Source: Longimicrobium sp. (lineage in GTDB: Bacteria > Gemmatimonadota > Gemmatimonadetes > Longimicrobiales > Longimicrobiaceae). Taken from it: DNA of 64,000 bases. The translations under genes were made by a program, and so were the position numbers. Positions within the stretch are counted from its first letter, which is position 1; each line of letters begins with the position of its first letter. Below are positions 1 to 64,000 of this stretch, in pieces. Where the stretch lies: assembly GCF_035474595.1 (NCBI RefSeq), contig NZ_DATIND010000061.1, forward strand, positions 1 to 64,000, given 5' to 3'. The notes beneath the pieces were generated by a model, which had not been told where the DNA came from, did not search any database, and saw only the letters and a list, made by a program, of their open reading frames with translations.

Positions 1-73
1 ACCGCGCTGCGCGCGACCACGGCGGATGAAAGGAGATTGGTCGTGAGCGCTGATGCCACAGAATGAGCGGATC

Positions 74-127
74 AGCCTCGCGCAGTTTGCGAGGCTTCCC
101 GTAGTTGTTGCTGCGACTTCAGTCGCC
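74..127 (-). repeat. Two-hairpin repeat, copy a
   Basis: On the minus strand it reads GCGAC-TGAA-GTCGC (113-126), a CAACAAC-containing linker, then a GCCTCGC/GCGAGGC hairpin (75-95). Both stems are perfect. It is the same element found 18 more times in the window. Confidence 0.85.
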
Positions 128-155
128 GGTGGGGGCCAGGCCGCGAACTTTCTAT

Positions 156-394
156 TCAGGCCGGCCACACCGTAGTTGCCCCGCACGAGCGGTTGCAGGC
201 CGAAGGATCTATGAGCGAGGTCGCACGCGCTCTGCCGGATTCCACGATCGATCCCCGAATCTGGTATCAGGTTCGGACGCGGGAAAAGGCAGGCGCAGCT
301 CCGCGACTGACGTGCGGGACGGGTTATGGATCCTTCGGCCTGCGAGCTCTGGCGCAGACGGAGGTTACCGCGTGGCCGGCCTCAGGATGACGTC
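156..394. repeat. Long palindromic repeat, full copy (left end trimmed)
   Basis: Outer arms carry TCAGGCCGGCCAC on the left and GTGGCCGGCCTCAGGATGACGTC spread over 372-394 on the right. Inner arms are GCAGGCCGAAGGATCTAT and a matching GGATCCTTCGGCCTGC near 325-342. The middle is not conserved with other copies. It sits directly upstream of sdhB. Confidence 0.75.
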
Positions 395-451
395 TCGGGT
401 TCGATGGAATCTGGAGAGGGCGGAGTTCGGACAAACGATCACGGAGGTGGG

Positions 452-1300
452 ATGAGCACCACCGGCACGAACGCCATTCCCGCACCGGCGCTGGCGCACG
501 GCGACTCGTTCGCGGCAGAGCAGACGGCGCAGGACGCGAAGGCGTCGCGGCGCACGCGGCGCTTCCGCATCTGGCGCGGCGACGCGCAGGGCGGCGGCTT
601 CCAGGAGTACGAGACCGAGGTGGTGGAGGGGATGGTGGTGCTCGACGCCGTGCACCGCATCCAGGCCGAGTCGGCCGGCGACCTGGCCGTGCGCTGGAAC
701 TGCAAGGCGGGGAAGTGCGGCTCGTGCAGCGCCGAGATCAACGGCAAGCCGCGGCTGATGTGCATGACGCGGCTGAACCAGCTTCCCGACGACGCGCCCG
801 TCACCCTCACGCCCATGAAGGCGTTCCCGGTGATCCGCGACCTGGTGACCGACGTGTCGTGGAACTACGAGGTGCACAAGACCATCCCCCCGTTCCAGCC
901 GCGCCCGCCCGACGCGCCCGACGGCACCTGGCGGATGCAGCAGCACGAGGTGGACCGGCCGCAGGAGTTCCGCAAGTGCATCGAGTGCTTCCTGTGCCAG
1001 GACGTGTGCCACGTGCTGCGCTCGCACGGCAAGCACGACCGCTTCATGGGCCCGGCGTTCCTGACCCGCGCGGCGGTGTACGAGATGCACCCGCTCGACA
1101 CGGCCGAGCGCACGCGCTATCTCAAGGACCAGGGCGGCATCGGCTACTGCAACATCACCAAGTGCTGCACCGACGTCTGCCCCGAGGGGATCCGCATCAC
1201 CGACAACGCGATCATCCCGCTCAAGGAGCGGGTGGTGGACCGGCACTACGACCCGGTGAAGAAGCTCGTTCAACTGGTGTTCGGGAGGAGGAACGGATGA
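452..1300 (+). CDS. sdhB: Succinate dehydrogenase/fumarate reductase iron-sulfur subunit
   Basis: Electron-transfer subunit of complex II, passing electrons from the flavoprotein subunit to quinone at the inner face of the membrane. The protein has 282 residues. The 2Fe-2S site is C84, C89, C92 and C104 (CKAGKCGSC then C). The second domain has CIECFLC plus DVC (C176, C179, C182, C186) and CNITKC with DVCPEG (C233, C238, C243), enough ligands for the 4Fe-4S and 3Fe-4S clusters. The ATG at 452 has GGAGGTGGG just upstream, so longer in-frame starts in the repeat are unlikely. The N-terminal 35 residues are an extra, low-complexity extension. The stop overlaps the next start. SdhA and membrane subunits are not in the window. 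Confidence 0.93.
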   Translation: MSTTGTNAIPAPALAHGDSFAAEQTAQDAKASRRTRRFRIWRGDAQGGGFQEYETEVVEGMVVLDAVHRIQAESAGDLAVRWNCKAGKCGSCSAEINGKPRLMCMTRLNQLPDDAPVTLTPMKAFPVIRDLVTDVSWNYEVHKTIPPFQPRPPDAPDGTWRMQQHEVDRPQEFRKCIECFLCQDVCHVLRSHGKHDRFMGPAFLTRAAVYEMHPLDTAERTRYLKDQGGIGYCNITKCCTDVCPEGIRITDNAIIPLKERVVDRHYDPVKKLVQLVFGRRNG

Positions 1301-1656
1301 TCCGAGTGGTGCACCTGTTCGACGTGAAGCGCGGGGTGGACGAGCAGAGCTTCATCGAGTGGCTCGACGCCAAGCTGGACGTGGCCGCGCGCCAGTTCGG
1401 CTGCAGCGAGCGCCGCAGCTGGAAGCTGCTGGACGGCTTCACCGGCAGCTACCTGATGCCGCACGAGGTGCGGGGCCGCCCCCGCTTCGTGAACGAGGCC
1501 TACTGGACCGACCTGGAGGGCCCGCAGAAGTTCCGCGAGTGGCTGGTGAAGACGGTGGAGGGGCGCGAGATCCACGACCGCTGGTTCACCTCCATCGAGA
1601 ACCACACCGTGCTCCGCTACGTGGAGGGCTGGGCCCGCCACGGGATGGACGAGTAG
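1297..1656 (+). CDS. Small protein coupled to sdhB, unknown function
   Basis: A 119-residue soluble protein whose ATG overlaps the sdhB stop (ATGA), so translation is coupled and a role tied to complex II is plausible. It opens with IRVVHLFDVKRGVDEQSF and has alternating strands and amphipathic helices. The length and pattern recall ferredoxin-like alpha/beta-barrel dimers, but I see no catalytic motif. Aromatic and charged residues are abundant and there is no signal peptide or membrane segment. The downstream hairpin at 1682-1706 probably ends the transcript. Confidence 0.75.
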   Translation: MIRVVHLFDVKRGVDEQSFIEWLDAKLDVAARQFGCSERRSWKLLDGFTGSYLMPHEVRGRPRFVNEAYWTDLEGPQKFREWLVKTVEGREIHDRWFTSIENHTVLRYVEGWARHGMDE

Positions 1657-1681
1657 CGGGCGATCCCGATCGTCCCGGACC

Positions 1682-1706
1682 GGGGACCGCGCGAGGCGCG
1701 GTCCCC
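1682..1706 (+). terminator. Hairpin after the sdhB operon
   Basis: GGGGACCGCGC pairs perfectly with GCGCGGTCCCC around a GAG loop, 25 bases after the stop. No clear T run follows, so termination strength is uncertain. Confidence 0.65.
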
Positions 1707-1860
1707 GCGTCGTTCCGGGGGGAAACACCGCGGGTTCGATCCGCGGAGGTGAAAGCACCTCCCGCTTTTCATCGCAACGGGTTAGATTGATTTCCCCTCT
1801 CGCGGGACCGCATGCTCGCGGCCCGCACGCAGCCCCCGCCAGCAGTGCCCAGGAGGTCCC

Positions 1861-2472
1861 ATGCGCATTCCCGTCGTCCTCGCGCTCGCGGTGCCGGTGC
1901 TCGCGGTTACCGGCGGCCTCGGCGCCTACAAGTACATGCGCCCGGCAGCGGGACAGGTGCGCACCTACTACATCGCCGCCGACGAGGTGTCGTACGCGCC
2001 GGCGGGGGGCGCGGCGCAGGCCGGGTACCGCACGGCCGTGTACCAGGAGTACACCGACGCCTCGTTCACCCGCGTGAAGCCGCGGCCGGTGGAGTGGAAG
2101 CACCTGGCCTTCCTGGGCCCGCTGATCCGCGCCGACGTGGGCGACACCATCCGCGTGGTGTTCCGCAACCGCGTGGGCTTCCCCGCCAACGTGCACCCCG
2201 ACGCGGTGCTGCACCACGCGGAGATGGACGCGGCGCTCTCCGCCACGCCTTCGTCGGACGCGGCGGGGCTGGGCGTGGACGGCGACGACGCGCCGGTGGC
2301 GCCGGGCGAGACGCGCGTCTACAACTGGCCCGTGCCGTCGCAGGTGGGGCCGGGGGCGGACGACCACGGCTCGGTGCTCTGGCTCTACCACTCGCGCACC
2401 GGGCAGGAGACGGGCGGCGACGCGGGGCTCATCGGCCCGATGCTCATCTACAAGCGCGGCGCGCTGCACTGA
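1861..2472 (+). CDS. Exported single-domain ceruloplasmin-like cupredoxin
   Basis: A 203-residue protein with an N-terminal hydrophobic anchor (residues 3-20) and one cupredoxin domain. RTYYIAADEVSYAP, YQEYTDASFTRVKP, HLAFLGPLIRADVGDTI and GLIGPMLIYKRG match the domain framework of ceruloplasmin, hephaestin and blood factors V/VIII rather than ordinary bacterial laccases. The usual copper cysteine is not seen: the C-terminal segment reads VLWLYHSRTGQ, keeping a His but lacking Cys. A His pair in VLHH remains. It may be a partial copper site or a structural remnant. GGAGG at 1852-1856 supports the ATG. The gene stands alone between terminator-like hairpins. Confidence 0.75.
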   Translation: MRIPVVLALAVPVLAVTGGLGAYKYMRPAAGQVRTYYIAADEVSYAPAGGAAQAGYRTAVYQEYTDASFTRVKPRPVEWKHLAFLGPLIRADVGDTIRVVFRNRVGFPANVHPDAVLHHAEMDAALSATPSSDAAGLGVDGDDAPVAPGETRVYNWPVPSQVGPGADDHGSVLWLYHSRTGQETGGDAGLIGPMLIYKRGALH

Positions 2473-2497
2473 CCGGCATCAGCCGGCGGGAGATGGA

Positions 2498-2528
2498 GAA
2501 GCGCCCGGCCACGCACGCCGGGCGCTTC
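2498..2528 (+). terminator. Hairpin after the cupredoxin gene
   Basis: GAAGCGCCCGGC and GCCGGGCGCTTC form a perfect 12-bp stem with a 7-base loop, 25 bases after the stop codon. Confidence 0.7.
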
Positions 2529-2734
2529 GTCGTCCATCTCCATCCCCCGGCGGGACAAGGAGCCGGCACGCCGGGGACTGGCGCGATTCGCCAGGTTTTG
2601 TAATCTTTTGCCATCCAACATCTTGCCACGCCCCGCATGTTCGCGCGTCTCCATTCGAGCACCGGCCGCGACTTCCTCCCTCGGCACCCCGGGGACGCGC
2701 CTCCATCCGTCCATCTCCATCTCCCGATGATCCC

Positions 2735-3637
2735 GTGAAGTTCAAGCTCTGTTCGCTCCTCCTCGCCCTCGTGCTCTCTACCGCCGGCGCGCTGCACGCG
2801 CAGAAGCCGGAGACGGAGCAGCGGCTCACCTTTCCCGGCATCGCCTGGGGCGAGCCGTACGCGCGCACCGCGTCGGTGCTGCAGGGGATGGGGTTCGCGC
2901 CCGCGGGCTCGCGCGGCGCCTCGGCGCGGGCGTTCGCCAACGCGCGCGGCGACTCGCTGTACGCGGGCTTCGACGACGGCGGCGGACTGGAGGCGATGAC
3001 CTTCGCCGCGCACCTGCAGGCGTCGGAGATCCGCGGGGCGTTCGACGCGCGCGCGCAGCAGCTGCGCGAGGCGCTGGGCGAGCCCGACAGCGCCAGCGCG
3101 CGCCTGACGTACTGGAGCTTCCCCTCGGGCGACCAGCTGTTCCTGGCGCGCGAGGGCGGCCGGCTGGTGGAGTTCTACTTCAGCGCCGAGGCGCGGGCGA
3201 AGGTGGGGGAGATGCTCGCGGCGTCGGAGAGCGAGGGCGACGAGGTCGGGAGCGACGACGCCGATGCGTGGTACGCCGCGCGGATCCTGAACTCGCGGTG
3301 GGAGGCGCTGGCCGTGGGCACGGAGATGGGCGTGGCTTTCGATCCCGCCACCGCGTCGCGCCTTTCCGACGGCACGCTGGACGTGTGGACGCGGTGGGAC
3401 CACGCCGAGTATGCCGAGAACGACGACGGCAGCCGGTACTCCTACACCATCGAGCACCAGCGCATCGACTGCAGCGGCGGGCGGATGATGACGCTGCAGC
3501 TGGTGGAGTACGACGGCACCCGCGTGGTGAAGTCGCTCACCCCGCCGCAGGCGCGCTGGGAGCCGACCGTCCCCGAGACGATGGGCGAGCAGGTGATCCA
3601 GGCGATCTGCTCCGCCGCGTCGGGGCGGCGGGACTGA
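2735..3637 (+). CDS. Exported protein with C-terminal surface-adhesin-E-like domain
   Basis: A 300-residue protein starting at GTG, with a Sec signal (MKFKLCSLLLALVLSTAGA, cut near HAQ). The N-terminal half (about 27-155) begins FPGIAWGEPYARTASVLQGMGF and looks like the same small alpha/beta module seen at the start of the protein at 12695-13564. The C-terminal part (about 180-298) has SRWEALAVGTEM, a DVWTRWDHAE motif and two Cys, which recalls the adhesin-E-like domain. No catalytic motif is visible. A periplasmic or surface role is inferred only. Confidence 0.7.
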   Translation: MKFKLCSLLLALVLSTAGALHAQKPETEQRLTFPGIAWGEPYARTASVLQGMGFAPAGSRGASARAFANARGDSLYAGFDDGGGLEAMTFAAHLQASEIRGAFDARAQQLREALGEPDSASARLTYWSFPSGDQLFLAREGGRLVEFYFSAEARAKVGEMLAASESEGDEVGSDDADAWYAARILNSRWEALAVGTEMGVAFDPATASRLSDGTLDVWTRWDHAEYAENDDGSRYSYTIEHQRIDCSGGRMMTLQLVEYDGTRVVKSLTPPQARWEPTVPETMGEQVIQAICSAASGRRD

Positions 3638-3680
3638 CGCCGGATCTGGCGATCACCTGTGCATTCCGAACGCACGAAGG

Positions 3681-3944
3681 GACGTCATCCTGAGGCCGGC
3701 CACGCCGTCGTTGGCTCCGCACCAAGCGGTTGCAGGCCGAAGGATCTATCGGCGAGGTCGCACGTGCGCCGCCGGGTTGCACGATGGATCCCCGAATTCC
3801 GTATGACGATGGCGATGATGCGCGATCCGGAAGACGGCTGCGGCGTGGAATCGGAAGCTCACGTGCTGGACCGGCGATAGATCCTTCGGCCTGCAAGCGC
3901 CTGTGTGAAACGGATTACGTCGTGGCCGGCCTCAGGATGACGTC
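3681..3944. repeat. Long palindromic repeat, full copy
   Basis: Outer arms at 3681-3703 and 3922-3944 are perfect 23-bp inverted repeats (GACGTCATCCTGAGG continuing into CCGGCCAC). Inner arms at 3732-3749 and 3877-3894 are perfect 18-bp inverted repeats (GCAGGCCGAAGGATCTAT). It fills most of the gap between two plus-strand genes. Confidence 0.85.
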
Positions 3945-3984
3945 CGTACGCGATTGATCGATTGGTTCAACCGCGAGGCTGGTC

Positions 3985-4434
3985 ATGGAGATCAGGAGGC
4001 TCTTCGTCTACGGCTCGCTGCGGCAGGGCGAGGAGAACGAGATGGCGCGCCTTCTCCACGCCCGCTCGCGCTACCTGGGCGCGGGAACGATCCGCGCGCG
4101 GCTCTACGCCATCTCGTGGTACGCGGGCGCCGTGGCCAGCGCCGACGCGGGCGACGTGGTGCGCGGCGACCTGTTCGAGCTCGACGCCGGCTCCGCGGGC
4201 GAGGTGATGGCCGCGCTCGACGCGTACGAGGGGAGCGACTTCCGGCTCTCTCCCGTCGACGTCGAGATGCCGGGCGAAACTCCGCTGCGGGCGCACGCGT
4301 ATCTGTACGCCGCGAGCGCGGAGGGGCTGCCGTGGATCCGCCACGGAGACTGGCCGCGCTCGGGTTCGGCGGCGGGCGAAGCGGGGAACGGACGGGGCGC
4401 GACCGGACTGGCGCACCCGGCGGAACCCGGATAA
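3985..4434 (+). CDS. Gamma-glutamylcyclotransferase-like (AIG2/GGCT fold) protein
   Basis: A 149-residue cytoplasmic protein. LFVYGSLRQGEENE near the start is the glycine-rich YGSL signature of the GGCT/AIG2 fold, and the Glu in ALDAYEGSDF is at the place of the family's catalytic acid. Such enzymes release 5-oxoproline from gamma-glutamyl amines or peptides; the substrate here cannot be told. The last 30 or so residues (after HGDWPRSG) are low-complexity and outside the fold. ATG at 3985 was chosen because the fold begins at once. Confidence 0.8.
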   Translation: MEIRRLFVYGSLRQGEENEMARLLHARSRYLGAGTIRARLYAISWYAGAVASADAGDVVRGDLFELDAGSAGEVMAALDAYEGSDFRLSPVDVEMPGETPLRAHAYLYAASAEGLPWIRHGDWPRSGSAAGEAGNGRGATGLAHPAEPG

Positions 4435-4443
4435 CTTCTTACT

Positions 4444-4464
4444 CCATCGGCGGTTCGCCGATGG
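4444..4464. terminator. Short hairpin between genes
   Basis: CCATCGGCG-GTT-CGCCGATGG is a perfect 9-bp stem just after the cyclotransferase-like gene. No T run follows. Confidence 0.45.
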
Positions 4465-4502
4465 TCCCACCGCTGTCCCCTCCACCGCGAGGAAAACCCC
4501 CG

Positions 4503-5477
4503 ATGTCCAACCTGATGACCCGACGAAGCTTTGCCGTGCTGGGCGCGGGCGCGCTTCTGGCCGCGCTGGCCGTGCCCGCCGACGCGCAGATCGGCGGCCT
4601 GGGCCGCGCCGCGGGCCGCCTTGCCGGCCGCGCCAACCTCGACGCCGTGCTGCGCGGTGACGCGCCCATCACCACCAGCCTGCCCGACGCGCGCTGGGCG
4701 GTGGACTCGCTCGACAACTTCACCCCGCGCGAGTCCAAGCGCTCGCTGATGCAGCTGCAGCGCACCCCCAACGGCGGGTTCGTGCTGCAGCCGGGGTACT
4801 ACGAGTTCCACGACCAGAGCTACTGCCTGCACGCGGGCACGCACGGCCCCGGCGGCGGCGACGGCTACCTCTACGCGCCGCCCAAGGGCCCGGCCGAGGA
4901 CGCGGTGATGACCATCGTGCGCAACTCGGTGAACCGCCCCAACATCCCGCAGCACGACGTGCAGGTGCTGCTGTGGGCCATCATCGCGCGCAGCAAGTTC
5001 GAGGACCTGGACACCAACCTCAAGCAGACGGCCTCGCAGCTGCTCACGCCGCGCCAGCTGGCCGCGCTGAACCGCACCGCGCTGGACCTGGTTCCCGGCC
5101 CGGCGCTGGACGCGGCCACCAACCGCATGCCGCCGCTGCTCCGGCAGGTGTTCCAGGCCGAGGCGCAGCTGCGCCAGCTGGTCACCCAGCCCGGCACCTC
5201 GTACCAGCAGCTGGAGCGCGTGGCGGTGCTGGCCGGAATGGCGCCCATGGGCGAGGGGAGCCGCGCGGTTCCGTCGGGGCGCTGGAGCCTGCACCCGGAC
5301 GGCTACTACATCCGCTACCTGCCGTACAGCTACACCAACACGCTGGTGCAGATCTGGGTGCCGCAGGGAAGCCCGGCGGTGGGCAAGGAGTACGACCCGG
5401 CCACGCACATCGCGGTGCCCGGCAACACGGCCCGCCAGCGCCTGATCCAGTCCGGCCGCCCGTACCAGGACCACTGA
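4503..5477 (+). CDS. Tat-exported protein of unknown function
   Basis: A 324-residue protein. The N-terminus MTRRSFAVLGAGALLAALAV followed by PADAQ is a twin-arginine signal, so the mature protein is exported folded. The mature part has no transmembrane segment and no motif I recognise; it includes GYYEFHDQSYCLHAGTHGPGGG and a C-terminal beta-rich segment rich in Tyr (DGYYIRYLPYSYTNTL). The single Cys-His cluster might bind a metal but this is speculation. ATG 4503 is preceded by GAGG at 4488-4491; ATG 4515 is an alternative that would put MTRRSF first. Confidence 0.7.
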   Translation: MSNLMTRRSFAVLGAGALLAALAVPADAQIGGLGRAAGRLAGRANLDAVLRGDAPITTSLPDARWAVDSLDNFTPRESKRSLMQLQRTPNGGFVLQPGYYEFHDQSYCLHAGTHGPGGGDGYLYAPPKGPAEDAVMTIVRNSVNRPNIPQHDVQVLLWAIIARSKFEDLDTNLKQTASQLLTPRQLAALNRTALDLVPGPALDAATNRMPPLLRQVFQAEAQLRQLVTQPGTSYQQLERVAVLAGMAPMGEGSRAVPSGRWSLHPDGYYIRYLPYSYTNTLVQIWVPQGSPAVGKEYDPATHIAVPGNTARQRLIQSGRPYQDH

Positions 5478-5501
5478 GCGAGTCGTCGGCTGTGTGACGG
5501 A

Positions 5502-5534
5502 AAGCGCCGGTCCCGAGCTTCGGGGCCGGCGCTT
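5502..5534 (+). terminator. Rho-independent-type terminator
   Basis: AAGCGCCGG pairs with CCGGCGCTT, with an inner CCCGA/TCGGG stem and a 3-base loop, followed by CTTC. It is 25 bases after the stop of the Tat-exported protein. Confidence 0.75.
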
Positions 5535-5778
5535 CTTCATGTCGGACATCGTAAGAACAACGACGAATCGGGTTTGGGCGTGTTTGGCGCCGAGGCGCCA
5601 AAACGGGCTGCGCACGCCGTAGGCAACGATACTACCGTTGCCAACGGCGCCGGGCCCCCGGCGGATTCGCCGCGTCCGCGGCCCCGTCTCGCATCTCCCA
5701 CATCCCCGCGGCCGCCCCGCCGGGTTCCCGGCCCTCCGGGCGCGCATCCCTCACGCGGTGGTCCGGAGGGCGAGAAGG

Positions 5779-5834
5779 GCGGCTCACACCCGAGCCGAAC
5801 GCACTTCCGCACTCACGCACTCCCGCACTTCTTT
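5779..5834 (+). repeat. Direct repeat with 8-bp units, left copy
   Basis: Holds GGCGGCTC, CGAG, then tandem GCACTNNC units (5801-5829). A near-identical block lies at 6203-6260, so the DUF1059 gene is bracketed by direct copies. The rest of the gap 5535-5778 shows nothing gene-like. Confidence 0.7.
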
Positions 5835-5836
5835 TC

Positions 5837-6043
5837 TCAGGACGTAACAGCCGCGGCGCGCTCGTCCACCAGCATGCTGCGGAGCTGGTCGCGCAGCTCG
5901 GGGGTGTCCTGGTGGCCGTGCTCCTCCACGGCGTGGCGCAGGGCCACGCGCATCACCTCGTCCTCGCTCCCCGAGATCGTCAGCGTGCACCCGCTGTCGC
6001 TGGGGAACATCCTGCAGTCGGCCATCTTCCTCGCGTCGCCCAT
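5837..6043 (-). CDS. DUF1059 small protein
   Basis: A 68-residue protein that starts MGDARKMADCRMFPSDSGC, continues with LTISGSEDEV and ends in a helix with HGHQDTPELRDQLRSML. These are the hallmarks of DUF1059, a family with no settled function; the Cys pair and the HxH in the second half are conserved. GGGAGGG at 6046-6052 (read on the minus strand) fixes the ATG at 6043; the longer upstream frame is repeat sequence. It stands alone, bracketed by repeats. Confidence 0.85.
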   Translation of the reverse strand: MGDARKMADCRMFPSDSGCTLTISGSEDEVMRVALRHAVEEHGHQDTPELRDQLRSMLVDERAAAVTS

Positions 6044-6166
6044 CGTACCCTCCCAGGTGTCTCGGTCCGGCAGCACCAGCCCGTCGTCACTCCCCCGGCG
6101 GCGGCAGGGGGGAAGATGCGCGCTTCGTCTCCCCCGCGAAAGCAAACTTTTGAGCCGCCACAACTT

Positions 6167-6260
6167 GCGGAAGTGCGTGAGTGCGTGGCTGTTCGCGCGA
6201 GAGGCGGCTCCACACCGAGGCTGAACGCACTTCCGCACTCACGCACTTCCGCACTTCTTC
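6167..6260. repeat. 8-bp unit arrays in inverted arrangement
   Basis: GCGGAAGTGCGTGAGTGCG at 6167-6185 is the inverse of the tandem GCACTTCC-GCACTCAC array at 6226-6256. The second array with its flank (6203-6260) repeats the block at 5779-5834. Gap 6044-6166 shows no gene. Confidence 0.7.
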
Positions 6261-6383
6261 TTGCCCCTCGCCCGCGGCGGTTCGCGCGGCGAAATCCGCG
6301 CTTCGCCACGGCAGGCTTGGCGATCGGGCGCGGGCGCATCATCATTCCTGTGGATCCCCCTGCCCCACCCGAGCGCCGCCGCG

Positions 6384-7814
6384 ATGAAGACCCTGTCCGC
6401 CGCCGCACTTCTCTCCATCGCCACCCTCGCGGGCGCCCGCGCCGCGCGCGCGCAGGACGACGCGCTTCCGCGCGGGACCGTGGTCGAGCGGGTGCAGTCC
6501 GCGTCGGACACGTCGCGGCACTACGCGCTGTATCTCCCGTCGCGGTGGAATTCGGGCGAGCAGTGGCCGCTGCTGGTGCTGATCGACCCCGGCGGGCGCG
6601 CGCTGGTGCCCGTCGAGCGCTTCCGCGCCGCCGCCGAGCGCCGGGGCTGGATCCTGATGAGCGGCTACGAGGTCGGCAACGGCGACGCCGCCGCCATGGC
6701 GCGCAACGACGTGACTGTCGACGCCATTCTGGCCGACGCGCAGCAGCGGCTGTCGCTGGACCCGCGGCGGCTGTACTTCGGCGGGTTCTCGGGGATGGCC
6801 CGGTACGCGTGGCTGGTGGCGCGCACGCTGGACTCCAACGTGGCCGGCGTCATCGGCGCCGGGGCCGGGTTCCCGCAGACGCCGGTGCTGTGGATGGCCA
6901 GCCTGCGCGGCGCGCACCCGTTCGCCTTCTTCGCCACCACGGGGAGCACCGACTTCAACCTGGACGAGGTGACGGCGGTCGACTCGGCGCTGGACGCCAC
7001 GCCCTTCCCGCACCGGCTGGCGCGCTTCTCGGGCGGGCACCAGTGGCCGCCCGAGGATGTGGCCGCGCAGGCGCTGGACTGGCTGCAGCTGCAGGCCATC
7101 CAGGGGGGCGCCGCGCCGCGCGACACCGCCTTCGTGGACTCGCTCTTCCGCGCCGGCCTCGCGCGCGCCGAGGCCGCCGACGCTGCGGGGCGCAAGGGCG
7201 AGGCGCTGCGCGAATACCGCGCGCTCCTGGCCGACTTCCAGGGGCTGCACGACGTGGCGGCCGTGCAGGCGCGCATGGCCGCGCTGGCGAGCGACCCGGC
7301 GGTGGCGCGCGAGCGGGCGCGGCACCGGGCGCTGGCGCAGCAGTACCAGCAGTATCGCGACGCTCTCCCCTCGCTCCGCGCCGTGCTGGGCAGCGACCCG
7401 GCGACGGTGCCTTCGCGCGCGGCGGCGTCGCTGCGCATCGCCGAGTTGCGGCGGCAGGAGCAGGACAGCACGGCCGACCGCGATGCGTCGCACACCGCCA
7501 CGCGCATGCTGAACATCGCCATGATCGAGGTGAGCGACCAGGCGGGCGCCTTCATCCAGGCGCAGCGCTGGGCCTCGGCCGTCGCCGCGCTCCGCGTCGC
7601 GCGCCAGCTCCGCCCGGAGAACGCCTTCGTCTGCTACCCGCTGGCCCGCGCGCTGGCGCAGGCGCACGACGCGCCCGGCGCGCTCGAGGCGCTCGCCTGC
7701 GCGGTCGAGGGCAAGGCGGTGCGCCGCACCACGCTGGAGGGCGACCGCCTGCTCGACCCCATCCGCACCGACCCGCGCTTCGCCGACCTGGTCTCCCGCG
7801 CCGTTGCCAGCTGA
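6384..7814 (+). CDS. Exported alpha/beta hydrolase fused to helical repeat region
   Basis: A 476-residue protein with a Sec signal (residues 1-24, ending ARAQ). Residues 30-250 are an esterase/feruloyl-esterase-like alpha/beta hydrolase: the nucleophile elbow is GGFSGMAR (S136) and the catalytic His is in FSGGHQWP (H219). LVLIDPGGRAL supplies the oxyanion-side strand. Residues 260-476 are all helical, with alanine-rich units such as AQRWASAVAALRVARQLRPEN that look like TPR repeats. The TPR part suggests docking to another protein or to polymer. Substrate unknown. ATG 6384 starts the signal peptide; the track upstream is repeat sequence. Confidence 0.75.
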   Translation: MKTLSAAALLSIATLAGARAARAQDDALPRGTVVERVQSASDTSRHYALYLPSRWNSGEQWPLLVLIDPGGRALVPVERFRAAAERRGWILMSGYEVGNGDAAAMARNDVTVDAILADAQQRLSLDPRRLYFGGFSGMARYAWLVARTLDSNVAGVIGAGAGFPQTPVLWMASLRGAHPFAFFATTGSTDFNLDEVTAVDSALDATPFPHRLARFSGGHQWPPEDVAAQALDWLQLQAIQGGAAPRDTAFVDSLFRAGLARAEAADAAGRKGEALREYRALLADFQGLHDVAAVQARMAALASDPAVARERARHRALAQQYQQYRDALPSLRAVLGSDPATVPSRAAASLRIAELRRQEQDSTADRDASHTATRMLNIAMIEVSDQAGAFIQAQRWASAVAALRVARQLRPENAFVCYPLARALAQAHDAPGALEALACAVEGKAVRRTTLEGDRLLDPIRTDPRFADLVSRAVAS

Positions 7815-7863
7815 GGGGCATCCGCGCAGCGGAGCCGGTCGCCGCACCGCACAGCCTCGCTCA

Positions 7864-7912
7864 CCGGGAATGGAATTCCCGGGCAACAACAGCACAAAGT
7901 CCCTTCGGGACT
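7864..7912 (+). repeat. Two-hairpin repeat, copy b
   Basis: CCGGGAAT-GGA-ATTCCCGG, linker with CAACAACAGCACAA, then AGTCCC-TTC-GGGACT. Both stems perfect. The same variant occurs in the triple tandem at 15143-15510. Confidence 0.85.
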
Positions 7913-7976
7913 GCGGCATCGGCATCCACTCGCCTGGGATCCTCCGGAGCGAACCGGAGCCGGTCGCCGCACGAAC

Positions 7977-8031
7977 AGCCTCGCGCAGTTTGCGAGGCTT
8001 CCCGTGGTTGTTGCTGCGGCTTCGGCCGCCG
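7977..8031 (-). repeat. Two-hairpin repeat, copy c
   Basis: Hairpin GCCTCGC/GCGAGGC at 7978-7998 and GCGGC-TTCG-GCCGC at 8016-8029 on the plus strand. The second-stem pair here is G-C where most copies have A-T, so the stem is kept. Confidence 0.85.
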
Positions 8032-8082
8032 GTGAGGGGGGCTGGCCCGCGTCGGCGGCCGGATCCCGATCCAAAAACGAAA

Positions 8083-8114
8083 GCCGCGGAGGAGCGATGT
8101 TGCTCCTCCGCGGC
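8083..8114 (-). terminator. Rho-independent terminator of the minus-strand lipoprotein gene
   Basis: GCCGCGGAGGAGC pairs perfectly with GCTCCTCCGCGGC (13 bp, 6-base loop). On the minus strand it is followed by TTTCGTTTTTGG, a proper T run, 24 bases after the stop. Confidence 0.88.
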
Positions 8115-8137
8115 GTGCGTTTCCGCGCGCGAACCGG

Positions 8138-8704
8138 TCAGCGGATGCCGAGTGCGGTGCGGTGGATGCGGCTTTCCAGCGTGCCGGTGGTCGAGCAGGG
8201 GACCATGCCGTTGCTGTTGCCGCTGGTGCGGTCCACCGCCACGCCCTGCACCGTCGTCTCCACCGTGTTGCCGCCGCCGGGGTTGGGACGCACCGTGGAG
8301 ATGACGGCGAGGTAGATCTGCTCGCGGTCCGCGCGCACCGAGGTCATGGTCTCGCCGCAGTTCACGAAGCGGCTCAGCGGCTCGCCGTTCAGGTTGTAGC
8401 GCACGGCCATGCGCGGGTTGCCCACGCGGTGCGCGTCCGGGTCCACCAGCGTGGGCGGCACGTGCAGGATGGTGTACGCCGCCGCCAGCGCGCGCATGGT
8501 CGAGTCGGTGCTCATCGTGGTCTGCGCGGCCACGCCGGTGGCGGTCAGCGTTGCCATGTCGGTGCCGCCCTCGGGCATGGCGATGCCGCGCTGCGTGTTG
8601 GTGAAGACCGTGCGGGTCGTGGCCGGCTCCGGGGTGCCGCCCGACGCGCAGGCGGCGGCTACGGCGGCAAGGGCCAGTGCGGCGAGCGGGAGCGTGCGCT
8701 TCAT
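8138..8704 (-). CDS. Lipoprotein of unknown function
   Basis: A 188-residue protein with signal MKRTLPLAALALAAVAAAC and a lipobox ending at that Cys, so it is lipid-anchored. The mature part has one Cys pair (FVNCGE, MVPCSTTG) and a beta-rich pattern with no known motif. Gly/Thr-rich stretch near residue 155 (PNPGGGNTVETTVQG) is a likely loop. It is a single-gene unit: a strong terminator follows and a hairpin lies upstream. Confidence 0.75.
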   Translation of the reverse strand: MKRTLPLAALALAAVAAACASGGTPEPATTRTVFTNTQRGIAMPEGGTDMATLTATGVAAQTTMSTDSTMRALAAAYTILHVPPTLVDPDAHRVGNPRMAVRYNLNGEPLSRFVNCGETMTSVRADREQIYLAVISTVRPNPGGGNTVETTVQGVAVDRTSGNSNGMVPCSTTGTLESRIHRTALGIR

Positions 8705-8835
8705 GGGATCGCGGAGGTGGCGTGGGGGATCGGATGAGATGAATCGCGCGGGAGATTTCACGCTCAATCTTGCACGATGCGCCGCGCGGCGAAAGCCGGA
8801 CGTCGCCCGCGCGCTCCGCATCACCCCCCGACGGA

Positions 8836-8873
8836 CGAGAGGCCGGCTCCCCGCGCGGGAAGCCGGCCTCTCG
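8836..8873. terminator. Intergenic 13-bp hairpin
   Basis: CGAGAGGCCGGCT pairs perfectly with AGCCGGCCTCTCG around a 12-base loop. It lies between two minus-strand genes, in the gap 8705-9004, and would end the nuclease transcript arriving from the right. Confidence 0.65.
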
Positions 8874-9004
8874 TCGTCGAAGGCGCCCTGGCTGCTCCAG
8901 TCCACCGCACCCGTCCCGTCGTCACTCCGCAGCAGCCAGGGCAGGGGGCGAATGTATCTCCCCTGCCCCACCCCGGCCACCCTGCGGCGGGTGTTCGGGG
9001 GACG

Positions 9005-10108
9005 CTATTTCTCCGCCTTCTCCTCCTTCTTCGCCGGCTCGTACAGCCGCAGCGTAGCCTTCAGCCGCGCGCCGAAGCGGTACAGGTCGTCGATGCGGTC
9101 GATGGCCACACGCTCCTCCTGCCGGTCGCCGGCGTCGAAGAAGCCCACGTACTTCTGCGCGGTGTTGAAGTGCAGGCGGCAGAGCGGCTTGCGGTTGTTG
9201 TCGTCCAGCAGGATGCCGAAGTAGCTCTTCACGTCGCGCGGGGTGATGCGAGCCGGGTCCACCTCCTCGCGCAGGATGGCCTTCACGATGAAGTAGGCTT
9301 CGCGCTCGTCGTCCGTCGTCACCACCTCCGCCTCCTTCGCGGGCGCCTCGGCGGGCGCGGGGGCGGCGGCTTCCTGCGCGGCGGCCTCGGCCGGGTCGCG
9401 CTCCAGCGCGGACTTCAGGCGGTCGCTGATCTGGTCGTTCACGAACTGGCGCACGGCCTTCTGCACGATGGGCTTGAACTGGTCGCGCACCGCCTGCGTC
9501 ACCCGTCCCGTATACACCGCGCCGATGAAGAAGCGCACCCAGTCGTCCGACGGCGCGGCGAGCTGCTCGGCCATCACCCGCTTGATCTCGCGCGCGTACT
9601 TCAGCTCCCCCGCCGTCTCCACGATGGCCGCCTGGTCGAAGTGCGGCTTGGTCATCTTCTTCAGTTCGCTCACCACCGCTTCCTGGATGTCGAACAGGTT
9701 GAACTCCAAAAACGGCTTGGTGTCCATCTTGTTCGGCTCCTCCAGGTCGCTGAAGAAGCGGTAGATGACGCCGTTGGTGAGCACGCCCACGCGCGCCTGC
9801 GTGACGGTGAAGTAGCGGAAGAGCTGCGTGGGCGTCACGCGGTCCAGGTTGGTGCCGACCGACTTGCACTCGAACAGCATCACCACCTGCCCGTCCTTCA
9901 GCACCGCGTAGTCCACCTTCTCGCCCTTCTTGATGCCGACGTCGCAGTTCAGCTCGGGCGTGACCTCGGCCGGGTCGAACACGTTGTAGCCCAGCGCGTT
10001 GATGAACGGCATCACGATGGCGTTCTTGGTCGCTTCCTCGGTGAGAAGCATGTTCACCTGCTTGGAGACGCGCGTGGCCAGCGCCTGGAGCATGTCGATG
10101 AAGTCCAT
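9005..10108 (-). CDS. HsdR_N-type (type I restriction R N-terminal) nuclease-like protein
   Basis: A 367-residue soluble protein. Residues 1-200 match the N-terminal nuclease domain of type I restriction R subunits: the PD-(D/E)xK core is D66 in KVDYAVLKDG followed by E80-C-K82 in LFECKS, and QLFRYF follows as the family's Q-x(3)-Y-like motif. There is no helicase domain and no HsdM or HsdS gene nearby, so this is not a working type I system. Residues 235-270 are an Ala/Glu/Pro-rich linker, and 270-345 form a small second domain (KAILREEVDPARITPRD). The N-terminal extension before MDFIDML is not conserved-looking, so 10108 is chosen. Confidence 0.82.
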   Translation of the reverse strand: MDFIDMLQALATRVSKQVNMLLTEEATKNAIVMPFINALGYNVFDPAEVTPELNCDVGIKKGEKVDYAVLKDGQVVMLFECKSVGTNLDRVTPTQLFRYFTVTQARVGVLTNGVIYRFFSDLEEPNKMDTKPFLEFNLFDIQEAVVSELKKMTKPHFDQAAIVETAGELKYAREIKRVMAEQLAAPSDDWVRFFIGAVYTGRVTQAVRDQFKPIVQKAVRQFVNDQISDRLKSALERDPAEAAAQEAAAPAPAEAPAKEAEVVTTDDEREAYFIVKAILREEVDPARITPRDVKSYFGILLDDNNRKPLCRLHFNTAQKYVGFFDAGDRQEERVAIDRIDDLYRFGARLKATLRLYEPAKKEEKAEK

Positions 10109-10234
10109 GGAGATTCGGGGGATGGGGAAGGGTGGAGCGGAGGGCGTCGATCGGGACAATGAAGAGAATACTGCCTCGGGCCGCTCTTCGCACCCGTTCG
10201 ACGGACCTGACGACGGATGTTCTCGTACTGGGCA

Positions 10235-10293
10235 GATCTCACGCGGAGGCGCTTGGCGTGCACCTCCGCGTCTCCGCGTCTCCGCGTGAGATC
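10235..10293. repeat. GATCTCACGCGGAG palindrome, copy 1
   Basis: GATCTCACGCGGAG at 10235-10248 is exactly inverted at 10280-10293, with extra CTCCGCGT units inside. Same family at 12527-12601 and 32008-32066. Confidence 0.75.
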
Positions 10294-10493
10294 CAGCGAT
10301 GCCTGGGAAGCGAGCGGGAACATCGTGGAACGAAAGGGGATCTCATCTCCCGCCGATGGCCGATCCTGATCTCCATTCCCACCCGCGCTACTTGTGCGCG
10401 CGCGGGCGGAGCCGCAGGATTCCGGATCTGCCCGATCCACCCGCGGCGCATCCGATTCGCCGCGCATCGTACGACCCGCACCCCGGGGCTCCC

Positions 10494-12446
10494 TTGGACC
10501 GACGCTCGTTCTTCCGGCAGGGCGCGCAGGCCGCGCTCGCACTCGGCATCCTTCCGCAGCTGGACCGCGGCGGCCTGCTGGCGCAGGCCATCGGCGCGCA
10601 GAGCGCGTTCGGACGGCTGCGCGACCGCTACTTCGTGAAGGTGCTCGATCTCAACCCCGTTACCGCGACGTATCTCGGCGGCGACGCGTACTCGCCCGAG
10701 CTGCGCGACATCAACACCCGCTACCGCGACTGGACGCGGGCCGCGCTGCAGCGCGAGCTCGCCTTCTACCGCGAGATCAAGGCGGCGCGCGACGCCATCG
10801 CCCCGTCGACGCTCACGGCCGAGGAGCGCATCGACTGGGAGGTGCTGGGCGCGCAGCTGGACTTCATCCTCCACCAGGTGGGCGACCAGCGCTACTACGA
10901 GCGCTCGGTGGACACCTACGTGGCCGAGCCCTTCCGCGGCGTGGACTGGCAGATCCAGCAGATGACCGACGCCGGCAACGGGCTGCTGGGGACCGAGGAT
11001 GAGTGGGAGATGGTGGCGAAGCGCGTCGCCAGCATCCCCGCGTACCTGGACGCCGCGCGCGCGAACCTGCTGGCGGGGAAGCAGCGCGGCAACCTGCCCG
11101 ACTGGCGGATGGTGGAGCGCGACGGGATCGCCGGCAGCCGCTCGAACGCCGACTACTTCCGCACCACGCTGGGCGAGCAGGCGCAAAAGTTCATCGGCAG
11201 CCGCGGCTTCGGCGGGGCCATGCTGGCGCGCATCGGGCAGGCGTCGGCCGCCGCGGCCCAGGCGTGGACGCGCTTCGCGGAGTTCCTGCAGCAGACCTAC
11301 GGAACCGACCGCACCGACCGCTTCGCCGTGGGCACGCAGGAGTACGAGTGGCGGCTGCGCAACAACCTGCGCGAGACGCGCACGGCGGCGCAGCTGTACG
11401 ACTACGGCCAGCAGCAGGTGGAGGTCTACCAGAACCGCATCTACGAGGTGGCGCAGGCCATCTCCCGGCAGAACAACCTGGGGCTGCCGTTCGGCACGCG
11501 CGACGAGAAGAACGCCAGCGTGCGCGCGGTGATGGAGTCGCTGGGAAAGGACGCGCCGCGGAGCGACGAGGAGCTGCTGCAGTGGTACGTGGACGCCGGC
11601 CGCCGCGCCGTCACGTACGGCCGCGAGCGCCAGCTCTTCGACATCCCCGCCGACTACCGGCTGGACGTGTACCCCACGCCCCCGGTGCTGCGCAGCACCA
11701 TCGACGCGGCGTACTACTCGGCGCCGCCGTTCAAGAAGACCGGCGTGGGGCGGTTCTATCTCACCCCCACGGGGAACGATCCGGCCGCGCTGCGCGAGAA
11801 CAACCGCTCCTCCGTGGCCGACACGGCCATCCACGAGGGGTTCCCGGGGCACGACTGGCACTTCAAGTACATGACGCAGCACGCGAACGAGATCTCCAAC
11901 ATCCGCTGGCTGACGCCGGGCGCGGTGGAGGACAGCAGCTCGATGTGGGAGGACTCGATGGCGGCGGAAGGGTGGGCGCTGTACGCCGAGGAGCTGATGA
12001 GCGAGGCCACGGCGGACCGTCCGTACGGCTTCTACACGCCGGGCGAGTACATGTACGAGCTGCAGGGCCAGCTCCTGCGCGCCGTGCGCATCGTGGTGGA
12101 CGTGGGGCTTCACACCGGGCGCATGACCTTCGACCAGGCGGTGGACTACTTCAACGCCAACGTGAACTTCTTCCCCGGCGCGCGCGCGAAGGCGGCGAGC
12201 GACCCGGCGGCGAAGGCGGTGGCCGAGGGCGCGCAGCGGGCCATCTACCGTTACAGCAAGTGGCCCACGCAGGCCATCACCTACAACCTGGGGAAGACGG
12301 CCATCCAGTCGCTCCGCGACGCGTACCGGCAGGCGAAGGGCAGCGCCTACACCGCCAAGGACTTCCACGAGCGGCTGATGCGGATGGGCACCATCCCCGC
12401 CACGTACTTCCGCGAGTACTTCCTGGCCACGGCGAACACACGCTGA
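10494..12446 (+). CDS. Tat-exported DUF885 family metallohydrolase-like protein
   Basis: About 650 residues. The start LDRRSFFRQGAQAALALGIL is a twin-arginine signal, so TTG at 10494 is preferred; ATG at 10356 is the in-frame alternative but codes for a run unlike a signal. The body is all-alpha like DUF885/M32-type carboxypeptidases. HEGFPGH (H447, E448, H453) is the HExxH-like zinc site, and a downstream EDSMAAEGWALYAEEL supplies the third ligand Glu typical of this family. The C-terminal ITYNLGKTAIQSLRDAYRQAKG is also family-like. Role is probably exported peptide hydrolysis, not proven. Confidence 0.85.
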   Translation: MDRRSFFRQGAQAALALGILPQLDRGGLLAQAIGAQSAFGRLRDRYFVKVLDLNPVTATYLGGDAYSPELRDINTRYRDWTRAALQRELAFYREIKAARDAIAPSTLTAEERIDWEVLGAQLDFILHQVGDQRYYERSVDTYVAEPFRGVDWQIQQMTDAGNGLLGTEDEWEMVAKRVASIPAYLDAARANLLAGKQRGNLPDWRMVERDGIAGSRSNADYFRTTLGEQAQKFIGSRGFGGAMLARIGQASAAAAQAWTRFAEFLQQTYGTDRTDRFAVGTQEYEWRLRNNLRETRTAAQLYDYGQQQVEVYQNRIYEVAQAISRQNNLGLPFGTRDEKNASVRAVMESLGKDAPRSDEELLQWYVDAGRRAVTYGRERQLFDIPADYRLDVYPTPPVLRSTIDAAYYSAPPFKKTGVGRFYLTPTGNDPAALRENNRSSVADTAIHEGFPGHDWHFKYMTQHANEISNIRWLTPGAVEDSSSMWEDSMAAEGWALYAEELMSEATADRPYGFYTPGEYMYELQGQLLRAVRIVVDVGLHTGRMTFDQAVDYFNANVNFFPGARAKAASDPAAKAVAEGAQRAIYRYSKWPTQAITYNLGKTAIQSLRDAYRQAKGSAYTAKDFHERLMRMGTIPATYFREYFLATANTR

Positions 12447-12470
12447 CGGTAAGGGACGGAAGATGGAAAT

Positions 12471-12498
12471 CGGCCGGAGCGCGAACGTGCTCCGGCCG
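12471..12498 (+). terminator. Terminator after the DUF885 gene
   Basis: CGGCCGGAGC and GCTCCGGCCG form a perfect 10-bp stem, followed by GTTCTTCT. Confidence 0.8.
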
Positions 12499-12526
12499 GT
12501 TCTTCTGCGTCTCCCCGGCATCGCGG

Positions 12527-12601
12527 GATCTCACGCGGAGACGCGGAGACGCGGAGGTGTTCGTCCTGCTCCTCCGCGTCTCGGCGGCTCCGCGTGAGGT
12601 C
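12527..12601. repeat. GATCTCACGCGGAG palindrome, copy 2
   Basis: GATCTCACGCGGAG at 12527-12540 and CTCCGCGTGAGGTC at 12588-12601 form the outer arms (one mismatch). The inside holds three ACGCGGAG-type units and their inverse. Confidence 0.75.
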
Positions 12602-12694
12602 AAGGATGGTGGAGGATTCACGGCGAACGTAGCTTGGGCGGAAGTCAATCGATTCTCCGCGTGCTCTTCATCTCCATTCCGCCCCCTTCTCCCC

Positions 12695-13564
12695 ATGTTC
12701 AATCCCATCCGGCTCCTGCTGTCTCTCGCCGTGTGCGCGAGCGCCGCCGCGGCCACCTCGCCGCCGCCTGCGCTGCTGTATGCGGGGATTCCCTGGCGCG
12801 TTCCGGCGGACAGCGCGCGGGCGCGGCTGGAGGCGCAGGGGTTCACGTACGGACGCGAGGACCGGTTCCACGACCTGTACTTCCATCGCGGCGACGGCAC
12901 GCTGCTGAAGGCGGAGATGCAGGACGGGCGGCTGGTGGGGATCGTGGTCGCGGACATGGCGCGGCGCGCGGCGGTGGACCCGCGCTTCGCCGCGCTGGTG
13001 GACTCGTTCACGGCGGCGCACGGAAAGCCGGACTCCGTCACCGCGACGTACGCGCACTGGGAGGCGGGGCTGTCGGAGCTGGTGATGTACGTCTCGTTCG
13101 ACGGCGCCGTGCGGCACGTGGAGCTCGACTGGATGGGACCGGGCGAGCTGGACGAGATGGACCGCCGCTACCAGACGGTGCGCGATTCCAGCGACCTGTC
13201 GCTCCCCGCGCTGCCGGCGGGCTACACCATCGTGCGCCACACCGGCCTCGCGCGCACGTCGGTCGACACGGCCAGGCTGGCGCGGCGCGCGGGCGGGGTG
13301 CTGCACGGCCGCTTCCGCATCGAGTACGTGCGGCCGGTGGGGCCGGACTCGGCCTCGTTCGACTCGGCCGAGTACGAGATGGACTTCGACTGCGCGCAGG
13401 GGCGCACGCGCCTGGCCGCGCGCAGCATGCGCCTGCACGGCGCCGTCCGCCACGCCGACACCTACAACGGGCTTCCATGGGAGACGCCGCGCCCGGACGG
13501 CCACTACGCCCGCGGGCTGAAGGCCGCCTGCGCCGCGGCGTCGGTGCTCCGCCCGGCCCGCTGA
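12695..13564 (+). CDS. Exported protein, paralogue of the 2735-3637 product (N-terminal module)
   Basis: A 289-residue protein with a Sec signal (residues 1-20). After it, [22 protein letters not shown] matches the layout FPGIAWGEPYARTASVLQGMGF of the protein at 2735-3637, and both continue with a beta-rich domain of about 120 residues. The C-terminal part ([25 protein letters not shown]) keeps a D-C-x(2)-G motif that also appears there as IDCSGGR. Function unknown; an exported, possibly surface-bound, binding protein is inferred. The ATG was chosen because the signal starts there. Confidence 0.72.
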
Positions 13565-13582
13565 TCGCCGTCCGTCGAGGGT

Positions 13583-13604
13583 CCGCGGGAGCGAAATCCC
13601 GCGG
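13583..13604. terminator. Short hairpin before the permease gene
   Basis: CCGCGGGA-GCGAAA-TCCCGCGG, perfect 8-bp stem, 19 bases after the preceding stop. Confidence 0.5.
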
Positions 13605-13700
13605 CTCCCTTGCGAAAACGGCGCGGCGCCGCATGCTTGTCTCCATCCTGCCCGTCCATCTCCCATCTCCATCCCCATCTCCCGACCCTTGAGGACACGC

Positions 13701-15068
13701 ATGCCCGATCGCGACGACGGAGGGTTCCTGCCGCACTGGAAGCTGAAGGAGGAAGGCGTCATCGGCCCCGAGGAGCGATTGCCTTGGGGGCAGACGATGG
13801 TGATCGGCATCCAGCACGTGTTCGCCATGTTCGGCGCGACGGTGCTGGTGCCCATCCTGATGGGCTTCGACCCCAACACCGCCATCTTCTTCTCCGGCAT
13901 CGGCACGCTGATCTTCTTCCTGGTGGTGGGCGGGCGGGTGCCGAGCTACCTGGGCTCCAGCTTCGCGTTCGTCTCGGTGGTGCTGGTGTCTACCGGGTAC
14001 CGGCCGCCGGGGCCCAACCCCAACATCGGCGTGGCGCTGGGCGGGATCATCGCGGCGGGGGCGGTCTACGCGGTGATCGGGGTAATCGTGATGTTCGCCG
14101 GCTACCGCTGGGTGGAGCGGCTGATGCCGCCGGTGGTGACCGGCGCCGTGGTCGCGGTGATCGGGCTGAACCTGGCGCCGGTGGCCATCCGCGACGTGGG
14201 CGGCAGCCCGTTCGCCACCGCCATCGGCCTGGCGACGGCGCTGGCCGCGGCCGCGGTGGCCGTGTACGCGCCGGGGATGCTGCGGCGCCTGCCCATCCTG
14301 CTGGGCGGCGTGATCGGCTACGCCCTCTACGCGCTGCTGGCCAACTGGATGGGGATGGGAAAGGCGATCGACTTCACCGCGCTCGCCGCCGCGCCGTGGA
14401 TCGGGCTGCCGCACTTCTCCGCCCCGGTGTTCCGCAAGGACGTGATGACGCTGTTCGCGCCCGTCGCCGTGATCCTCGTGGCGGAGAACCTGGGGCACGT
14501 GAAGGCGGTGGGCGCCATGACCGGGCGCAGCCTGGACCGCTGGCTGGGCCGCGCCTTCCTGGGCGACGCGGTGGCGTGCATGGTGGCGGCCACGGGCGGC
14601 GGCACCGGGGTGACGACCTACGCCGAGAACATCGGGGTGATGGCGGTGACGCGGATCTACTCGACGCTGATCTTCGTGGTGGCGTCGGTGGTGGCCATCG
14701 CGATGGGGTTCAGCCCCAAGTTCGGCGCGCTGATCGGCACCATCCCGGTCCCCGTCCTCGGCGGGCTGTCGATTGTGCTGTTCGGGCTGATCGCGGCCAC
14801 GGGCGGGCGGATCTGGGTGCAGAACCGGGTGGACTTCTCCGACAGCCGCAACCTGGTGGTCGCGGCGGTGACGCTGACGCTGGGCGCGGGGAACCTGGAG
14901 CTGAAGCTGGGCGACTTCTCCATCGGCGGCATCGGCACCGCCACGTTCGGCGCCATCATCCTCTACCAGCTGCTGGGCGGCGGCCGCCCGCGCAGCGACC
15001 CGGCCTCCGCCGACGGCGCGGTCTCTCTTCCTCCCGAATCAAATCCCGAGGCGGCGATCAGCCACTGA
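13701..15068 (+). CDS. NCS2 family nucleobase permease (UraA/uracil-xanthine type)
   Basis: A 455-residue inner-membrane proton symporter for a purine or pyrimidine base, with the usual 14 hydrophobic spans. Family motifs seen: [18 protein letters not shown] in TM1, SSFAFVS in TM3, AENLGH (E262, H266) in TM8 and [14 protein letters not shown] with E309 in TM10; the last two hold the substrate- and proton-binding residues of UraA. The first 20 residues and the last 25 are hydrophilic. GAGG at 13690-13693 supports ATG 13701. The exact base cannot be read from the motif; uracil is most likely given the UraA-like TM8. Confidence 0.88.
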
Positions 15069-15093
15069 GCGAGAGCTCACCTCTCGCTCACCG

Positions 15094-15146
15094 GCGGCTG
15101 AAGCCGCAGCAACAACCACGGGAAGCCTCGCAAACCGCGCGAGGCT
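15094..15146 (+). repeat. Two-hairpin repeat, copy d
   Basis: GCGGC-TGAA-GCCGC, linker AGCAACAACCACGGGA, then AGCCTCGC/GCGAGGCT. All stems perfect. Confidence 0.85.
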
Positions 15147-15510
15147 GTCCGGCTCGGCGACCGGCTCCGGCTCGCTCCGGGCATCCGGAGCAAATGGATG
15201 CCAGGCCACAGTCCCGGAGGGACTTTGTGCTGTTGTTGCCCGGGAATTCCATTCCCGGCGAGCAAGGCTGTCCGGCTCGGCGACCGGCTCCGGCTCGCTC
15301 CGGGCATCCAGAGCGAGTGGATGCCGAGGCCACAGTCCCGCAGGGACTTTGTGCTGTTGTTGGCCGGGAATTCCATTCCCGGCGAGCAAGGCTGTCCGGC
15401 TCGGCGACCGGCTCCGGCTCGCTCCGGGCATCCGGAGCGAATGGATGCCGAGGCCACAGTCCCGCAGGGACTTCGTGCTGTTGTTGCCCGGGAATTCCAT
15501 TCCCGGTGCT
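15143..15510 (-). repeat. Three tandem copies of a 123-124 bp unit
   Basis: Units begin at 15143, 15266 and 15390, each with GGCTGTCCGGCTCGGCGACC, GCTCCGGGCATCC and one two-hairpin repeat (15210-15258, 15334-15382, 15458-15506: copies e, f, g) on the minus strand. Units differ at only a few positions, so the tripling is recent. They lie between the converging permease and GAF genes; no gene is seen in 15069-15517. Confidence 0.9.
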
Positions 15511-15517
15511 CGGGAGA

Positions 15518-16261
15518 TCAGCCGGTCACGGCCGCGGGCGCGTCGAAGACGGCGTCGTCGCGGAAGCGGGAGATGGCGAGCTTCACGTCGAGCGCCACGT
15601 TGCGGAAGCGGTCCGCGCACTCGGGCGGGATGGGCACGCGGGAGAAGAGGATCATGGCGTACAGGTCGCCGGTCATGTGGATGCCGCCGCAGCCCACCAC
15701 CGAGCGGATGCCGTACGAGCGCACGAAGTCCTGCGCGGGGATGGCCGGGTTCCCCAGCGCGTCGGCCACGTAGAAGATGTTGTACGTCTTCCCCTCCAGC
15801 CCGCGGATCAGCTCCGGGCGCGGGGCCACCACGTCGTCCAGGTCCAGCCCCATCTCGCGCACCAGCTGCGCGATCATCGGCGCCTGCTCCACGATGCGCG
15901 CGCTGGGGAGCGGGATGGCGCGGTGGCCGCGCGACTGCCGCGGATCGTTCCACTCCGGCTCCTGCCCGGCCGAGGCGAGCAGGACCAGCGCCTTCATCTC
16001 GTCCCACGGGCCGCGCCCGCCCATCAGCCCGGCCGCGAACGACTGCAGCTCCGGCCCCAGCCCGCCGTACGGGTGCGTCTTGTAGAAGCGCACCAGCGCG
16101 CACTCGCGCTCGCCGGTTTCGTCCACGAACGATTCGTGGAAGTAGCGCACCAGCGACCGCGCGGCCTCCTCCATCGTGGCCGCGTCCTTGGTGTCGCGCC
16201 GCAGGTCCAGCCCGCAGCGCAGCATCTCGGGAAGGTCGAACCGCCGTAGCGAAAACGTCAT
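15518..16261 (-). CDS. GAF-like sensory protein
   Basis: A 247-residue soluble protein. LVRYFHESFVDETGERECALVR, KTHPYGGLGPEL, LASAGQEPEWNDPRQSRGH and the closing YGIRSVVGCGG with DLYAMILFSRVPIP match a GAF-like module known from stand-alone proteins and sensor kinases. There is no output domain, so it probably acts with a partner. GGGAGAAGG just before the ATG is a good ribosome site. It follows the DUF4019 gene by 22 bases and is likely co-transcribed with it. Confidence 0.65.
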   Translation of the reverse strand: MTFSLRRFDLPEMLRCGLDLRRDTKDAATMEEAARSLVRYFHESFVDETGERECALVRFYKTHPYGGLGPELQSFAAGLMGGRGPWDEMKALVLLASAGQEPEWNDPRQSRGHRAIPLPSARIVEQAPMIAQLVREMGLDLDDVVAPRPELIRGLEGKTYNIFYVADALGNPAIPAQDFVRSYGIRSVVGCGGIHMTGDLYAMILFSRVPIPPECADRFRNVALDVKLAISRFRDDAVFDAPAAVTG

Positions 16262-16283
16262 CCTTCTCCCATTGTGCCGGCCG

Positions 16284-16643
16284 TCAGCGCACGAAGTAGC
16301 CGCCGACGCGCCACTCGCCGTCGGTGTCCAGCGCGGTGACCACCGTCTCCACCGCCTCCTTCTTCCGCTCGAACTCCGTCGCGTACTCCAGCACCACGTA
16401 CTCGCCGTCGGGGCCGCCGGGGATGGACTGGCGGTGCTGCGTGTCGCTCAGCTCGCGCGAGAGCGGGCGCCCGAAGATGCTGGTCACCTGCTCGAACGAG
16501 GCCTTCCACTTCGGCAGATCCACCAGCTGGCGAAAGAGCGACGAGGTGCGCGCCCACGTTTCCTCCACGTCGCCCGCGTCGATGCGCTCCAGCCACGCGT
16601 CCGCCGCCGCCGAGGCGTCGCCGATCATCTGTGTTTCGTCCAC
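16284..16643 (-). CDS. DUF4019 family protein
   Basis: A 119-residue soluble protein starting at GTG. AWLERIDAGDVEETWARTSSLF near the start and the ending AVETVVTALDTDGEWRVGGYFVR are typical of DUF4019, a small cystatin/NTF2-like fold of unknown role. Most members are exported, but no signal is visible here. First gene of a likely two-gene unit with the GAF-like protein. Confidence 0.78.
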   Translation of the reverse strand: MDETQMIGDASAAADAWLERIDAGDVEETWARTSSLFRQLVDLPKWKASFEQVTSIFGRPLSRELSDTQHRQSIPGGPDGEYVVLEYATEFERKKEAVETVVTALDTDGEWRVGGYFVR

Positions 16644-16694
16644 GATCCCGTCCCCGATTTTCGTTCGATTGCGGTTCGATCCCGGTCACGAAGG

Positions 16695-16741
16695 GCGATT
16701 GAAATCGCGGCAACAACGGCCCAAAGTCCGCCTTCGCGGAC
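16695..16741 (+). repeat. Two-hairpin repeat, copy h
   Basis: GCGAT-TGAA-ATCGC then linker GGCAACAACGGCCCAAA then GTCCGC-CTTC-GCGGAC. The first stem has T-A at its inner pair where other copies have A-T, C-G or G-C. Confidence 0.88.
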
Positions 16742-16821
16742 TCCCACTCCTGCCATCTCCGTGCGTATCACGCCCCCGGACAGCCTCGAACTCGCCCTCC
16801 CCCGCCTGAACCGAGCCGAAC

Positions 16822-16875
16822 AGCCTCGCGCAGTTTGCGAGGCTTCCCGTAGTTGTTGCTGCGACTTCAGTCGCC
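16822..16875 (-). repeat. Two-hairpin repeat, copy i
   Basis: Same variant as copy a: GCCTCGC/GCGAGGC and GCGAC-TGAA-GTCGC (minus-strand reading). It ends 20 bases before the stop of the SMP-30-like gene. Confidence 0.85.
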
Positions 16876-16894
16876 GGTGACCGGCTCGAAAATC

Positions 16895-17857
16895 TCAATC
16901 CCCCTGCTCCGGCGGCAGCTTCCAGAACTCCACGCGGTCGCGGACGGACTGGGGGATGGCGACGATGCCGCGCCGCGTGTCCACGCCGATGTCGGCCGGC
17001 TGCGAGAGGCCTCGGATGATCTGCCTGTCGTGGCCCGGCGAGATCACGTGCACGCTCGAGTCGTTCCAGCAGGCGACCAGCACCCGCCCGTCCGGCAGCG
17101 GCTCGATCCCGTCGTACTTCCCCTTCCCCGTGGCCATCACCTTCAGCTGCGCCGTCTCCCCGCGCAGGTCCAAGGTGTAGACGGTGCTACGGAAGGGGTC
17201 GAACGAGACCACCGTCACCCCCTGACCGCGCGGCGTGGCGGCGATGCCGTTCGGGCGCCCCAGCGTCTGCCCGGCGGCCACCACGCCGACCGCGTGGTCG
17301 GGGCCGACGACGAACACGCGGTCGCCGCCGGGGTGCGTCACGCCGATGGGCGTCATCCCGATCCCCGTGTCGGTCACGTACAGCCGCCCGTCGTGGCCCA
17401 CGGCCACGTCGTTCAGCAGCGTGGCGTGCTGCGGGCGGAAGTCGACGGTCGCCAGCGGCGCGCCGGTGCGCCGGTCGAAGCCGCGCAGCACGTCGATGTC
17501 GGCGACCCACAGCGTGTCGCCGTGGATGGCCATCCCCTTGGGCGCGTCGAGCGTCGCGCCGTTCCTGCCGCCCACGACGAACATCTGCACGGGGCCGAAG
17601 GTGGCCGCGGGAACGCGGACGATGTACCCCGCGCCGTCGTGGTCGGACCCGTACCCCAGCATGTTGCTGATGAACCACACGTCCTGCTCGGGATCGTACT
17701 TCGCCGACTCGGGGCCGTAGAAGCCGTCGATGGCGTGCACGAACTTCGCGCGCGCGTCGCGGTCGCCCGCCGGCGCGGGGCCGCCCGAGCGCGCGCACGC
17801 CGCGATGCCGGCGACCGCCAGCGCGGCGCAGAAGAGGGTACGGAGAATGGGCATCAT
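16895..17857 (-). CDS. SMP-30/gluconolactonase-like beta-propeller lipoprotein
   Basis: A 320-residue protein with signal and lipobox (ALAVAGIAAC), then a six-bladed propeller. Blades show the NHL/SMP-30 style: LDAPKGMAIHGDTLWVADIDVLRGFD, HATLLNDVAVGHDGRLYVTDTG, GRPNGIAATPRG, YDGIEPLPDGRVLVACWND. The Asn and Asp in LLNDVAV and PNGIAA are at metal-binding places of SMP-30 enzymes. Whether it is a lactonase or only a binding protein is open. Preceded by a long palindromic repeat; no partner gene on the same strand is adjacent. Confidence 0.75.
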   Translation of the reverse strand: MMPILRTLFCAALAVAGIAACARSGGPAPAGDRDARAKFVHAIDGFYGPESAKYDPEQDVWFISNMLGYGSDHDGAGYIVRVPAATFGPVQMFVVGGRNGATLDAPKGMAIHGDTLWVADIDVLRGFDRRTGAPLATVDFRPQHATLLNDVAVGHDGRLYVTDTGIGMTPIGVTHPGGDRVFVVGPDHAVGVVAAGQTLGRPNGIAATPRGQGVTVVSFDPFRSTVYTLDLRGETAQLKVMATGKGKYDGIEPLPDGRVLVACWNDSSVHVISPGHDRQIIRGLSQPADIGVDTRRGIVAIPQSVRDRVEFWKLPPEQGD

Positions 17858-18017
17858 GGCTCGTCTCCCCGCCAGTCACGCGATCCGGAACAGCACTTCG
17901 AGGACGCCCCCAACCGCGAGACGCGTGCCGATCCCATGCATTCCATTGGATCGGAGGGAAGATGCGGATCTTCATCAGCCCACAGCGTCGGGGTTGATGT
18001 ACGCATCTACCCGAGAA

Positions 18018-18242
18018 GACGTCATCCTGAGGCCGGCCACACCGGACCCGCGTCCGCACTAATGCGTGCAGGCCGAAGGATCCATAACGGCCCAGCACGT
18101 CAGCTGGGCGATGCGCGCCAGAACGTGCCAGGCAGCCGCCGCTCGTCGCCGCAAATGACGTGTGGGACGTGCTATAGATCCTTCGGCCTGCACGCATTCG
18201 CGCATGCGAAGAGTACAGTGTGGCCGGCCTCAGGATGACGTC
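18018..18242. repeat. Long palindromic repeat, full copy
   Basis: Outer arms 18018-18040 and 18220-18242 are perfect inverted repeats; inner arms 18068-18085 (GCAGGCCGAAGGATCCAT) and 18175-18192 (ATAGATCCTTCGGCCTGC) match except for one base. It fills the gap 17858-18333, in which no gene is seen. Confidence 0.85.
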
Positions 18243-18333
18243 TCTCGGGTCTTGATCTGCGAAAGGAATCCGGCAACGCGCGACGGCGGCGCCTGTGCGG
18301 AGCGCCGCCGTCCGATGCTGGTGGAGATGGAGA

Positions 18334-18555
18334 TCAGCTCTCCTTCGAGCCGTCGTCGAGCTTGAACCAGACCTTCACCTTCACCTGGAACTCGCGGATC
18401 TCGCCGCCCGCGATGTAGGCGCGCTGCTCGCAGACCTCCAGCCACTCCAGGTTGCGCATCGTCTCGCCCGCTCGCTTCACCGCCGAGCGCGTCGCATCGT
18501 CGAAGCTCTGCTCCGACGTGCCCACCATCTCGATCGCCTTGTACGCGCCGCCCAT
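18334..18555 (-). CDS. Dodecin flavin-storage protein
   Basis: A 73-residue protein reading AYKAIEMVGTSEQSFDDATR, then AVKRAGETMRNLEWLEV, then FQVKVKVWFKLDD: the complete dodecin pattern. Dodecins form hollow dodecamers that bind flavin pairs between Trp residues; the Trp in NLEWLEV is the expected stacking residue. GGAGGGAGC precedes GTG-ATG; ATG 18555 has the better spacing. Single gene with a long palindromic repeat downstream. Confidence 0.92.
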   Translation of the reverse strand: MGGAYKAIEMVGTSEQSFDDATRSAVKRAGETMRNLEWLEVCEQRAYIAGGEIREFQVKVKVWFKLDDGSKES

Positions 18556-18644
18556 CACGCTCCCTCCGCCCGGGTAGTCATTCGTCCTGCGCTGACGGCC
18601 GGATGCGCGGCAAGCGGTGTTCCATGGGCGTCACGCGCAGTCGT

Positions 18645-19427
18645 TCAGCTGCCGGCCAGCAGCATCCGCGCGGCAGCTTCGTGGAGATGGGGATTGCCGG
18701 CGAGCACCGAAGTCATCGGCGCGATGGGCTGGCCATCGAACCGGGAGATGCGGCCGCCGGCCTCGGCGAGGATGACGTTCATCGGGGCGATGTCCCAGGC
18801 GGCGCCGCAGATGGGGTCGCAGTAGAGCTCCACGCGGCCGGTGGCGACCAGGAAGTAGCCGTAGCCGTCGCCCCAGGTGCGGGCGAAGCGCGTGGCCTTC
18901 ACCAGCCGCTCGAAGCCGGCGCGGTGCTCGTCGGTGGAGCTGTCGCGCCAGTACTCGAACCCGCTGGTGACCAGCCGCGCGTCGGACAGCGCGTCGCACT
19001 CCGAGACGCGGGCGCGCTCGCCGTTCATCCACGCGCCGGCGCCGGTGGCCGCGACCAGCGTCTGCCGCGTCACCGGGAGGTGGATGCAGCCCAGCACGGG
19101 CGCCCCATCTTCCTCCAGCGCCAGCAGCATGGAGTACAGCGGCACGCCGACCGCGAACGAGCGCGTCCCGTCGATCGGGTCGACGATCCAGCGCCGGCCG
19201 CTCCTGGACGGGACGTCGTCCTCCTCCTCGCCCAGGATCCCGTCCTCGGGGAACGCCTCGGCGATGGCGGCGCGGACGTGCGCCTCGGCGGCCAGGTCGG
19301 CGGCGGTCACCTCCGTCTGGTTGGACTTGTACTCCACCGCGGCGCGCCCGAAGTGCGCCAGCGTCAGCTCCCCCGCCGCCCGCAGCGTGCGCGCGGCGAA
19401 GTCCATCAACCCGTCCCGGTCCGTCAT
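18645..19427 (-). CDS. Inositol-monophosphatase family phosphatase (HisN-like)
   Basis: A 260-residue Mg-dependent phosphatase. Motifs: GEEE (66-69), DPIDGTRSF (from residue 83), and WDIAPMNVILAEAGG near 205-219, which together bind the metals. The close fit of DGYGYFLVATGR and CGAAWDIAP to HisN-type histidinol-phosphate phosphatases makes that activity likely, but inositol or other phosphates are possible. It starts 10 bases after the last of four lipoprotein genes with GGAG in between, so it is probably the last gene of their operon. Confidence 0.85.
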   Translation of the reverse strand: MTDRDGLMDFAARTLRAAGELTLAHFGRAAVEYKSNQTEVTAADLAAEAHVRAAIAEAFPEDGILGEEEDDVPSRSGRRWIVDPIDGTRSFAVGVPLYSMLLALEEDGAPVLGCIHLPVTRQTLVAATGAGAWMNGERARVSECDALSDARLVTSGFEYWRDSSTDEHRAGFERLVKATRFARTWGDGYGYFLVATGRVELYCDPICGAAWDIAPMNVILAEAGGRISRFDGQPIAPMTSVLAGNPHLHEAAARMLLAGS

Positions 19428-19437
19428 CCCGCTCCTT

Positions 19438-20175
19438 TCATCGGTCGCCCGCCCGCGGAGGCGGGGAAAGCTTCACCATCTCCGTCCCGCGGTAATCGTA
19501 CAGCTCGTCGGGGGGCGCGCGGAAGCCGCTCTGCCGCGACTGCCAGTAGGTGTAGAAGCCGGGAAACCGCATGCGCAGCCGTCCCCCGGAACGCAGGATC
19601 TGCGGGCTCTCCGAGCAGTTCCCGAACCGCGGGGTGAGCAGCGGCGGCCTGCCGAAGCGCATCATCAGGACGCGGAACATGGCCGGGCAGGTGTTGCCGT
19701 ACGCGCTCGCGTCGAGGACGGCGACGGCGCCGCTCTCGTTGAAGCTCCCCGCCTGCGCGTGGTAGCTCTGCAGGAACTGGTACACGCCCAGGTCGATGAT
19801 CTGCTCCTCGGCCAGGATCTCGCGGCCGTTCACCGCCAGGTGGTAGGTGGATTCAACCGGGATCTCGCCCCCGATGCTGTCGGCGGTGATGGTCATCGTC
19901 CCGTCGAGCGTGCTGAGGCGCTGCCGCTCCACGTTGCGCCGCGCGAACCGCGGCTCCACCCACGCGGTGTCGACGCCGGGGTTGAGAATGCGGGCGCGCG
20001 CCGCCGCCGAATCCGCCGCCGTGGGCTCCCTGGAGACGGGCGCCGGAGTGGCCGACCTGGCTGGCGGAGCATCCTTCGCCGGTGCGCGAGCGCGGCCCGC
20101 ATCCGGCCGCGGGCACGCGGAGGCGAGCAGCAGCGCGGCGAATACAGCGAGGGAGGAAAGGCGCCGCCGCGTCAT
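19438..20175 (-). CDS. Lipoprotein, paralogue 4 of a tandem family
   Basis: A 245-residue protein with signal and lipobox (FAALLLASAC). Its one domain has the family pattern: VNGREILAEEQ, then CPAMFRVLMMRF, PPLLTPRFGNC, and finally ELYDYRGTEMVKL. Two Cys in C-P-A-M-F-R and F-G-N-C are kept in all copies and may form a disulfide. ATG 20175 overlaps the stop of the upstream paralogue (ATGA). Function unknown. Confidence 0.78.
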   Translation of the reverse strand: MTRRRLSSLAVFAALLLASACPRPDAGRARAPAKDAPPARSATPAPVSREPTAADSAAARARILNPGVDTAWVEPRFARRNVERQRLSTLDGTMTITADSIGGEIPVESTYHLAVNGREILAEEQIIDLGVYQFLQSYHAQAGSFNESGAVAVLDASAYGNTCPAMFRVLMMRFGRPPLLTPRFGNCSESPQILRSGGRLRMRFPGFYTYWQSRQSGFRAPPDELYDYRGTEMVKLSPPPRAGDR

Positions 20176-21302
20176 CGTCCCTTCCTCCCGGCGGTTGCCG
20201 ACCGGAGCGGGACGCGCACCATCCGCCCGGCGCGGTACTCGTACGCCTGCCCGGGCGGGCGGCGGAAGCCCGGCTCCGCCTCCTGCCAGTGCGTCCAATA
20301 GGGGGCGAACTCCAGGCGCACCCCGCCGTCGCGGGTGACCAGCGTAGGAGCCGCCGCGCAGCTGCCGAACTCCTCCGTCAGGCGCGGCGGGCGATGGAGC
20401 CGCATCTCCACCACGCGGAAGAGCGCCTCGCACGCGTTGCCGCCATCCTCGCGCAGCAGCACGGCCAGCGTGCCGTGCGCCGCGGTCCGCGGGACCAGGG
20501 CGTACACCTCCATCGTCAGGCCGAACTCCTCGGTGAGCACCGTCCGGCCGTCCACCGCCACCGTGTTGTGGTGGCTGACGTTCCCGCCTTCCGTCGCGCC
20601 GCGCGTGATCTCCAGCACGCCGTCGGGCGTGGCCAGGCGCCCGCGCAGGCGGCTCATCCGCTCGGAAGGAGGCCGCCACGCGTCGCCATCCCCGCGCGTG
20701 GCGGGGAACTCCTCGCGCCGTCCGGCGGCGAGCCGCGCCAGCGTGGTGTCGCGGTACTCGTACGCTTCCGCGGGCCGGGCGCCGCCGTGCGGGGGGAAGT
20801 CCATCCGCACCACGTCCTCGCCCCACGAGAGCGCGGGGCGGCCGCAGCTGCCGAACGCGCGCGTCAGCAGCGGCGGCCGCTCCGCGTGCACGTCCAGCAC
20901 CCGGTAGGCGGCGCACGCGGAGTCGCCGGGCACGATCTCCAGCACCGCCACGAGCCGCGGATAGAAGCTCTGCGTCACGGAAAGCAGCCGCACGTCGCGC
21001 GCGGCGCTGTCCGCCAGCACCTCGCCGCCGTCCACGAACACGCGGAAGGCGCGGCGGGGGATGGAGTCGCGGACGATGGCGATCACCCCAGCGCCCGCGC
21101 TCACCTTCTCACGCAGCCAAGCGTCCTGCGGCCACGGCCCGGTGGTGTCCGCGTCGGCATCATCCCCCGAATCCGCCGACGCCGCGGACAGCACGGGAGA
21201 TGGCGCCGCGGCGGCCGAGCGCGCGGGTGCCGGCGGCGGCGCGTCCGGGCGCGCGCAGCCGGCCAGGAGCAGGGGGATGAGGATCGCGAGGCGCCGCGGC
21301 AT
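20172..21302 (-). CDS. Two-domain lipoprotein, paralogue 3 of a tandem family
   Basis: A 376-residue protein with lipobox (LIPLLLAGC). It has two copies of the domain: the first ends CAAYRVLDVHAERPPLLTRA with FGSC and YEYRDTTLARL; the second has NTVAVDGRTVLTEE, CEALFRVVEMRL, FGSC and YEYRAGRMVRVPL. The duplication inside one gene shows that the module has spread by both gene and domain duplication. It is translationally coupled to paralogue 4. Confidence 0.8.
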   Translation of the reverse strand: MPRRLAILIPLLLAGCARPDAPPPAPARSAAAAPSPVLSAASADSGDDADADTTGPWPQDAWLREKVSAGAGVIAIVRDSIPRRAFRVFVDGGEVLADSAARDVRLLSVTQSFYPRLVAVLEIVPGDSACAAYRVLDVHAERPPLLTRAFGSCGRPALSWGEDVVRMDFPPHGGARPAEAYEYRDTTLARLAAGRREEFPATRGDGDAWRPPSERMSRLRGRLATPDGVLEITRGATEGGNVSHHNTVAVDGRTVLTEEFGLTMEVYALVPRTAAHGTLAVLLREDGGNACEALFRVVEMRLHRPPRLTEEFGSCAAAPTLVTRDGGVRLEFAPYWTHWQEAEPGFRRPPGQAYEYRAGRMVRVPLRSATAGRKGR

Positions 21303-21335
21303 GGGGCGGGTGAAGAGAAGGTGTCCGGCGTGGCG

Positions 21336-21947
21336 TCACCGGCCGGCGAGGCGGTCCGCCTCCCGGCCGCGGGCGATGGTCACCATCGCCCCGTCCCGGT
21401 ATTCGAGCAGCTCGTCCGGCGGCCACTCGACGTCCGGCGGAAGCGTGTCCAGCAGGGCCAGGCGGGCCGGGAGCCACCCCTCGAAGAAGATCCGCAGCCG
21501 CGCGTGCACGTACCCCACCTCCGGAGCGGAGTCGCAGGTGCCGAACTCCGGGGTGATGCGGGGCGGCTGGAAGTACCGCAGCTCCACCACGCGGAACATC
21601 TGGTCGCACGCGGTGCCGCCGGGGGTGACCGCCAGCACCACGAGCGCGCTCCCGTCGGCCGGCTGCATCAGCGCGTGGATGCGCACGCTCTCGACGTCCT
21701 CTTCCCAGAGCGCGCGGCCGTTCACCAGCACGCGGTAGTGGTTCGCGCGCTTCGCAATCGCGAACACCCCCCGGTCGCGATCCGACCCGAACGTCTCCGT
21801 CACCACCTCGCCGTCCGCGGCCGCAGGCGCCGTATCGCGCCTGGCCGCCGCGGAATCGCGCCGCGCGGGGGAGTGGGCACGCGCGTCGCCGCGGCCGCAG
21901 GAGGCCAGGAGGAGGAGCAGGGCGATCCGCCGCGCGGACGGGTGCAT
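21336..21947 (-). CDS. Lipoprotein, paralogue 2 of a tandem family
   Basis: A 203-residue protein with lipobox (ALLLLLASC). Domain marks: VLVNGRALWEEDV, GGTACDQMFRVVELRYFQPP, RITPEFGTC, and PPDELLEYRDGAMVTIARG. Spaced 33 bases from both neighbours, consistent with one operon. Confidence 0.8.
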   Translation of the reverse strand: MHPSARRIALLLLLASCGRGDARAHSPARRDSAAARRDTAPAAADGEVVTETFGSDRDRGVFAIAKRANHYRVLVNGRALWEEDVESVRIHALMQPADGSALVVLAVTPGGTACDQMFRVVELRYFQPPRITPEFGTCDSAPEVGYVHARLRIFFEGWLPARLALLDTLPPDVEWPPDELLEYRDGAMVTIARGREADRLAGR

Positions 21948-21980
21948 CGGACGGGACGGGAGAGGGTGATGAGTCCGGCG

Positions 21981-22598
21981 TCAGCGTCCGCCGAGGCGGT
22001 CCGCCGCGGCGCCGCGCGCGACCGGGACCATGCGCCCGTCGCGGTACTCGTCCATCCGCGCCGGTTCGGGATGGATTCCGGACGGCTGCGGGTCCATCAG
22101 GCCGATGTAGGTGGGAAGATACGGGCCGGTGTAGACGCGCAGCCGCCCGTGCACCAGGCGGACGTCCGCAGGCGCCGCGCAGGTGCCGAACTCATCCGTG
22201 ATGCGCGGCGGCTGCTCGTACCGCAGCTCGAGGACGCGGTACAGGAACTCGCACGCCACGCCGCCGGGCGTGACCTCCAGCAGCACCAGCACTCCGTCGC
22301 GCGCCGGCAGGACGTGGCTGACGCCGAGGCTCGCCATCTCCGCCGACAGCACCTCGCGGCCGTCCACCGTCACGCGCCACCGGTTCAGCAGCGGGCCGCG
22401 GAGGCGCCGCAGCTGCACGACCCAGCCGTAGGGCGCGACCTGCTCGCTAACGATCTCCCTCGCCGGCGGAGCGACGACGTGGAGCGTCGCGGGGGCACGG
22501 TAGACGGGCGCCGCGGCGCGGACCTCGGGCACGCGCGGTCCCGGGCAGCTCAGCAGCAACAGCAGAATGGAGATGGGAAGCGCGGCGCGCGATGCCAT
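21981..22598 (-). CDS. Lipoprotein, paralogue 1 of a tandem family
   Basis: A 205-residue protein with signal MASRAALPISILLLLLSC (Cys at the lipobox position). Domain marks: VTVDGREVLSAEM, GGVACEFLYRVLELRYEQPP, RITDEFGTC, and MDEYRDGRMVPVARG. First gene of the likely five-gene operon. The longer upstream frame runs into a two-hairpin repeat, so ATG 22598 is chosen. Confidence 0.78.
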   Translation of the reverse strand: MASRAALPISILLLLLSCPGPRVPEVRAAAPVYRAPATLHVVAPPAREIVSEQVAPYGWVVQLRRLRGPLLNRWRVTVDGREVLSAEMASLGVSHVLPARDGVLVLLEVTPGGVACEFLYRVLELRYEQPPRITDEFGTCAAPADVRLVHGRLRVYTGPYLPTYIGLMDPQPSGIHPEPARMDEYRDGRMVPVARGAAADRLGGR

Positions 22599-22669
22599 CG
22601 GGGCGGCAATGGAAGGTGTTGCGGGAGATGCTTCTGCTGGCGTGAAGATTACGGTTCCGCCCCCCACCG

Positions 22670-22722
22670 GCGGCTGAAGCCGCAGCAACAACTACGGGAA
22701 GCCTCGCAAACTGCGCGAGGCT
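22670..22722 (+). repeat. Two-hairpin repeat, copy j
   Basis: GCGGC-TGAA-GCCGC, linker, then GCCTCGC/GCGAGGC, as in copy d. It lies 70 bases upstream of the first lipoprotein gene. Confidence 0.85.
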
Positions 22723-22789
22723 GTTCGGCTCGGAAGCCGGTTCCAGCGCCGGAGGACGCCTCCCCTTTCATCCATCGTCGTCGCGCGAA

Positions 22790-22935
22790 GCGTGGTGTTC
22801 GACTCAGGATGACGTCTCGATTTGGCTATCGTCGGTGCATTCGAAAAACGCACAGAGACGTCATCCTGAGGCCGACCACAGCAGAGTCTCCCCCGCACAA
22901 GCGGTTGCAGGCCGAAGGATCCATAGCCGAGGCCA
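22790..22935. repeat. Long palindromic repeat, left half only
   Basis: Outer arm 22858-22880 and inner arm 22906-22924 are present but the right arms are missing; the element stops where the glycosylase gene ends. A second inverse arm (ACTCAGGATGACGTC) lies at 22800-22815. A gene-free gap 22599-22963 holds only repeats. Confidence 0.7.
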
Positions 22936-22963
22936 CACGTCCGTTGCGTCCGATGCGCGGCGC

Positions 22964-23626
22964 TCAAGAGTTCTTGGACACCCAGCGCGATCCGGAGATC
23001 CAGAAGCGGAGCGGCCAGTCCGCCGCCCGGTGCGCGGGGATGCCGATCCGCGGCCCGATAGAAACCTCTGCGTCGGGAACGGCGCGGCCGGCGGCCAGCC
23101 AGAGCGGCGGCGCGTCCAGCGGATGCCGGTTCTGCGCGCCGGTGACGCCCAGCGCGCGCGCCAGGTTCCCGGGCCCGCGCATCAGCTCGCGGTCGGCGCG
23201 TCCGGGCCGGCGCTCGCGCGCCGTCTCGATCCCCTCCACCGGCATCGCCGCGCGGATCAGGACCGCGCCGGGGAAGCCCTCCGTGTCCGTCACCACGTTG
23301 ATGCACCAGTTGATGCCGTAGATCAGGTAGACGTAGGTGATCCCCGGCGGGCCGAACATCACGTCGTTCCTCGCCGTGCGGCCGAACTTCTCCCACGCGT
23401 GCGACGCGGCGTCGTGCGGCCCGACGTACGCCTCCGTCTCCACGATCTCCCCCACGACGCGCGCGCCCCCCACCTCGCTGACGAGCCGCGTCCCCAGCAG
23501 GTCGCGGGCGACGGTCTCGGCCGGGCGCGCGCAGAACTCCGGCGGGAGCGGCGCGGGGTCCACAACGGACGAGCGCCGCGCCCGGTCTTCACCGGACGCG
23601 GCGCTCGCGGAAGCCTTTCGGCTCAC
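22964..23626 (-). CDS. mpg: 3-methyladenine DNA glycosylase (Aag/MPG family)
   Basis: A 220-residue base-excision repair enzyme that removes alkylated purines. Family marks: ARDLLGTRLV, GEIVETEAYVGPHDAASHA (with the catalytic Glu and the invariant Tyr), FGPPGITYVYLIYGINWCINVV, LMRGPGNLARALGV, and the closing PRIGIPAHRAADWPLRFWI. The GTG start overlaps the stop of the NYN-LOTUS gene (GTGA), so the two are translated together. The first 25 residues are not conserved. Activity is well supported by the complete set of motifs. Confidence 0.93.
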   Translation of the reverse strand: MSRKASASAASGEDRARRSSVVDPAPLPPEFCARPAETVARDLLGTRLVSEVGGARVVGEIVETEAYVGPHDAASHAWEKFGRTARNDVMFGPPGITYVYLIYGINWCINVVTDTEGFPGAVLIRAAMPVEGIETARERRPGRADRELMRGPGNLARALGVTGAQNRHPLDAPPLWLAAGRAVPDAEVSIGPRIGIPAHRAADWPLRFWISGSRWVSKNS

Positions 23627-26600
23627 GAGGTGGGCGGCGTGCCGCCGCGTCCCCCGCGCCCGCGTCCCCGGCGCGGCCGGCTTCCGCCCGCCTTGCCGCC
23701 TTCCCCGCCCTGCGCGGGCGGCTCGGGCTGCGGCGCCTCGGCCGCGGGGCGATTGCCGCCGCGCCCCCGTCCGCGACCGCCAGCCGCCGCCTCGGGCGCC
23801 GGCTGCGGAGCGGCCTCCGGCGCGGGCTGCGCACCGCCGCGGCCGCGTCCACGACGACCACCGGCCGCCGGGGCCTCCGCCGCCGGCGCGGCGGGAGCCG
23901 CCTCGGCGCGCGGACCGCGGCCAGCGCGGCCGCGTCCACCACCGCCCGCCTCCGCCGCCGGAGCGGCGGGGAGCGCGGTCTCCGTCGCCTGCTGCTGCGC
24001 GCCGCCGCGGCCGCGGCCACGACGGCCACCGCCCGCGGCGGGCTGCTCGGGCGCCGGAGCCGGCGCCTCCGCCTGCGGCGCGGGAGCGGGCGCCTGCGCG
24101 CCACCCCGTCCCCGCCCGCCACGCCCGCGCGAGCGGCCGCGCGGCTGCGCGTCACCCGCGGGGAGCGACGCCGGCTCCATCAGCGTGGGATCGGTCTCCC
24201 CCTGCGGACCCACGGGAACGTCGATGCCGCCGACGTCCACCGTCTCGGCCGCGGGCGCGTCGGTCGGCGCACCACCACGGCCCCGGCCTCGGCGTCCGCG
24301 CGAACGGCCGCCGGGGCGCGCCGCCTGCGAGGCAAGCGTGGGATCCGAATCCTCCTGCTCGGCCGCGATCGCGTCGTCCGCGGCGGCGACCTCACCGCCG
24401 GGCGCGAACTCGTCAGCGGCCGCCGCGGCGGGTGCCTCTTCCGCCGCCGGGGCTTCCGTCGTCCCCGCGGCATCGCCGTCACCCGCCGCGCGGTTGCGGT
24501 TCCGGTTGCGGCCACCGCGGCGGCCACGGCGGCTGCGGCGCCGCGCGGCCTCTTCCGCCGTCTCCCCGGCGACCGCGTCGGCATCCGCTTCATCCCCCTC
24601 CGCCGTCTCGCCCTGCACCGGCTCGGGGGCGATGGCGGATGCAGCCTCGGCGAAGTCGCGCGCGTCCTCCGCGGGCTCCTCCGCGGTCGGCTGCGGCGCG
24701 GGCTCCTCGGCGGCGGGCGCCGCCTGGGCGCGCTCGGCGCGGCGGGCGTCGCGGTCGGCGGTCCACTGGTCCAGGATCGGCCCGGCGCGGCGGCCGAGCA
24801 GCGCCCGGACCGCGTCGGGATCGTTCTCCAGCGTCTCGAACACCCGCCCGCCGAAGGCCTCGGCCAGCGAGCGGACGGTGGCCGCGCCCACGCCGCGGTA
24901 GCCGGCGAGGTGCGCCTCGACGCCCGCGCGGTCGGTCGGCAGCCCCAGCGCCTCGGCGCTGAACGGCGCCTCGGCGGCCGGCTGCGGCGCGGCGGGCTCC
25001 TCCGCGCGCGGCTTGGGCTGCGGCTCCGCCGGCTGCTCGGGGCGAGCGGAGCCGGGGACGTGGACCACCTGCCCCGGAAGGAGCGGCGGCGGCCCGGAGG
25101 GCGACGCCCACGCGGGACGGCGTCCGCCGTGGCGGTGGCGCAGCCCGCGCTGCGCGTCGGCCGGACCCTCGCGCGAGGCGGAGGACGGCGGCGCGGACTC
25201 GGCGGCGGGGCGCTCCTCGCGGCGCGGCTCCTCGCGGCGCGGCTCCTCGCGCCGGGGCTCTTCCCGGCGGGGCTCCTCGCGACGGGGTTCCTCGCGGCGC
25301 GTCTCCGGCTGCCCGGCTTCGGGCGCGGGCTGCGCGGCGGCGGCGGGACGCTCTTCCTCGCCCCCCGGCACCTGCCCGGGAAGGATCGGCGGCGCGCCCT
25401 CGCGGGGGCCGCGGTCGCGTCCACGGCCACGTCCGCGCCCGCGGTCACGTCCGCGCGGCTCCGCGGGCTCGGCCGTAGCCGACGAGTCGGCGGCCACGCG
25501 GGGCTCGTCGCGGTCGACGGTGATCGGCTCCGGGCGCGGGCCGGTGAGCGCGGGCGGGGCCAGCTTGGTGCCGGAGGAGGGGAGCGCGACCTCGTAGCGC
25601 CCCTCGGCCAGGCGCCGGACGTCCACCACCTGGTCCTCGTGCGCCTGGCGGAGGAAGCGGCTGAACTTGCTGAAGCCCAGCGCGTGCTCGTCGAAGCCGC
25701 CGTCCATCTCCATCATGCGGCGCTTCACGTCGCCGTCGCGGGCGGTCTGGCCCTGGCGGCTGACCAGCGCGCGGACGGCGTGCTGCAGCAGCGCGTAGGC
25801 GTGCGACAGCGCGTCGCGCTCCTCGCGGGTGGCGGGCGCCGGCGGCTCCTCGATGAAAGGCGTGGCGACCTGGGCCTCGCCCACGGGGAAGGCGGCGGCG
25901 ATGGTCTCGGACTCGGTCTCCGCGGCGGGCGCGGCCGAGGCGGCGACGGCCGGCTCCTCGTCGTCGCGCAGCAGGCGCACCGGCGCGGGCTCGGCGCGCG
26001 GCTCGCGCTCGCGGTCGAACTCGCGGTCGCGGTCGCGCCCGAAGTCGCGCGGACGGTCGCGGTCCCGGTCGCGCCCCCGCCCGCCGCGTCCGCGGCCACG
26101 GTCGCGGTCGGGCCCGCGGTCCCGGTCGCGGAAGCGCTCCTCGCGGTCGTAGCGCGGCTGCGTGGCGGGGCCGGCGGCGTCCAGGTCGTCGACCGGCGCC
26201 ACCTCGTACTGCCCGTTCTCCACCTTGTGCAGGCGGATGAGCCCCTTCTCGGCGGCCACCTGCGCGAACTTGCTGAACTTGCTGTACCCCTCGTCCTTCT
26301 CGTCGAAGTTGGGGTCCAGGTCGATCATCACCTGCTTCAGGCGGTCGGTGCGCATCGAGTCGCCCGACGCGGCCATCTTCTGCGCCGCCTCGCGCACCAG
26401 CAGCCAGGGGTCGCGCCGGGGCGTGCCCTGGTCGCCCTCGCGCACCAGCCCGCTCAGCGCGTGGTACGAGTAGTACTCGTCGCAGTTCTGGATCAGCAGG
26501 TCGCTGGAGGAGTCGCGCATCCCCACGCCGATGACGTACTTGCCGTACTCCTTGAGCTTCAGCACGCAGCTCGAGAAGTCGCTGTCGCCGGTGAGGAGGA

Positions 26601-26958
26601 TGAAGGTGCCGATCTCGGGGCGCATGAACGCCAGCTCGATGGCGTCGACCGCCATGCGCAGGTCGGTGGCGTTCTTTTTGGAGGTGCCGTAGGCGGGGGC
26701 GAAGATGAGGTCGATGCTGGCCTCGGTGAGCGGCACCACGTAGTTGGGGTAGCGCCGCCAGTCGGCGTAGGCGCGGCGGACCGCCACCTTGCCGCTGAAG
26801 ATCTCGCTGTTCAGCAGCGTCTTGAGCTCCTTGCCCAGGTCGCTGCGGACGCCGAGGGTGATGTTGTCGAAGTCGATCAGGAGGGCCGCGTTGCGCGCGG
26901 CGGGGGTTGCGGGAGCGCCACCCAGCAGGTGGGGGCTCCGCGGCACGAAGGTCGTCAT
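23623..26958 (-). CDS. NYN nuclease - LOTUS - RG-rich protein
   Basis: A 1,111-residue protein. Residues 24-170 are a NYN (PIN-like) RNase domain: LLIDFDNI, KNATDLRMAVDAIEL and LLTGDSDF give the acidic metal site. Residues about 182-255 and 378-460 are two OST-HTH/LOTUS domains (each has GYSKFSKF or GFSKFSRF and a closing GQYEVA/GRYEVA). Residues 268-325 are Arg/Asp/Gly repeats; about 550-585 have six RREEP units; about 671-745 form a helix-hairpin-helix region; 780-1111 are RGRGG-type repeats. ATG 26958 precedes MTTFVPRS; the upstream frame is array sequence. RNA cleavage or sequestration is inferred from family knowledge. Confidence 0.88.
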   Translation of the reverse strand: MTTFVPRSPHLLGGAPATPAARNAALLIDFDNITLGVRSDLGKELKTLLNSEIFSGKVAVRRAYADWRRYPNYVVPLTEASIDLIFAPAYGTSKKNATDLRMAVDAIELAFMRPEIGTFILLTGDSDFSSCVLKLKEYGKYVIGVGMRDSSSDLLIQNCDEYYSYHALSGLVREGDQGTPRRDPWLLVREAAQKMAASGDSMRTDRLKQVMIDLDPNFDEKDEGYSKFSKFAQVAAEKGLIRLHKVENGQYEVAPVDDLDAAGPATQPRYDREERFRDRDRGPDRDRGRGRGGRGRDRDRDRPRDFGRDRDREFDREREPRAEPAPVRLLRDDEEPAVAASAAPAAETESETIAAAFPVGEAQVATPFIEEPPAPATREERDALSHAYALLQHAVRALVSRQGQTARDGDVKRRMMEMDGGFDEHALGFSKFSRFLRQAHEDQVVDVRRLAEGRYEVALPSSGTKLAPPALTGPRPEPITVDRDEPRVAADSSATAEPAEPRGRDRGRGRGRGRDRGPREGAPPILPGQVPGGEEERPAAAAQPAPEAGQPETRREEPRREEPRREEPRREEPRREEPRREERPAAESAPPSSASREGPADAQRGLRHRHGGRRPAWASPSGPPPLLPGQVVHVPGSARPEQPAEPQPKPRAEEPAAPQPAAEAPFSAEALGLPTDRAGVEAHLAGYRGVGAATVRSLAEAFGGRVFETLENDPDAVRALLGRRAGPILDQWTADRDARRAERAQAAPAAEEPAPQPTAEEPAEDARDFAEAASAIAPEPVQGETAEGDEADADAVAGETAEEAARRRSRRGRRGGRNRNRNRAAGDGDAAGTTEAPAAEEAPAAAAADEFAPGGEVAAADDAIAAEQEDSDPTLASQAARPGGRSRGRRGRGRGGAPTDAPAAETVDVGGIDVPVGPQGETDPTLMEPASLPAGDAQPRGRSRGRGGRGRGGAQAPAPAPQAEAPAPAPEQPAAGGGRRGRGRGGAQQQATETALPAAPAAEAGGGGRGRAGRGPRAEAAPAAPAAEAPAAGGRRGRGRGGAQPAPEAAPQPAPEAAAGGRGRGRGGNRPAAEAPQPEPPAQGGEGGKAGGSRPRRGRGRGGRGGTPPTS
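25210..25300 (-). repeat. Six 15-bp tandem units inside the NYN-LOTUS gene
   Basis: Units of the form GGCTCCTCGCGGCGC encode RREEP on the minus strand; they vary at silent and near-silent places, so selection keeps the charge pattern. Confidence 0.8.
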
Positions 26959-27010
26959 CTCTCGTCCACGTTTCTGTTCACGCGGCGAGCTTCTCCGCTT
27001 CGCGGGGAGA

Positions 27011-27125
27011 AGTGCCAAGTGCCAAGTGCCAAGTGCCAAGTGGGATCATTTCGAGCAAGCCGGGAGACGTCTCACCGGGGACTCAATGTAAACCACTGGG
27101 CACTGGGCACTGAGCACTGGGCACT
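27011..27125. repeat. Inverted pair of 7-bp unit arrays
   Basis: AAGTGCC units at 27011-27042 face GGGCACT units at 27095-27125. The gap lies between the NYN-LOTUS start and the acyl-CoA ligase stop. Confidence 0.75.
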
Positions 27126-27179
27126 CTCCAGGCGAGAGCCGGAGAAGCCCGTCCGCAACAATAGGGTCCTGACGGGAAG

Positions 27180-28778
27180 TCACGGCCGGCGGCTGCTCTC
27201 CTCGGCGCTGATCATGCGCGCGAGCTCCACGCGGCGCACCTTGCCGCTCCCCGTCATGGGAAAGCTGTCGAGGAAGCGGACCAGGTCCGGGACCTTGTAG
27301 TCCGCCAGCACCTCACGGCAGAAATCCTTGATTTCCTCGCCCGTGACGATCGCCCCCTCGACGGGAACGATGCAGGCGCAGCTCACCTCGCCCAGGATCT
27401 CGTCCGGCAGGCCGACGACGGCCACGTCGAGAACGGCGGGGTGCGCATGCAGCCGGTCTTCCACCTCGCGCGGGTACACGTTGAACCCGCCACGGATGAT
27501 CATCTCCTTGCGCCGGCCCAGGACGTGGAGGTAGCCCTCCTCGTCGACCATTCCCAGGTCGCCGGTCATGAAGAAGCGGTCGCCCGTGAACACCAGCGCG
27601 GTCTCGCCGGGCTGGCGGTAGTACCCCTGCATCACGCAGGGCCCGCGCACCGCGATCTCGCCCACGCTCTCAACCGGCAGCACGCTGCCGTCCACGTCGT
27701 GGATGCGCAGCTCCACGCCGGGAAGCGGGCGGCCCACCGTGGACACCGACTTTCCCTGCGGGTCGTCGCTGCGGGTGAGCGCCACGGTTTCGCTGGTTTC
27801 CGTGAGCCCGTATCCGATCCTCAGGTCGGGCACCAGCTCGCGGCGGATGCGCATCACCAGCTCTTCCGACGCGGGGGCGCCGGCCACGATGCCGGTGCGC
27901 ACGGAGGACAGGTCGTACGACCCGTTCTCCATCTCCTTCAGCGCCAGCACGTAGTTGGTGGGCACGCCGTGGTACACCGTCACCCGCTCGCGCTCGATCA
28001 GCTCCAGCGCGGCCGAGGCGCCGTCGTGGTCCTGCAGCACCATGGCCGCACCGGCCATCATGGCGCCCATCATCCCGGTGCCCATCCCGAACACGTTGAA
28101 GAGCGAGTTCAGGCCGAACACCACGTCGTCGCCCGTGAGCCCCAGCGCGTCGGCCGTGCCCGCGGCGGTGGTCAGCACGTTGGCGTGGCTCAGCGCCACC
28201 CCCTTCGGCTTTCCCATCGTGCCGCTGGTGTACAGGATGGCGAAGAGCTCGTCGGGCAAGCCCTGGTGGCGCGGGAACGGGCGCCCCTCGCCGCTGGACA
28301 CCAGGTCCTCGAACTGGTGGATGCGGTCGTCGTACCACAGGTCTTCCTCGCCCACGCTCACCACGTACTGCAGGTCGGGGAGCGAGGTCAGGAAGCCCTC
28401 GTAGCGCGCCAGGTAGTCCACCCCTTCCCAGTTCTCGGCCGTCACGACGACCGCCGTTTCCGAGTGCCGCAGCATGTACTGCAGCTCGGGGGTGGTGTAG
28501 CGCGGGTTCAGCGGCACGATGACGGCGCCGAGCTTGGCCGCCGCGAAGGCCGCCACCACAAACTCGGGCCAGTTGGGAAGGGTCAGCGCCATGCGGTCGC
28601 CGGCCTCGATCCCCAGCTCGTGCAGGGCGGCCGCCAGGGCGCTGCTCTGGTGGTCGATCTGCGCGTAGGTGCAGCGCCGGTCCCCGAACGCAACGAACGG
28701 CCGCCGTGGGTCCTCACCGGCGCGGATGGCAAGCGCATCCGCGACCGAGAGCCCCGTGAAGCGGTCTCGTAGCGTCAT
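27180..28778 (-). CDS. AMP-forming acyl-CoA synthetase (long-chain fatty-acid-CoA-ligase type)
   Basis: A 532-residue adenylate-forming enzyme. Motifs: LYTSGTMGKPKGVALSH (P-loop-like A3), GYGLTETSETV (A5), TGDRFFMTGDLGMVDEEGYL (A7), and GRRKEMIIRGGFNVYPREVE (A8), with the acylation lysine in MTGSGKVRRVEL. It activates a carboxylic acid with ATP and loads CoA; chain length cannot be told. GGAGG with a 4-base spacer before ATG 28778 fixes the start. The longer frame to 29018 is repeat sequence. Confidence 0.88.
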   Translation of the reverse strand: MTLRDRFTGLSVADALAIRAGEDPRRPFVAFGDRRCTYAQIDHQSSALAAALHELGIEAGDRMALTLPNWPEFVVAAFAAAKLGAVIVPLNPRYTTPELQYMLRHSETAVVVTAENWEGVDYLARYEGFLTSLPDLQYVVSVGEEDLWYDDRIHQFEDLVSSGEGRPFPRHQGLPDELFAILYTSGTMGKPKGVALSHANVLTTAAGTADALGLTGDDVVFGLNSLFNVFGMGTGMMGAMMAGAAMVLQDHDGASAALELIERERVTVYHGVPTNYVLALKEMENGSYDLSSVRTGIVAGAPASEELVMRIRRELVPDLRIGYGLTETSETVALTRSDDPQGKSVSTVGRPLPGVELRIHDVDGSVLPVESVGEIAVRGPCVMQGYYRQPGETALVFTGDRFFMTGDLGMVDEEGYLHVLGRRKEMIIRGGFNVYPREVEDRLHAHPAVLDVAVVGLPDEILGEVSCACIVPVEGAIVTGEEIKDFCREVLADYKVPDLVRFLDSFPMTGSGKVRRVELARMISAEESSRRP

Positions 28779-28853
28779 TGATCCTCCGTTGGGGTGGCCG
28801 GCGTGGGTTTCGGGCGCGACAAACATAGCGGCCGGGCCGAACGGCGTCAAACT

Positions 28854-28882
28854 TTGACCGGGGGCGGGTTTCCGGGTATCTT
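28854..28882 (+). promoter_or_regulatory. Candidate sigma-70-type promoter for the helicase gene
   Basis: TTGACC at 28854-28859 and TATCTT at 28877-28882 with a 17-base spacer. It points at the helicase gene 270 bases downstream. Confidence 0.45.
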
Positions 28883-28892
28883 CGGAACCGAA

Positions 28893-29141
28893 AAGTCCTA
28901 AGTCCCAAGTCCTAAGTCCCAGGTTTTGGCAGGGCGATTTCGGAGCTTTGCGACGGATGTCTCCGCCTTCCGGCCGTGCCTCTCTCCCGCGCTTCGCAGG
29001 AGATCGCCATCTGTTCACTTAGGACTTAGGACTCAGGACTCAGGACTCAGGACTCAGGACTCAGGACTCAGGACTCAGGACTCAGGACTCAGGACTCAGG
29101 AGTTCGCCGTTCTGCACTTTCGCACTCTCGCACTTTCGCAC
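28893..29141. repeat. Inverted 7-bp arrays upstream of the helicase gene
   Basis: AGTCCTA/AGTCCCA units at 28893-28922 face GGACTTA/GGACTCA units at 29017-29101 (about eleven). A further GCACTTTC/GCACTCTC array is at 29113-29141 and its inverse follows the helicase gene at 31343-31383. No gene is seen in the gap 28779-29149. Confidence 0.8.
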
Positions 29142-29149
29142 CAGGTCCC

Positions 29150-31342
29150 TTGCAGTTCATCCCCCAGTACCTGCGCGAGCTGAACCCCGAGCAGCAGCAG
29201 GCCGCGCTCGCCACCGAGGGGCCCGTGCTGATCCTGGCCGGCGCCGGCTCGGGAAAGACGCGCACCATCGTGTACCGCATCGCGTACCTGGTGCGCGACC
29301 GCGGGGTGGACCCGCGCCGCGTGCTGGCCGTGACCTTCACCAACAAGGCCGCGGCGGAGATGCGCGAGCGCGTGGCGCGCATCGTGGGCAAGGACGCCAA
29401 GGGCGTGCTCCTCTCCACCTTCCACTCGCTCGGCGCGCGCATCCTGCGCGAGCACGGGCAGAAGGTGGGGCTGCCGAAGTCGTTCTCCATCTACTCCACC
29501 GGCGACCAGCTGGCGATGGTGAAGCGCATCGCCGACGAGGTGCACGTCGCCCCGACGGCGGGGGACGAGAACTTCGACCACAAGAAGGTGCTCTTCCAGA
29601 TCTCCGACTGGAAGAACAGCATGGTCACCCCCGCCGACGCGGCCCGCGAGGTGGCCGCGGGGCCGGTGAAGGGCAACCGGTCCGACGACTACGCGGTGCT
29701 GGCGGCGGACGTCTACCCGCGCTACTGCGAGGCGATGCTGGCGGCCGGCGCGTGCGACTTCGACGACCTGCTGCTGCTGCCGGTGAAGCTGCTGCGCGAG
29801 CACGCCGAGGTGCGCGAGAGCTACTGGAAGCGCTGGCACTACATCATGATCGACGAGTACCAGGACACCAACGGCGCGCAGCTGGAGATGGCGCGGCTGC
29901 TCAGCGGCCCGCGCAAGAACCTGTGCGTGGTGGGCGACGACGACCAGTCGATCTACGCCTGGCGCGGCGCCGACGTGCGCAACATCCTGGACTTCGAGCG
30001 CCACTTCCCCGGCGCGCGGACGGTGGTGCTGGAGGAGAACTACCGGTCGACGCAGCGCATCCTCGACGCGGCCAACGGCGTCATCGCCAACAACACCTCG
30101 CGCAGGGAAAAGCGGCTGCGCACCTCCAACGGGCCCGGTCCCAAGCTGGACTACTACGAGTTCGTGGACGACGGCGCCCGCTCGGCCGAGGAGCAGGAGG
30201 CCGAGATGGTGGCGAAGGAGATCACCATCCGCCGGCTCGTGGAGAACGTGCAGTGGAGCGACTTCGCCGTCCTCTACCGCACCAATCTCCAGTCCAAGCC
30301 GCTGGAGGAGGCGATCCGGGCGGCCAACGTTCCCTACCGCGTGGTGGGCGGGACGTCGTACTTCGACCGCAAGGAGGTGGCGGACGCGGTAGCCTACCTG
30401 CGCGTGGTGATGAACCCGCGCGACGAGGTGGCGCTCCGGCGCATCATCAACTACCCCACGCGGGGGATCGGGCGCACCACGCAGCTGAAGCTGATCGAGG
30501 CCGCGCGCGCCGCCGGGGTGCCGATGTACGACATGCTGCGCCGCGCGCCGGAGGTCGATGGCGTGAGCCGCGCGCAGCAGGAGCCCATCCGGCACTTCGT
30601 GGAGATGATGGACGAGCTGCGCCACGAGTACCACGCCACCGAGGCCACCATCCGCGCGGGCGAGACCGGCGGGCGGACGCTGCACGGCTTCGCGAAGCAG
30701 CTCGTCTCGCGCGTGCGGCTGGAGGAGGCGGTGCGCGCGGACAACGCGAAGAGCGAGCGCGCCGCCGAGGTGCGGGTCGACATCCTGCGCGACTTCATCG
30801 CCTCGCTGGGCACCTACGAGGAGCGCGTGTGGGGCGCCCAGCCGCTCCCCGACGAGGAGGACGACTGGGAGCCGCCCACGCTGCGCTCGTTCCTGGAGAA
30901 GATCTCGCTGGTGGAGGAAGAGGAGAAGAAGGACGAGAAGGACGACGAGCCCAACAGCGTGACGCTGATGACGCTCCACGCCGCCAAGGGGCTGGAGTTC
31001 ACGCACGTGTTCATCGTGGGCCTGGAGGAGGAGATCCTGCCGCACACCCGCAGCGTGCAGGCGGTGTCGGCCGACGGCACCGACCCCATCAGCGAGGAGC
31101 GGCGCCTGTTCTACGTGGGGATCACGCGCGCCCGGCACCGGCTCACCCTCTCCGGCTGCGCCACCCGCCGCCAGCGCGGCGACTCCATCCCCCGCCAGCC
31201 CTCGCGCTTCCTGAAGGAGGTGCCCGCCGACCTGCTGGAGTACCGCACCGGCAAGCGCAGCAGCCTGAGCGAGGAGGACAGCAAGGAGCTGAAGGCCAAC
31301 TTCTTCAGCAAGATGAAGGAGATGCTGGGAGCGCCGCAGTAA
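29150..31342 (+). CDS. UvrD/Rep/PcrA family 3'-5' DNA helicase
   Basis: A 730-residue superfamily-1 helicase. Motifs: LNPEQQQAAL (Q), GAGSGKT (31-37, Walker A), FTNKAAAEMRER (Ia), IDEYQDTN (II), VGDDDQSIYAWRGAD (III), LEENYRSTQ (IV), TLHAAKGLEF (V) and FYVGITRAR (VI). Length and motif set fit PcrA/UvrD. It unwinds DNA in repair or replication restart. The start is a TTG at 29150 with AGG 7 bases before it; the protein begins MQFIPQYLRELNPEQQQ, matching family starts. Acidic Glu/Lys-rich run near 580-605 is unusual. Confidence 0.93.
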   Translation: MQFIPQYLRELNPEQQQAALATEGPVLILAGAGSGKTRTIVYRIAYLVRDRGVDPRRVLAVTFTNKAAAEMRERVARIVGKDAKGVLLSTFHSLGARILREHGQKVGLPKSFSIYSTGDQLAMVKRIADEVHVAPTAGDENFDHKKVLFQISDWKNSMVTPADAAREVAAGPVKGNRSDDYAVLAADVYPRYCEAMLAAGACDFDDLLLLPVKLLREHAEVRESYWKRWHYIMIDEYQDTNGAQLEMARLLSGPRKNLCVVGDDDQSIYAWRGADVRNILDFERHFPGARTVVLEENYRSTQRILDAANGVIANNTSRREKRLRTSNGPGPKLDYYEFVDDGARSAEEQEAEMVAKEITIRRLVENVQWSDFAVLYRTNLQSKPLEEAIRAANVPYRVVGGTSYFDRKEVADAVAYLRVVMNPRDEVALRRIINYPTRGIGRTTQLKLIEAARAAGVPMYDMLRRAPEVDGVSRAQQEPIRHFVEMMDELRHEYHATEATIRAGETGGRTLHGFAKQLVSRVRLEEAVRADNAKSERAAEVRVDILRDFIASLGTYEERVWGAQPLPDEEDDWEPPTLRSFLEKISLVEEEEKKDEKDDEPNSVTLMTLHAAKGLEFTHVFIVGLEEEILPHTRSVQAVSADGTDPISEERRLFYVGITRARHRLTLSGCATRRQRGDSIPRQPSRFLKEVPADLLEYRTGKRSSLSEEDSKELKANFFSKMKEMLGAPQ

Positions 31343-31383
31343 CGAAGTGCGGGAGTGCGGAAGTGCGGGAGTGCGGGAGTGCG
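31343..31383 (+). repeat. 8-bp unit array after the helicase gene
   Basis: Units of the type GAAGTGCGG/GAGTGCGG, the inverse of the array at 29113-29141 that precedes the gene. Confidence 0.7.
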
Positions 31384-31432
31384 TCGGAGAATCGGATTGA
31401 TCGGATTGAGATGTTGTGGTGGTTGGAAAAAT

Positions 31433-31479
31433 GCGACTGAAGTCGCGGCTACAACGGCACACAGTCCGCCTTCGCGGAC
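31433..31479 (+). repeat. Two-hairpin repeat, copy k
   Basis: GCGAC-TGAA-GTCGC, linker GGCTACAACGGCACACA, then GTCCGC-CTTC-GCGGAC. Confidence 0.85.
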
Positions 31480-31575
31480 TTCAACTACGGCATTGTTGCG
31501 TAAGCAGTTACGTCGCCTGATCCAAGCTTGGACCGAGCCCTGTCTCCTTCCGAAATCCTCGAACATCCTGCCGCG

Positions 31576-32001
31576 ATGTCCGATCTCACCATCAGCCTGG
31601 AACCGGACGCGCCCGAAGAGGATGTCCGCGCGGTGGGCGAAGGGTTGTTCGCGTACAACCGGCGCCTCGTGGGCGAGTACGCGTACGAGACGCTCCGGTT
31701 CTTCCTGCGCGACGAGGGCGGCGCGGTCGCGGGCGGGCTGGTCGCCGACATGCTGATGGGATGGATGTTCGTGCAGGTCCTGTGGGTCGGCGACGCGCAC
31801 CGGGGCGGCGGCCACGGCTCGGAGCTGCTGCGCCGCGCCGAAGCCGAGGCGCGGCAACGCGGCTGCCGCGGGATGTGGCTCGACACCTTCACCTTCCAGG
31901 CGCCGGAGTTCTACCGGAAGATGGGATTCCGCGAGTTCGGCCGGATCGACGACTTTCCGCCGGGCTACGCGCGGCACTTCTTCATGAAGACGCTGGACTG
32001 A
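31576..32001 (+). CDS. GNAT family N-acetyltransferase
   Basis: A 141-residue protein. The acetyl-CoA motif is WVGDAHRGGGHGSELLRRAEAEA (the R-G-x-G-x-G loop), followed by WLDTFTFQAPEFYRKMGFREFG, the usual C-terminal part. ADMLMGWMFVQVLWV is the central strand. The acceptor is unknown. ATG 31576 starts at the conserved fold; a TTG at 31528 is possible. It converges with the peptide cluster across a 22-bp hairpin. Confidence 0.85.
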   Translation: MSDLTISLEPDAPEEDVRAVGEGLFAYNRRLVGEYAYETLRFFLRDEGGAVAGGLVADMLMGWMFVQVLWVGDAHRGGGHGSELLRRAEAEARQRGCRGMWLDTFTFQAPEFYRKMGFREFGRIDDFPPGYARHFFMKTLD

Positions 32002-32007
32002 CGGGCG

Positions 32008-32066
32008 GATCTCACGCGGAGAAGCAGGGCAGCGGAGGTGTTCGTCCGCTGCCCTGCTTCTCCGCG
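32008..32066. terminator. Bidirectional terminator-like 22-bp hairpin (GATCTCACGCGGAG palindrome, copy 3)
   Basis: Stem 32015-32036 pairs perfectly with 32045-32066 (22 bp, CGCGGAGAAGCAGGGC at the base, 8-base loop). It lies between the converging GNAT and peptide genes and carries the GATCTCACGCGGAG start seen in two other copies. Confidence 0.8.
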
Positions 32067-32088
32067 TATGTCCCGTCCGTTCAGCGGG

Positions 32089-32310
32089 TCACACGGTGCA
32101 TTGGGCCGTGCACTGGTAGCACACCGGATACCCGGTGTCGCAGCTCGTGCCGCCGCAGGTGCGCGGGTACCCGCAGCTGTACTGCACCGAGGTGGGACAG
32201 CCCGGGCCCGAGACCTCGTTGGCCAGCACGGTGCCGTCCGCCTTCACCGCCGCTTCCAGCTCGAAGGGCTCCACCGAGAGCGCTTCCGGATCCAGCCGCA
32301 GCTTCTTCAT
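32089..32310 (-). CDS. Short Cys-rich peptide 1 (RiPP precursor-like)
   Basis: 73 residues. Leader MKKLRLDPEALSVEPFE, a GTV break near residue 26, then a core with seven Cys. The core centre is CGYPRTCGGTSCDTGYPVC with CYQC-like ending. GGAG lies 8 bases before the ATG. Leader and core are nearly identical in the three genes upstream. No modification enzyme is in the window, so ring formation, if any, would be by enzymes elsewhere. It could instead be a disulfide or metal-binding peptide. Confidence 0.8.
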   Translation of the reverse strand: MKKLRLDPEALSVEPFELEAAVKADGTVLANEVSGPGCPTSVQYSCGYPRTCGGTSCDTGYPVCYQCTAQCTV

Positions 32311-32410
32311 GGCTTTTCTCCTGTTTGCAGGGCCGTTCGGGCGCAGGCGTTCGCACCCGGATCGATCAGAACGCACCTGGTGGACACTGCCGGATGCGCC
32401 CCTGTGCCGC

Positions 32411-32635
32411 TCAGTCGATGGGCGGGCACTGGCGGCACACCGGATACCCCGAGTCGCAGCTCGTTCCGCCACAGGTGGGCGGATCGCCACAGCTGTCCTC
32501 GGCGGCCGTCCCGCAGTGGGTTTGCGAGAAGTCGTTGCCCCGCACCGTGCCGTTCGCCTCCCCCGCCCATTCCAGCTCGAAACGCTCGACCGAAAGCTCT
32601 TCCACGTCCAGCCGCAGCTTCTTCATCGGATTCAT
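32411..32635 (-). CDS. Short Cys-rich peptide 2 (RiPP precursor-like)
   Basis: 74 residues (MNPMKKLRLDVEELSVERFE leader, six Cys). The core is CGDPPTCGGTSCDSGYPVC, then RQC. GGAGG with four bases before ATG 32635 favours the MNP start, though MKKL at 32626 is the family start. It is the most diverged of the four, with E-for-P and W changes in the leader tail. Confidence 0.78.
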   Translation of the reverse strand: MNPMKKLRLDVEELSVERFELEWAGEANGTVRGNDFSQTHCGTAAEDSCGDPPTCGGTSCDSGYPVCRQCPPID

Positions 32636-32679
32636 CGGTCCTCCACGATCGGGAGTTGCCGCCGTTGGTCCGCCCATCG

Positions 32680-32889
32680 TCACCCGGCGCAGAAGCGGCA
32701 GAGAGGATAGCCCGTGGGGCAGCTGGTTCCGCCGCACGTGAAGGGGTAGCCGCAGCTCGCGTCCGGCCCGGTGCAGTTCCTCGGCGTCGAGGCGTCGGCG
32801 CCCATCACCGTGCCGCTCTCCTCCTTCGCCGCTTCCACCTCGAAGGGCTCCACCGAGAGCGCTTCCGGATCCAGCCGCAGCTTCTTCAT
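32680..32889 (-). CDS. Short Cys-rich peptide 3 (RiPP precursor-like)
   Basis: 69 residues, leader MKKLRLDPEALSVEPFE, then SGTVMGADASTPRNCTGPD and core CGYPFTCGGTSCPTGYPLC. Six Cys. GGAGGGAAC precedes the ATG. It shares the whole middle part with peptide 4, so the two are recent duplicates. Confidence 0.8.
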   Translation of the reverse strand: MKKLRLDPEALSVEPFEVEAAKEESGTVMGADASTPRNCTGPDASCGYPFTCGGTSCPTGYPLCRFCAG

Positions 32890-32932
32890 CGTTCCCTCCA
32901 CGTTGGTGATCCGCCGGCCAGCCGCGAGCATG

Positions 32933-33154
32933 CTACTCGCAGACGCGGGCGGTGCACTGGTAGCAGAGCGGGTAGCCCGAGTCGCAGCTCGTTCCGCCGC
33001 AGGTGTAGGGGTAGCCGCAGCTTACGTCGGGCCCGGTGCAGTTCCTGGGCGACGACGCGTCGGCGCCCATCACGGTGCCACTCTCCGCCGCCGCCGCTTC
33101 CACCTCGAAGGGCTCCACCGAGAGCTCGTCCGGATCCAGCCGAAGCTTTTTCAT
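32933..33154 (-). CDS. Short Cys-rich peptide 4 (RiPP precursor-like)
   Basis: 73 residues, leader MKKLRLDPDELSVEPFE, then SGTVMGADASSPRNCTGPD and core CGYPYTCGGTSCDSGYPLC. Seven Cys. GGAGGAAGAAGG precedes the ATG. It is the first gene of the four; the upstream 33228-33275 stretch is markedly AT-rich for this genome and is the likely promoter region. Confidence 0.8.
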   Translation of the reverse strand: MKKLRLDPDELSVEPFEVEAAAAESGTVMGADASSPRNCTGPDVSCGYPYTCGGTSCDSGYPLCYQCTARVCE

Positions 33155-33227
33155 CCTTCTTCCTCCGCGTGCGGGGCATACCGCCGGACGCAGGAGATCT
33201 CCGCCGGCGCCATCATCGCCTTGCGGT

Positions 33228-33275
33228 TTGATCAGATGCAATTTTGATGACTTGAAATGTCTGTTTCCGTCGGCC
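33228..33275 (-). promoter_or_regulatory. AT-rich upstream region of the peptide cluster
   Basis: Rich in A and T against a 70% GC background, with TTTCAAG and TGATCA on the minus strand. I cannot assign clean -35 and -10 boxes. Confidence 0.35.
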
Positions 33276-33296
33276 ACCCGGGTGTGTTCCACACCC

Positions 33297-34223
33297 TCAC
33301 GCGGAAGGGGTGATTCCCGCCTCACGGAGCAGGTCGGGCCAGGCGTCGCGGGCGCCTGGGTACTTTGGCGCCCAGCCGCTGGCCTCGCGGAACCTGCGGT
33401 TGGAGATGCGGAGCGAGCGGGCCAGCGTCTCCCCCGCCCCGCCCATCAGCCGCCCCGCCCACTTCGGCAGGAACCTGGGCGGGGCGACGCCCAGCGCCCG
33501 GGCCATCGACCCGAAGAACTCGCGGCGGCGCAGCGGCTCGTCGTCCACCACGTTGTAGATGCCCGCGGGGATGCCGAGCGCCGCCACCACCGCCGTGGCC
33601 GCGTCGTCGTGGGAGATGGAGGAGATGAAGCCCTCCGGCCCCGGCGCGGGCGACCAGCCCTTCCGCACGAACCCGATCATGTCGAGCGTCGCGCCGCCCG
33701 CGTCCGGCCCGTAGAAGTAGGCGAAGCGGAGCGCCACGCCCGTGCCGCCGCCGCGCGTGAAGCGATCGGCCGAGCGCTCGGCGTCGAGCGTGGTGCGGTT
33801 GTAGCCGGCGGGCTTCACCGGCGCGGTCTCGTCGATCCACCCGTCGCCGCTGTTGGCGTAGATGGGCGCGAACGACTCCTGGACGAAGCGCCGCACGCCG
33901 CCCGCGAGTGCCGCGTCCACCAGGATGGCCGAGGCGTCGCGCCGGATGCGGTCCATCTCCCGCCACGCGCCCGGCAGCATCATGCGCGAGCTCGGCGGGA
34001 CGGCGGTGGCCAGGTTGATCACCGCCTCGTGCCCGTCCACCGCGCGCCGCACCGCATCCGCGTCGAACAGATCGACCTGCACCGCGCGGGCGCCGGCCTT
34101 CTCCACCGCCGCCGCCTTCTCCGCGGAGCGGGCGACCGCCGTCACCTCGTGCCCCGCCGCCACGAGCAGCGGCACCGCCCTGCGCCCCACCACACCGGTC
34201 GCGCCGGTGACGAAGATTCGCAT
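33297..34223 (-). CDS. NAD(P)-dependent epimerase/reductase-like protein (extended SDR)
   Basis: A 308-residue protein. The N-terminal MRIFVTGATGVVGRRAVPLL is the Rossmann GxxGxxG loop; ARAVQVDLFDADAV and VINLATAVPP follow as in extended SDRs. The catalytic Tyr-x-x-x-Lys is not clear: AGYNRTTLDAE has Tyr but no Lys at the place, so a dehydratase-like or redox role is uncertain. C-terminal IYNVVDDEPLRRREFF is family-typical. The longer frame upstream is not supported. Confidence 0.8.
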   Translation of the reverse strand: MRIFVTGATGVVGRRAVPLLVAAGHEVTAVARSAEKAAAVEKAGARAVQVDLFDADAVRRAVDGHEAVINLATAVPPSSRMMLPGAWREMDRIRRDASAILVDAALAGGVRRFVQESFAPIYANSGDGWIDETAPVKPAGYNRTTLDAERSADRFTRGGGTGVALRFAYFYGPDAGGATLDMIGFVRKGWSPAPGPEGFISSISHDDAATAVVAALGIPAGIYNVVDDEPLRRREFFGSMARALGVAPPRFLPKWAGRLMGGAGETLARSLRISNRRFREASGWAPKYPGARDAWPDLLREAGITPSA

Positions 34224-34401
34224 CCAGCCTCGCTGTCGAAATCGCCGCACCTGCGATGCGGCGAGTGTGGTTGACGATCCAGCATCTCCGCGAAAAGCAA
34301 AGAAAGATCGGTGCTGCCAAGCGGACCCCCTCCCCGGCCCTTTCCCGCTCCGCGGGGGAGGGGGAGAACTCAGCGTGAGGTTGGATTGGCTCTTCCCGCT
34401 G

Positions 34402-34553
34402 ACGTCATCCTGAGTTGAGTCGAACACCGCCGCTCTGGACGGCCACGATGATGAAAGGGGAGGCGTCCTCCGGAGCCGGAACCAGTTGCCGAGCCGAACA
34501 GCCTCGCGCGGTTTGCGAGGCTTCCCGTCGTTGTTGCTGCGGCTTCACCCGCC
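34402..34553. repeat. Composite repeat incl. two-hairpin copy l
   Basis: GACGTCATCCTGAGTTGAGTC (34402 on) and a GGAGGCGTCCTCCGG block precede the two-hairpin repeat (34500-34553, reverse). In copy l the first stem has one C-C mismatch, otherwise the stems hold. The same composite, inverted, is at 22723-22822. Confidence 0.75.
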
Positions 34554-34585
34554 GGTGGGGAGGCCGGCCCGCGAACTGGCAGACA

Positions 34586-36244
34586 TCACTCGCGCCCCGT
34601 CAGCCTTCGAATCGCCCACTCCGCCGCGCCGAACAACAGAATCGCGGCGAAGATGAGCCACGGGCCGGGACCCCGCCATCCGCCCGAGGATGCGGAGCCG
34701 AAGCTCGCGACGGTGGCGCGAACGGAGTCCGGCGGGAGCATGCGGCCGCCGGAGCGCGTGGCGATGGCGGCGAGGCGCGCCCAGCCGTCGGCGGACGCGC
34801 TGGCGGTGCGCGTCGCGCGGAAGGCGGCGCGTGGCGGCTGGCCGGCGAACGCGAAGGTGTAGATGCCCTCCGCCGCGGGAACGAACGAGGCGCGCAGCAC
34901 GCCGGGCGATGCGGCGTCGCGCGTCAGGCGGAGCGTGTCCGTGGCCCGATCGGGGCGGGTGACGACGAGCGGCGGCGGCGGCGCATCCGGCTCGCGCGCG
35001 TCGAACACGCGCACCTCGCGGCGGACGCCGGTGGCGCCGGACGCATCGGCGAGCTGGATGGAGAGCGGCTCCGGGCGCGCGGACGACAGCCAGTCGGCGA
35101 GCGAGCGCCAGAACTCGCGGTGCTCGGCCACGCGCCCGGCCTCCATCCGCCACCGCCACGTCTCGGTGATGGCCAGCGCGGCGGCGCGGCCGCGGCCCAG
35201 CGGGCGCAGCGCCAGCAGCCCGCCCGCGGGCGACGATGCGCCCGCGACGGAGCCCGCGAACGCCGCCTCGAACGGCTGCGCGGCCGCGGCGACGCGGTCC
35301 GCCGGGAGCGGCGCCAGCTCGGGCGGGAGCGCCCACCGGATCGCGGAGCCGTCCACCGGCGAGGCGCGCGAACCTGCACGCACGAGGCCGAAACCGGGCG
35401 CTCCCGAGCGGTCGCCGGCGAGCAGGACGCCGCCACCGCGCGCCGCCCACTCCGCCAGCGCGGCCGCCTCGGCGGCGTCGAGCGGCGCGCCGTCGAGCAC
35501 GATCACCGCGTCGGCGGCGGCGAGGCGCGCGGGGGTGAGGGCGGAGCCGGCGCCCTCCGTCACCGCCAGGCCACGGCCGAGCGGCAGGCCCTGCTCCACG
35601 CGCGCGCCGCTCTCCTCCAGCGCGCGGGTGACGAACTTCGCCTCCCAGTCGGGGAATCCGGCGCGCAGCAGCACGCGCGGCGGCCCCGCCGAATCTACCA
35701 TCGCCGCGGCGCCCGCCACCGCCGAGTCGCCGCGCGGCCAGACGGCGCGCACCCGCCACTCGCGCCAGCCGGCGAGCGCCGGACGCACGCGGAACGCGCC
35801 CGATGCCTCGCCCCGCGCGTCCGCCTTCACCGGCAGGCTGTCCACCACGCCGCCCGCCTCGGCGAGATAGACGCGCGCGCTGTCGCCGGGCGCGCCGTGC
35901 AGCCGGAACGACACGGCGGCGGCGCGGCCGGAAAGCGGGCGCGCCGTCGCGGATGCGTCCACCAGCCGCGCGGTGGCCGGAAGCACGCCGAAGAGCGGCG
36001 CGCGCCCGGCCGCCGCGGCCAGCGTCTCCAGCTCGTTTGGCGACGGCGGTGTGGCGGATTCGTAGATCGTCGCCGCGGGCGGGAGGCCGCCGAGGAGGGC
36101 GCCGGCCTTCGCGAGATCGGACGCCGTGCGGAGGCGGACGACGCGCCCCGCGACGCTCGCCGGGCGCCAGAGCGACGGCAGCGCCAGCGCGAGCACCAGC
36201 AGCGCCAGGACGCAGGCGCGGAGGACGAGCGGGAGGCGCGTCAT
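34586..36244 (-). CDS. Large exported/membrane protein of the Bat-type locus
   Basis: A 552-residue protein with an N-terminal span (about 8-30) and a C-terminal span (WLIFAAILLFGAAEWAIRRL). The middle has class-I glutamine-amidotransferase-like strands (AVIVLDGAPLDAAEAAALAEW, GGGVLLAGDRS) that occur in membrane proteins of MoxR/DUF58 loci. Catalytic Cys is not seen. Last gene of the locus, 211 bases after the DUF4159 gene, with a two-hairpin repeat between. Confidence 0.7.
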   Translation of the reverse strand: MTRLPLVLRACVLALLVLALALPSLWRPASVAGRVVRLRTASDLAKAGALLGGLPPAATIYESATPPSPNELETLAAAAGRAPLFGVLPATARLVDASATARPLSGRAAAVSFRLHGAPGDSARVYLAEAGGVVDSLPVKADARGEASGAFRVRPALAGWREWRVRAVWPRGDSAVAGAAAMVDSAGPPRVLLRAGFPDWEAKFVTRALEESGARVEQGLPLGRGLAVTEGAGSALTPARLAAADAVIVLDGAPLDAAEAAALAEWAARGGGVLLAGDRSGAPGFGLVRAGSRASPVDGSAIRWALPPELAPLPADRVAAAAQPFEAAFAGSVAGASSPAGGLLALRPLGRGRAAALAITETWRWRMEAGRVAEHREFWRSLADWLSSARPEPLSIQLADASGATGVRREVRVFDAREPDAPPPPLVVTRPDRATDTLRLTRDAASPGVLRASFVPAAEGIYTFAFAGQPPRAAFRATRTASASADGWARLAAIATRSGGRMLPPDSVRATVASFGSASSGGWRGPGPWLIFAAILLFGAAEWAIRRLTGRE

Positions 36245-36294
36245 GCCGGCGGGCGCGCCAAACGGGAATGGGTCGGGATGGCCCGCGGGGAAAG

Positions 36295-36341
36295 GCGAAT
36301 GAATTCGCGGCAACAACGGCCCGAAGTCCGCCTTCGCGGAC
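36295..36341 (+). repeat. Two-hairpin repeat, copy m
   Basis: GCGAA-TGAA-TTCGC, linker GGCAACAACGGCCCGAA, GTCCGC-CTTC-GCGGAC. All stems perfect. Confidence 0.88.
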
Positions 36342-36416
36342 TCCCGCCCAAACCTGGTGGCGCTCCGTCAGAGGTTTTCGCCACCGCAGACAGCCCGTCA
36401 GGGGACGGCCTCCTGC

Positions 36417-36450
36417 TGTCCCCTGTCCCCTGTGTCCTGTCCCCTGTCCC
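36417..36450 (+). repeat. CCCTGTC 7-bp unit array
   Basis: About five TGTCCCC-type units. Same period as the arrays near 27, 28.9 and 56.5 kb but a different unit. Confidence 0.7.
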
Positions 36451-36455
36451 CACTC

Positions 36456-37139
36456 TCATCGCGTCAGCGCGTACACGACGATGTTCACGGCGAAGCGCGT
36501 GTTGTCGAGCGACAGGAAGCGCTTGTTGCGGTAGTGGTAGCCCCATTCGGAGCTGTAGTCCTTGTTGCTGTAGAGCACGCCCAGCCGCCCGTTCACCTCC
36601 ACCCTCAGCAGGTGCTCGTGCACCATGTTGTCGCCCCAGCCGTTCAGCTCGTGGCTCGTGGCGGGCGGCCCGTCGGCGAAGGTGAAGAAGGCGCGGTACA
36701 GCTCGTGGCCGTTGGGGAGCTCGCGCAGCGCGTTCGCGCCGAAGATGCGGCGCAGCTCCGCCGTGGCCGTCCTGTGGAAGGCCCCGTCCACGTCGTGGTT
36801 GTGGTCGTCGATGAAGACGAAGCCGCCGCGCTGCACGTACGCCCGCAGGTTGGCGCTCTCCTGCTGGCTGAAACGGACCGGAAGGTGGCCGGTCAGGTAG
36901 ACGAACGGAAAGCGGAAGAGCTCGGGGCTGGCCAGGTCCACCACCGCGCCCTGCGGCGCCACCGGGATGGCCGTGTACTGCGCGACGGCGTGGATGACGT
37001 TGGTGGGCACCAGCGGCGCCGCGTCCCAGTCCCCCGAGTCGTAGCGCGCGGTGGCGAACACGAACGGCGCCGGCCGCGCCGGCGCCGCCGCGGAGACGGC
37101 CAGCGCCAGTGCGGCGGCGGCGCAAAAGAACCGCCTCAC
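36456..37139 (-). CDS. DUF4159 domain exported protein
   Basis: A 227-residue protein with a Sec signal, GTG start. FVFATARYDSGDWDAAPLVPTN, FVYLTGHLPVRFSQ, RGGFVFIDDHNHDVDGAFH, SNKDYSSEWGYH are the DUF4159 pattern, a fold found in Bat/MoxR loci of many phyla. Its role is not established. It overlaps the DUF4175 gene by 4 bases (GTGA). Confidence 0.85.
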   Translation of the reverse strand: MRRFFCAAAALALAVSAAAPARPAPFVFATARYDSGDWDAAPLVPTNVIHAVAQYTAIPVAPQGAVVDLASPELFRFPFVYLTGHLPVRFSQQESANLRAYVQRGGFVFIDDHNHDVDGAFHRTATAELRRIFGANALRELPNGHELYRAFFTFADGPPATSHELNGWGDNMVHEHLLRVEVNGRLGVLYSNKDYSSEWGYHYRNKRFLSLDNTRFAVNIVVYALTR

Positions 37140-39451
37140 GGCGCCCTCCCCAGGCGGCGGAAGTAGTCGGCCGCTGCCGGGTCGGCGGTGGACGGAAGGG
37201 CGCGGGCGCGCGTCGCCGCGCCGGGGGCGATGCGGGCGCGGGCGCGCAGGAGGAGGGCGCGAGCCTGGGCGGTGCGCCCCGACTGCGCCTCGCCCGCGGC
37301 GCGCGAAAGGAGCGCCGCCGCCTGCGGGTCCGCGCCGGGGCCGGCCAGCGCGCGGGCGGCGAGCCCGGAGAGCCGCATCGACAGCGCGCGGGGGGACGTT
37401 CCCGCGGCGGCCCCTGCGACGCGGTCCATCTCCGCCAGCAGCGCGTCCGCGTTGGGAAGCGGGGCGCCGGCGGCGCGGGCGGATGGCGCGGCATCGTCCA
37501 GCTTCCCCTGTCCGCGCGCCGAGTCGACGTCGACCGGATCGGCGCGCACGTTGCCGCTGGGGAAGATGCGCTCGGCCTTGCGCAGCTGGTCGATGACGCG
37601 CAGCGCCTCGCGCTCGTGCGGGAGCGCGGCGTCGGGCGAGCCCTGGTTCAGCTCGCGCTCGGCCGCCCACATGATGTTGTACAGGCTCAGCAGCGTGCGG
37701 TTGACGTCCAGGATGGGGTCGGCGTCGTGCTTGTGCGACACCTCGTCGATCGTCCCCTGCCCCGTGGCCGCGGACGCGGCGGCCAGCACCTGGTCGGAGA
37801 ACGACTCGCCGTTCGCGCCCTGGCCGGTTGGGGGCGCCGCCGCCGGCTGGTCGGCGTCGTGGTGGCCGGCGCCGCCCTCCTCGGTGAAGCCGCGCTCCAC
37901 GCCCAGGTCCTGCAGCGCGCTGGTCTGCCGGGTGAAGATCTGCTCGCCCACGCGCTCGCGCAGCCGCTCCTGGTCCGACGCGATCTCGGCCGCCTTCGCG
38001 CGGTACTCGGGCTCGGGGATGCGGCCGTGCTGCGCGCGCAGACGCTCGGTGCGGATGAGCAGCATGCGCTGCGAAAGGAGCGGGTCCTTCGGCATCTCCA
38101 GCGGAAAGCCCACGTCGGTGTTCACGCGGTCCATCTCCTCCGGGCGGGCTATGCGGATCATCCGCGTGCGCGACACGCTCTCGCCCGGGCCGGTGACGTC
38201 GTTGCGGTCGGTGGCCACGGCGCGCACGTGGATCACGTCGCCCGGCTCCAGCTTCATGGCGTCGAGGTCGAGGACGAGCTCGCCCGCGGCCGTCTTCCCC
38301 CCGCGGCGGAGCGAGCCGAACTGCCACACCCCCTCCACGTACTGGAAGGTCTCGCCGCTGCCGCGGGTGCGGCTCCATGCGAGCGCGAACGGGCCCACGC
38401 CGTAGTCGTCGGCCGCGGTCGCGCGAACGGGGATGCGTCCGTGGCCGCTGGCCAGCACCAGGTCCTGCTCCGGCGCGGTGAGCTGCACGTCGGGCGCGCG
38501 GTCGGGGACGACGGTGACCGGAACGACGCGGCGCGCGACGACCTCGCCGTGCGCCAGCGCCTCGAGCGAGATGCCTCGCTCGTTCGCGGACTGCGTCCAC
38601 TCCACCGCCCACTCGCCGCCCGAGCGGTGCACGGGGAGCTGCCCGCCGCCGATGCGGACCGCGCGCACCGCGTCCCAGCGGTCGAAGAACGCCGAGCGCA
38701 GGCGCACGCGGCTTCCCGCCAGCGCCTGCAGCGGCTCGTCCCCGCGCCCGTCCGCGTCCCCCTGCCCGGCGTACGCGGGCGGGGCGACGCGCCAGCGCAT
38801 CTCGTCGAACGCCGGCATCGGCGGCTCGGGGACGGCGGGGAGGGTGTTCGCGCGCACTTCGCGCCAGCGCTGCTCATACGCGTCGCGCGGGTGCAGCCAC
38901 CGCCCCCACGCCTCGCGCGCGGCGACCGGGAACGCCGCCGCGAAGCCGAGCGCGATGGCCCAGGAGGTGACGAGGACGGAGATGGGGAGGAGGATGCGGA
39001 AGGGGGCGACGTCGTTCGCCTCGACACCGGCCAGGCGCCGCTCCGCATCGGCCACGAACGCGCGGGCGACGAGCGACTCCGGGTCGCCGACGGCCACGTC
39101 GAAGGCGGTGACCAGGCGGTTGTCGAGGTCGGGGAGGCGCTCCTCGGCCAGGAGAGCGAAGCGGCGCGGCGACGGCGGGCGCGCGATGCGCCACGCTGCG
39201 TACGCCAGCGTCCCCACCGCCAGCGCGGGCGGCACCCAGCGCAGCACCTCGCGCAGCACGGCGCGCAGCGGCACGAGCAGGTCCAGCGCGATGAGGAGGA
39301 TGGCGGAAGCGGCCAGCAGCGCGGGGGCGACGACGAGCGCGCGGACGAGCACCGACCACCGCCACACCCGCCGCACGCGCGCGATGATGCGCTCCACCGG
39401 CGCAAGCACCGGCGGGCCATCGGGCGGTGGACGGCGAAGGGCGGTTCTCAT
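37136..39451 (-). CDS. DUF4175 family large membrane protein
   Basis: A 771-residue protein with three spans in the first 180 residues (VLVRALVVAPALLAAS, LRWVPPALAVGTLAYAAW, LLPISVLVTSWAIALGFAA). The large periplasmic part has Ig-like domains (VRIGGGQLPVHRSGGEWAVEW) and a coiled-coil-like segment (TERLRAQHGRIPEPEYRAK). Its ATG overlaps the stop of the BatA-like gene (ATGA). DUF4175 members occur with MoxR and DUF4159. Confidence 0.8.
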   Translation of the reverse strand: MRTALRRPPPDGPPVLAPVERIIARVRRVWRWSVLVRALVVAPALLAASAILLIALDLLVPLRAVLREVLRWVPPALAVGTLAYAAWRIARPPSPRRFALLAEERLPDLDNRLVTAFDVAVGDPESLVARAFVADAERRLAGVEANDVAPFRILLPISVLVTSWAIALGFAAAFPVAAREAWGRWLHPRDAYEQRWREVRANTLPAVPEPPMPAFDEMRWRVAPPAYAGQGDADGRGDEPLQALAGSRVRLRSAFFDRWDAVRAVRIGGGQLPVHRSGGEWAVEWTQSANERGISLEALAHGEVVARRVVPVTVVPDRAPDVQLTAPEQDLVLASGHGRIPVRATAADDYGVGPFALAWSRTRGSGETFQYVEGVWQFGSLRRGGKTAAGELVLDLDAMKLEPGDVIHVRAVATDRNDVTGPGESVSRTRMIRIARPEEMDRVNTDVGFPLEMPKDPLLSQRMLLIRTERLRAQHGRIPEPEYRAKAAEIASDQERLRERVGEQIFTRQTSALQDLGVERGFTEEGGAGHHDADQPAAAPPTGQGANGESFSDQVLAAASAATGQGTIDEVSHKHDADPILDVNRTLLSLYNIMWAAERELNQGSPDAALPHEREALRVIDQLRKAERIFPSGNVRADPVDVDSARGQGKLDDAAPSARAAGAPLPNADALLAEMDRVAGAAAGTSPRALSMRLSGLAARALAGPGADPQAAALLSRAAGEAQSGRTAQARALLLRARARIAPGAATRARALPSTADPAAADYFRRLGRAP

Positions 39452-40854
39452 GCCGCACTCCTGCGGGAGTAAGCGAAGAACGTTTCGGCCAGGGCGGCGA
39501 GGAGCGCCGCGGCCATCACCCAGCGCCCCAGCGCGATGCCGCCCCCCGCGCCCGGGATGGCGCTCGCGGCGACGGCGGCCGGTCCCGATCCATGCAGCAC
39601 GGCCCGCGCCCCCGCGTCGAGCGGCGCATCTCCGTCCGCCGGTCCGGGAGATTCGCAGCCGCGCGCGAAACGGTCGACCACGCGCGGGTACGCGGCATCC
39701 ATCGTCATCTCCCCCCGCTCCAGATCGGCCGCCGCGAAGACGATGCAGCCGCGCCCCATCCGCCGCGCGGCGGCCGCGGGACGGCCATCCTCCCACGACG
39801 CGATCAGGGCCGCGCCCGGCGCCGCATCTCCCGATACCCGCACCGCCGCGCGCCCGATGTGCTCGCCGGACGCCAGCCACATCGCGCCGCCGGTGCTGTC
39901 CGCGCGCAGCGTCCCGCGCCAGGGGATGAGGCCGCGGAGGGACGCGGCGGCGGGCGCGGTCACCAGCACCGTCGCGCCACCCTCCGCACCGCGGCGGACC
40001 GCGCCGGCCAGCGGCGCGGGGACGGCGTCCTCGACGACGACGAGACGCGCGCCCTCGACAGAGACTGCGTCCGCGATGGGGACGTCACGCACGCTCCACC
40101 CGGTCGCCTGCAGCGCGGCCCTCGTGTACGACACGGGAGTACGCGCATCTCCCGCAATGCGGATCGCTTCACGTGCGGCCGTATCGCCGCGCGCCGAATC
40201 CGTCGCCGGGGGGACGGGGATGGAGACGAGGCCGATGGCGCCCGGCCAGGCGGCGCGTCGCAGCGCGGACAGCCCTTCGCTCCACGCGGCCCAGCGCGCG
40301 CGGGTGATCAGCGTCACCCGCACCGAGTCCGCGCCGCGCAGCTCGCGCGTGGCGGCGGGAATCATTTCCAGCGCGGCGGCGTAGCGGCTCTCCGCGCCGG
40401 TTGGCGGCGTGGCCTGCAGCGAGGCGAACGACCGCGCGTCGAGGCGGCGCATCGGGACCGCGATCGTATCGAACAGGACCAGCTCGCCCCGCGGCTTTCC
40501 ATCCGCGCCGAGGAGGAGGCGGCGCGCCTCGGCGACCGCCTGGGGCCACGCCGCGCCCATTCCCGTGCCGGTATCGAGGAGCACCACCTCGCGCGTCCCC
40601 CGCGCCGCCGGGAACCAGACCGGGTGCGCGAACGCGGCGCCGGCGAGCACCAGCAGCAGCATCCGGAGCGCCAGCAGGAGCAGGTCCGTGGGCCGGCTCA
40701 CGCGCACGGCGGTGCGCGGGTCGGGCGCTAGGAAACGCTCCGTGGGGAGCGGCGCGCGGTTGGGCGGGCGGCGGCGGATCAGGTGCAGCGCCAGCGGAAC
40801 GAGCGCGCCCAAGGCGCCAGCCAGGAGGAACGCCGGGGTGCCGAAGGTGATCAC
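39448..40854 (-). CDS. BatA-like exported VWA-region membrane protein
   Basis: A 468-residue protein, GTG start overlapping the DUF58 stop. FGTPAFLLAGALGALVPLALH and DLLLLALRMLLLVLAGAAFAHP are the two starting spans of BatA/BatB-type proteins; REVVLLDTGTGMGAAW is the VWA-like region, with DTGTGM in place of DxSxS. RFLAPDPRTAV follows the first span. C-terminal span near the end. Confidence 0.78.
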   Translation of the reverse strand: MITFGTPAFLLAGALGALVPLALHLIRRRPPNRAPLPTERFLAPDPRTAVRVSRPTDLLLLALRMLLLVLAGAAFAHPVWFPAARGTREVVLLDTGTGMGAAWPQAVAEARRLLLGADGKPRGELVLFDTIAVPMRRLDARSFASLQATPPTGAESRYAAALEMIPAATRELRGADSVRVTLITRARWAAWSEGLSALRRAAWPGAIGLVSIPVPPATDSARGDTAAREAIRIAGDARTPVSYTRAALQATGWSVRDVPIADAVSVEGARLVVVEDAVPAPLAGAVRRGAEGGATVLVTAPAAASLRGLIPWRGTLRADSTGGAMWLASGEHIGRAAVRVSGDAAPGAALIASWEDGRPAAAARRMGRGCIVFAAADLERGEMTMDAAYPRVVDRFARGCESPGPADGDAPLDAGARAVLHGSGPAAVAASAIPGAGGGIALGRWVMAAALLAALAETFFAYSRRSAA

Positions 40855-41756
40855 GCGCCGCGCCGCCGGTTCACCCACGCGACCAGCGCCTGCTCCACCG
40901 GCTGCTCGGTGGAGAGCGGAACGTACTCCACGCCGCGCTGCCGCAGCCGGTCCGCCAGCGCCGCGTAGTACGCGCCGACGCGGCGCGCGTAGCCGGGATC
41001 CAGCCGCGGCGTGGCCGGCACCTCCCGCGCCGGGTGCTCGGGGTCGAAGAAGAGCCCCGCGTCCGGCGCCGCCTCGCCCGACTCCTCGGGGGTCAGCACG
41101 CGGAGCACCATCACCTCGTCCCCCCGCGCGCGGAGGCGGCCGGCGGCGGCGGCCAGCGCCTCGCCCCCGTCGTCCTCCAGCAGGTCGGAGATGAGGATGA
41201 CGCGCCCACCGCGGCGCATCGTCACCCCCACCCGGTCCAGCACGTCCGCCGCCCCTTCCGAGCCACCCGGGGCCAGCCGCTCCAGCGACAGCAGCAGATC
41301 GTGGAGATGGCCCGAGCGCGCCCTTGGCGCCAGCAGCAGCCGCGCCTCGGCGCCGAACGCGGCCAGCCCCACCGAGTCGCCCGCGCCGATCATCAGGTGC
41401 GCGAGCGCGGCGGCCACGTACGAGGCGTAGCGCAGCTTCGTCACGCCGCCAGCGCCCGCGTACTCCATCGACGCCGAGGTATCGACCACCACGAACGCCT
41501 GGAGGTTGGAGCGCTCCTCGAACTCGCGCACGTACAGGCGGTCGGTGCGCCCGTACAGCTTCCAGTCCAGGTAGCGGACGTCGTCGCCCTGCTGGTAGTC
41601 GCGGTGCTTCGCGAAGTCCTCGCCCGCGCCACGCAGGGGCGAGCGGTGGATGCCCGCCTGGAAGCCACGCACCACCGTCTTCGCGATGAGCTCCAGCCCG
41701 CCGAGGCGCTCCAGGAGGCCGGGGGGGAGGAAGGCGGTGGAGGGGGCGGAGGTCAC
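40851..41756 (-). CDS. DUF58 protein with VWA-like domain
   Basis: A 301-residue protein, GTG start. GEDFAKHRDYQQGDDVRYLDWKLYGRTDRLYV is the DUF58 core; D92-T-S-A-S is the metal-site motif of the VWA fold. Such proteins pair with MoxR AAA ATPases in chaperone-like complexes. Confidence 0.9.
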   Translation of the reverse strand: MTSAPSTAFLPPGLLERLGGLELIAKTVVRGFQAGIHRSPLRGAGEDFAKHRDYQQGDDVRYLDWKLYGRTDRLYVREFEERSNLQAFVVVDTSASMEYAGAGGVTKLRYASYVAAALAHLMIGAGDSVGLAAFGAEARLLLAPRARSGHLHDLLLSLERLAPGGSEGAADVLDRVGVTMRRGGRVILISDLLEDDGGEALAAAAGRLRARGDEVMVLRVLTPEESGEAAPDAGLFFDPEHPAREVPATPRLDPGYARRVGAYYAALADRLRQRGVEYVPLSTEQPVEQALVAWVNRRRGA

Positions 41757-41832
41757 GGCGCTCCCTCGCTCCCGGAGTGTACCCGAGCCGATGGAGCCGG
41801 GCCGAGCTCGGGAAGGCTGAGGCTGGGGAGGG

Positions 41833-41879
41833 CGAATGAATTCGCTGCAACAACTGCCCGAAGTCCGCCTTCGCGGACT
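41833..41879 (+). repeat. Two-hairpin repeat, copy n
   Basis: GCGAA-TGAA-TTCGC then linker and GTCCGC-CTTC-GCGGAC; one of two copies in the 300-base gap between DUF58 and MoxR genes. Confidence 0.85.
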
Positions 41880-41985
41880 CCCTCTCCGCCATTCGCGCGG
41901 TGAGGCATGTGCTTCCGCTCACCCGCCGTTCCAACCGGGCCGGATGCGCCCGCGCTGGCCGAGTCGCCCCGATGCCGGATTTCGA

Positions 41986-42032
41986 GTCCGCGAAGGCGGA
42001 CTTCGGGCCGTTGTTGCCGCGGATTCATCCGC
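41986..42032 (-). repeat. Two-hairpin repeat, copy o
   Basis: Minus-strand reading GCGGA-TGAA-TCCGC, linker, GTCCGC-CTTC-GCGGAC. A fourth stem variant with the second-stem pair G-C and inner pair A-T. Confidence 0.85.
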
Positions 42033-42057
42033 CGGGGCACGGGTCCTGGCTTTGCGC

Positions 42058-43068
<1,011 letters not shown>

Positions 43069-43389
43069 CTCGCGTGAACGTTCGCCGCGCCGGGGAATGG
43101 AGATGGGGACCGGCGGCGCGCTGCGGTACAATCGCCATCCCACCCAGGATCCTCCCCGATAGGACCAGGATCCTCCCCCGATAGGACGCATGGACGCCGG
43201 AGATCGTTGGGGGATGGGGACGAGACGCGGAAAATCGCGCCCCCCTCGCGCCGCCGCAACGCGCCCGGTGCGGACGCCGCCGGAGCGCCTTCCGATGCAC
43301 CCGCCGCGGACCGGCTTCCGGCGGCCGCCGGCGGGCCCGCCGACGGTGCGCCGCACCCGGTTCCCGGCCGACGCGAGGAGCGGTCGCGA

Positions 43390-43403
43390 TGTAAACGATT
43401 ACA
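43390..43403. promoter_or_regulatory. CRE/LacI-type operator candidate
   Basis: TGTAAACGATTACA fits every fixed base of TGNAANCGNTNNCA and is near-palindromic. It lies 47 bases before the promoter of the glucan locus. A second weaker dyad (GGTTT then AAACC, 10-base spacer) follows at 43416-43435. Confidence 0.55.
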
Positions 43404-43449
43404 TTGCCCCCCATCGGTTTACGCGCTCCGAAACCCATGCGAAATCTTG

Positions 43450-43478
43450 TTGACACGAGAACTTTGCGCGATTACGAT
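43450..43478 (+). promoter_or_regulatory. Sigma-70-type promoter of the glucan locus
   Basis: TTGACA at 43450-43455, a 17-base spacer and TACGAT at 43473-43478. It is followed by a 460-base leader before SusC; that leader contains an imperfect AAGCAGGTCC/GGACCCGCTT hairpin. No gene is seen in 43069-43946. Confidence 0.7.
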
Positions 43479-43946
43479 ACACCCGATCAAGCCCCAGCAG
43501 AAACCGCGAGCTCGCAGCATCTTCCCGCACGCATTCCGAGCAGGTTCCCGAAGCCGTCCGTCCCCGCCGGAGCGTGCGTGCGGTATTTTGTCGGATTCGT
43601 TAACAAAAGCAGGTCCGCGACGTCGTGGACCCGCTTCGACCGCCGGCCGCCGCGGCGGGACCGCCGGGCTGAATTTGTTGGATCTCTTGACGAACGCGCC
43701 GAACCCCCGCCGGGCGGGGGCCCTGCGGACCCGGGCGGGAGCGGGTCCGCTTCCGGCGTGCCGGCCGGCACCCGATTCCCATCGCAGTGAAATTGCCCCC
43801 GCGCGTGGCCCCGTGGCCGCCGGGGACCACCGGCCCCTGAACCCCGGGGTGCGAACTGGCGCCGCGCCCACCACCGGGCGCCCGCGCGCGACGCACCTGC
43901 CGCAGCCCCCGCGGGCTGCCCGACCACCCTCCTTCGGAGAGCCAAG

Positions 43947-46940
43947 ATGAGGCGGAACGTAGTGTTGAGTGTGTTTGCCGCCCTGCTCGCGGGCGGACCA
44001 CTGTACGCACAGACCGGGCAGGTAACCGGCAGCGTGACGTCGTCCGAGGGCGCGCGCGCGCTTTCCGGGGCGGCGGTGACCGTGGCGGGCACCACGCTGC
44101 GCGCGGTGACCGGCCCCGACGGGCGGTACACGCTGAGCGGCGTTCCCGCGGGCACGCAGCGCCTGACGGCCACCGTGCTGGGGCACGCCCCGGCCACGCA
44201 GTCGGTGGCCGTGGCCGCCGGGCAGACCGCCACGCTGAACTTCGCGCTGTCGCCCTCGGCGGTGGCGCTGCAGGGGGTGGTGGCCATCGGCTACGGCGAG
44301 CGCCGGGTGCGCGACGTGACCGGCTCGATCCAGGCCGTGGGCCAGGAGCAGTTCAACACCGGCCGGGTGGTGAACCCCGAGCACCTGATCCAGGGGAAGG
44401 TGGCCGGCGTGCAGGTGATCGACAACGGCCAGCCCGGCGGCGGCAGCGCCATCCGCATCCGCGGCGGCACCAGCGTGACGTCGAGCAACGAGCCGCTGTT
44501 CGTGGTGGACGGCGTGCCGCTGCAGCCGGGCGGCGGGCTGTCGTCCGACATCTCGCGCAGCCCGCTGAACTTCATCAACCCGCAGGACATCGAGCGGGTG
44601 ACGGTGCTGAAGGACGCCGCGTCGACCGCCATCTACGGCTCGCGCGGCGCCAACGGCGTGATCATCATCGAGACCAGGAACGGCAACGCGCGCGAGCCCG
44701 CGTTCAGCTACACCAACTCGGTGTCGACCTCGAACGTGATCCGCGGGCCCGACATGCTGTCGGCCGACCAGTTCCGCGCGGTGGTGGCGGCGCACGCGCC
44801 GGGGCGCGTGCAGTTCCTGGGCAACACCAGCACCGACTGGCGCGGCGCGGTGGAGCGCAACGGCTTCGGGCAGGAGCACGCGCTGGCCATCGGCGGCGTG
44901 GGCGGCCCGGCCATGAGCTACCGGCTGTCGCTGAACTACCTGGAGCAGTCGGGCGTGCTGCGCGGCTCCGAGACCGACCGCCTGTCGGCGGCGCTGAACT
45001 ACAGCAACCGCCTGTTCTCGGACCGGCTGAACGTGCGCGGCACCATCCGCGCGGCGCGCACCCGCGACGACTTCACCCCCGGCGGCGTGCTGGGCGCGGC
45101 CACCGTGTACGACCCCACGGTGCCGATCACCGTGGCCAACGGCTTCTTCGAGCAGCCCTTCCAGCAGGCGCCCGACAACCCGGTGGCGCAGCTGGCCGGC
45201 GTGGTGGACAACGGCAGCACCTTCCGCAGCATCGGCAACATCGAGGCGCGCTACCGGATGCCCTTCCTGGAGCAGCTCACGGGCACGCTGCGCACGGGGT
45301 ACGACTACGCCCGCTCGGAGCGGCGCAGCTTCACCCCCACCACCCTGCACTCGCAGATCACCAGCACCACCCCGGGCTCGGCCTACCGCTCGAACCCGTC
45401 GGAGCAGACGGGCGTGATCGACGCCTTCCTGAACTACAACAACCGCATCCGCGCGAGCGAGATCGACGTCACCGGCGGCTACTCGTACGAGGAAACGCGC
45501 GGGCAGTACACCTCGTTCACCGCCAAGGGGCTGACGTCGAACCTGCTGGGCGACAACGGCGTGCCCACGGCCACGCAGGTGGTGCCCTTCGACTCGATCC
45601 GCGACAGCCGGCTGGCCTCGTTCTTCGGCCGCGTGAACTACACGCTGAAGGACCGCTACCTGCTCACGCTCAGCTTGCGCCGCGACGGCTCGTCGCGCTT
45701 CGGGCCCCGCAACCAGTGGGGCAACTTCCCGGCGGCCGCGCTGGGGTGGCGGGTGAACGAGGAGCCCTGGTTCCCCGAGGGCACGCCGCTGTCGGAGCTG
45801 AAGCTGCGCGGCTCGTGGGGGGTGAACGGCAACCAGTCGTTCGCCGACTACCAGTGGACCAGCACCTACCGCTACGGCGACGCGCTGAGCCAGGTGCAGT
45901 TCGGCGACACCTTCGTGACCACCATCCGCCCCAGCGCGGTGGACCCCAACATCAAGTGGGAAGAGACCACGTCGACCAACGTGGGCTTCGACTACGGGCT
46001 GTGGGACGACCGCATCACCGGCTCGGTGGACTACTACGTGAAGGACACCAAGGACCTGATCTTCCGCACGGCGGTGCCGGCGGGCACGAACCTGTCGAAC
46101 TTCGTGACCACCAACATCGGCAGCATGCGCAACAAGGGGCTGGAGCTGAGCGTGAACGCGCAGGTGCTGCGCGGCTCCCCCCGCGGCCTGTCGTACAACG
46201 CCAGCTTCAACGCCTCGACCAACAAGAACCGGCTGCTGACCATCAACCCCAACGCCAGCACGGCGCAGCAGCAGCTGGTGGGCGGCATCGCGGGGGGCGT
46301 GGGCGGCAACATCGAGGTGCTGCAGCCGGGGGTGCCGGTGTTCGCCTTCTACGTGCTGGAGCACCGGCGCGACGCCAGCGGCAACCCGGTGCCCGACGTG
46401 GACGCCCAGGGGCACCAGCGCCCCGACACCGACCTGTACGTGGACCGCAACGGCGACGGCGCCATCACCCAGGACGACCGCCGGCCCTTCCACAGCCCCA
46501 CGCCGCAGTGGATCCTGGCGCACACCTCGAACTTCGGCTACCGCTCGTTCGACCTGGGCTTCACCATGCGCGCGCAGCTGGGCAGCTACGTGTACAACAA
46601 CGTGGCCTCGGCCAACGGCTACTTCAACCAGCTGAACAACGCGGCGGGGCTGCTGAACCTGCACGCCTCGGTGCTGAAGTACAACTTCACCGCGCCGCAG
46701 TACTACTCGGACGTGTACGTGGAAGACGCCTCGTTCCTGCGCATGGACAACATCACCCTGGGCTACACCCTTCCGCGGCTGCGCGGGGTGCGCCAGGCGC
46801 GGGTGTACGGCACGGTGCAGAACGCCTTCACCCTCACCGGCTACAGCGGCGTGGACCCCGAGGCGGGGCTGAACGGGATCGACAACAGCATCTACCCGCG
46901 CTCCCGGACCTTCTCGGCCGGCGTGAGCCTGGCGTTCTGA
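43947..46940 (+). CDS. SusC/RagA family TonB-dependent outer-membrane transporter
   Basis: A 997-residue outer-membrane protein. Signal residues 1-21, a carboxypeptidase-regulatory-like domain (about 24-100: VTGSVTSSEGARALSGAAVTVAG), plug domain (LIQGKVAGVQVIDNGQPGGG, RIRGGTSVTSSNEPLFVVDG, VTVLKDAASTAIYGSRGANG), and beta-barrel to the end. Ends in Phe (SAGVSLAF), as usual for barrel assembly. It takes up a bound glycan with SusD. First gene of the glucan locus; ATG 43947 is preceded by GGAGAGCC. Confidence 0.95.
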   Translation: MRRNVVLSVFAALLAGGPLYAQTGQVTGSVTSSEGARALSGAAVTVAGTTLRAVTGPDGRYTLSGVPAGTQRLTATVLGHAPATQSVAVAAGQTATLNFALSPSAVALQGVVAIGYGERRVRDVTGSIQAVGQEQFNTGRVVNPEHLIQGKVAGVQVIDNGQPGGGSAIRIRGGTSVTSSNEPLFVVDGVPLQPGGGLSSDISRSPLNFINPQDIERVTVLKDAASTAIYGSRGANGVIIIETRNGNAREPAFSYTNSVSTSNVIRGPDMLSADQFRAVVAAHAPGRVQFLGNTSTDWRGAVERNGFGQEHALAIGGVGGPAMSYRLSLNYLEQSGVLRGSETDRLSAALNYSNRLFSDRLNVRGTIRAARTRDDFTPGGVLGAATVYDPTVPITVANGFFEQPFQQAPDNPVAQLAGVVDNGSTFRSIGNIEARYRMPFLEQLTGTLRTGYDYARSERRSFTPTTLHSQITSTTPGSAYRSNPSEQTGVIDAFLNYNNRIRASEIDVTGGYSYEETRGQYTSFTAKGLTSNLLGDNGVPTATQVVPFDSIRDSRLASFFGRVNYTLKDRYLLTLSLRRDGSSRFGPRNQWGNFPAAALGWRVNEEPWFPEGTPLSELKLRGSWGVNGNQSFADYQWTSTYRYGDALSQVQFGDTFVTTIRPSAVDPNIKWEETTSTNVGFDYGLWDDRITGSVDYYVKDTKDLIFRTAVPAGTNLSNFVTTNIGSMRNKGLELSVNAQVLRGSPRGLSYNASFNASTNKNRLLTINPNASTAQQQLVGGIAGGVGGNIEVLQPGVPVFAFYVLEHRRDASGNPVPDVDAQGHQRPDTDLYVDRNGDGAITQDDRRPFHSPTPQWILAHTSNFGYRSFDLGFTMRAQLGSYVYNNVASANGYFNQLNNAAGLLNLHASVLKYNFTAPQYYSDVYVEDASFLRMDNITLGYTLPRLRGVRQARVYGTVQNAFTLTGYSGVDPEAGLNGIDNSIYPRSRTFSAGVSLAF

Positions 46941-46977
46941 GCGGCGCAACCCACGGACTTCGCGAGGACATAGAGAG

Positions 46978-48549
46978 ATGAAAACGAGACTGCGCACCAC
47001 GGCCCTGGCCGCGGCGCTCCTCCTCCTGGGAAGCGCGGCGTGCACCGACATCACCACCAACCCCGTGAGCAACCCCACGGGGGCCAACATCTTCAACGAC
47101 CCCAGCTCGTACCGGGCGTTCCTGGCCAAGATCTACGGCGGCCTGTCGCTCACCGGGCAGTCGGGGCCGGCCGGGTCGGGCGACATCGAGGGGATCGACG
47201 AGGGCTTCTCGTCGTACCTGCGCCAGCTCTGGCAGCTGGAGGAGCTTCCCACCGACGAGGCCATCATCGCCTGGGGCGACCCCGGCCTTCCCGAGCTGAA
47301 CACCCAGCTGTGGGGCCCGGGCAACGCCTTCGTGGCGGCCATGTACTACCGGGTGTTCTTCCAGGTGGGGCTGGTGAACGAGTTCCTGCGCGAGAGCACC
47401 GACGAGAAGCTGGCCTCGCGCGGCGCCACCAGCGACCTGGTGAGCACCGTGCACCAGTACCGCGCCGAGGCGCGCTTCCTCCGCGCGCTCAGCTACTGGC
47501 ACGGCATCGACCTGTTCGGCGACATCCCGCTGGTGGACGAGAGCTTCGCCATCGGCGCCACGCCGCCCCAGCAGAGCACGCGCGCGGCGATCTTCACCTA
47601 CGTGGTCGGCGAGCTGAACGCCATCCGCCCGGAGCTGCCGGCGGCGCACCACGGCCAGTACGGACGCGTGGACCAGGGCGCGGTCGACATGCTGCTGGCC
47701 AAGCTGTACCTGAACGCCGCGGTGTACACCGGCACGGCACGCTACGCCGAGGCGCTGTCAGCGGTGCAGGGCGTGATCGCGTCGGGGGCCTACTCGCTGG
47801 ACCCCAGCTACAAGCACCTGTTCCTGGCCGACAACCACACCTCGCCCGAGATCATCTTCGCCATTCCCTTCGACGGGCTGCACACGCAGACCTACGGCGG
47901 GATGACCTTCCTCACGCACGCGGCGGTGGGCGGGAACATGAACCCGGCCAGCTACGGGCTGGACGGCGGGTGGTGGGGGGTGCGGGTGCGCCCCGAGGTG
48001 TACAACCTGTACAGCGGCTCCGACAGGCGCGCCTACATGTTCTTCACCAACGGGCAGACCAACGACATCAACAGCATCGGCAACTTCACCGACGGGGTGG
48101 GCGCGCCGAAGTACCAGAACGTGACCTCCGGCGGGGCGCCGGGGTCGGCGGCGGGCTTCCCCGACACCGACTACCCCATGTTCCGCCTGGGCGACGCGTA
48201 CCTGATGTACGCCGAGGCGGTGCTGCGCGGCGGCGGGGGCACGCGGGCGCAGGCGCTGGCGTACGTGAACGCGCTGCGCCAGCGGGCCTTCGGCGACGCC
48301 AGCCAGAACATCACCGACGCGCAGCTCACGCTGGACTTCCTGAAGGCCGAGCGCGCGCGCGAGCTGCTGTGGGAGGGCCACCGCCGCACCGACCTCATCC
48401 GCTTCGGGCAGTTCACCACGGCGGGGGTCTGGCAGTGGAAGGGGAACGTGAAGGCGGGGACCACCACGCAGGGCTTCCGCAACCTGTATCCGATTCCCTC
48501 GTCGGAGCTGGGCGCGAACCCCAACCTGCACCAGAATGCGGGCTACTGA
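46978..48549 (+). CDS. SusD/RagB family glycan-binding lipoprotein
   Basis: A 523-residue lipoprotein with lipobox LLLLGSAAC (Cys at 22). PSSYRAFLAKIYGGLSLTG, YRAEARFLRALSYWHGIDLFGDIPLV and the closing RRTDLIRFGQF and LYPIPSSELGANPNLHQNAGY are SusD marks, including the final QNpGY-like end. The TPR-like domain binds the glycan at the cell surface and caps SusC. 37 bases after SusC, so co-transcribed. Confidence 0.94.
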   Translation: MKTRLRTTALAAALLLLGSAACTDITTNPVSNPTGANIFNDPSSYRAFLAKIYGGLSLTGQSGPAGSGDIEGIDEGFSSYLRQLWQLEELPTDEAIIAWGDPGLPELNTQLWGPGNAFVAAMYYRVFFQVGLVNEFLRESTDEKLASRGATSDLVSTVHQYRAEARFLRALSYWHGIDLFGDIPLVDESFAIGATPPQQSTRAAIFTYVVGELNAIRPELPAAHHGQYGRVDQGAVDMLLAKLYLNAAVYTGTARYAEALSAVQGVIASGAYSLDPSYKHLFLADNHTSPEIIFAIPFDGLHTQTYGGMTFLTHAAVGGNMNPASYGLDGGWWGVRVRPEVYNLYSGSDRRAYMFFTNGQTNDINSIGNFTDGVGAPKYQNVTSGGAPGSAAGFPDTDYPMFRLGDAYLMYAEAVLRGGGGTRAQALAYVNALRQRAFGDASQNITDAQLTLDFLKAERARELLWEGHRRTDLIRFGQFTTAGVWQWKGNVKAGTTTQGFRNLYPIPSSELGANPNLHQNAGY

Positions 48550-48561
48550 GCCCGTTCCGCA

Positions 48562-48586
48562 CGGCCCGGGGCACCTTCCCGGGCCG
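48562..48586 (+). terminator. Hairpin after susD
   Basis: CGGCCCGGG pairs perfectly with CCCGGGCCG around a 7-base loop, 12 bases after the susD stop. It may attenuate reading into the amylase gene. Confidence 0.55.
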
Positions 48587-48625
48587 CGCGGGCGCTCGAT
48601 CTTCTTCCATCGTCCGGAGGTCCGC

Positions 48626-50239
48626 CTGCAGCTCCGTCGCCCCGGCGGCGGGGCTGCACGGCGTTTGGGTGCCGCCGCCGTCTCCCTCCTCCTCGCGGGG
48701 TGCGGGGGTGGCGGCGATTCCGTCACCCCGCCGCCCGTCCCCACGCCTCCGGCCGGGCGTCCGGCGCTCCCGCAGACGTACCGCCCCAGCGGGCACGGGG
48801 CCGCGGGCGACGTGTTCGTGCACCTGTTCGAGTGGCGGTGGGCGGACGTGGCCGCCGAGTGCGAGAACGTGCTCGGCCCCGCGGGGTTCGCGGCGGTCCA
48901 GGTGTCTCCCCCGCAGGAGCACGCGGTGCAGGCCGGCGGCACCTGGAGCGAGCGCTACCAGCCCGTCTCGTACTCCGTCGAGCGCAGCCGCTCGGGGACG
49001 GGGGCGGAGTTCAGGGAGATGGCCGGACGGTGCCGCGCGGCGGGCGTCGCCATCTACGTGGACGCGGTCATCAACCACATGACGAACGTCCCCAGCCCCG
49101 GCGTGGGGAGCAACGGGACGGCGTACAGCAAGTACAGCTATCCGGGTCTCTACGGAGACGGGGATTTCCACCCGCCCTGCACCGTCGCCGACTACGCGAG
49201 CGCGGCCAACGTGCAGGATTGCGAGCTCTTCGGGCTCCCCGACCTGAACACCGGCTCGGCGTCCGTGCGCGCGAAGATCGCCGACTACCTCGTCTCGCTC
49301 GCGCGGATGGGCGTGGCGGGCTTCCGCATCGACGCGGCGAAGCACGTCCAGCAGGTGGAGCTGGACTCCATCGTGGCCCGCGTGGACCGGACGCTCGCGG
49401 CCGAAGGACGTCCCCTCCCCTACTGGTTCGCCGAGGTCTCCGCCGGCGCCGGCGAGGCGCTGGGGCCGCGCGACTACTTCGGGGTGGGATACGGCTCCGG
49501 CGCCGCGGCGGACATCACCGAGTTCGTCTTCCGCGGCACGGGGAACAAGTTCCTGGGCGTGAACGGCGAGCACGTCTCCCAGCTGAACCCCGGCGGTCCG
49601 CCCGGGAGCCGGTTCTCGGAAAGCGCGTGGGGACTGATGCCGGCGGACAAGGCCGTCGTCTTCCTGGAGAACCACGACACGCAGCGGCAGGGCGGCATCT
49701 CGTACCGCGACGGCGCGGCGTTCCGGCTGGCCAACGTGTGGATGCTGGCGCAGCCGTACGGCTACCCCTCGGTGCTGTCGGGCTACGCCTTCGACCGGAG
49801 CACGCAGGCGGGGCGGGAGATGGGGCCGCCGTCGGACGCGGGCGGGTGGACGAAGCCCGTCGCCTGCGCGGCCAGCCTGGAGACGGCGGCGAACGGGGAT
49901 TGGGTCTGCGAGCACCGCGACCCGGCCATCCGGCGCATGGTGGCCTTCCGCCGCTTCGTCGCGGGGACGGACGTGAACCACTGGTGGGACGACGGCGCCA
50001 ACGCCATCGCCTTCTCGCGCGGCGACCGGGGATTCGTCGCCATCAACCGCGAATCCGCCAGGGTGACGGCGACGGTGGGGACGGGGCTGCCGGCGGGGAC
50101 GTACTGCGACCTGCTGGCGGGCGGCCGCGCGGGCGGGGGATGCGCGGGCGCGAGCGTGACGATCGACGCCGCGGGGATGGCGCGGCTCGACCTCGCCGCC
50201 AACACCGCGGTCGCCGTGACCGCGGCGGCGAAGATCTGA
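48626..50239 (+). CDS. Exported GH13 alpha-amylase (lipoprotein)
   Basis: About 537 residues. Lipobox LLLAGC after a basic N-region. Catalytic residues: nucleophile D236 in GFRIDAAKHV, acid E270 in YWFAEVSAG and D351 in LENHDTQRQG. DVFVHLFEWRWADVAAECENVLGP is the start typical of the animal/actinobacterial GH13_24/32-type amylases, and DAVINHMTN is region I. The CTG at 48626 follows GGAGG with a 5-base spacer; ATG 48536 (overlapping susD) is the alternative and would need translating through the hairpin. Cleaves alpha-1,4-glucan. Confidence 0.88.
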   Translation: MQLRRPGGGAARRLGAAAVSLLLAGCGGGGDSVTPPPVPTPPAGRPALPQTYRPSGHGAAGDVFVHLFEWRWADVAAECENVLGPAGFAAVQVSPPQEHAVQAGGTWSERYQPVSYSVERSRSGTGAEFREMAGRCRAAGVAIYVDAVINHMTNVPSPGVGSNGTAYSKYSYPGLYGDGDFHPPCTVADYASAANVQDCELFGLPDLNTGSASVRAKIADYLVSLARMGVAGFRIDAAKHVQQVELDSIVARVDRTLAAEGRPLPYWFAEVSAGAGEALGPRDYFGVGYGSGAAADITEFVFRGTGNKFLGVNGEHVSQLNPGGPPGSRFSESAWGLMPADKAVVFLENHDTQRQGGISYRDGAAFRLANVWMLAQPYGYPSVLSGYAFDRSTQAGREMGPPSDAGGWTKPVACAASLETAANGDWVCEHRDPAIRRMVAFRRFVAGTDVNHWWDDGANAIAFSRGDRGFVAINRESARVTATVGTGLPAGTYCDLLAGGRAGGGCAGASVTIDAAGMARLDLAANTAVAVTAAAKI

Positions 50240-50269
50240 TCTCGGGATTCGGGATCGATCGTGCGGTCC

Positions 50270-50350
50270 GGCAGGCGCACGTGCGGCCTCGCCCACACGT
50301 CCTTCGGCCTGCGACCGCTCGTGCGGGGGCAGCGATGGTGTGGCCGGCCT
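50270..50350. repeat. Long palindromic repeat, right half
   Basis: GTGCGGCCTC, CACGTCCTTCGGCCTGC, and GTGTGGCCGGCCTG are present; left arms are missing. It lies in the gene-free gap 50240-50588. Confidence 0.65.
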
Positions 50351-50381
50351 GAATGGAAAGTCTGGGCGCAGCCGGTCACCG

Positions 50382-50430
50382 GCGACTGAAGTCACAACAA
50401 CTACGGGAAGCCTCGCAAACTGCGCGAGGC
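50382..50430 (+). repeat. Two-hairpin repeat, copy p (damaged)
   Basis: GCGAC-TGAA-GTC then a three-base loss before ACAACAAC, so the first stem is shortened; the GCCTCGC/GCGAGGC hairpin is intact. Confidence 0.75.
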
Positions 50431-50510
50431 TGTTCGGCTCGGTTCAGGCGGGGGAGGCAAGTTCGAGGCTGTCTGGCGGCTTGACACGCGCGGAGATGGG
50501 CAGGGTGGGA

Positions 50511-50557
50511 GTCCGCGAAGGCGGACTTCGGGCCGTTGTTGCCGCGATTTCAATCGC
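50511..50557 (-). repeat. Two-hairpin repeat, copy q
   Basis: Minus-strand reading GCGAT-TGAA-ATCGC and GTCCGC-CTTC-GCGGAC. It ends 31 bases before the GH97 start. Confidence 0.87.
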
Positions 50558-50588
50558 CCTTCCACAACTACGGATGAAGGGGATGGAG

Positions 50589-52628
50589 ATGCCGAGCAGG
50601 GTTCGGGTGCTGGCGCTGGGCGCGGCGCTGGCGGCGTTCGCGGCCACGGCCGGGGCGGCGCAGCAGGAGATGCGCGTGGCCTCGCCGGACGGCAGGAACG
50701 TGGTGACGGTGGGGACGCACGAGGGGCAGCTGTACTACGCGGTCAGCCGCAACGGCCGGCCCATCCTTCTCCCCTCGCGCCTGGGCTTCGCCTTCCGCGG
50801 CGGCGACACGCTGCGGACGTCGCTGCGCATCGTCTCGGCCACGCGCGACTCGGCGGACGAGACGTGGACGCAGCCGTGGGGCGAGGTGGCGCGGGTGCGC
50901 GACCATCACCGTGAGCTGCGGGTGAACGTGGCCGAGGACCGCGCGCCCGGCCGCCGCTTCGCCGTGGTCTTCCGCGCGTTCGACGACGGCGTGGGCTTCC
51001 GCTACGAGGTGGCCGACAGCGCCGGCTTCCGCGCCTACGAGATGATGGACGAGCTCACCGAGTTCGCCTTCGCCGACAACGCGCGCGCCTGGTGGATCCC
51101 GGCACAGTGCTGCGACCCCGACCGCCAGGAGCGCCTGTACAGCAGCGGCCCCGTCTCGCGCCTCGACACCGTGCAGACGCCGCTCACCCTGCAGACGACC
51201 AGCGGCGTGCAGGTCGTCATCCACGAGGCCAACCTGGTGGACTACGCGGGGATGTACCTGGCCCGCACCGACAACCGGACGCTGCGCACCACGCTGGCGA
51301 AGTGGGCCGACGGCGTGGCCGTGCGCGGGACGGCGCCCTTTGTCACCCCCTGGCGCACCATCCAGCTCGCCGACCGGGTGGAGGACCTCGCCCCGTCCGT
51401 CCTCGGCCTAAACCTCAATCCCCCCAGCGTCATCCGGAACACCGGCTGGATCCATCCCATGAAGTACAACGGGATCTGGTGGGCGATGCACCTCAACGCG
51501 TGGACCTGGGGCTCGGGGCCGAAGCACGGCGCGACGACGGAGAACACCCGGCGCTACCTGGACTTCGCCGCGGCGAACGGCTTCGGCGGGACGCTGGTGG
51601 AGGGATGGAATCTCGGCTGGGACGTGGACTGGTTCAACACGGGAAAGGCGAATTTCGACTTCACCCATTCCTATCCCGACTTCGACCTTCCCGCGCTGGC
51701 CGCCTATGCGCGCTCGAAGGGGATCACGCTCATCGGCCACCACGAGACGGGGGGCAACGTCACCGGCTACGAGCGGCAGCTGGACTCGGCGATGGCGCTG
51801 TACCAGCGGGTCGGCGTGCGCGCGGTGAAGACCGGCTACGTGAGCGATCTGACCGACCAGGGGCACATGCACCAGGGGCAGTACATGGTGCGCCACCACC
51901 GCCGCGTGATCGAGACGGCGGCGCGCTACGGGATCATGCTGGACGTGCACGAGCCGGTGAAGGACACCGGCGAGCGGCGCACGTACCCCAACATCCTGGC
52001 GCGCGAGGGGTCGCGCGGGATGGAGTACAACGCGTGGGGCGGCGAGGGCGGCAACCCGCCCGAGCACGAAACCATCCTCTTCTTCACCCGCATGCTGGCG
52101 GGGCCGATGGACTTCACGCCGGGGATCTTCGACCTGCTGCTGAAGTCGAGCGGGCACCCGCACACCCCCGAGGAGGCGCGGCCGCGCACGACACTCGCGA
52201 AGCAGCTCGCCCTCTACGTCGTGCTCTACTCGCCCTTCCAGATGGCGGCCGACCTCCCCGAGAACTACCAGGGGCAGCCCGCCTTCCAGTTCATCCGCGA
52301 CGTCGCCGTCGACTGGGACACCACGCGGGTGATCCAGGGGCGCATCGGCGACTACGTGATCGTGGCGCGCAAGCAGAAGGGCGCGGACAGCTGGTTCCTG
52401 GGTGCCATCACCGACGAGGAGGCGCGCACCTTCGACGTGCCGCTCGGGTTCCTGGCGCCGGGGCACCGCTACGTGGCCGAGATCTACGCCGACGGGCCGG
52501 GCGCCAGCTGGCGCGACAACCCGCTCCCCGTCGCCATCTCGCGGCAGAACGTGACGTCCGCCTCGCGGCTCCACGTCGTCCTCGCCCCCGGCGGCGGGCA
52601 GGCCGTCCGCATCCGCCCGGCGCCGTGA
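50589..52628 (+). CDS. GH97 alpha-glucosidase (SusB-like)
   Basis: A 679-residue exported glycosidase, signal residues 1-24. Family order: beta-super-sandwich N-domain (GRRFAVVFRAFDDGVGFRYEV), barrel with WGSGPKHGATTENTRRYLDF, GFGGTLVEGWNLGWD, LIGHHETGGNVTGYE, VKTGYVSDLTDQGHMHQG, and the closing FQMAADLPENYQG. The Glu residues in HHETGG and LPENYQ match the inverting (SusB) subgroup, with calcium. Three ATG codons lie in frame (50574, 50583, 50589); the last begins the signal. Removes terminal glucose from oligosaccharides. Confidence 0.9.
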   Translation: MPSRVRVLALGAALAAFAATAGAAQQEMRVASPDGRNVVTVGTHEGQLYYAVSRNGRPILLPSRLGFAFRGGDTLRTSLRIVSATRDSADETWTQPWGEVARVRDHHRELRVNVAEDRAPGRRFAVVFRAFDDGVGFRYEVADSAGFRAYEMMDELTEFAFADNARAWWIPAQCCDPDRQERLYSSGPVSRLDTVQTPLTLQTTSGVQVVIHEANLVDYAGMYLARTDNRTLRTTLAKWADGVAVRGTAPFVTPWRTIQLADRVEDLAPSVLGLNLNPPSVIRNTGWIHPMKYNGIWWAMHLNAWTWGSGPKHGATTENTRRYLDFAAANGFGGTLVEGWNLGWDVDWFNTGKANFDFTHSYPDFDLPALAAYARSKGITLIGHHETGGNVTGYERQLDSAMALYQRVGVRAVKTGYVSDLTDQGHMHQGQYMVRHHRRVIETAARYGIMLDVHEPVKDTGERRTYPNILAREGSRGMEYNAWGGEGGNPPEHETILFFTRMLAGPMDFTPGIFDLLLKSSGHPHTPEEARPRTTLAKQLALYVVLYSPFQMAADLPENYQGQPAFQFIRDVAVDWDTTRVIQGRIGDYVIVARKQKGADSWFLGAITDEEARTFDVPLGFLAPGHRYVAEIYADGPGASWRDNPLPVAISRQNVTSASRLHVVLAPGGGQAVRIRPAP

Positions 52629-52633
52629 CCGCC

Positions 52634-53116
52634 ATGCGCTTCCGTCTCGCCACCCCGGCCACCCTGCTCGCGTTCGCCACCGCCGCGTGCGACCCGGGGT
52701 TCACCATGACGCTGCGCCAGCCGCTCGGGCCCGCGCCGGAGGCCGCGTGCGTGGCGCGGACGCTCTCCACGTCGCGCTTCGTCAGCCAATCGTGGACCGG
52801 CGCCGAAAACGGGTTCGGCGTGACCCTCCGCGACGGCGCGGGCAGAACCTGGTCCGCGACGCTGGAGCTTCTGCGCCCCCGCCGCGATTCGGCGCACGTG
52901 GCCAGCGTGCGCTACAACTACCTGCTGTACTCCCGCCCCGGTGCCGACGAGGAGCCGGGGATGGTGGCCGCCGCGGCGGGGCTGCTGGGCGAGCTGCGCG
53001 CGGCGTGCGCGCCCGCATCCGCGCCGGCGGTGGAGTGCGCCACGCAGGGCGCCCCCGTCGCCGCGTGCGCGGCCGTCGGGCGCGCGCCGCTGGGCGAGGA
53101 GCGGTCCCGCCCGTGA
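52634..53116 (+). CDS. Small lipoprotein of the glucan locus
   Basis: 160 residues with lipobox FATAAC. One short domain with a Cys-rich tail (residues 120-150: CAPASAPAVECATQGAPVAAC). No known motif. ATG 52634 is chosen; GTG 52625 is an in-frame alternative overlapping the GH97 stop. Its stop overlaps the next gene (GTGA), so it is translated with the esterase. Confidence 0.7.
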   Translation: MRFRLATPATLLAFATAACDPGFTMTLRQPLGPAPEAACVARTLSTSRFVSQSWTGAENGFGVTLRDGAGRTWSATLELLRPRRDSAHVASVRYNYLLYSRPGADEEPGMVAAAAGLLGELRAACAPASAPAVECATQGAPVAACAAVGRAPLGEERSRP

Positions 53117-54390
53117 GCCGCCTGCCGGTCGATCGCCCCGGCCGCCGGGCCGCCGCCGCGGCCGTCCTCGCGCTCCTCGCGGTCTCGACCGGCGCGCGAG
53201 CGCAGCTGACGATGCGGGTGCGCGTGCCGGCGGGGACGCCGGACACGGCGAGCGTCTTCGTCGCCGGCAGCTTCAACGTCTGGAATCCGGCGAACGCCAG
53301 CTATCGCCTGACGCGGACGGGAGATGGAGAGTATTCCATCACCCTTCCGGCGGACGTCCGCGGGGGGATCGAGTTCAAGTTCACGCGCGGCTCGTGGGAG
53401 CGGGTGGAGACGGACAGCGCGGGCGGCGGCGTGAACAACCGCCACTTCATCGTCCCCGCCGAGGGCGCGGCGGCGTGGACCGGGGCCGTCGCCGCGTGGC
53501 AGGACCCCGCGAAGATCCAGCCGCGCGCCCCCTCGCGGACGGCCTCGGTCGCCGTGCTGGACACCGCCTTCGCCATCCCGCAGCTGGGGCGGGCGCGGCG
53601 CGTGTGGATCTACCTTCCGCCCGGCTACGCATCGTCCAACCGCCGGTACCCCGTGCTGTACATGCACGACGGGCAGAACGTGTTCGACAACGCGACGAGC
53701 GGCTTCGGCGAGTGGGGGGTGGACGAGACGCTGGACAGCCTCCGCGCGCGCGGCGACCGCAGCGTCATCGTCGTCGCCGTCGACCACGGCGGGGCGAAGC
53801 GGCTGGACGAATACTCGCCGTGGCGCAACGCGCGCTACGGCGGTGGCGAGGGCGGCGTGTACGTGGACTTCCTGGTGAACACGCTGAAGCCGTTCGTCGA
53901 CCGGCGCTTCCGCACCCTGCCGGACCGGCTGGACACGGGGATCGCGGGATCGAGCATGGGCGGGCTGATCTCGCTCTACGCCGTCCTGAAGTACCCGCGC
54001 GTCTTCGGCCGGGCGGGCGTGTTCTCTCCCGCGCTCTGGTTCTCCGATTCCATCTTCGCCATGGCGCGCGCGGCGCGGCCGCCGCTGCCGGGAACGCGGA
54101 TCTGGTTCGTCACCGGCGCGCACGAGGGCGACACGCCGGAGGTGTACGTGAACGACCAGCGGCGGATGATCGCCACCCTCGCCGCGTCCGGCTTCCGCGT
54201 GGGAGCGCAGGTGGACTCCGCCGTCCGCGCGGACGGGCAGCACAGCGAGTGGTTCTGGCGCCGCGAGTTCCCGCTCGCCTACCGCTGGCTCTTCGCATCT
54301 CCCACGACGGGGAATGGAGATGCGTCCGCGGGGCGGCGGCACGCGCGCCGGACGCGCCATCCCCGCGCAACTCCGACGGGAACGCACTGA
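53113..54390 (+). CDS. CBM20-like starch-binding domain fused to an exported esterase
   Basis: A 425-residue protein with a Sec signal (1-30). Residues about 32-115 have the CBM20/48 pattern (VFVAGSFNVWNPANASYRL, then GIEFKFTRGSWERVE). Residues 160-400 are an esterase-D/enterochelin-esterase-type alpha/beta hydrolase: nucleophile S281 in GSSMGG, and the final His in DGQHSEWFW. YLPPGYASSNRRYPVLYMHDGQNVF precedes. It would remove ester groups from bound glucan or related polymer; the substrate is inferred. The last 30 residues are low-complexity. Confidence 0.82.
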   Translation: MSRLPVDRPGRRAAAAAVLALLAVSTGARAQLTMRVRVPAGTPDTASVFVAGSFNVWNPANASYRLTRTGDGEYSITLPADVRGGIEFKFTRGSWERVETDSAGGGVNNRHFIVPAEGAAAWTGAVAAWQDPAKIQPRAPSRTASVAVLDTAFAIPQLGRARRVWIYLPPGYASSNRRYPVLYMHDGQNVFDNATSGFGEWGVDETLDSLRARGDRSVIVVAVDHGGAKRLDEYSPWRNARYGGGEGGVYVDFLVNTLKPFVDRRFRTLPDRLDTGIAGSSMGGLISLYAVLKYPRVFGRAGVFSPALWFSDSIFAMARAARPPLPGTRIWFVTGAHEGDTPEVYVNDQRRMIATLAASGFRVGAQVDSAVRADGQHSEWFWRREFPLAYRWLFASPTTGNGDASAGRRHARRTRHPRATPTGTH

Positions 54391-54414
54391 AGGCAGGAAC
54401 GCGGAGCCGATCGT

Positions 54415-54515
54415 GCGAATCGTCAGCGCACGTGCGGCCTCGGCTATAGATCCTTCGGCCTGCAACCGCTGGTGCGGGGACACACATGGCGTGGTCGGCC
54501 TCAGGATGACGTCTC
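54415..54515. repeat. Long palindromic repeat, right half
   Basis: GCACGTGCGGCCTCGGC, inner arm ATAGATCCTTCGGCCTGC and outer arm ending GCCTCAGGATGACGTC are present; left arms are missing. Confidence 0.75.
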
Positions 54516-54659
54516 TGTGCGTTTTACGGTTTGCACAGCGATCGTAGGGATCGATACGAGAAGGACGCGGACGGCGGCGCATCTCCCGACGTCCGTGCGA
54601 GACAGACCAACCGCCGCGGGCCCATCTCCCGCGGCGCCATCTCCACCTGAGGACCCGAC

Positions 54660-56285
54660 ATGCGCCGGAACGCACTCGCCTCGCTCTCCATCGCCGCCCT
54701 GGTGGTCGCCGTGCCCGCCACCGCGCAGGTGCCGGCCGCGCCCGACACGGCGTGGGAGCGCGGCGGCACCTGCTACGAAGTGTTCGTCCGCTCCTTCCAG
54801 GACAGCAACGGCGACGGAATTGGCGACCTGAACGGGCTGATCCAGAAGCTGGACTACATCAACGACGGCAACCCGCAGTCGCAGCGCGACCTGGGCGCCA
54901 ACTGCATCTGGCTGATGCCGGTGGCCGAAAGTCCCAGCTACCACGGCTACGACGTCAGCAACTACTACCGCGTGGAGCCGGACTACGGGACGAACGACGA
55001 CTTCAAGCGGCTGATGGCCGAGGCGCACCGCCGCGGCATCCGCGTGCTGGTGGACATGGTGCTGAACCACTCGTCCAGCGAGCACCCGGCGTTCCAGGCC
55101 GCGCTGCGCGACCCCAGTTCCCCCTACCGCAGCTGGTACCGCTTCTCGCCCACCGAGCCGGGGCCCGGGCCGTGGGGCGGCCCCGCGTGGCGCAAGTCGC
55201 CCGTGCGCGACGAGTACTTCTACGGGGTGTTCTGGGAGGGGATGCCGGACCTGAACTACCAGACGCCCGCGGTGCGCGAGGAGGCGAAGAAGGTCGCCAC
55301 CTTCTGGCTCACGGAGATGGGCGTCGACGGCTTCCGCCTGGACGCCGTGCCGTACCTGGTCGAGGAAGGCACCGTGCTCTCCGGCTCGCCGGGGACGCAC
55401 GCGCTGCTGCGCGAGTACGCGGCGCACGTGAACCGCGTGAAGCCGGGCGCCTACACCGTGGGCGAGGTGTGGGACAGCACCGCGGCGATGCTCCAGTACT
55501 ACCCCGACCAGCTGACGTCGTACTTCACCTTCGAGGTGTCGGACTCGCTGCTGGCGGCGGTGAACCGCGGCTCGGCGAAGAACCTGCTGGCCGGCTATCT
55601 CCGCCTGCAGCAGGCGCTTCCGCCCACGCGCTACTCGCCGTTCCTGCGCAACCACGACCAGACGCGCACGATGACCGTCTTCGGCGGCGACCGGGCGAAG
55701 GCGCGGCTGGCGGCGGTGCTCCTGCTCACCCTTCCCGGCATCCCCTTCGTCTACTACGGCGAGGAGATCGGGATGAGCGGCGACAAGCCGGACGAGCGCC
55801 TGCGCACGCCGATGCAGTGGACCGGCGCGCCAGGCGCCGGCTTCACCACCGCGAAGCCGTGGGAGGCGCTGCAGCCCGATTCGGCCACCGCGAACGTGGC
55901 CGCGGAGGAGCGCGATCCCCGCTCGCTGCTCAATCTCTACCGCGGCCTGATCCACGGGCGCGCGGCCAACCCCGCGCTGGCGGCCGGCAGGCTCATTCCC
56001 GTGACTGCCTCGCACGACGCCGTGGCGGCGTACCTGCGCCGCGATGGCGGCCGCGCCGTGCTCGTCGTCGCCAACCTGGGGAAGACGCCGGTCTCCGGCG
56101 CGACGCTGGCCGCCGCGGCCGGGGCGCTGCAGCCGGGCCGCTACCTGCCGACGGACCTGCTGACCCACGCCTCCGCCACGCCGCTGACGGTGGGCCGCGC
56201 CGGTGCGGTGAGCGGATACGTCCCCTTCGGCACCCTGGTGCCGGGCGAGGTGCACGTGCTCGATCTCACGCGCGTGGGGCGGTAG
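54660..56285 (+). CDS. Exported GH13 alpha-glucosidase/amylase
   Basis: A 541-residue protein, Sec signal 1-22. Nucleophile D228 in GFRLDAVPYL, acid E269 in YTVGEVWDS and D333 in RNHDQTR. DGIGDLNGLIQKLDYI and DMVLNHSS are regions I and II; MSGDKPDERLRTPMQWTGAP is typical of alpha-glucosidases/trehalose synthases. ELLTHASATPLTVG-type end gives the C-terminal sandwich domain. Acts on maltodextrin or maltose. Its ATG follows GAGGACCC. Confidence 0.9.
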   Translation: MRRNALASLSIAALVVAVPATAQVPAAPDTAWERGGTCYEVFVRSFQDSNGDGIGDLNGLIQKLDYINDGNPQSQRDLGANCIWLMPVAESPSYHGYDVSNYYRVEPDYGTNDDFKRLMAEAHRRGIRVLVDMVLNHSSSEHPAFQAALRDPSSPYRSWYRFSPTEPGPGPWGGPAWRKSPVRDEYFYGVFWEGMPDLNYQTPAVREEAKKVATFWLTEMGVDGFRLDAVPYLVEEGTVLSGSPGTHALLREYAAHVNRVKPGAYTVGEVWDSTAAMLQYYPDQLTSYFTFEVSDSLLAAVNRGSAKNLLAGYLRLQQALPPTRYSPFLRNHDQTRTMTVFGGDRAKARLAAVLLLTLPGIPFVYYGEEIGMSGDKPDERLRTPMQWTGAPGAGFTTAKPWEALQPDSATANVAAEERDPRSLLNLYRGLIHGRAANPALAAGRLIPVTASHDAVAAYLRRDGGRAVLVVANLGKTPVSGATLAAAAGALQPGRYLPTDLLTHASATPLTVGRAGAVSGYVPFGTLVPGEVHVLDLTRVGR

Positions 56286-56289
56286 AAAA

Positions 56290-56607
56290 GAAGTGCTAAG
56301 TCCCAAGTGCCAAGTCCTAAGTGGTGATACCGGATTCGGGGGAGCCATCGTGCGATCCGGCAGCGCACGTGCGACCTTGCCTATGGATCCTTCGGCCTGC
56401 AGCCGCTCGTGCGGGGATAACGGCGGTGTGGCCGGCCTCAGGATGACGTCTCTCTGGGTGCTTCCAGTGCACAGGTGATTGCCAGATCTGGTGTAACTGC
56501 TCGATCGGCGTGCTGTGTTGACTCAGCACTCAGCACTCAGCACTCAGCACTCAGCACTTAGGACTTAGGACTTAGGACTTAGGACTTAGGACTCAGGACT
56601 CAGGACT
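56290..56607. repeat. Inverted 7-bp arrays around a half palindromic repeat
   Basis: AGTCCCA/AGTGCCA/AGTCCTA units at 56290-56323 face ACTCAGC/GGACTTA/GGACTCA units at 56521-56607 (about twelve). Between them (56342-56455) lies a right half of the long palindromic repeat. This fills the gap 56286-56660; no gene is seen there. Confidence 0.8.
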
Positions 56608-56660
56608 TCGCCGTCGTCCAGCATCCCCATCTCCACATCCATCCGAACCGAGGGCCGGCC

Positions 56661-58091
56661 GTGACCAGGAGACCGCGTCTCAACTTCCCGCAGATGTTCA
56701 ACATGAGCTTCGGCTTCCTCGGCATCCAGTTCGGATGGGGGCTGCAGCTCGCGAACATGTCCGCGATCTACGAGCGGCTGGGCGCCACGCCCGACAACGT
56801 GCCGATCCTCTGGCTGGCCGCCCCGCTCACCGGCCTGCTGGTGCAGCCGATCGTGGGCGCGCTCAGCGACCGCACCTGGGGGCCGCTGGGGCGGCGCCGG
56901 CCGTACTTCCTGGTCGGCGCCATCCTGGCCTCCATCGCCCTGTTCTTCATGCCCACGTCGCGCACGCTGTGGATGGCGGCGGGGCTGCTGTGGATCCTGG
57001 ACGCCTCGATCAACATCTCGATGGAGCCGTTCCGCGCGTTCGTGGCCGACAAGCTGGACGTGAGCCAGCGGACCGCCGGCTTCGTGATGCAGTCGTTCTT
57101 CATCGGCGTGGGGCAGAGCCTGGCGAACGTGCTTCCGTACCTGCTCCGCCAGATGGGCGTCACCGGGAACACCGCCAGCGGGATCCCGCTCACGGTGAAG
57201 TACTCGTTCCAGGCGGGCGCGGTGGTGTTCATCGTCTGCGTGCTGTGGACGGTGTTCACCACCACCGAGTTCCCCCCCGAGGACATGGGCGCCCTGGACC
57301 GCGCGGAGCGGGGGCGGAGCGGGATCGGGACGCTGTTCGGCGAGATCGGCTCGTCCATCCGCGAGATGCCCGCCACCATGAAGCAGCTGGCGGTGGTGCA
57401 GTTCTTCACCTGGCTGGGGCTGTTCTGCATGTGGATGTTCTTCGGGCCGTCGGTGGCCCGGCACGTGTTCGGCGCGACCTCGGCGGGGAGCGAGCAGTAC
57501 GCGCGCGGCACGGAGTGGGGCGGCGTGGGCTTCGCCATCTACTCCATCACCTGCTTCGCCGTGGCGTTCGCGCTGCCGAAGCTGGCGGCGGCCAGCAGCC
57601 GGAAGACCACGCACGCCCTGGCGCTGGTGTGCGGCGCCATCGGCCTGCTGAGCGTTCCGCTCATCCACAACCAGTACCTGCTGCTGCTCACGATGGTGGG
57701 CGTGGGGATCGCGTGGGCGTCGATCCTCTCCATGCCGTACGCCATCCTTTCCGGGGCGCTGCCGGCGGCGCGGATGGGCGTGTACATGGGCGTGTTCAAC
57801 TTCTTCATCGTCATCCCCGAGATCTGCGCCTCGCTGGGGTTCAAGCGCGTCATCCGCCTGCTGTTCGGCGCCGACAACCCCAACACCCCGCTGTACATGG
57901 TGGTGGGCGGCGGCATCTGCCTGCTGGTGGCCGCCGCGCTGGTGACGCGGGTGCACGACGTGGGCGAGCCCGTGGGAGGCGAGGAGGCCGTCATCGACGC
58001 CGACGAGCACGAGTTCCTCACCATTGCCGAGTCCGCGCAGCCGGTGCCGAGCGACGCGCTGGTGAACCGCGACCCGCGCGACCGCTCCTGA
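56661..58091 (+). CDS. SLC45/GPH-type MFS sugar transporter
   Basis: A 476-residue protein with 12 spans, GTG start. [22 protein letters not shown] is TM1; [21 protein letters not shown] between TM2 and TM3 is the SLC45/sucrose-maltose carrier motif. [19 protein letters not shown] and FKRVIRLLF are further marks. A disaccharide proton symporter is inferred; maltose is the likely substrate in this locus. Stop overlaps the trehalase start by one base. Confidence 0.9.
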
Positions 58092-59944
58092 TGATGAGCA
58101 GGGGGATGCCCTTCCCCGCCGCGCCGCCGGCGGCGCGCCTCGTGCGTGGCCCGGCGGCGCGCGCGTTCGGCATCGCGGCGCTGATCGCGATCGGGGGATG
58201 CGGCACGGCTGCGCGACCGCCATCGGCGGGGACGGTCGCCCCGCGCGCGACCGTCGCCGTGGACGGCGGGCGGTACGATCCGCCGGCCGCGCTCGGGCGG
58301 CTCTTCCACGACGTGCAGACGGCGCGCGTCTTCCCCGATTCCAAGACATTCGTCGACGCGCGGCCGCTTGCGCCCCCGGCGGAGATCGTGCGCCGCTACG
58401 CCGCCGCGCGCGACTCGGCGGGGTTCGACCTGCGCGCCTTCGTCGGCCGCTGGTTCGAGGCGCCGCGCGACGCATCGGCCAACGTGCGGAGCGACGGCGC
58501 GAAGTCGATGGAGGAGCACATCCGCCTCCTCTGGCCGGCGCTGACCCGCCAGCCGGACCGGGCGGACGCGCGCTCGTCCCTCATCCCCCTGCCGAACGCG
58601 TACGTGGTGCCGGGCGGGCGCTTCCGCGAGGTGTACTACTGGGATTCGTACTTCACCATGCTGGGGCTGGTGGAGAGCGGGCGGATGGACCTGGTGCGCA
58701 GCATGCTGGACAACTTCGCGTACCTCATCCGCACCACGGGCCACATCCCCAACGGCAACCGCACCTACTACCTGGGCCGCAGCCAGCCGCCCTTCTTCGC
58801 GGCGATGGTGTCGCTCTACGCGTCGCACGCCGACACCGCGGCGGCGCTGCGCTGGCTGGACGCGCTGGAGGCCGAGCACGCGTTCTGGATGGACGGCGCG
58901 GACCGGCTGGCTCCCGGCGAGGCGCACCGCCGCGTGGTGCGGATGCGCGACGGCTCGCTGCTGAACCGCTACTGGGACGACCGCCCGGAGCCGCGCCCGG
59001 AGTCGTACCGGGAAGACTGGACGACCGCGCAGACGCTGCCGGAGGGCGCGCGCGAGGCCTTCTACCGCAACGTCCGCGCGTCGGCGGAGAGCGGGTGGGA
59101 CTTCTCCAGCCGCTGGATGCGCGACCCCGCGGACCTGCGGACGCTGGAGACGACGGAGCTGGTGCCGGTCGATCTCAATTCTCTGCTCTACCACCAGGAG
59201 CGCACGATCGCCGCGCTGCGCGCCTTCCGCGCCCGCGCGGGGGATGCGGAGGTGGCGGCGCGCTACGCCCGCGCGGCGGAGGAGCGGCGCCGCGCGCTCC
59301 TCGCCGCCGCGTACGACATCGCGGATGGATTCTTCTACGACGTTCGCTGGCGCACCGGCGAGCGCGTGCGCGACCGGCCCACGCTGGCCGCCGCGGCGCC
59401 GCTCTACTTCGGCGTGGCGACGCCGGAGCAGGGGCGCGCGGTGGCGGCGCGGCTGCAGCGCGAGTTCCTGAAGCCGGGCGGCTTCGTGACCACCCTCGTC
59501 CGCTCCGGCCAGCAGTGGGACGCGCCGAACGGCTGGCCGCCGCTGGAGTGGATGGGGATGGAGGGCGTGCGCCGCTACGGCCGCGCGGACCTGGCCGACA
59601 CGGCCCGCGCGCGCTGGCTGGCCCTCAATCGCAAGACATGGTCGTCGACGGGGCGGATGGTGGAGAAGTACGACGTGATGGACATCACCCGCCCCGCCGG
59701 CGGCGGCGAGTACCCCACCCAGGACGGCTTCGGCTGGACCAACGGCGTCGCCCTCGCGCTCTCCGCGCAGGAGGCGCGGCGGACGTCGGGGATGATAGGG
59801 ACGGCGGGGACGGCGACGGGAGTGGCGAGTGCGATGGGAGATATCGTGAAAATGCGAGTGAACTCGCGGCTACAACCGCACGCAGTCCGCCTTCGCGGAC
59901 TTCATCGGCGCGAGGCAGGCTCGGGCGCGCGGCGCGAACGGTAG
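58091..59944 (+). CDS. GH37 trehalase, lipoprotein, with repeat-derived C-terminus
   Basis: A 617-residue protein with lipobox (IALIAIGGC). PGGRFREVYYWDSY (about 172-185), QWDAPNGWPPLEW (about 474) and GGGEYPTQDGFGWTNG (about 537) are the trehalase signatures; RSEAESGWDFSS-like ESGWDFSSRW gives the catalytic Asp region. Hydrolyses trehalose to two glucoses. The real domain ends near 560; residues 588-617 are encoded by a two-hairpin repeat (59854-59900) and its flank before the stop codon. Confidence 0.9.
   Translation: MMSRGMPFPAAPPAARLVRGPAARAFGIAALIAIGGCGTAARPPSAGTVAPRATVAVDGGRYDPPAALGRLFHDVQTARVFPDSKTFVDARPLAPPAEIVRRYAAARDSAGFDLRAFVGRWFEAPRDASANVRSDGAKSMEEHIRLLWPALTRQPDRADARSSLIPLPNAYVVPGGRFREVYYWDSYFTMLGLVESGRMDLVRSMLDNFAYLIRTTGHIPNGNRTYYLGRSQPPFFAAMVSLYASHADTAAALRWLDALEAEHAFWMDGADRLAPGEAHRRVVRMRDGSLLNRYWDDRPEPRPESYREDWTTAQTLPEGAREAFYRNVRASAESGWDFSSRWMRDPADLRTLETTELVPVDLNSLLYHQERTIAALRAFRARAGDAEVAARYARAAEERRRALLAAAYDIADGFFYDVRWRTGERVRDRPTLAAAAPLYFGVATPEQGRAVAARLQREFLKPGGFVTTLVRSGQQWDAPNGWPPLEWMGMEGVRRYGRADLADTARARWLALNRKTWSSTGRMVEKYDVMDITRPAGGGEYPTQDGFGWTNGVALALSAQEARRTSGMIGTAGTATGVASAMGDIVKMRVNSRLQPHAVRLRGLHRREAGSGARRER
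59854..59900 (+). repeat. Two-hairpin repeat, copy r, inside the trehalase 3' end
   Basis: GCGAG-TGAA-CTCGC, linker GGCTACAACCGCACGCA, GTCCGC-CTTC-GCGGAC. The G-C inner pair completes the set of four. Confidence 0.88.
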
Positions 59945-59990
59945 CGTTCGTCGCGATGCCGGCGTTCTCGCGCCCCGATGTCGCGGCCGC

Positions 59991-60035
59991 ATTCCCGCAG
60001 GGACTTTGTGCTGTTGTTGCCGCGAATTCATTCGC
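59991..60035 (-). repeat. Two-hairpin repeat, copy s
   Basis: Minus-strand reading GCGAA-TGAA-TTCGC; the second hairpin (TCCC/GGGA) has lost its outer pairs. It lies 117 bases before the lone peptide gene. Confidence 0.8.
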
Positions 60036-60152
60036 CATCCCAACGGGATTCGCCATCTTGCGCTCACACACCCGTCCCGCCAGGTTTTTCGCACGCGTGA
60101 CACCGGCTCAAGGCGAGCCGGTGCCCTCTCCCCGAACCCCGGAGACGTACGG

Positions 60153-60326
60153 ATGCGGAAGATGAAGCTGGATCCCGAGGCGCTGGTCGTGGACTCGTTC
60201 GCGTCCGTCGGGAGCACGGAGACCAGCGGGATTGGGGAAGGCAACGCGGTGGACGGCGGGGGGACGGTCCGCACCACCTGCGTGGGGAGCTGCGTCGACA
60301 CCGGAAGTCCCTGCGTAGCCTGCTGA
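60153..60326 (+). CDS. Lone leader-type short peptide (RiPP precursor-like)
   Basis: 57 residues. MRKMKLDPEALVVDSF matches the leader of the four peptides near 33 kb, followed by a GGGTV break and a core TTCVGSCVDTGSPCVAC with four Cys. It lacks the CGGTSC centre. GGAG lies 11 bases before the ATG. A 16-bp hairpin with a T-rich tail follows 21 bases after the stop, so it is a single-gene transcript. Confidence 0.75.
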   Translation: MRKMKLDPEALVVDSFASVGSTETSGIGEGNAVDGGGTVRTTCVGSCVDTGSPCVAC

Positions 60327-60346
60327 CGGCGCGCATCCCATGACGC

Positions 60347-60385
60347 AAGCAGGGTGGATGGCCACGTGAGCCATCCACCCTGCTT
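60347..60385 (+). terminator. Strong terminator after the lone peptide
   Basis: AAGCAGGGTGGATGGC pairs perfectly with GCCATCCACCCTGCTT (16 bp, 7-base loop), followed by CGTTTTCG. Confidence 0.88.
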
Positions 60386-60489
60386 CGTTTTCGTCCGTCG
60401 ACGGGGGCGAGCCGCGGGTCGAATCCCTCGTACCATACCCAATCCGGCGGATGAATCAGCGCATCCAGCCAAATCACGTGCTGTGGCGC

Positions 60490-60562
60490 CGATAGATCCT
60501 TCGGCCTGCAACCTCTCGTCTAGACGCTGGTTACGGTGTGGTCGGCCTCAGGATGACGTCGG
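60490..60562. repeat. Long palindromic repeat, right half
   Basis: ATAGATCCTTCGGCCTGC then GTGTGGTCGGCCTCAGGATG and ACGTC. Left arms are missing. It lies just beyond the phosphofructokinase stop. Confidence 0.75.
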
Positions 60563-60605
60563 CTTGACGCGGCGAGAACACACGAACCGATTCCCGGATT
60601 CCGTA

Positions 60606-61778
60606 TCAATCCCCGAACGACACGCCCATCCGCCGCGCCGTGCGCACCACCTCGTCGTCGATGGGAACGCGCTTGATGTCGGTGACGGCGTCGCCCAGGG
60701 GGACGCTGCGCACGTGGTTCCCCTGCAGCCCCACCATGCACCCGAAGTTGCCGCGCTCCACCGCGTGCACCGCCGCCGCGCCGAAGCGCAGCGCCAGGTT
60801 GCGGTCGTACGGCACCGGGCTGCCGCCGCGCTGGATGTGCCCCAGCGTCAGGCAGCGCGTGTCCTTCCCCGTCAGCGCCTCGAGCTCCACCGCCAGCCGG
60901 TCGCCGATTCCGCCGTAGCGCCCGGTCCCCTCCACGAAGCTGGGGAGGCCGCCCGCGGGGACCGCGCCCTCCGCGATCACCACGATGCTGAAGCGGCGGC
61001 GGGCCCGGTCGCGCTCCATGATCTTCTCCGCGATCCGCTCGGCCGAGAAGGGGATCTCGGGGATGAGGATCACGTCGGCGCCGCCGGCCAGCCCGCTCTC
61101 CAGCGCGATCCACCCGGTGTGGCGCCCCATCACCTGCACCACCATCACCCGCTGGTGCGCCTCGGCGGTGGAGTGGAGGCGGCCGATGGCTTCCGTCGCG
61201 ACGTCCACCGCGGTCTGGAAGCCGAAGGTCATGTCGGTGGCGCTCAGGTCGTTGTCGATCGTCTTCGGCACGCCCACCACGCGCAGGCCCTTCAGGAAGA
61301 GGCGGTGCGCGATCTTCAGCGAGCCGTCGCCGCCGATGGCGATCAGCGCGTCGATCTCCATCTCCGCGAAGCGCCCCATGATGTCGGCCGACGGGTCGCG
61401 GTCGCCCCACGTGCCGTCCGACTGCCGCACCTCCAGCCCGAACAGGTTGCCGCGCGCGGTGGTCCCCAGGATGGTGCCACCCAGGTGGGTGATGCCGCGC
61501 ACCCGCTCGGCCGAGAGCGGCACCATCCCCGGCTCGCCGTCGACCTCGTCGTGCAGCAGCCCCATGTAGCCGCGCCGGATCCCCAGCACCTCCCAGCCGT
61601 TCTCCAGCGCCGTCAGCGTGGCGGCGCGGATCACGGCGTTCAGCCCGGGAGCGTCGCCGCCCCCGGTGTTGATCGCGATCCGGCGGATGTTCAGGGAGCC
61701 GTCGGTGTGGACCGGGGTGCCGCGAGGGGCGGGAGATGCGTCTCGCGCGGGAGGCGGGGCGTGCAGCGTGGCGATCAC
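60606..61778 (-). CDS. pfkA: 6-phosphofructokinase
   Basis: A 390-residue enzyme that phosphorylates fructose 6-phosphate. NTGGGDAPGLNAVIR (residue 37 on) is the nucleotide loop; GGDGS is at 149-153; PKTIDND at 171-177 with the catalytic Asp; VMGRHTGWIAL and IQRGGSPVPYDRNLA follow. Gly in GGDGS is the ATP-type residue, while Lys in PKTIDND is usual in PPi-type and some ATP-type enzymes, so donor is not settled. The GTG start overlaps the stop of the small upstream gene. Confidence 0.9.
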   Translation of the reverse strand: MIATLHAPPPARDASPAPRGTPVHTDGSLNIRRIAINTGGGDAPGLNAVIRAATLTALENGWEVLGIRRGYMGLLHDEVDGEPGMVPLSAERVRGITHLGGTILGTTARGNLFGLEVRQSDGTWGDRDPSADIMGRFAEMEIDALIAIGGDGSLKIAHRLFLKGLRVVGVPKTIDNDLSATDMTFGFQTAVDVATEAIGRLHSTAEAHQRVMVVQVMGRHTGWIALESGLAGGADVILIPEIPFSAERIAEKIMERDRARRRFSIVVIAEGAVPAGGLPSFVEGTGRYGGIGDRLAVELEALTGKDTRCLTLGHIQRGGSPVPYDRNLALRFGAAAVHAVERGNFGCMVGLQGNHVRSVPLGDAVTDIKRVPIDDEVVRTARRMGVSFGD

Positions 61779-62134
61779 TCGGCCAGCGCCTCCCCGCGGA
61801 GCAGGGCGTCGTCCGCCGGGGAGGCCTCGACGCGGGTGATCCGGAACGGGTGCCAGTGGCGCTCGCGCTCGGCGTGCACCATCACCCGTCCGCCCGGCGT
61901 GTCGACGGCGAACACGCCGAAGTGCGCGCTCTCGGCAAGGGCACGCGTGGGCACGAACTCCTCGCTGAACAGCTGTTCGGCCAGGTGCCGCAGCTCCTTG
62001 GCCGAGGTGAACACCGCGCCCACCAGGTCCCGCAGCCCCGCGCCGGGCTCGGCGAAATCCGCCCGCTGCACCGCGTACGGCGCGGCGTGCATCCACTGCA
62101 CCTCACCCGTCGGCGTCCGAAACCGCGTCTCCAT
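61775..62134 (-). CDS. Small protein coupled to phosphofructokinase, unknown function
   Basis: A 119-residue soluble protein. WMHAAPYAVQRADFAEPGAG, AEQLFSEEFVPTRALAES and HFGVFAVDTPGGRVMVHAERE show an alpha/beta pattern without a motif I know. Its stop overlaps the phosphofructokinase start (GTGA), so the two are co-translated; a regulatory role is speculation. Confidence 0.65.
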   Translation of the reverse strand: METRFRTPTGEVQWMHAAPYAVQRADFAEPGAGLRDLVGAVFTSAKELRHLAEQLFSEEFVPTRALAESAHFGVFAVDTPGGRVMVHAERERHWHPFRITRVEASPADDALLRGEALAE

Positions 62135-62629
62135 TGCGCTTCTCCCTTACGTGTGCAAGCCGGCGAGGCGGCCCTCCGGCACCGGGCCGGAATGCGACGT
62201 GTACAGTCTGGCCGAACAATTGGAAGCCGCTCTAACAATAATTGCCCGACGCCTTCGACCGCACAAGTCCAGGCAAAGACGACCCGGCGTCGCCCGCGGT
62301 CACCCCGGTGTGCGATGAAAACGTTTCCACGGCTTCATTTACAAGCGGTTTCAGGGTCGTACCCGCCGCCCGCGAGAAGGATTCATCCACATGCGGAGAA
62401 CCTGCTTCGGAAGATGGAGATTCGGGACGCATGCCGGGGCTCCCGGGTGATTTGTTGGAGTTGATACGGAAACCCGTCGCACTTCGGGCGGCACGCTCCT
62501 GCCGTCGTCCACGAGAGGCGGTGCGCTTGCCACGCGTGCCCGGGAGCCGCGATACTCCACGGCCAGCCCGGAAACCCCGAACCGCCGCGGCCGCGGCGCC
62601 GACACGCCCCCGCGCTCCACCCCGCGCGC
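62135..62629. other. Gene-free gap with an operator-like palindrome
   Basis: No coding frame is convincing. It is less GC-rich in parts (62215-62250 and 62310-62350) and holds a CRE-like palindrome at 62316-62329. Divergent promoters for the flanking genes are expected here but I cannot place boxes. Confidence 0.5.
62316..62329. promoter_or_regulatory. CRE/LacI-type operator candidate
   Basis: TGAAAACGTTTCCA fits every fixed base of TGNAANCGNTNNCA. It lies between the phosphofructokinase pair and the deiminase pair. Confidence 0.4.
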
Positions 62630-62992
62630 ATGCTGGTGATCCGCAACGCACAGATGGACGCGCTGGCCGAAGCGGCGTTCGAGCACTACCTGGTGGCGCA
62701 CCTGCGCCGGCACTTTGCCGGGCCGCTGGAGGGTTGCGGCGAGGCGTCGCTGCGGGCGCTCGTCCGGCGCGCGCTCCGGCGGGCCGCCGCGTACGGCGTG
62801 TCGTCGCGCGCGGGGCTCTGCCGGTACGTGGACCTTTCCGTGGCGCTGGGCGAGGGGTTCGAGGACGGGCCGGAGCACGCATGGGCGGCCGAGATCCTGG
62901 CCGGCCCCGGAACGGGCGACGCGCGGGTCGAGGAGCTGGCCGGCGAAGCCGTGCGCCGGCTGGCCGACCGCGTGCTGCGGCCGGAGGAGTGA
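62630..62992 (+). CDS. Small helical protein upstream of the deiminase
   Basis: A 120-residue all-helical protein: QMDALAEAAFEHYLVAHLRR, then RALRRAAAYGVSSRAGLCRYVDLSVALGEGFED and HAWAAEILAGPG. The ending AYGxxSxxxxxxYxDLxxxxG...F and WAxEIL recalls short proteins I remember beside PAAR/T6SS or toxin-like genes, but that link is from memory. It overlaps no other gene; GTGAG-ATGG joins it to the deiminase, so the two form a unit. Confidence 0.7.
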   Translation: MLVIRNAQMDALAEAAFEHYLVAHLRRHFAGPLEGCGEASLRALVRRALRRAAAYGVSSRAGLCRYVDLSVALGEGFEDGPEHAWAAEILAGPGTGDARVEELAGEAVRRLADRVLRPEE

Positions 62993-62993
62993 G

Positions 62994-64000
62994 ATGGACG
63001 GCCTGATGGGGCTCCTGGGCGCGCTGGGCGAGGCCTCGCGGTTCTTCCTGTTCACGCCCGTACCGATCCTTCCCTGCCAGCAGCAGGCGGGCATGGGAAC
63101 GCTGCAGATCCTGGTGCGCGACCCGGTGAAGGCCAACGCCCCGGTGGTGGTGGCGTGGGTCACGGTCACCGCGAGCGACGGATCGACCGCGGTGGATCAC
63201 ACCGACCAGCACGGCACCACGCGGGTGATGCGCATCCTTCCCGGCACCTACCGCGTGTCGGCGCAGTGCCTGTGGCACCTGCCCGATCCGTCGCCCGAGG
63301 TGGAGGTGACGGTGCGCGAGGGGCAGCACACCGCCGCCACCATCGACCTCGAGGAGCTGCGCTTCTATCTGCACGTGGACGCCGACCGCGACGGCGTGAC
63401 CGACGCCGCGCGCAGCCGCGGCACGGCGTGGACCTGGGGCGCCGGCGGACGGGGCGCCGTGGTGCTCTGCAACAACGACGACGACAACGCCAAGGGAAGC
63501 GCCGACAACGCCAACGCCGTGGTCGACGGCGCGGCCGACGTGCCGGAGCTGGCGGTGCTGCGGGTGCGCGCCCACGGGAGCGCGCAGGACCCGCCGGAGA
63601 GCTGGAACATGACGCTCGGCATCCCGGGCGCGCTGCGCGCGCGCTTCCGCATCTTCGACTCCACCGGCGCGGCGGCCAACGAGGTGGTGGGGAGCGCCAC
63701 CGGCGCGGCGTACCGCCGCTCGCTGCGCGGCCACGGCACCGTGGACTACGGGATGGAGGCGGTCTCGTACGCGCAGGACGGCTTCGACGGCCTGGTGGAC
63801 GTGACGCTGGAGGTGCGCAAGCACACCGGCGAAGACGGCGAGGCCCGGCGCCGCGACCCCGCCTACACCTCGGCCGCGCGGCTGCGCGTGGCGCCCTGGA
63901 TCATGCCCACGCACGCCGACCGGGCCGAAACCGTGTACGTGGCCGAGTTCGACGAGAACCTCGACGCGCGCGGCCGCCTGGCCGCCTGCCTGGACGCGGC
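62994..64000 (+). CDS. Protein-arginine deiminase (vertebrate PAD type), 5' part
   Basis: The first 335 residues of a protein cut by the window edge. Residues about 30-125 are an Ig/SpaA-like domain (VTVTASDGSTAVDHTDQHGT). Residues 126-305 match the PAD middle domain: WTWGAGGRGAVVLC (C159) followed by NNDDDN (160-165) as the calcium-binding cluster, and RLRVAPWIM ending at 304, equal to the RVAPWIM of animal PADs. The catalytic domain starts at ETVYVAEFDEN and is off the edge. Converts protein Arg to citrulline, by family knowledge. GGAGGAG at 62983-62989 precedes the ATG; it starts 1 base after the small gene's stop. Confidence 0.88.
   Translation, partial: MDGLMGLLGALGEASRFFLFTPVPILPCQQQAGMGTLQILVRDPVKANAPVVVAWVTVTASDGSTAVDHTDQHGTTRVMRILPGTYRVSAQCLWHLPDPSPEVEVTVREGQHTAATIDLEELRFYLHVDADRDGVTDAARSRGTAWTWGAGGRGAVVLCNNDDDNAKGSADNANAVVDGAADVPELAVLRVRAHGSAQDPPESWNMTLGIPGALRARFRIFDSTGAAANEVVGSATGAAYRRSLRGHGTVDYGMEAVSYAQDGFDGLVDVTLEVRKHTGEDGEARRRDPAYTSAARLRVAPWIMPTHADRAETVYVAEFDENLDARGRLAACLDA

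Follow-up and report, generated by a model that had tools for sequence, protein, structure and literature searches.

A bacterial origin, as fusions with a nuclease, has been proposed for LOTUS domains. Anantharaman, Zhang and Aravind described in 2010 the LK-nuclease (DUF88/NYN) plus OST-HTH family of predicted RNases, in which an NYN-type nuclease at the N terminus is followed at the C terminus by an OST-HTH (LOTUS) domain in one copy or as a duplicate. The family is widespread in bacteria, and they found no conserved neighbourhood linkage to other known RNA-processing genes (PMC2848206). A NYN-LOTUS-LOTUS core is thus a known bacterial architecture. Among eukaryotic proteins, Arabidopsis DNE1 has the identical domain order and number, NYN-LOTUS-LOTUS, with no helix-hairpin-helix (HhH) described (PMC10226599). 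MARF1, or Limkain b1, is an endoribonuclease allied to the decay machinery, and the human protein has two RRMs and eight LOTUS domains (PMC6294520). LOTUS domains of several kingdoms, bacteria included, bind G-quadruplex (G4) RNA, as reported in PMC12247748.

Here we describe a protein encoded in the window, the whole 64,000-nucleotide stretch of Longimicrobium DNA that was analysed. It departs from the family of PMC2848206 in its extra HhH domain, in the great length of its RG-rich linkers and tail, in short motifs that are conserved and, unlike the situation reported there, in a conserved gene neighbour.

Results

The gene lies on the minus strand, as do all features given with coordinates below, at 23623..26958. 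It is open throughout from an ATG start to a TGA stop and encodes 1,111 amino acids. Substitutions relative to the nearest relative at codon positions 1, 2 and 3 number 4, 5 and 22 in the NYN domain and 53, 38 and 159 in the tail; because they fall mostly at third positions, the reading frame is truly coding. From N to C terminus the protein comprises an NYN nuclease, a LOTUS domain, a low-complexity linker, a second LOTUS domain, another linker, an (HhH)2-like domain and an RG-rich tail. Rfam families were absent from 22900-27300.

The NYN endonuclease domain (residues 24-164; 26467..26889) matches Pfam PF01936 with an E value of 2e-23. LOTUS domain 1 (residues 181-260; 26179..26418) is the second Pfam OST-HTH stretch, modelled at pLDDT 80-94 and 48-94% identical to its relatives, and LOTUS domain 2 (residues 379-460; 25579..25824) contains the best PF12872 stretch (394-449, E 2e-8). 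Both winged-helix domains are confidently modelled. The LOTUS2 model matches the LOTUS domains of TDRD5 and TDRD7 (TDRD5: Z 11.2, 2.1 Å, 80 residues). Bacterial VPA0982 is also among the protein's top structural matches. Pfam and structural matches therefore agree with the sequence-only reading in finding one NYN and two LOTUS domains. The first structure prediction gave an NYN model of poor confidence (pLDDT about 50), probably because the alignment was too uniform. An alignment of 25 sequences shows that the acidic NYN residues D29, D31, D99, D105, D125 and D127, all the candidates for the active site, are invariant, so the acidic site expected from the sequence is preserved. With an N-terminal NYN carrying conserved aspartates and two OST-HTH domains, the protein belongs to the bacterial NYN/DUF88 plus OST-HTH family.

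The same reading had likened the domain order to MARF1-type proteins, and this holds only in part. The best structural matches of the low-pLDDT NYN model are indeed the NYN domains of mouse and human MARF1 (Z 11.9, 123 residues, 2.6 Å). However, in MARF1 proteins RRMs separate the NYN domain from a series of six to eight LOTUS domains, whereas here there are two LOTUS domains and a Pfam scan up to E 1 found no RRM. Among described eukaryotic proteins, plant DNE1 therefore comes nearest in layout, which is also that of the bacterial DUF88/LK-nuclease plus OST-HTH proteins.

The predicted (HhH)2-like domain (residues 666-750; 24709..24963) is conserved in alignment and modelled by AlphaFold at pLDDT 88.8, but it follows linker 2 and precedes the C-terminal tail rather than lying between the LOTUS domains, where it had been placed. 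Its profile matches are to HhH regions of XPF (E 0.002) and Topo V (E 0.001); structural matches are modest (Z 5-7), with SAM domains scoring equally high. The first hairpin motif is clear (Y-x-GVG-x-KTA; compare GxGxxTAxxL) and the second unit is degenerate. About two thirds of members conserve the domain.

Within one Gemmatimonadota class the NYN-LOTUS gene belongs to the near-universal core: 140 of the 144 genomes sampled carry it (61-75% identity over NYN and LOTUS1), and none of the six sampled from another class does. Orthologues occur in 39 of 41 relatives of the same order. In the genome studied here the protein is the sole OST-HTH protein found. The carrier class consists of soil and sediment bacteria.

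The rest of the protein is low in complexity. Linker 1 (residues 263-378; 25825..26172; pLDDT about 40) is rich in Arg, Asp and Glu, linker 2 (residues 461-665; 24964..25578) has RREEP repeats and RG runs, and the tail (residues 751-1111; 23626..24708) is RG/RGG-rich and Ala/Pro/Glu-rich. As first noted, RREEP (five copies) and RGRGG (eight copies) recur. The tail is 13% Arg and 18.8% Gly and contains 26 RG dipeptides, where shuffling its residues gives 8.8 ± 2.5, so that RG is clustered above composition as in RG/RGG-motif proteins. The tail region has a GC content of 81-85%, and RG enrichment is partly favoured by a stretch that reaches 85% GC. Every close relative has such tails, though they differ from one relative to the next. 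The RG count per relative ranges from 3 to 49, and RG density rises from about 1.4 per 100 amino acids in relatives to 3.7 in the Longimicrobium-type genus. As a genome-wide DNA pattern RGRGG is uninformative, its frequency being about equal to that of the reversed control.

Within this otherwise unconserved disordered region, short linear motifs are conserved. Two family-conserved copies lie in linker 2, PPILPGQVP (residues 523-531; 25366..25392) and PPLLPGQVV (residues 624-632; 25063..25089), the latter just after an Arg/Gly-rich stretch. The pattern PP[LIV][LFM]xGQ occurs in 29 and PPxLLxxGV, its Gemmatimonadales version, in 15 of 85 distinct proteins, and neither occurs in shuffles. The tail has two [DE][TS]DPTL motifs (870, 921). 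A candidate docking peptide is GPPPLLPGQVVHV. The idea that a second protein encoded in the genome has the motif too was considered and rejected, as degenerate PP[LF][LF]PGQ matches the NYN-LOTUS gene only; a degenerate genome search with DTDPT[LF] gave zero matches. Motif sharing therefore did not reveal a docking partner.

Directly downstream is an ORF for a methylpurine (3-methyladenine) DNA glycosylase (22964..23626; PF02245, E 3e-62), an adjacency found in 70 of 83 distinct genes across orders. The sequence-only reading had proposed coupling through a 4-base overlap. The GTGA overlap exists as written and the adjacency is conserved, but an 18-bp GC-rich, terminator-like hairpin lies between the genes just past the NYN-LOTUS stop (23569..23608; dG -49.4 kcal/mol, z -6.7). 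A hairpin stands at this junction in 49 of 85 genes; a control place has one in 9 of 85, and shuffles give 11-14. Coupling is doubtful because the hairpin overlaps what had been taken as the 5' end of the glycosylase ORF, and because homology in relatives mostly starts at residue 20-36, about 25 codons past the supposed start. The glycosylase probably starts downstream of the supposed overlap, the likelier start being GTG at 23563. On the other side, an AMP-binding acyl-CoA synthetase-like ORF (27180..29018) is the conserved upstream neighbour in most Longimicrobiales relatives.

Two further ideas were set aside. Replacement of RNase E and RNase Y by the NYN-LOTUS protein was rejected, as both enzymes were found in 21 of 21 relatives, RNase J alone lacking a match over the cut-off. 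RNase Y is likewise present in the genome studied here, which gave no RNase J match over the cut-off. Recognition by the protein of its own mRNA through a G4 is unsupported, since the coding strand has one G4 motif against 0.8 ± 0.8 in synonymous shuffles.

Discussion

What is new here is the class-wide near-universality, the HhH domain, the rise in RG within the genus, the conserved motifs in the disordered region and the glycosylase adjacency; the core architecture was already known. The literature searched contained no experimentally tested member of this clade, and no paper in it brought together three of the subjects NYN with HhH, LOTUS, methyladenine and Gemmatimonadetes.

We consider it probable that the protein is a housekeeping endoribonuclease of the bacterial LK-nuclease family, with multivalent RG tails, motifs that dock a partner and an HhH domain that adds a contact. 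By analogy with its family, the NYN domain would cut single-stranded RNA through a metal ion held by the conserved aspartates, while the two LOTUS domains, judging from those already tested, bacterial ones included, may choose structured or G-rich RNA. The disordered Arg/Gly-rich linkers and tail could provide multivalent RNA contacts. RNase E is also an endoribonuclease with a long disordered, motif-bearing region, a C-terminal scaffold that carries short partner-binding motifs, although its catalytic domain is unrelated; the short motifs described here would probably dock a partner protein in a similar way. The HhH domain may add a further contact with nucleic acid, one that about two thirds of the class have acquired or retained.

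How much the tails matter is where readings diverge. They could phase-separate with RNA and make the protein a ribonucleoprotein condensate hub, nucleating an RNA-decay body like the BR-bodies of RNase E. Long linkers of low pLDDT, the strong RG excess and conserved docking-like motifs are what this would predict, and the RNase E/G encoded in this genome is itself a short, catalytic form that lacks a long tail. Yet most relatives are short-tailed and RG-poor (3-11 RG in f3) with the core intact, so RG condensation cannot be the shared function, and net charge is near zero; we regard a condensate hub as possible, though doubtful. It is rather unlikely, in turn, that the tails are a neutral, GC-driven expansion without function and that NYN-LOTUS-LOTUS alone matters. 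The GC content, the frequent indels, the faster drop of identity than in the domains and the widely varying RG count would all fit, but RG far exceeds shuffles of the same residues, RG-rich tails occur in all complete genus members and the motifs within the region are conserved family-wide.

The glycosylase adjacency could instead place the RNase and the DNA glycosylase in one pathway of nucleic-acid damage or R-loop surveillance, in which the HhH domain would bind DNA close to the RNA being targeted. This HhH domain resembles those of repair proteins, and in the bacterium's own family a UvrD-type helicase gene lies divergently upstream. Against such a pathway, which we think improbable, stand the terminator-like hairpin separating the two genes, the failure to detect HhH in about a third of members, many of which still have the glycosylase, and the absence of the glycosylase from this place in several lineages.

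Returning to the housekeeping endoribonuclease, the combination of a NYN-LOTUS core, an HhH domain and RG-rich tails with docking-like motifs may make it the bacterial equivalent of nucleases found in RNA granules. At its most speculative, and we hold this to be a long shot, the scaffolded hub of RNA decay in the whole class would be the NYN-LOTUS nuclease in place of RNase E, PPxLxGQ/PPxLLxxGV would dock partners, and RG expansion in the Longimicrobium-type genus would have enabled the protein to nucleate RNA condensates, in convergence with the LOTUS proteins of animal germ granules. With the gene near-universal in a class that includes cultured bacteria, Longimicrobium among them, the ancestral role of bacterial LOTUS nucleases can be probed there. 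The motifs conserved inside a fast-evolving disordered region are a direct handle on the partner, and the spread of RG counts found in nature, 3 to 49, is suited to asking whether RG expansion makes condensates.

Discussion

The 1,111-residue protein encoded from an ATG start at 23623-26958 (-) combines an NYN nuclease domain with two LOTUS domains, as the sequence-only reading had proposed. Pfam places NYN at residues 24-164 (E 2e-23) and matches OST-HTH/LOTUS twice (whole-protein E 2e-8), and the AlphaFold model of residues 1-465 contains two confident winged-helix domains (approximately 181-260 and 378-460, pLDDT 80-97) separated by a disordered stretch. The NYN domain was modelled poorly, with pLDDT about 50, yet its strands and helices alternate as expected. 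The best structural matches of this model are to the MARF1 NYN (Z 11.9 and 11.1), with a further match to bacterial VPA0982 (Z 10.4); LOTUS matches are TDRD5 (Z 11.2), TDRD7 (Z 10.7) and the bacterial LOTUS NE0665 (Z 8.9). DNE1 has the eukaryotic layout closest to this core. The core itself is a known bacterial family, and what is new relative to it is the helix-hairpin-helix (HhH) domain, the RG-rich tails, the conserved motifs, the class-wide presence, the glycosylase neighbour and a hairpin.

Of 41 close genomes, 39 contain the NYN of this gene. Across the phylum, NYN with LOTUS1 occurs in 140/150 genomes, comprising 140/144 of the same class and 0/6 of another class. All OST-HTH matches in 21 relatives fall within this gene.

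MARF1 NYN domains use four aspartates to cleave single-stranded RNA (PMC10226599), and LOTUS domains, bacterial ones included, are reported to bind G4 RNA (PMC12247748). Together with candidate NYN aspartates that are invariant across the aligned sequences, this suggests that the protein is most likely an endoribonuclease directed to structured or G-rich RNA, in which the RG linkers would add contacts and short motifs would recruit a partner. The RNase E/G of the same genome is short and catalytic, with an open frame of 585 aa and no long tail. RNase E/G and RNase Y matches occur together in all 21 genomes considered, the own genome and 20 relatives, and RNase J is below the cut-off in all 21. 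This leaves room for the speculation that the NYN-LOTUS protein serves as the scaffolded nuclease of the genome.

The low-complexity, RG-rich character claimed for the tails was also borne out. The C-terminal 361 residues hold 26 RG, against 8.8 +/- 2.5 in same-residue shuffles, linker 1 is 22% Arg, with Asp and Glu, and linker 2 carries five RREEP repeats. As the stretch is 77-85% GC, an open frame alone is little evidence of coding. Substitutions relative to the nearest relative, however, lie mainly at third codon positions in every segment (53/38/159 by position in the tail), so the frame is translated and selected upon. In the same comparison the tail evolves faster than the domains, at 76% identity with 82 gap columns versus 97% and no gaps for NYN. 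Median RG per 100 aa is 3.7 in the own genus, 1.9 in the rest of the family and 1.4 in other families of the order.

Amid this unconserved sequence are conserved motif islands that resemble partner-docking motifs. LPGQ, as P..LPGQ after LOTUS2, is present in 13/13 complete own-family proteins. PP[LIV][LFM]xGQ occurs in 29 of 85 distinct proteins (counted with the regular expression P[PA][LIVEM][LFIM].GQ) and PPxLLxxGV in 15, with none in shuffles; in several members (relatives L052, L054, L060, L090 and L139) the motif is preceded by [RW]G[ST]R[GS], which is basic. The exact PPLLPGQ-type codon pattern is found nowhere else in the genome. Another motif, [DE][TS]DPTL, occurs only within the own genus.

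Residues 666-750 form a helical domain (AlphaFold pLDDT 89) with the HhH motif Y-x-G-V-G-x-x-T, and their profile matches XPF and Topo V HhH regions (E 0.001-0.002). Structural matches are modest, SAM domains scoring equally high, and the HhH assignment therefore depends chiefly on the motif. HhH was found in 55/85 distinct proteins and undetected in Gemmatimonadales-type members, which may reflect loss or late gain. In relative L057 (2129-3844) the frame carrying NYN stops prematurely, and about 192-425 bases past that stop, outside the frame, there is an HhH match; a frameshift, an assembly error or a split gene are alternatives.

For 70 of 83 distinct complete genes, across several orders, the gene immediately downstream, on the same strand, encodes a methylpurine-DNA glycosylase; upstream, most Longimicrobiales members have an acyl-CoA synthetase gene. 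A 2010 survey of bacterial OST-HTH proteins reported that no other known RNA-processing system was tied to them by conserved gene neighbourhood (PMC2848206), so the conserved glycosylase link seems new. Coupling through the 4-base overlap does not stand well, although an overlapping start (GTGA or TGATG) is retained in the same frame in close relatives, which leaves some room for it: an 18-bp hairpin (23569-23608) folds right after the NYN-gene stop, inside the supposed first glycosylase codons, and glycosylase homology mostly begins at residues 20-36 within the ORF as annotated. A glycosylase start at GTG 23563 appears likelier.

The 71-nt stretch bearing this hairpin folds at -49.4 kcal/mol (z -6.7). 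Relatives keep it at the same place with arms that differ in sequence but match, and a stem of at least 10 occurs in 49/85 genes, compared with 9/85 for a control place and 11-14 for shuffles. Ten relatives have a run of four or more T just past it, as in intrinsic terminators. The window's own T run is poor and a consensus terminator scan found none, so the hairpin could alternatively be an attenuator or a 3'-end stabiliser.

In five relatives (L093, L094, L107, L125, L141) the glycosylase is not downstream; by eye, an antiporter-like membrane protein and/or an electron-transfer-flavoprotein-beta-like ORF is found there. Arrays of 7-base units (AAGTGCC, CACTGGG, ACTCAGG, CTGTCCC) lie at 27010-27042, 27094-27125, 29017-29101, 36416-36451 and 56520-56607, two of them within the gap immediately 5' of the NYN gene. 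Tandem lipoprotein-like ORFs at 19438-22691 (-) appear by eye to be mutual paralogues; for the three tested, Pfam gave nothing at E values up to 0.1. A 124-bp unit is present in three near-identical tandem copies at 15142-15506, and dispersed inverted repeats sharing GATCTCACGCGGAG, at 10235-10293, 12527-12601 and 32001-32080, are possibly a mobile palindromic element.

Follow-up and report, generated by a model that had tools for sequence, protein, structure and literature searches.

The four-peptide array and its surroundings

We have analyzed a stretch of 64,000 nucleotides of a Longimicrobium sp. draft genome (the window), in which the minus strand carries four short tandem genes (positions 32089-33154; Table 1). 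Each is preceded by its own purine-rich ribosome site and codes for a peptide made of a leader, common to the four, and a Cys-rich core, as the initial annotation had proposed. The fixed core motif given there, C-G-x-P-x-T-C-G-G-T-S-C-x-[ST]-G-Y-P-[LV]-C, fits all four peptides and is part of the longer pattern S-C-G-x-P-x-T-C-G-G-T-S-C-x-[ST]-G-Y-P-[LV]-C-x-x-C. The peptide lengths stated at that time (69-74 residues) hold at their upper end only if peptide 3 starts at 32635; counted from the MKK start the range is 69-73. The ATG 9 bases upstream, closer to its GGAGG, is probably the real start of this gene. Similarly, the leader described as nearly identical is indeed shared by the four, but that of the third peptide had to be corrected to MKKLRLDVEELSVERFE. 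In the alignment 36 of the 73 columns are invariant among the four peptides, and the invariant positions of the leader read M-K-K-L-R-L-D...L-S-V-E-x-F-E...G-T-V. The composition is the one of class I lanthipeptides, with Ser/Thr and Cys in the core and a leader largely free of Cys. None of the four peptides gave a Pfam or NCBIfam match, the core included.

The window also contains a solitary fifth peptide, whose leader is a divergent version of the one shared by the four. Next to peptide 4 there is a long inverted repeat that is a candidate transcription end. The hairpin has a stem of about 24 pairs (-57.7 kcal/mol, z -11.2) without a T run, and an 83% identical stretch is present at the syntenic position in another genome of the genus (G008). 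It was missed by the terminator scan, which demands a T run, and promoter and terminator consensus scans found nothing. Besides, the window carries three copies of a dispersed repeat, which appears in both orientations in the loci of relatives.

Table 1. Position and description of the features found in the window, with the syntenic orthologues of the peptide genes.
Feature	Position	Strand	Description	Syntenic orthologue
Precursor peptide 1	32933-33154	minus	73 aa; leader up to GTV at residue 28, then Cys-rich core with CGYPYTCGGTSCDSGYPLC	L105:9685-9903
Precursor peptide 2	32680-32889	minus	69 aa	L105:9430-9639
Precursor peptide 3	32411-32635	minus	71 aa if started at MKK (32626), 74 aa with the ATG further upstream (32635)	
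Precursor peptide 4	32089-32310	minus	73 aa	L105:9967-10194
Lone fifth peptide	60153-60326	plus	MRKMKLDPEALVVDSFASV...GTVRTTCVGSCVDTGSPCVAC; leader HMM i-E 3.6e-6	
Inverted repeat	32011-32067	none	long, near-perfect; between convergent GNAT gene and peptide 4	
Dispersed repeat (~50 bases)	~36294-36342, 41830-41879, 41985-42033			

Conservation and selection

A three-gene version of the array, syntenic with the window and including the neighboring UvrD-like and GNAT genes, was detected on contig C163 of G008, which belongs to another species of the same genus. Three more copies of the window-type gene are located at unrelated sites in G008 and G001. A scan of the named genomes with the four window peptides found no relative. 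The exact core motif has two additional DNA matches in the own genome, on contigs C71 and C86, neither of which is a leader peptide.

The synonymous-site analysis suggested in the initial annotation was carried out over 10 homologues. The mean pN/pS was 0.24 for the CGYP...C block, 0.61 for the whole core and 0.50 for the leader. Between syntenic pairs the dN of the block was 0.02-0.08 against dS values of 0.2-0.66 (dN/dS about 0.04-0.2). With pN far below pS and a low dN relative to dS, these values indicate that the core motif is kept by purifying selection. The preservation of the ORFs with pN far below pS, together with the syntenic copy in another species, also indicates that the array is not a product of chance.

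Between peptides 1 and 4 the leaders differ less at synonymous sites (0.14) than the cores do (0.48), as if the leaders had been homogenized by gene conversion while the cores diverged. Some cores are repetitive internally. In a precursor of G008 (contig C103, L106:9473-9739) a CDSGYPVCYxC unit is present twice within the core, and in one of G000 (contig C119, L075:9534-9821) a QCGGVxTCGGGCQVS-like unit is present three times, suggesting from the sequences that the cores are modular.

A genome-wide set of precursors with one leader

The profile built from the four peptides retrieved 149 matches in their own genome (6.57 Mb), nearly all of which share the leader and not the core. A leader HMM applied to the retrieved stretches gave 180 hits, 172 of them with a Met start, over 56 contigs, and zero hits against the reversed sequences. 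Under strict conditions (Met start, i-E < 1e-3) there are at least 169 precursors, a lower bound that refers to the retrieved stretches of a draft genome with 3.95% estimated contamination. All have at least two Cys, and all the cores are distinct and less than 90% similar. The four genes of the window are a small part of a genome-wide precursor set.

Cys accounts for 15.0% of the residues in the cores and for 0.15% of those in the leaders (residues 1-28), and 444 of the 1053 core Cys are preceded by Ser or Thr, compared to the 19% expected (p about 4e-68). A Shine-Dalgarno-like 4-mer was found upstream of 156 of 168 precursor starts, versus 32% of control ATGs. The precursors are grouped in about 100 clusters, 75 of which are single genes, and only 6 of the 169 are on contigs with class I LanB/LanC, the other 163 being on contigs without class I LanB or LanC. 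The genes around the clusters were compared in search of a shared neighbor; those that recurred were paralogs of a generic kind (e.g., histidine kinases, ABC ATPases), and none was a candidate for a local modifying enzyme.

The leader consensus is KL-x-L-x4-L-x-V-[ED]-[SP]-F ... G-T-V, ending in GTV-x-[GA]. The likeness to other Gemmatimonadota leaders mentioned in the initial annotation was right. To classify the leader we used the NCBIfam model of the pinensin family lanthipeptide leader (NF038180, curated cut-off 24 bits). The four window peptides did not match it even at E = 1, while among ten paralogs of the own genome that were scanned one was above the cut-off (27.2 bits) and seven matched below it. 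In place of the VESF of most paralogs, the window leaders read VEPF or VERF. Since the four belong to the same paralog family as the peptides that match NF038180 but failed the test themselves, we refer to them as pinensin-like and not as members of the family.

Candidate modification enzymes

A domain search of the contig that contains the window found no match to LanB, the LanB elimination domain, LanC-like proteins or C39 peptidases, in agreement with the earlier statement that enzymes are missing locally. The suggestion to look for a lanthionine synthetase elsewhere in the genome proved fruitful. Contig C23 holds an operon, all on one strand, in which a LanB glutamylation gene (PF04738), present with its end only, is found together with LanB elimination as a gene of its own (PF14028) and with LanC (PF05147). 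Six leader precursors belong to the same operon, as do an ABC transporter and an HlyD protein. Another LanB glutamylation gene (PF04738), 82.5% identical in DNA to the C23 copy over the overlap, is located at the end of contig C4; in this draft genome the gene is truncated by the contig end in both copies. Thus, the LanB and LanC that characterize class I lanthipeptides are both present in the genome. Precursors of class I are usually clustered with LanB/LanC, although this is not strictly required. Here the six C23 precursors, and the leader genes of Ignavibacteria described below, are in the same cluster as LanB/LanC, and the window genes are not.

The cyclase has kept the zinc ligands. The motifs W-C-H-G (C313) and L-C-H-G (C360, H361) are invariant in eight orthologues and align with their counterparts in LicM2 and LANCL1, and the best NCBIfam match of the protein is a LanM model. 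The ABC protein of the operon has no C39 domain among its Pfam matches. Two C39 genes are found elsewhere in the genome, on contigs C11 and C64, and each of these contigs also holds one leader peptide.

Other lanthipeptide synthetases of the genome are LanM-like (contigs C25 and C136) and RamC-like (C87). On G000 contig C136 two LanM precursors (L133:3617-4231) adjoin a complete LanM; their leader contains EELRV[AV]IGG and their cores are nearly identical, ending in CCDGTKVCCC plus a short tail. Near distant LanB/LanC operons of G006 and G008 we found precursors (L176:14000-14242 and L180:10825-11097) with cores made mostly of SxC/TxC repeats (CSGCSGCSSCSGCTSC).

The C23 LanC has 683 residues and is about 230 longer than the cyclase domain, with a C-terminus (L088:13085-13831) that is also present in the orthologues. 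In the structure predicted for a homologue (mean pLDDT 88) this extension contains a helical part and, after it, two strands and three helices. Foldseek matched it to TglHI (8hi7 and 8hci; 229-271 columns, E 2e-4 to 9e-4, in a table that does not state the aligned residues), and residues 571-672 gave sub-threshold Pfam matches to NGO1945_C and PqqD. With a sequence profile of the C-terminal region, no TglI and no significant solved relative were found. TglI and NGO1945 are partner proteins of MNIO enzymes; NGO1945 combines DUF2063 with an RRE domain (PMC12452194). The C-terminal ~230 residues of LanC are predicted to resemble these proteins, with the difference that in the C23 LanC the module is fused to a lanthionine cyclase. 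From the predicted structure the extension is likely to be a leader-binding module. A pinensin-type LanC with an extension whose predicted fold is TglI-like (DUF2063-RRE type) would be an unusual fusion.

Co-occurrence of leader and enzymes across genomes

We have compared the distribution of the leader and the enzymes in two sets of genomes. In the first, with 61 genomes, orthologues of the C23 operon and its LanC (LanC identity of at least 51%) were found in exactly the 8 genomes with at least 7 leader hits and in 0 of the 53 others. Another two genomes of this set lack a leader array, and their LanB/LanC are more distant (LanC 31-34%). Fisher's test of leader against any LanB gave 1.5e-8 for the 61 genomes and 2e-4 within the family, values uncorrected for shared ancestry. 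In the second set, 249 genomes of the phylum, the leader was present in 7, all among the 14 with PF14028 (p = 3e-10), and it was found in 7 of the 8 genomes with a free-standing LanB elimination ORF (7e-13), again uncorrected for shared ancestry. The association is also physical in some genomes outside the family. The leader gene and the elimination gene are separated by 172 bases in G194 and by 2 kb in G192, and in Melioribacter roseus and Ignavibacteriales MAGs leader genes flank or directly trail the same LanC. Genomes that have LanC domains but no class I operon (e.g., G003, G004, and G005) showed at most one weak leader hit and no arrays. The leader tracks LanB/LanC and not LanM, and the combination of Nif11 or double-Gly leaders with class II enzymes does not describe this family.

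Class I precursors, probably modified in trans

The idea put forward in the initial annotation, i.e., RiPP precursors with a lanthipeptide-like leader that depend on enzymes from elsewhere, is favored by the leader family, the C23 operon and the co-occurrence, all of them read from genome sequences. We consider it probable that the four window genes code for class I (LanB/LanC), pinensin-like lanthipeptide precursors, and that one enzyme set would act in trans on at least 169 of them. The data favor the LanB/LanC class (class I) rather than LanM. Against this interpretation count that the window four have no enzyme nearby, that they do not match NF038180 and that they carry VEPF or VERF instead of VESF.

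Dehydration of Ser/Thr through glutamyl-tRNA is established for class I LanB. In the pathway that we propose the leader would be bound by the split dehydratase (LanB glutamylation plus the separate LanB elimination protein) and the LanC cyclase, of which the complete set appears once, on C23, possibly with extra leader recognition by the LanC extension. Ser and Thr of the core would be dehydrated via glutamyl-tRNA, and LanC would join the dehydrated residues to Cys, generating thioether rings. Cleavage would probably occur near G-T-V-x-[GA], and export could plausibly proceed through the ABC transporter and HlyD protein of the C23 operon. The approximately 100 small clusters without enzymes, that of the window included, would share the single C23 set in trans. 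As for the products, an antimicrobial or signaling role is a guess.

The fact that only 6 of the 169 precursors are on class I LanB/LanC contigs might mean that the enzymes serve just the six operon precursors and a few others, the dispersed genes (including the window four) being decaying or silent copies, and prochlorosin-like repertoires without known function appear in the literature (PMC10783134). We find this unlikely. None of the 169 ORFs is disrupted, no two cores are the same and nearly all the genes have a ribosome site, and the mean pN/pS of 0.24 and the low dN/dS between syntenic copies in the CGYP...C block are not expected of decay.

The chemistry could also differ from LanB/LanC ring formation, with thiopeptide-like reactions after the dehydration or with a YcaO or radical SAM enzyme acting in trans. 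LanB is split as in thiopeptides, and its elimination part matches TIGR03891, which is thiopeptide-type; for the glutamylation part the closest solved structure is 6ec7 (a lantibiotic dehydratase), with a weaker match to 9g04 (thiopeptide-type). However, every such operon has a LanC with intact zinc ligands, a split LanB is also the known architecture of the pinensins (PMC7268733), and the match to the pyridine synthase model was far below its cut-off, so that we give this possibility little credit.

The nearly fixed spacing of the core Cys, ending in C-x2-C, is what might be seen in small secreted or metal-binding proteins folded by disulfides or zinc, unmodified and with the "leader" belonging to the fold. 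This seems improbable, as there is no Pfam match, the structure predicted from the four peptides is unfolded (mean pLDDT 46, weak evidence at the given alignment depth), and the leader, which is common to 169 peptides whose cores are unrelated, follows LanB/LanC in its distribution over the genomes. Finally, the genome has LanM-like genes (C25, C136) and a RamC-like synthetase (C87), and one leader peptide is located ~4.5 kb from the C25 LanM, but there is very little chance that the peptides are substrates of class II (LanM) or of class III/IV. The LanM and class III enzymes were discarded as modifiers by the distribution (at most one weak leader hit in the LanC-domain genomes without the class I operon) and by the unrelated double-Gly leader of the two precursors adjacent to the C136 LanM.

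Comparison with pinensins and prochlorosins

The pinensin family combines a split LanB with a LanM-like LanC (PMC7268733; Mohr 2015 cited there). The system described here is similar in the leader type (the paralogs of the own genome match NF038180), in the split LanB and in a LanC that resembles LanM cyclase domains. It differs in the ~170 scattered precursors, nearly all without nearby enzymes, in a core without Pfam or NCBIfam match, and in the window leaders, which are missed by NF038180.

Scattered precursors that depend on one promiscuous enzyme have been described in class II, with 29 precursors for ProcM and 79 for SyncM (PMC10783134). The prochlorosins and synechococsins have in common with our case one enzyme set, a conserved leader, highly varied cores and the mixture of scattered single genes and tandem groups, and the 169 precursors in about 100 clusters reproduce the prochlorosin-type pattern of many scattered precursors with one leader and varied cores. 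While those are cyanobacterial systems with class II LanM and Nif11-type double-Gly leaders, the one of Gemmatimonadota is class I, with a split LanB/LanC and a pinensin-like leader, and a single genome has at least 169 of its precursors. For the prochlorosins and synechococsins it has been demonstrated that unlinked precursors are modified, and for the Gemmatimonadota set this is predicted. We lean slightly toward a class I counterpart of the prochlorosins, in which one split LanB/LanC set, with a cyclase that carries a fused leader-binding module similar to the MNIO partners, would modify the ~170 scattered precursors.

A search of literature mostly outside the subscription journals found no paper on such a class I system or on these Gemmatimonadota arrays, and the prochlorosin-like arrangement is larger than the reported ones that we found (29 and 79 precursors). 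If our interpretation is true, this would be a larger natural lanthipeptide library than those, and the microbe may make an unusually large collection of ring-shaped peptides. Systems with one enzyme and many substrates are known for the LanM of picocyanobacteria. The class I system, from a phylum of which very few isolates exist, has roughly double the number of precursors and would provide a second independent case to study the origin and purpose of these libraries, and it could supply peptide engineering with new, tolerant LanB/LanC enzymes. Mining that starts from biosynthetic clusters would overlook almost the whole set, as 163 of the 169 precursors lie on contigs that carry neither class I LanB nor LanC.
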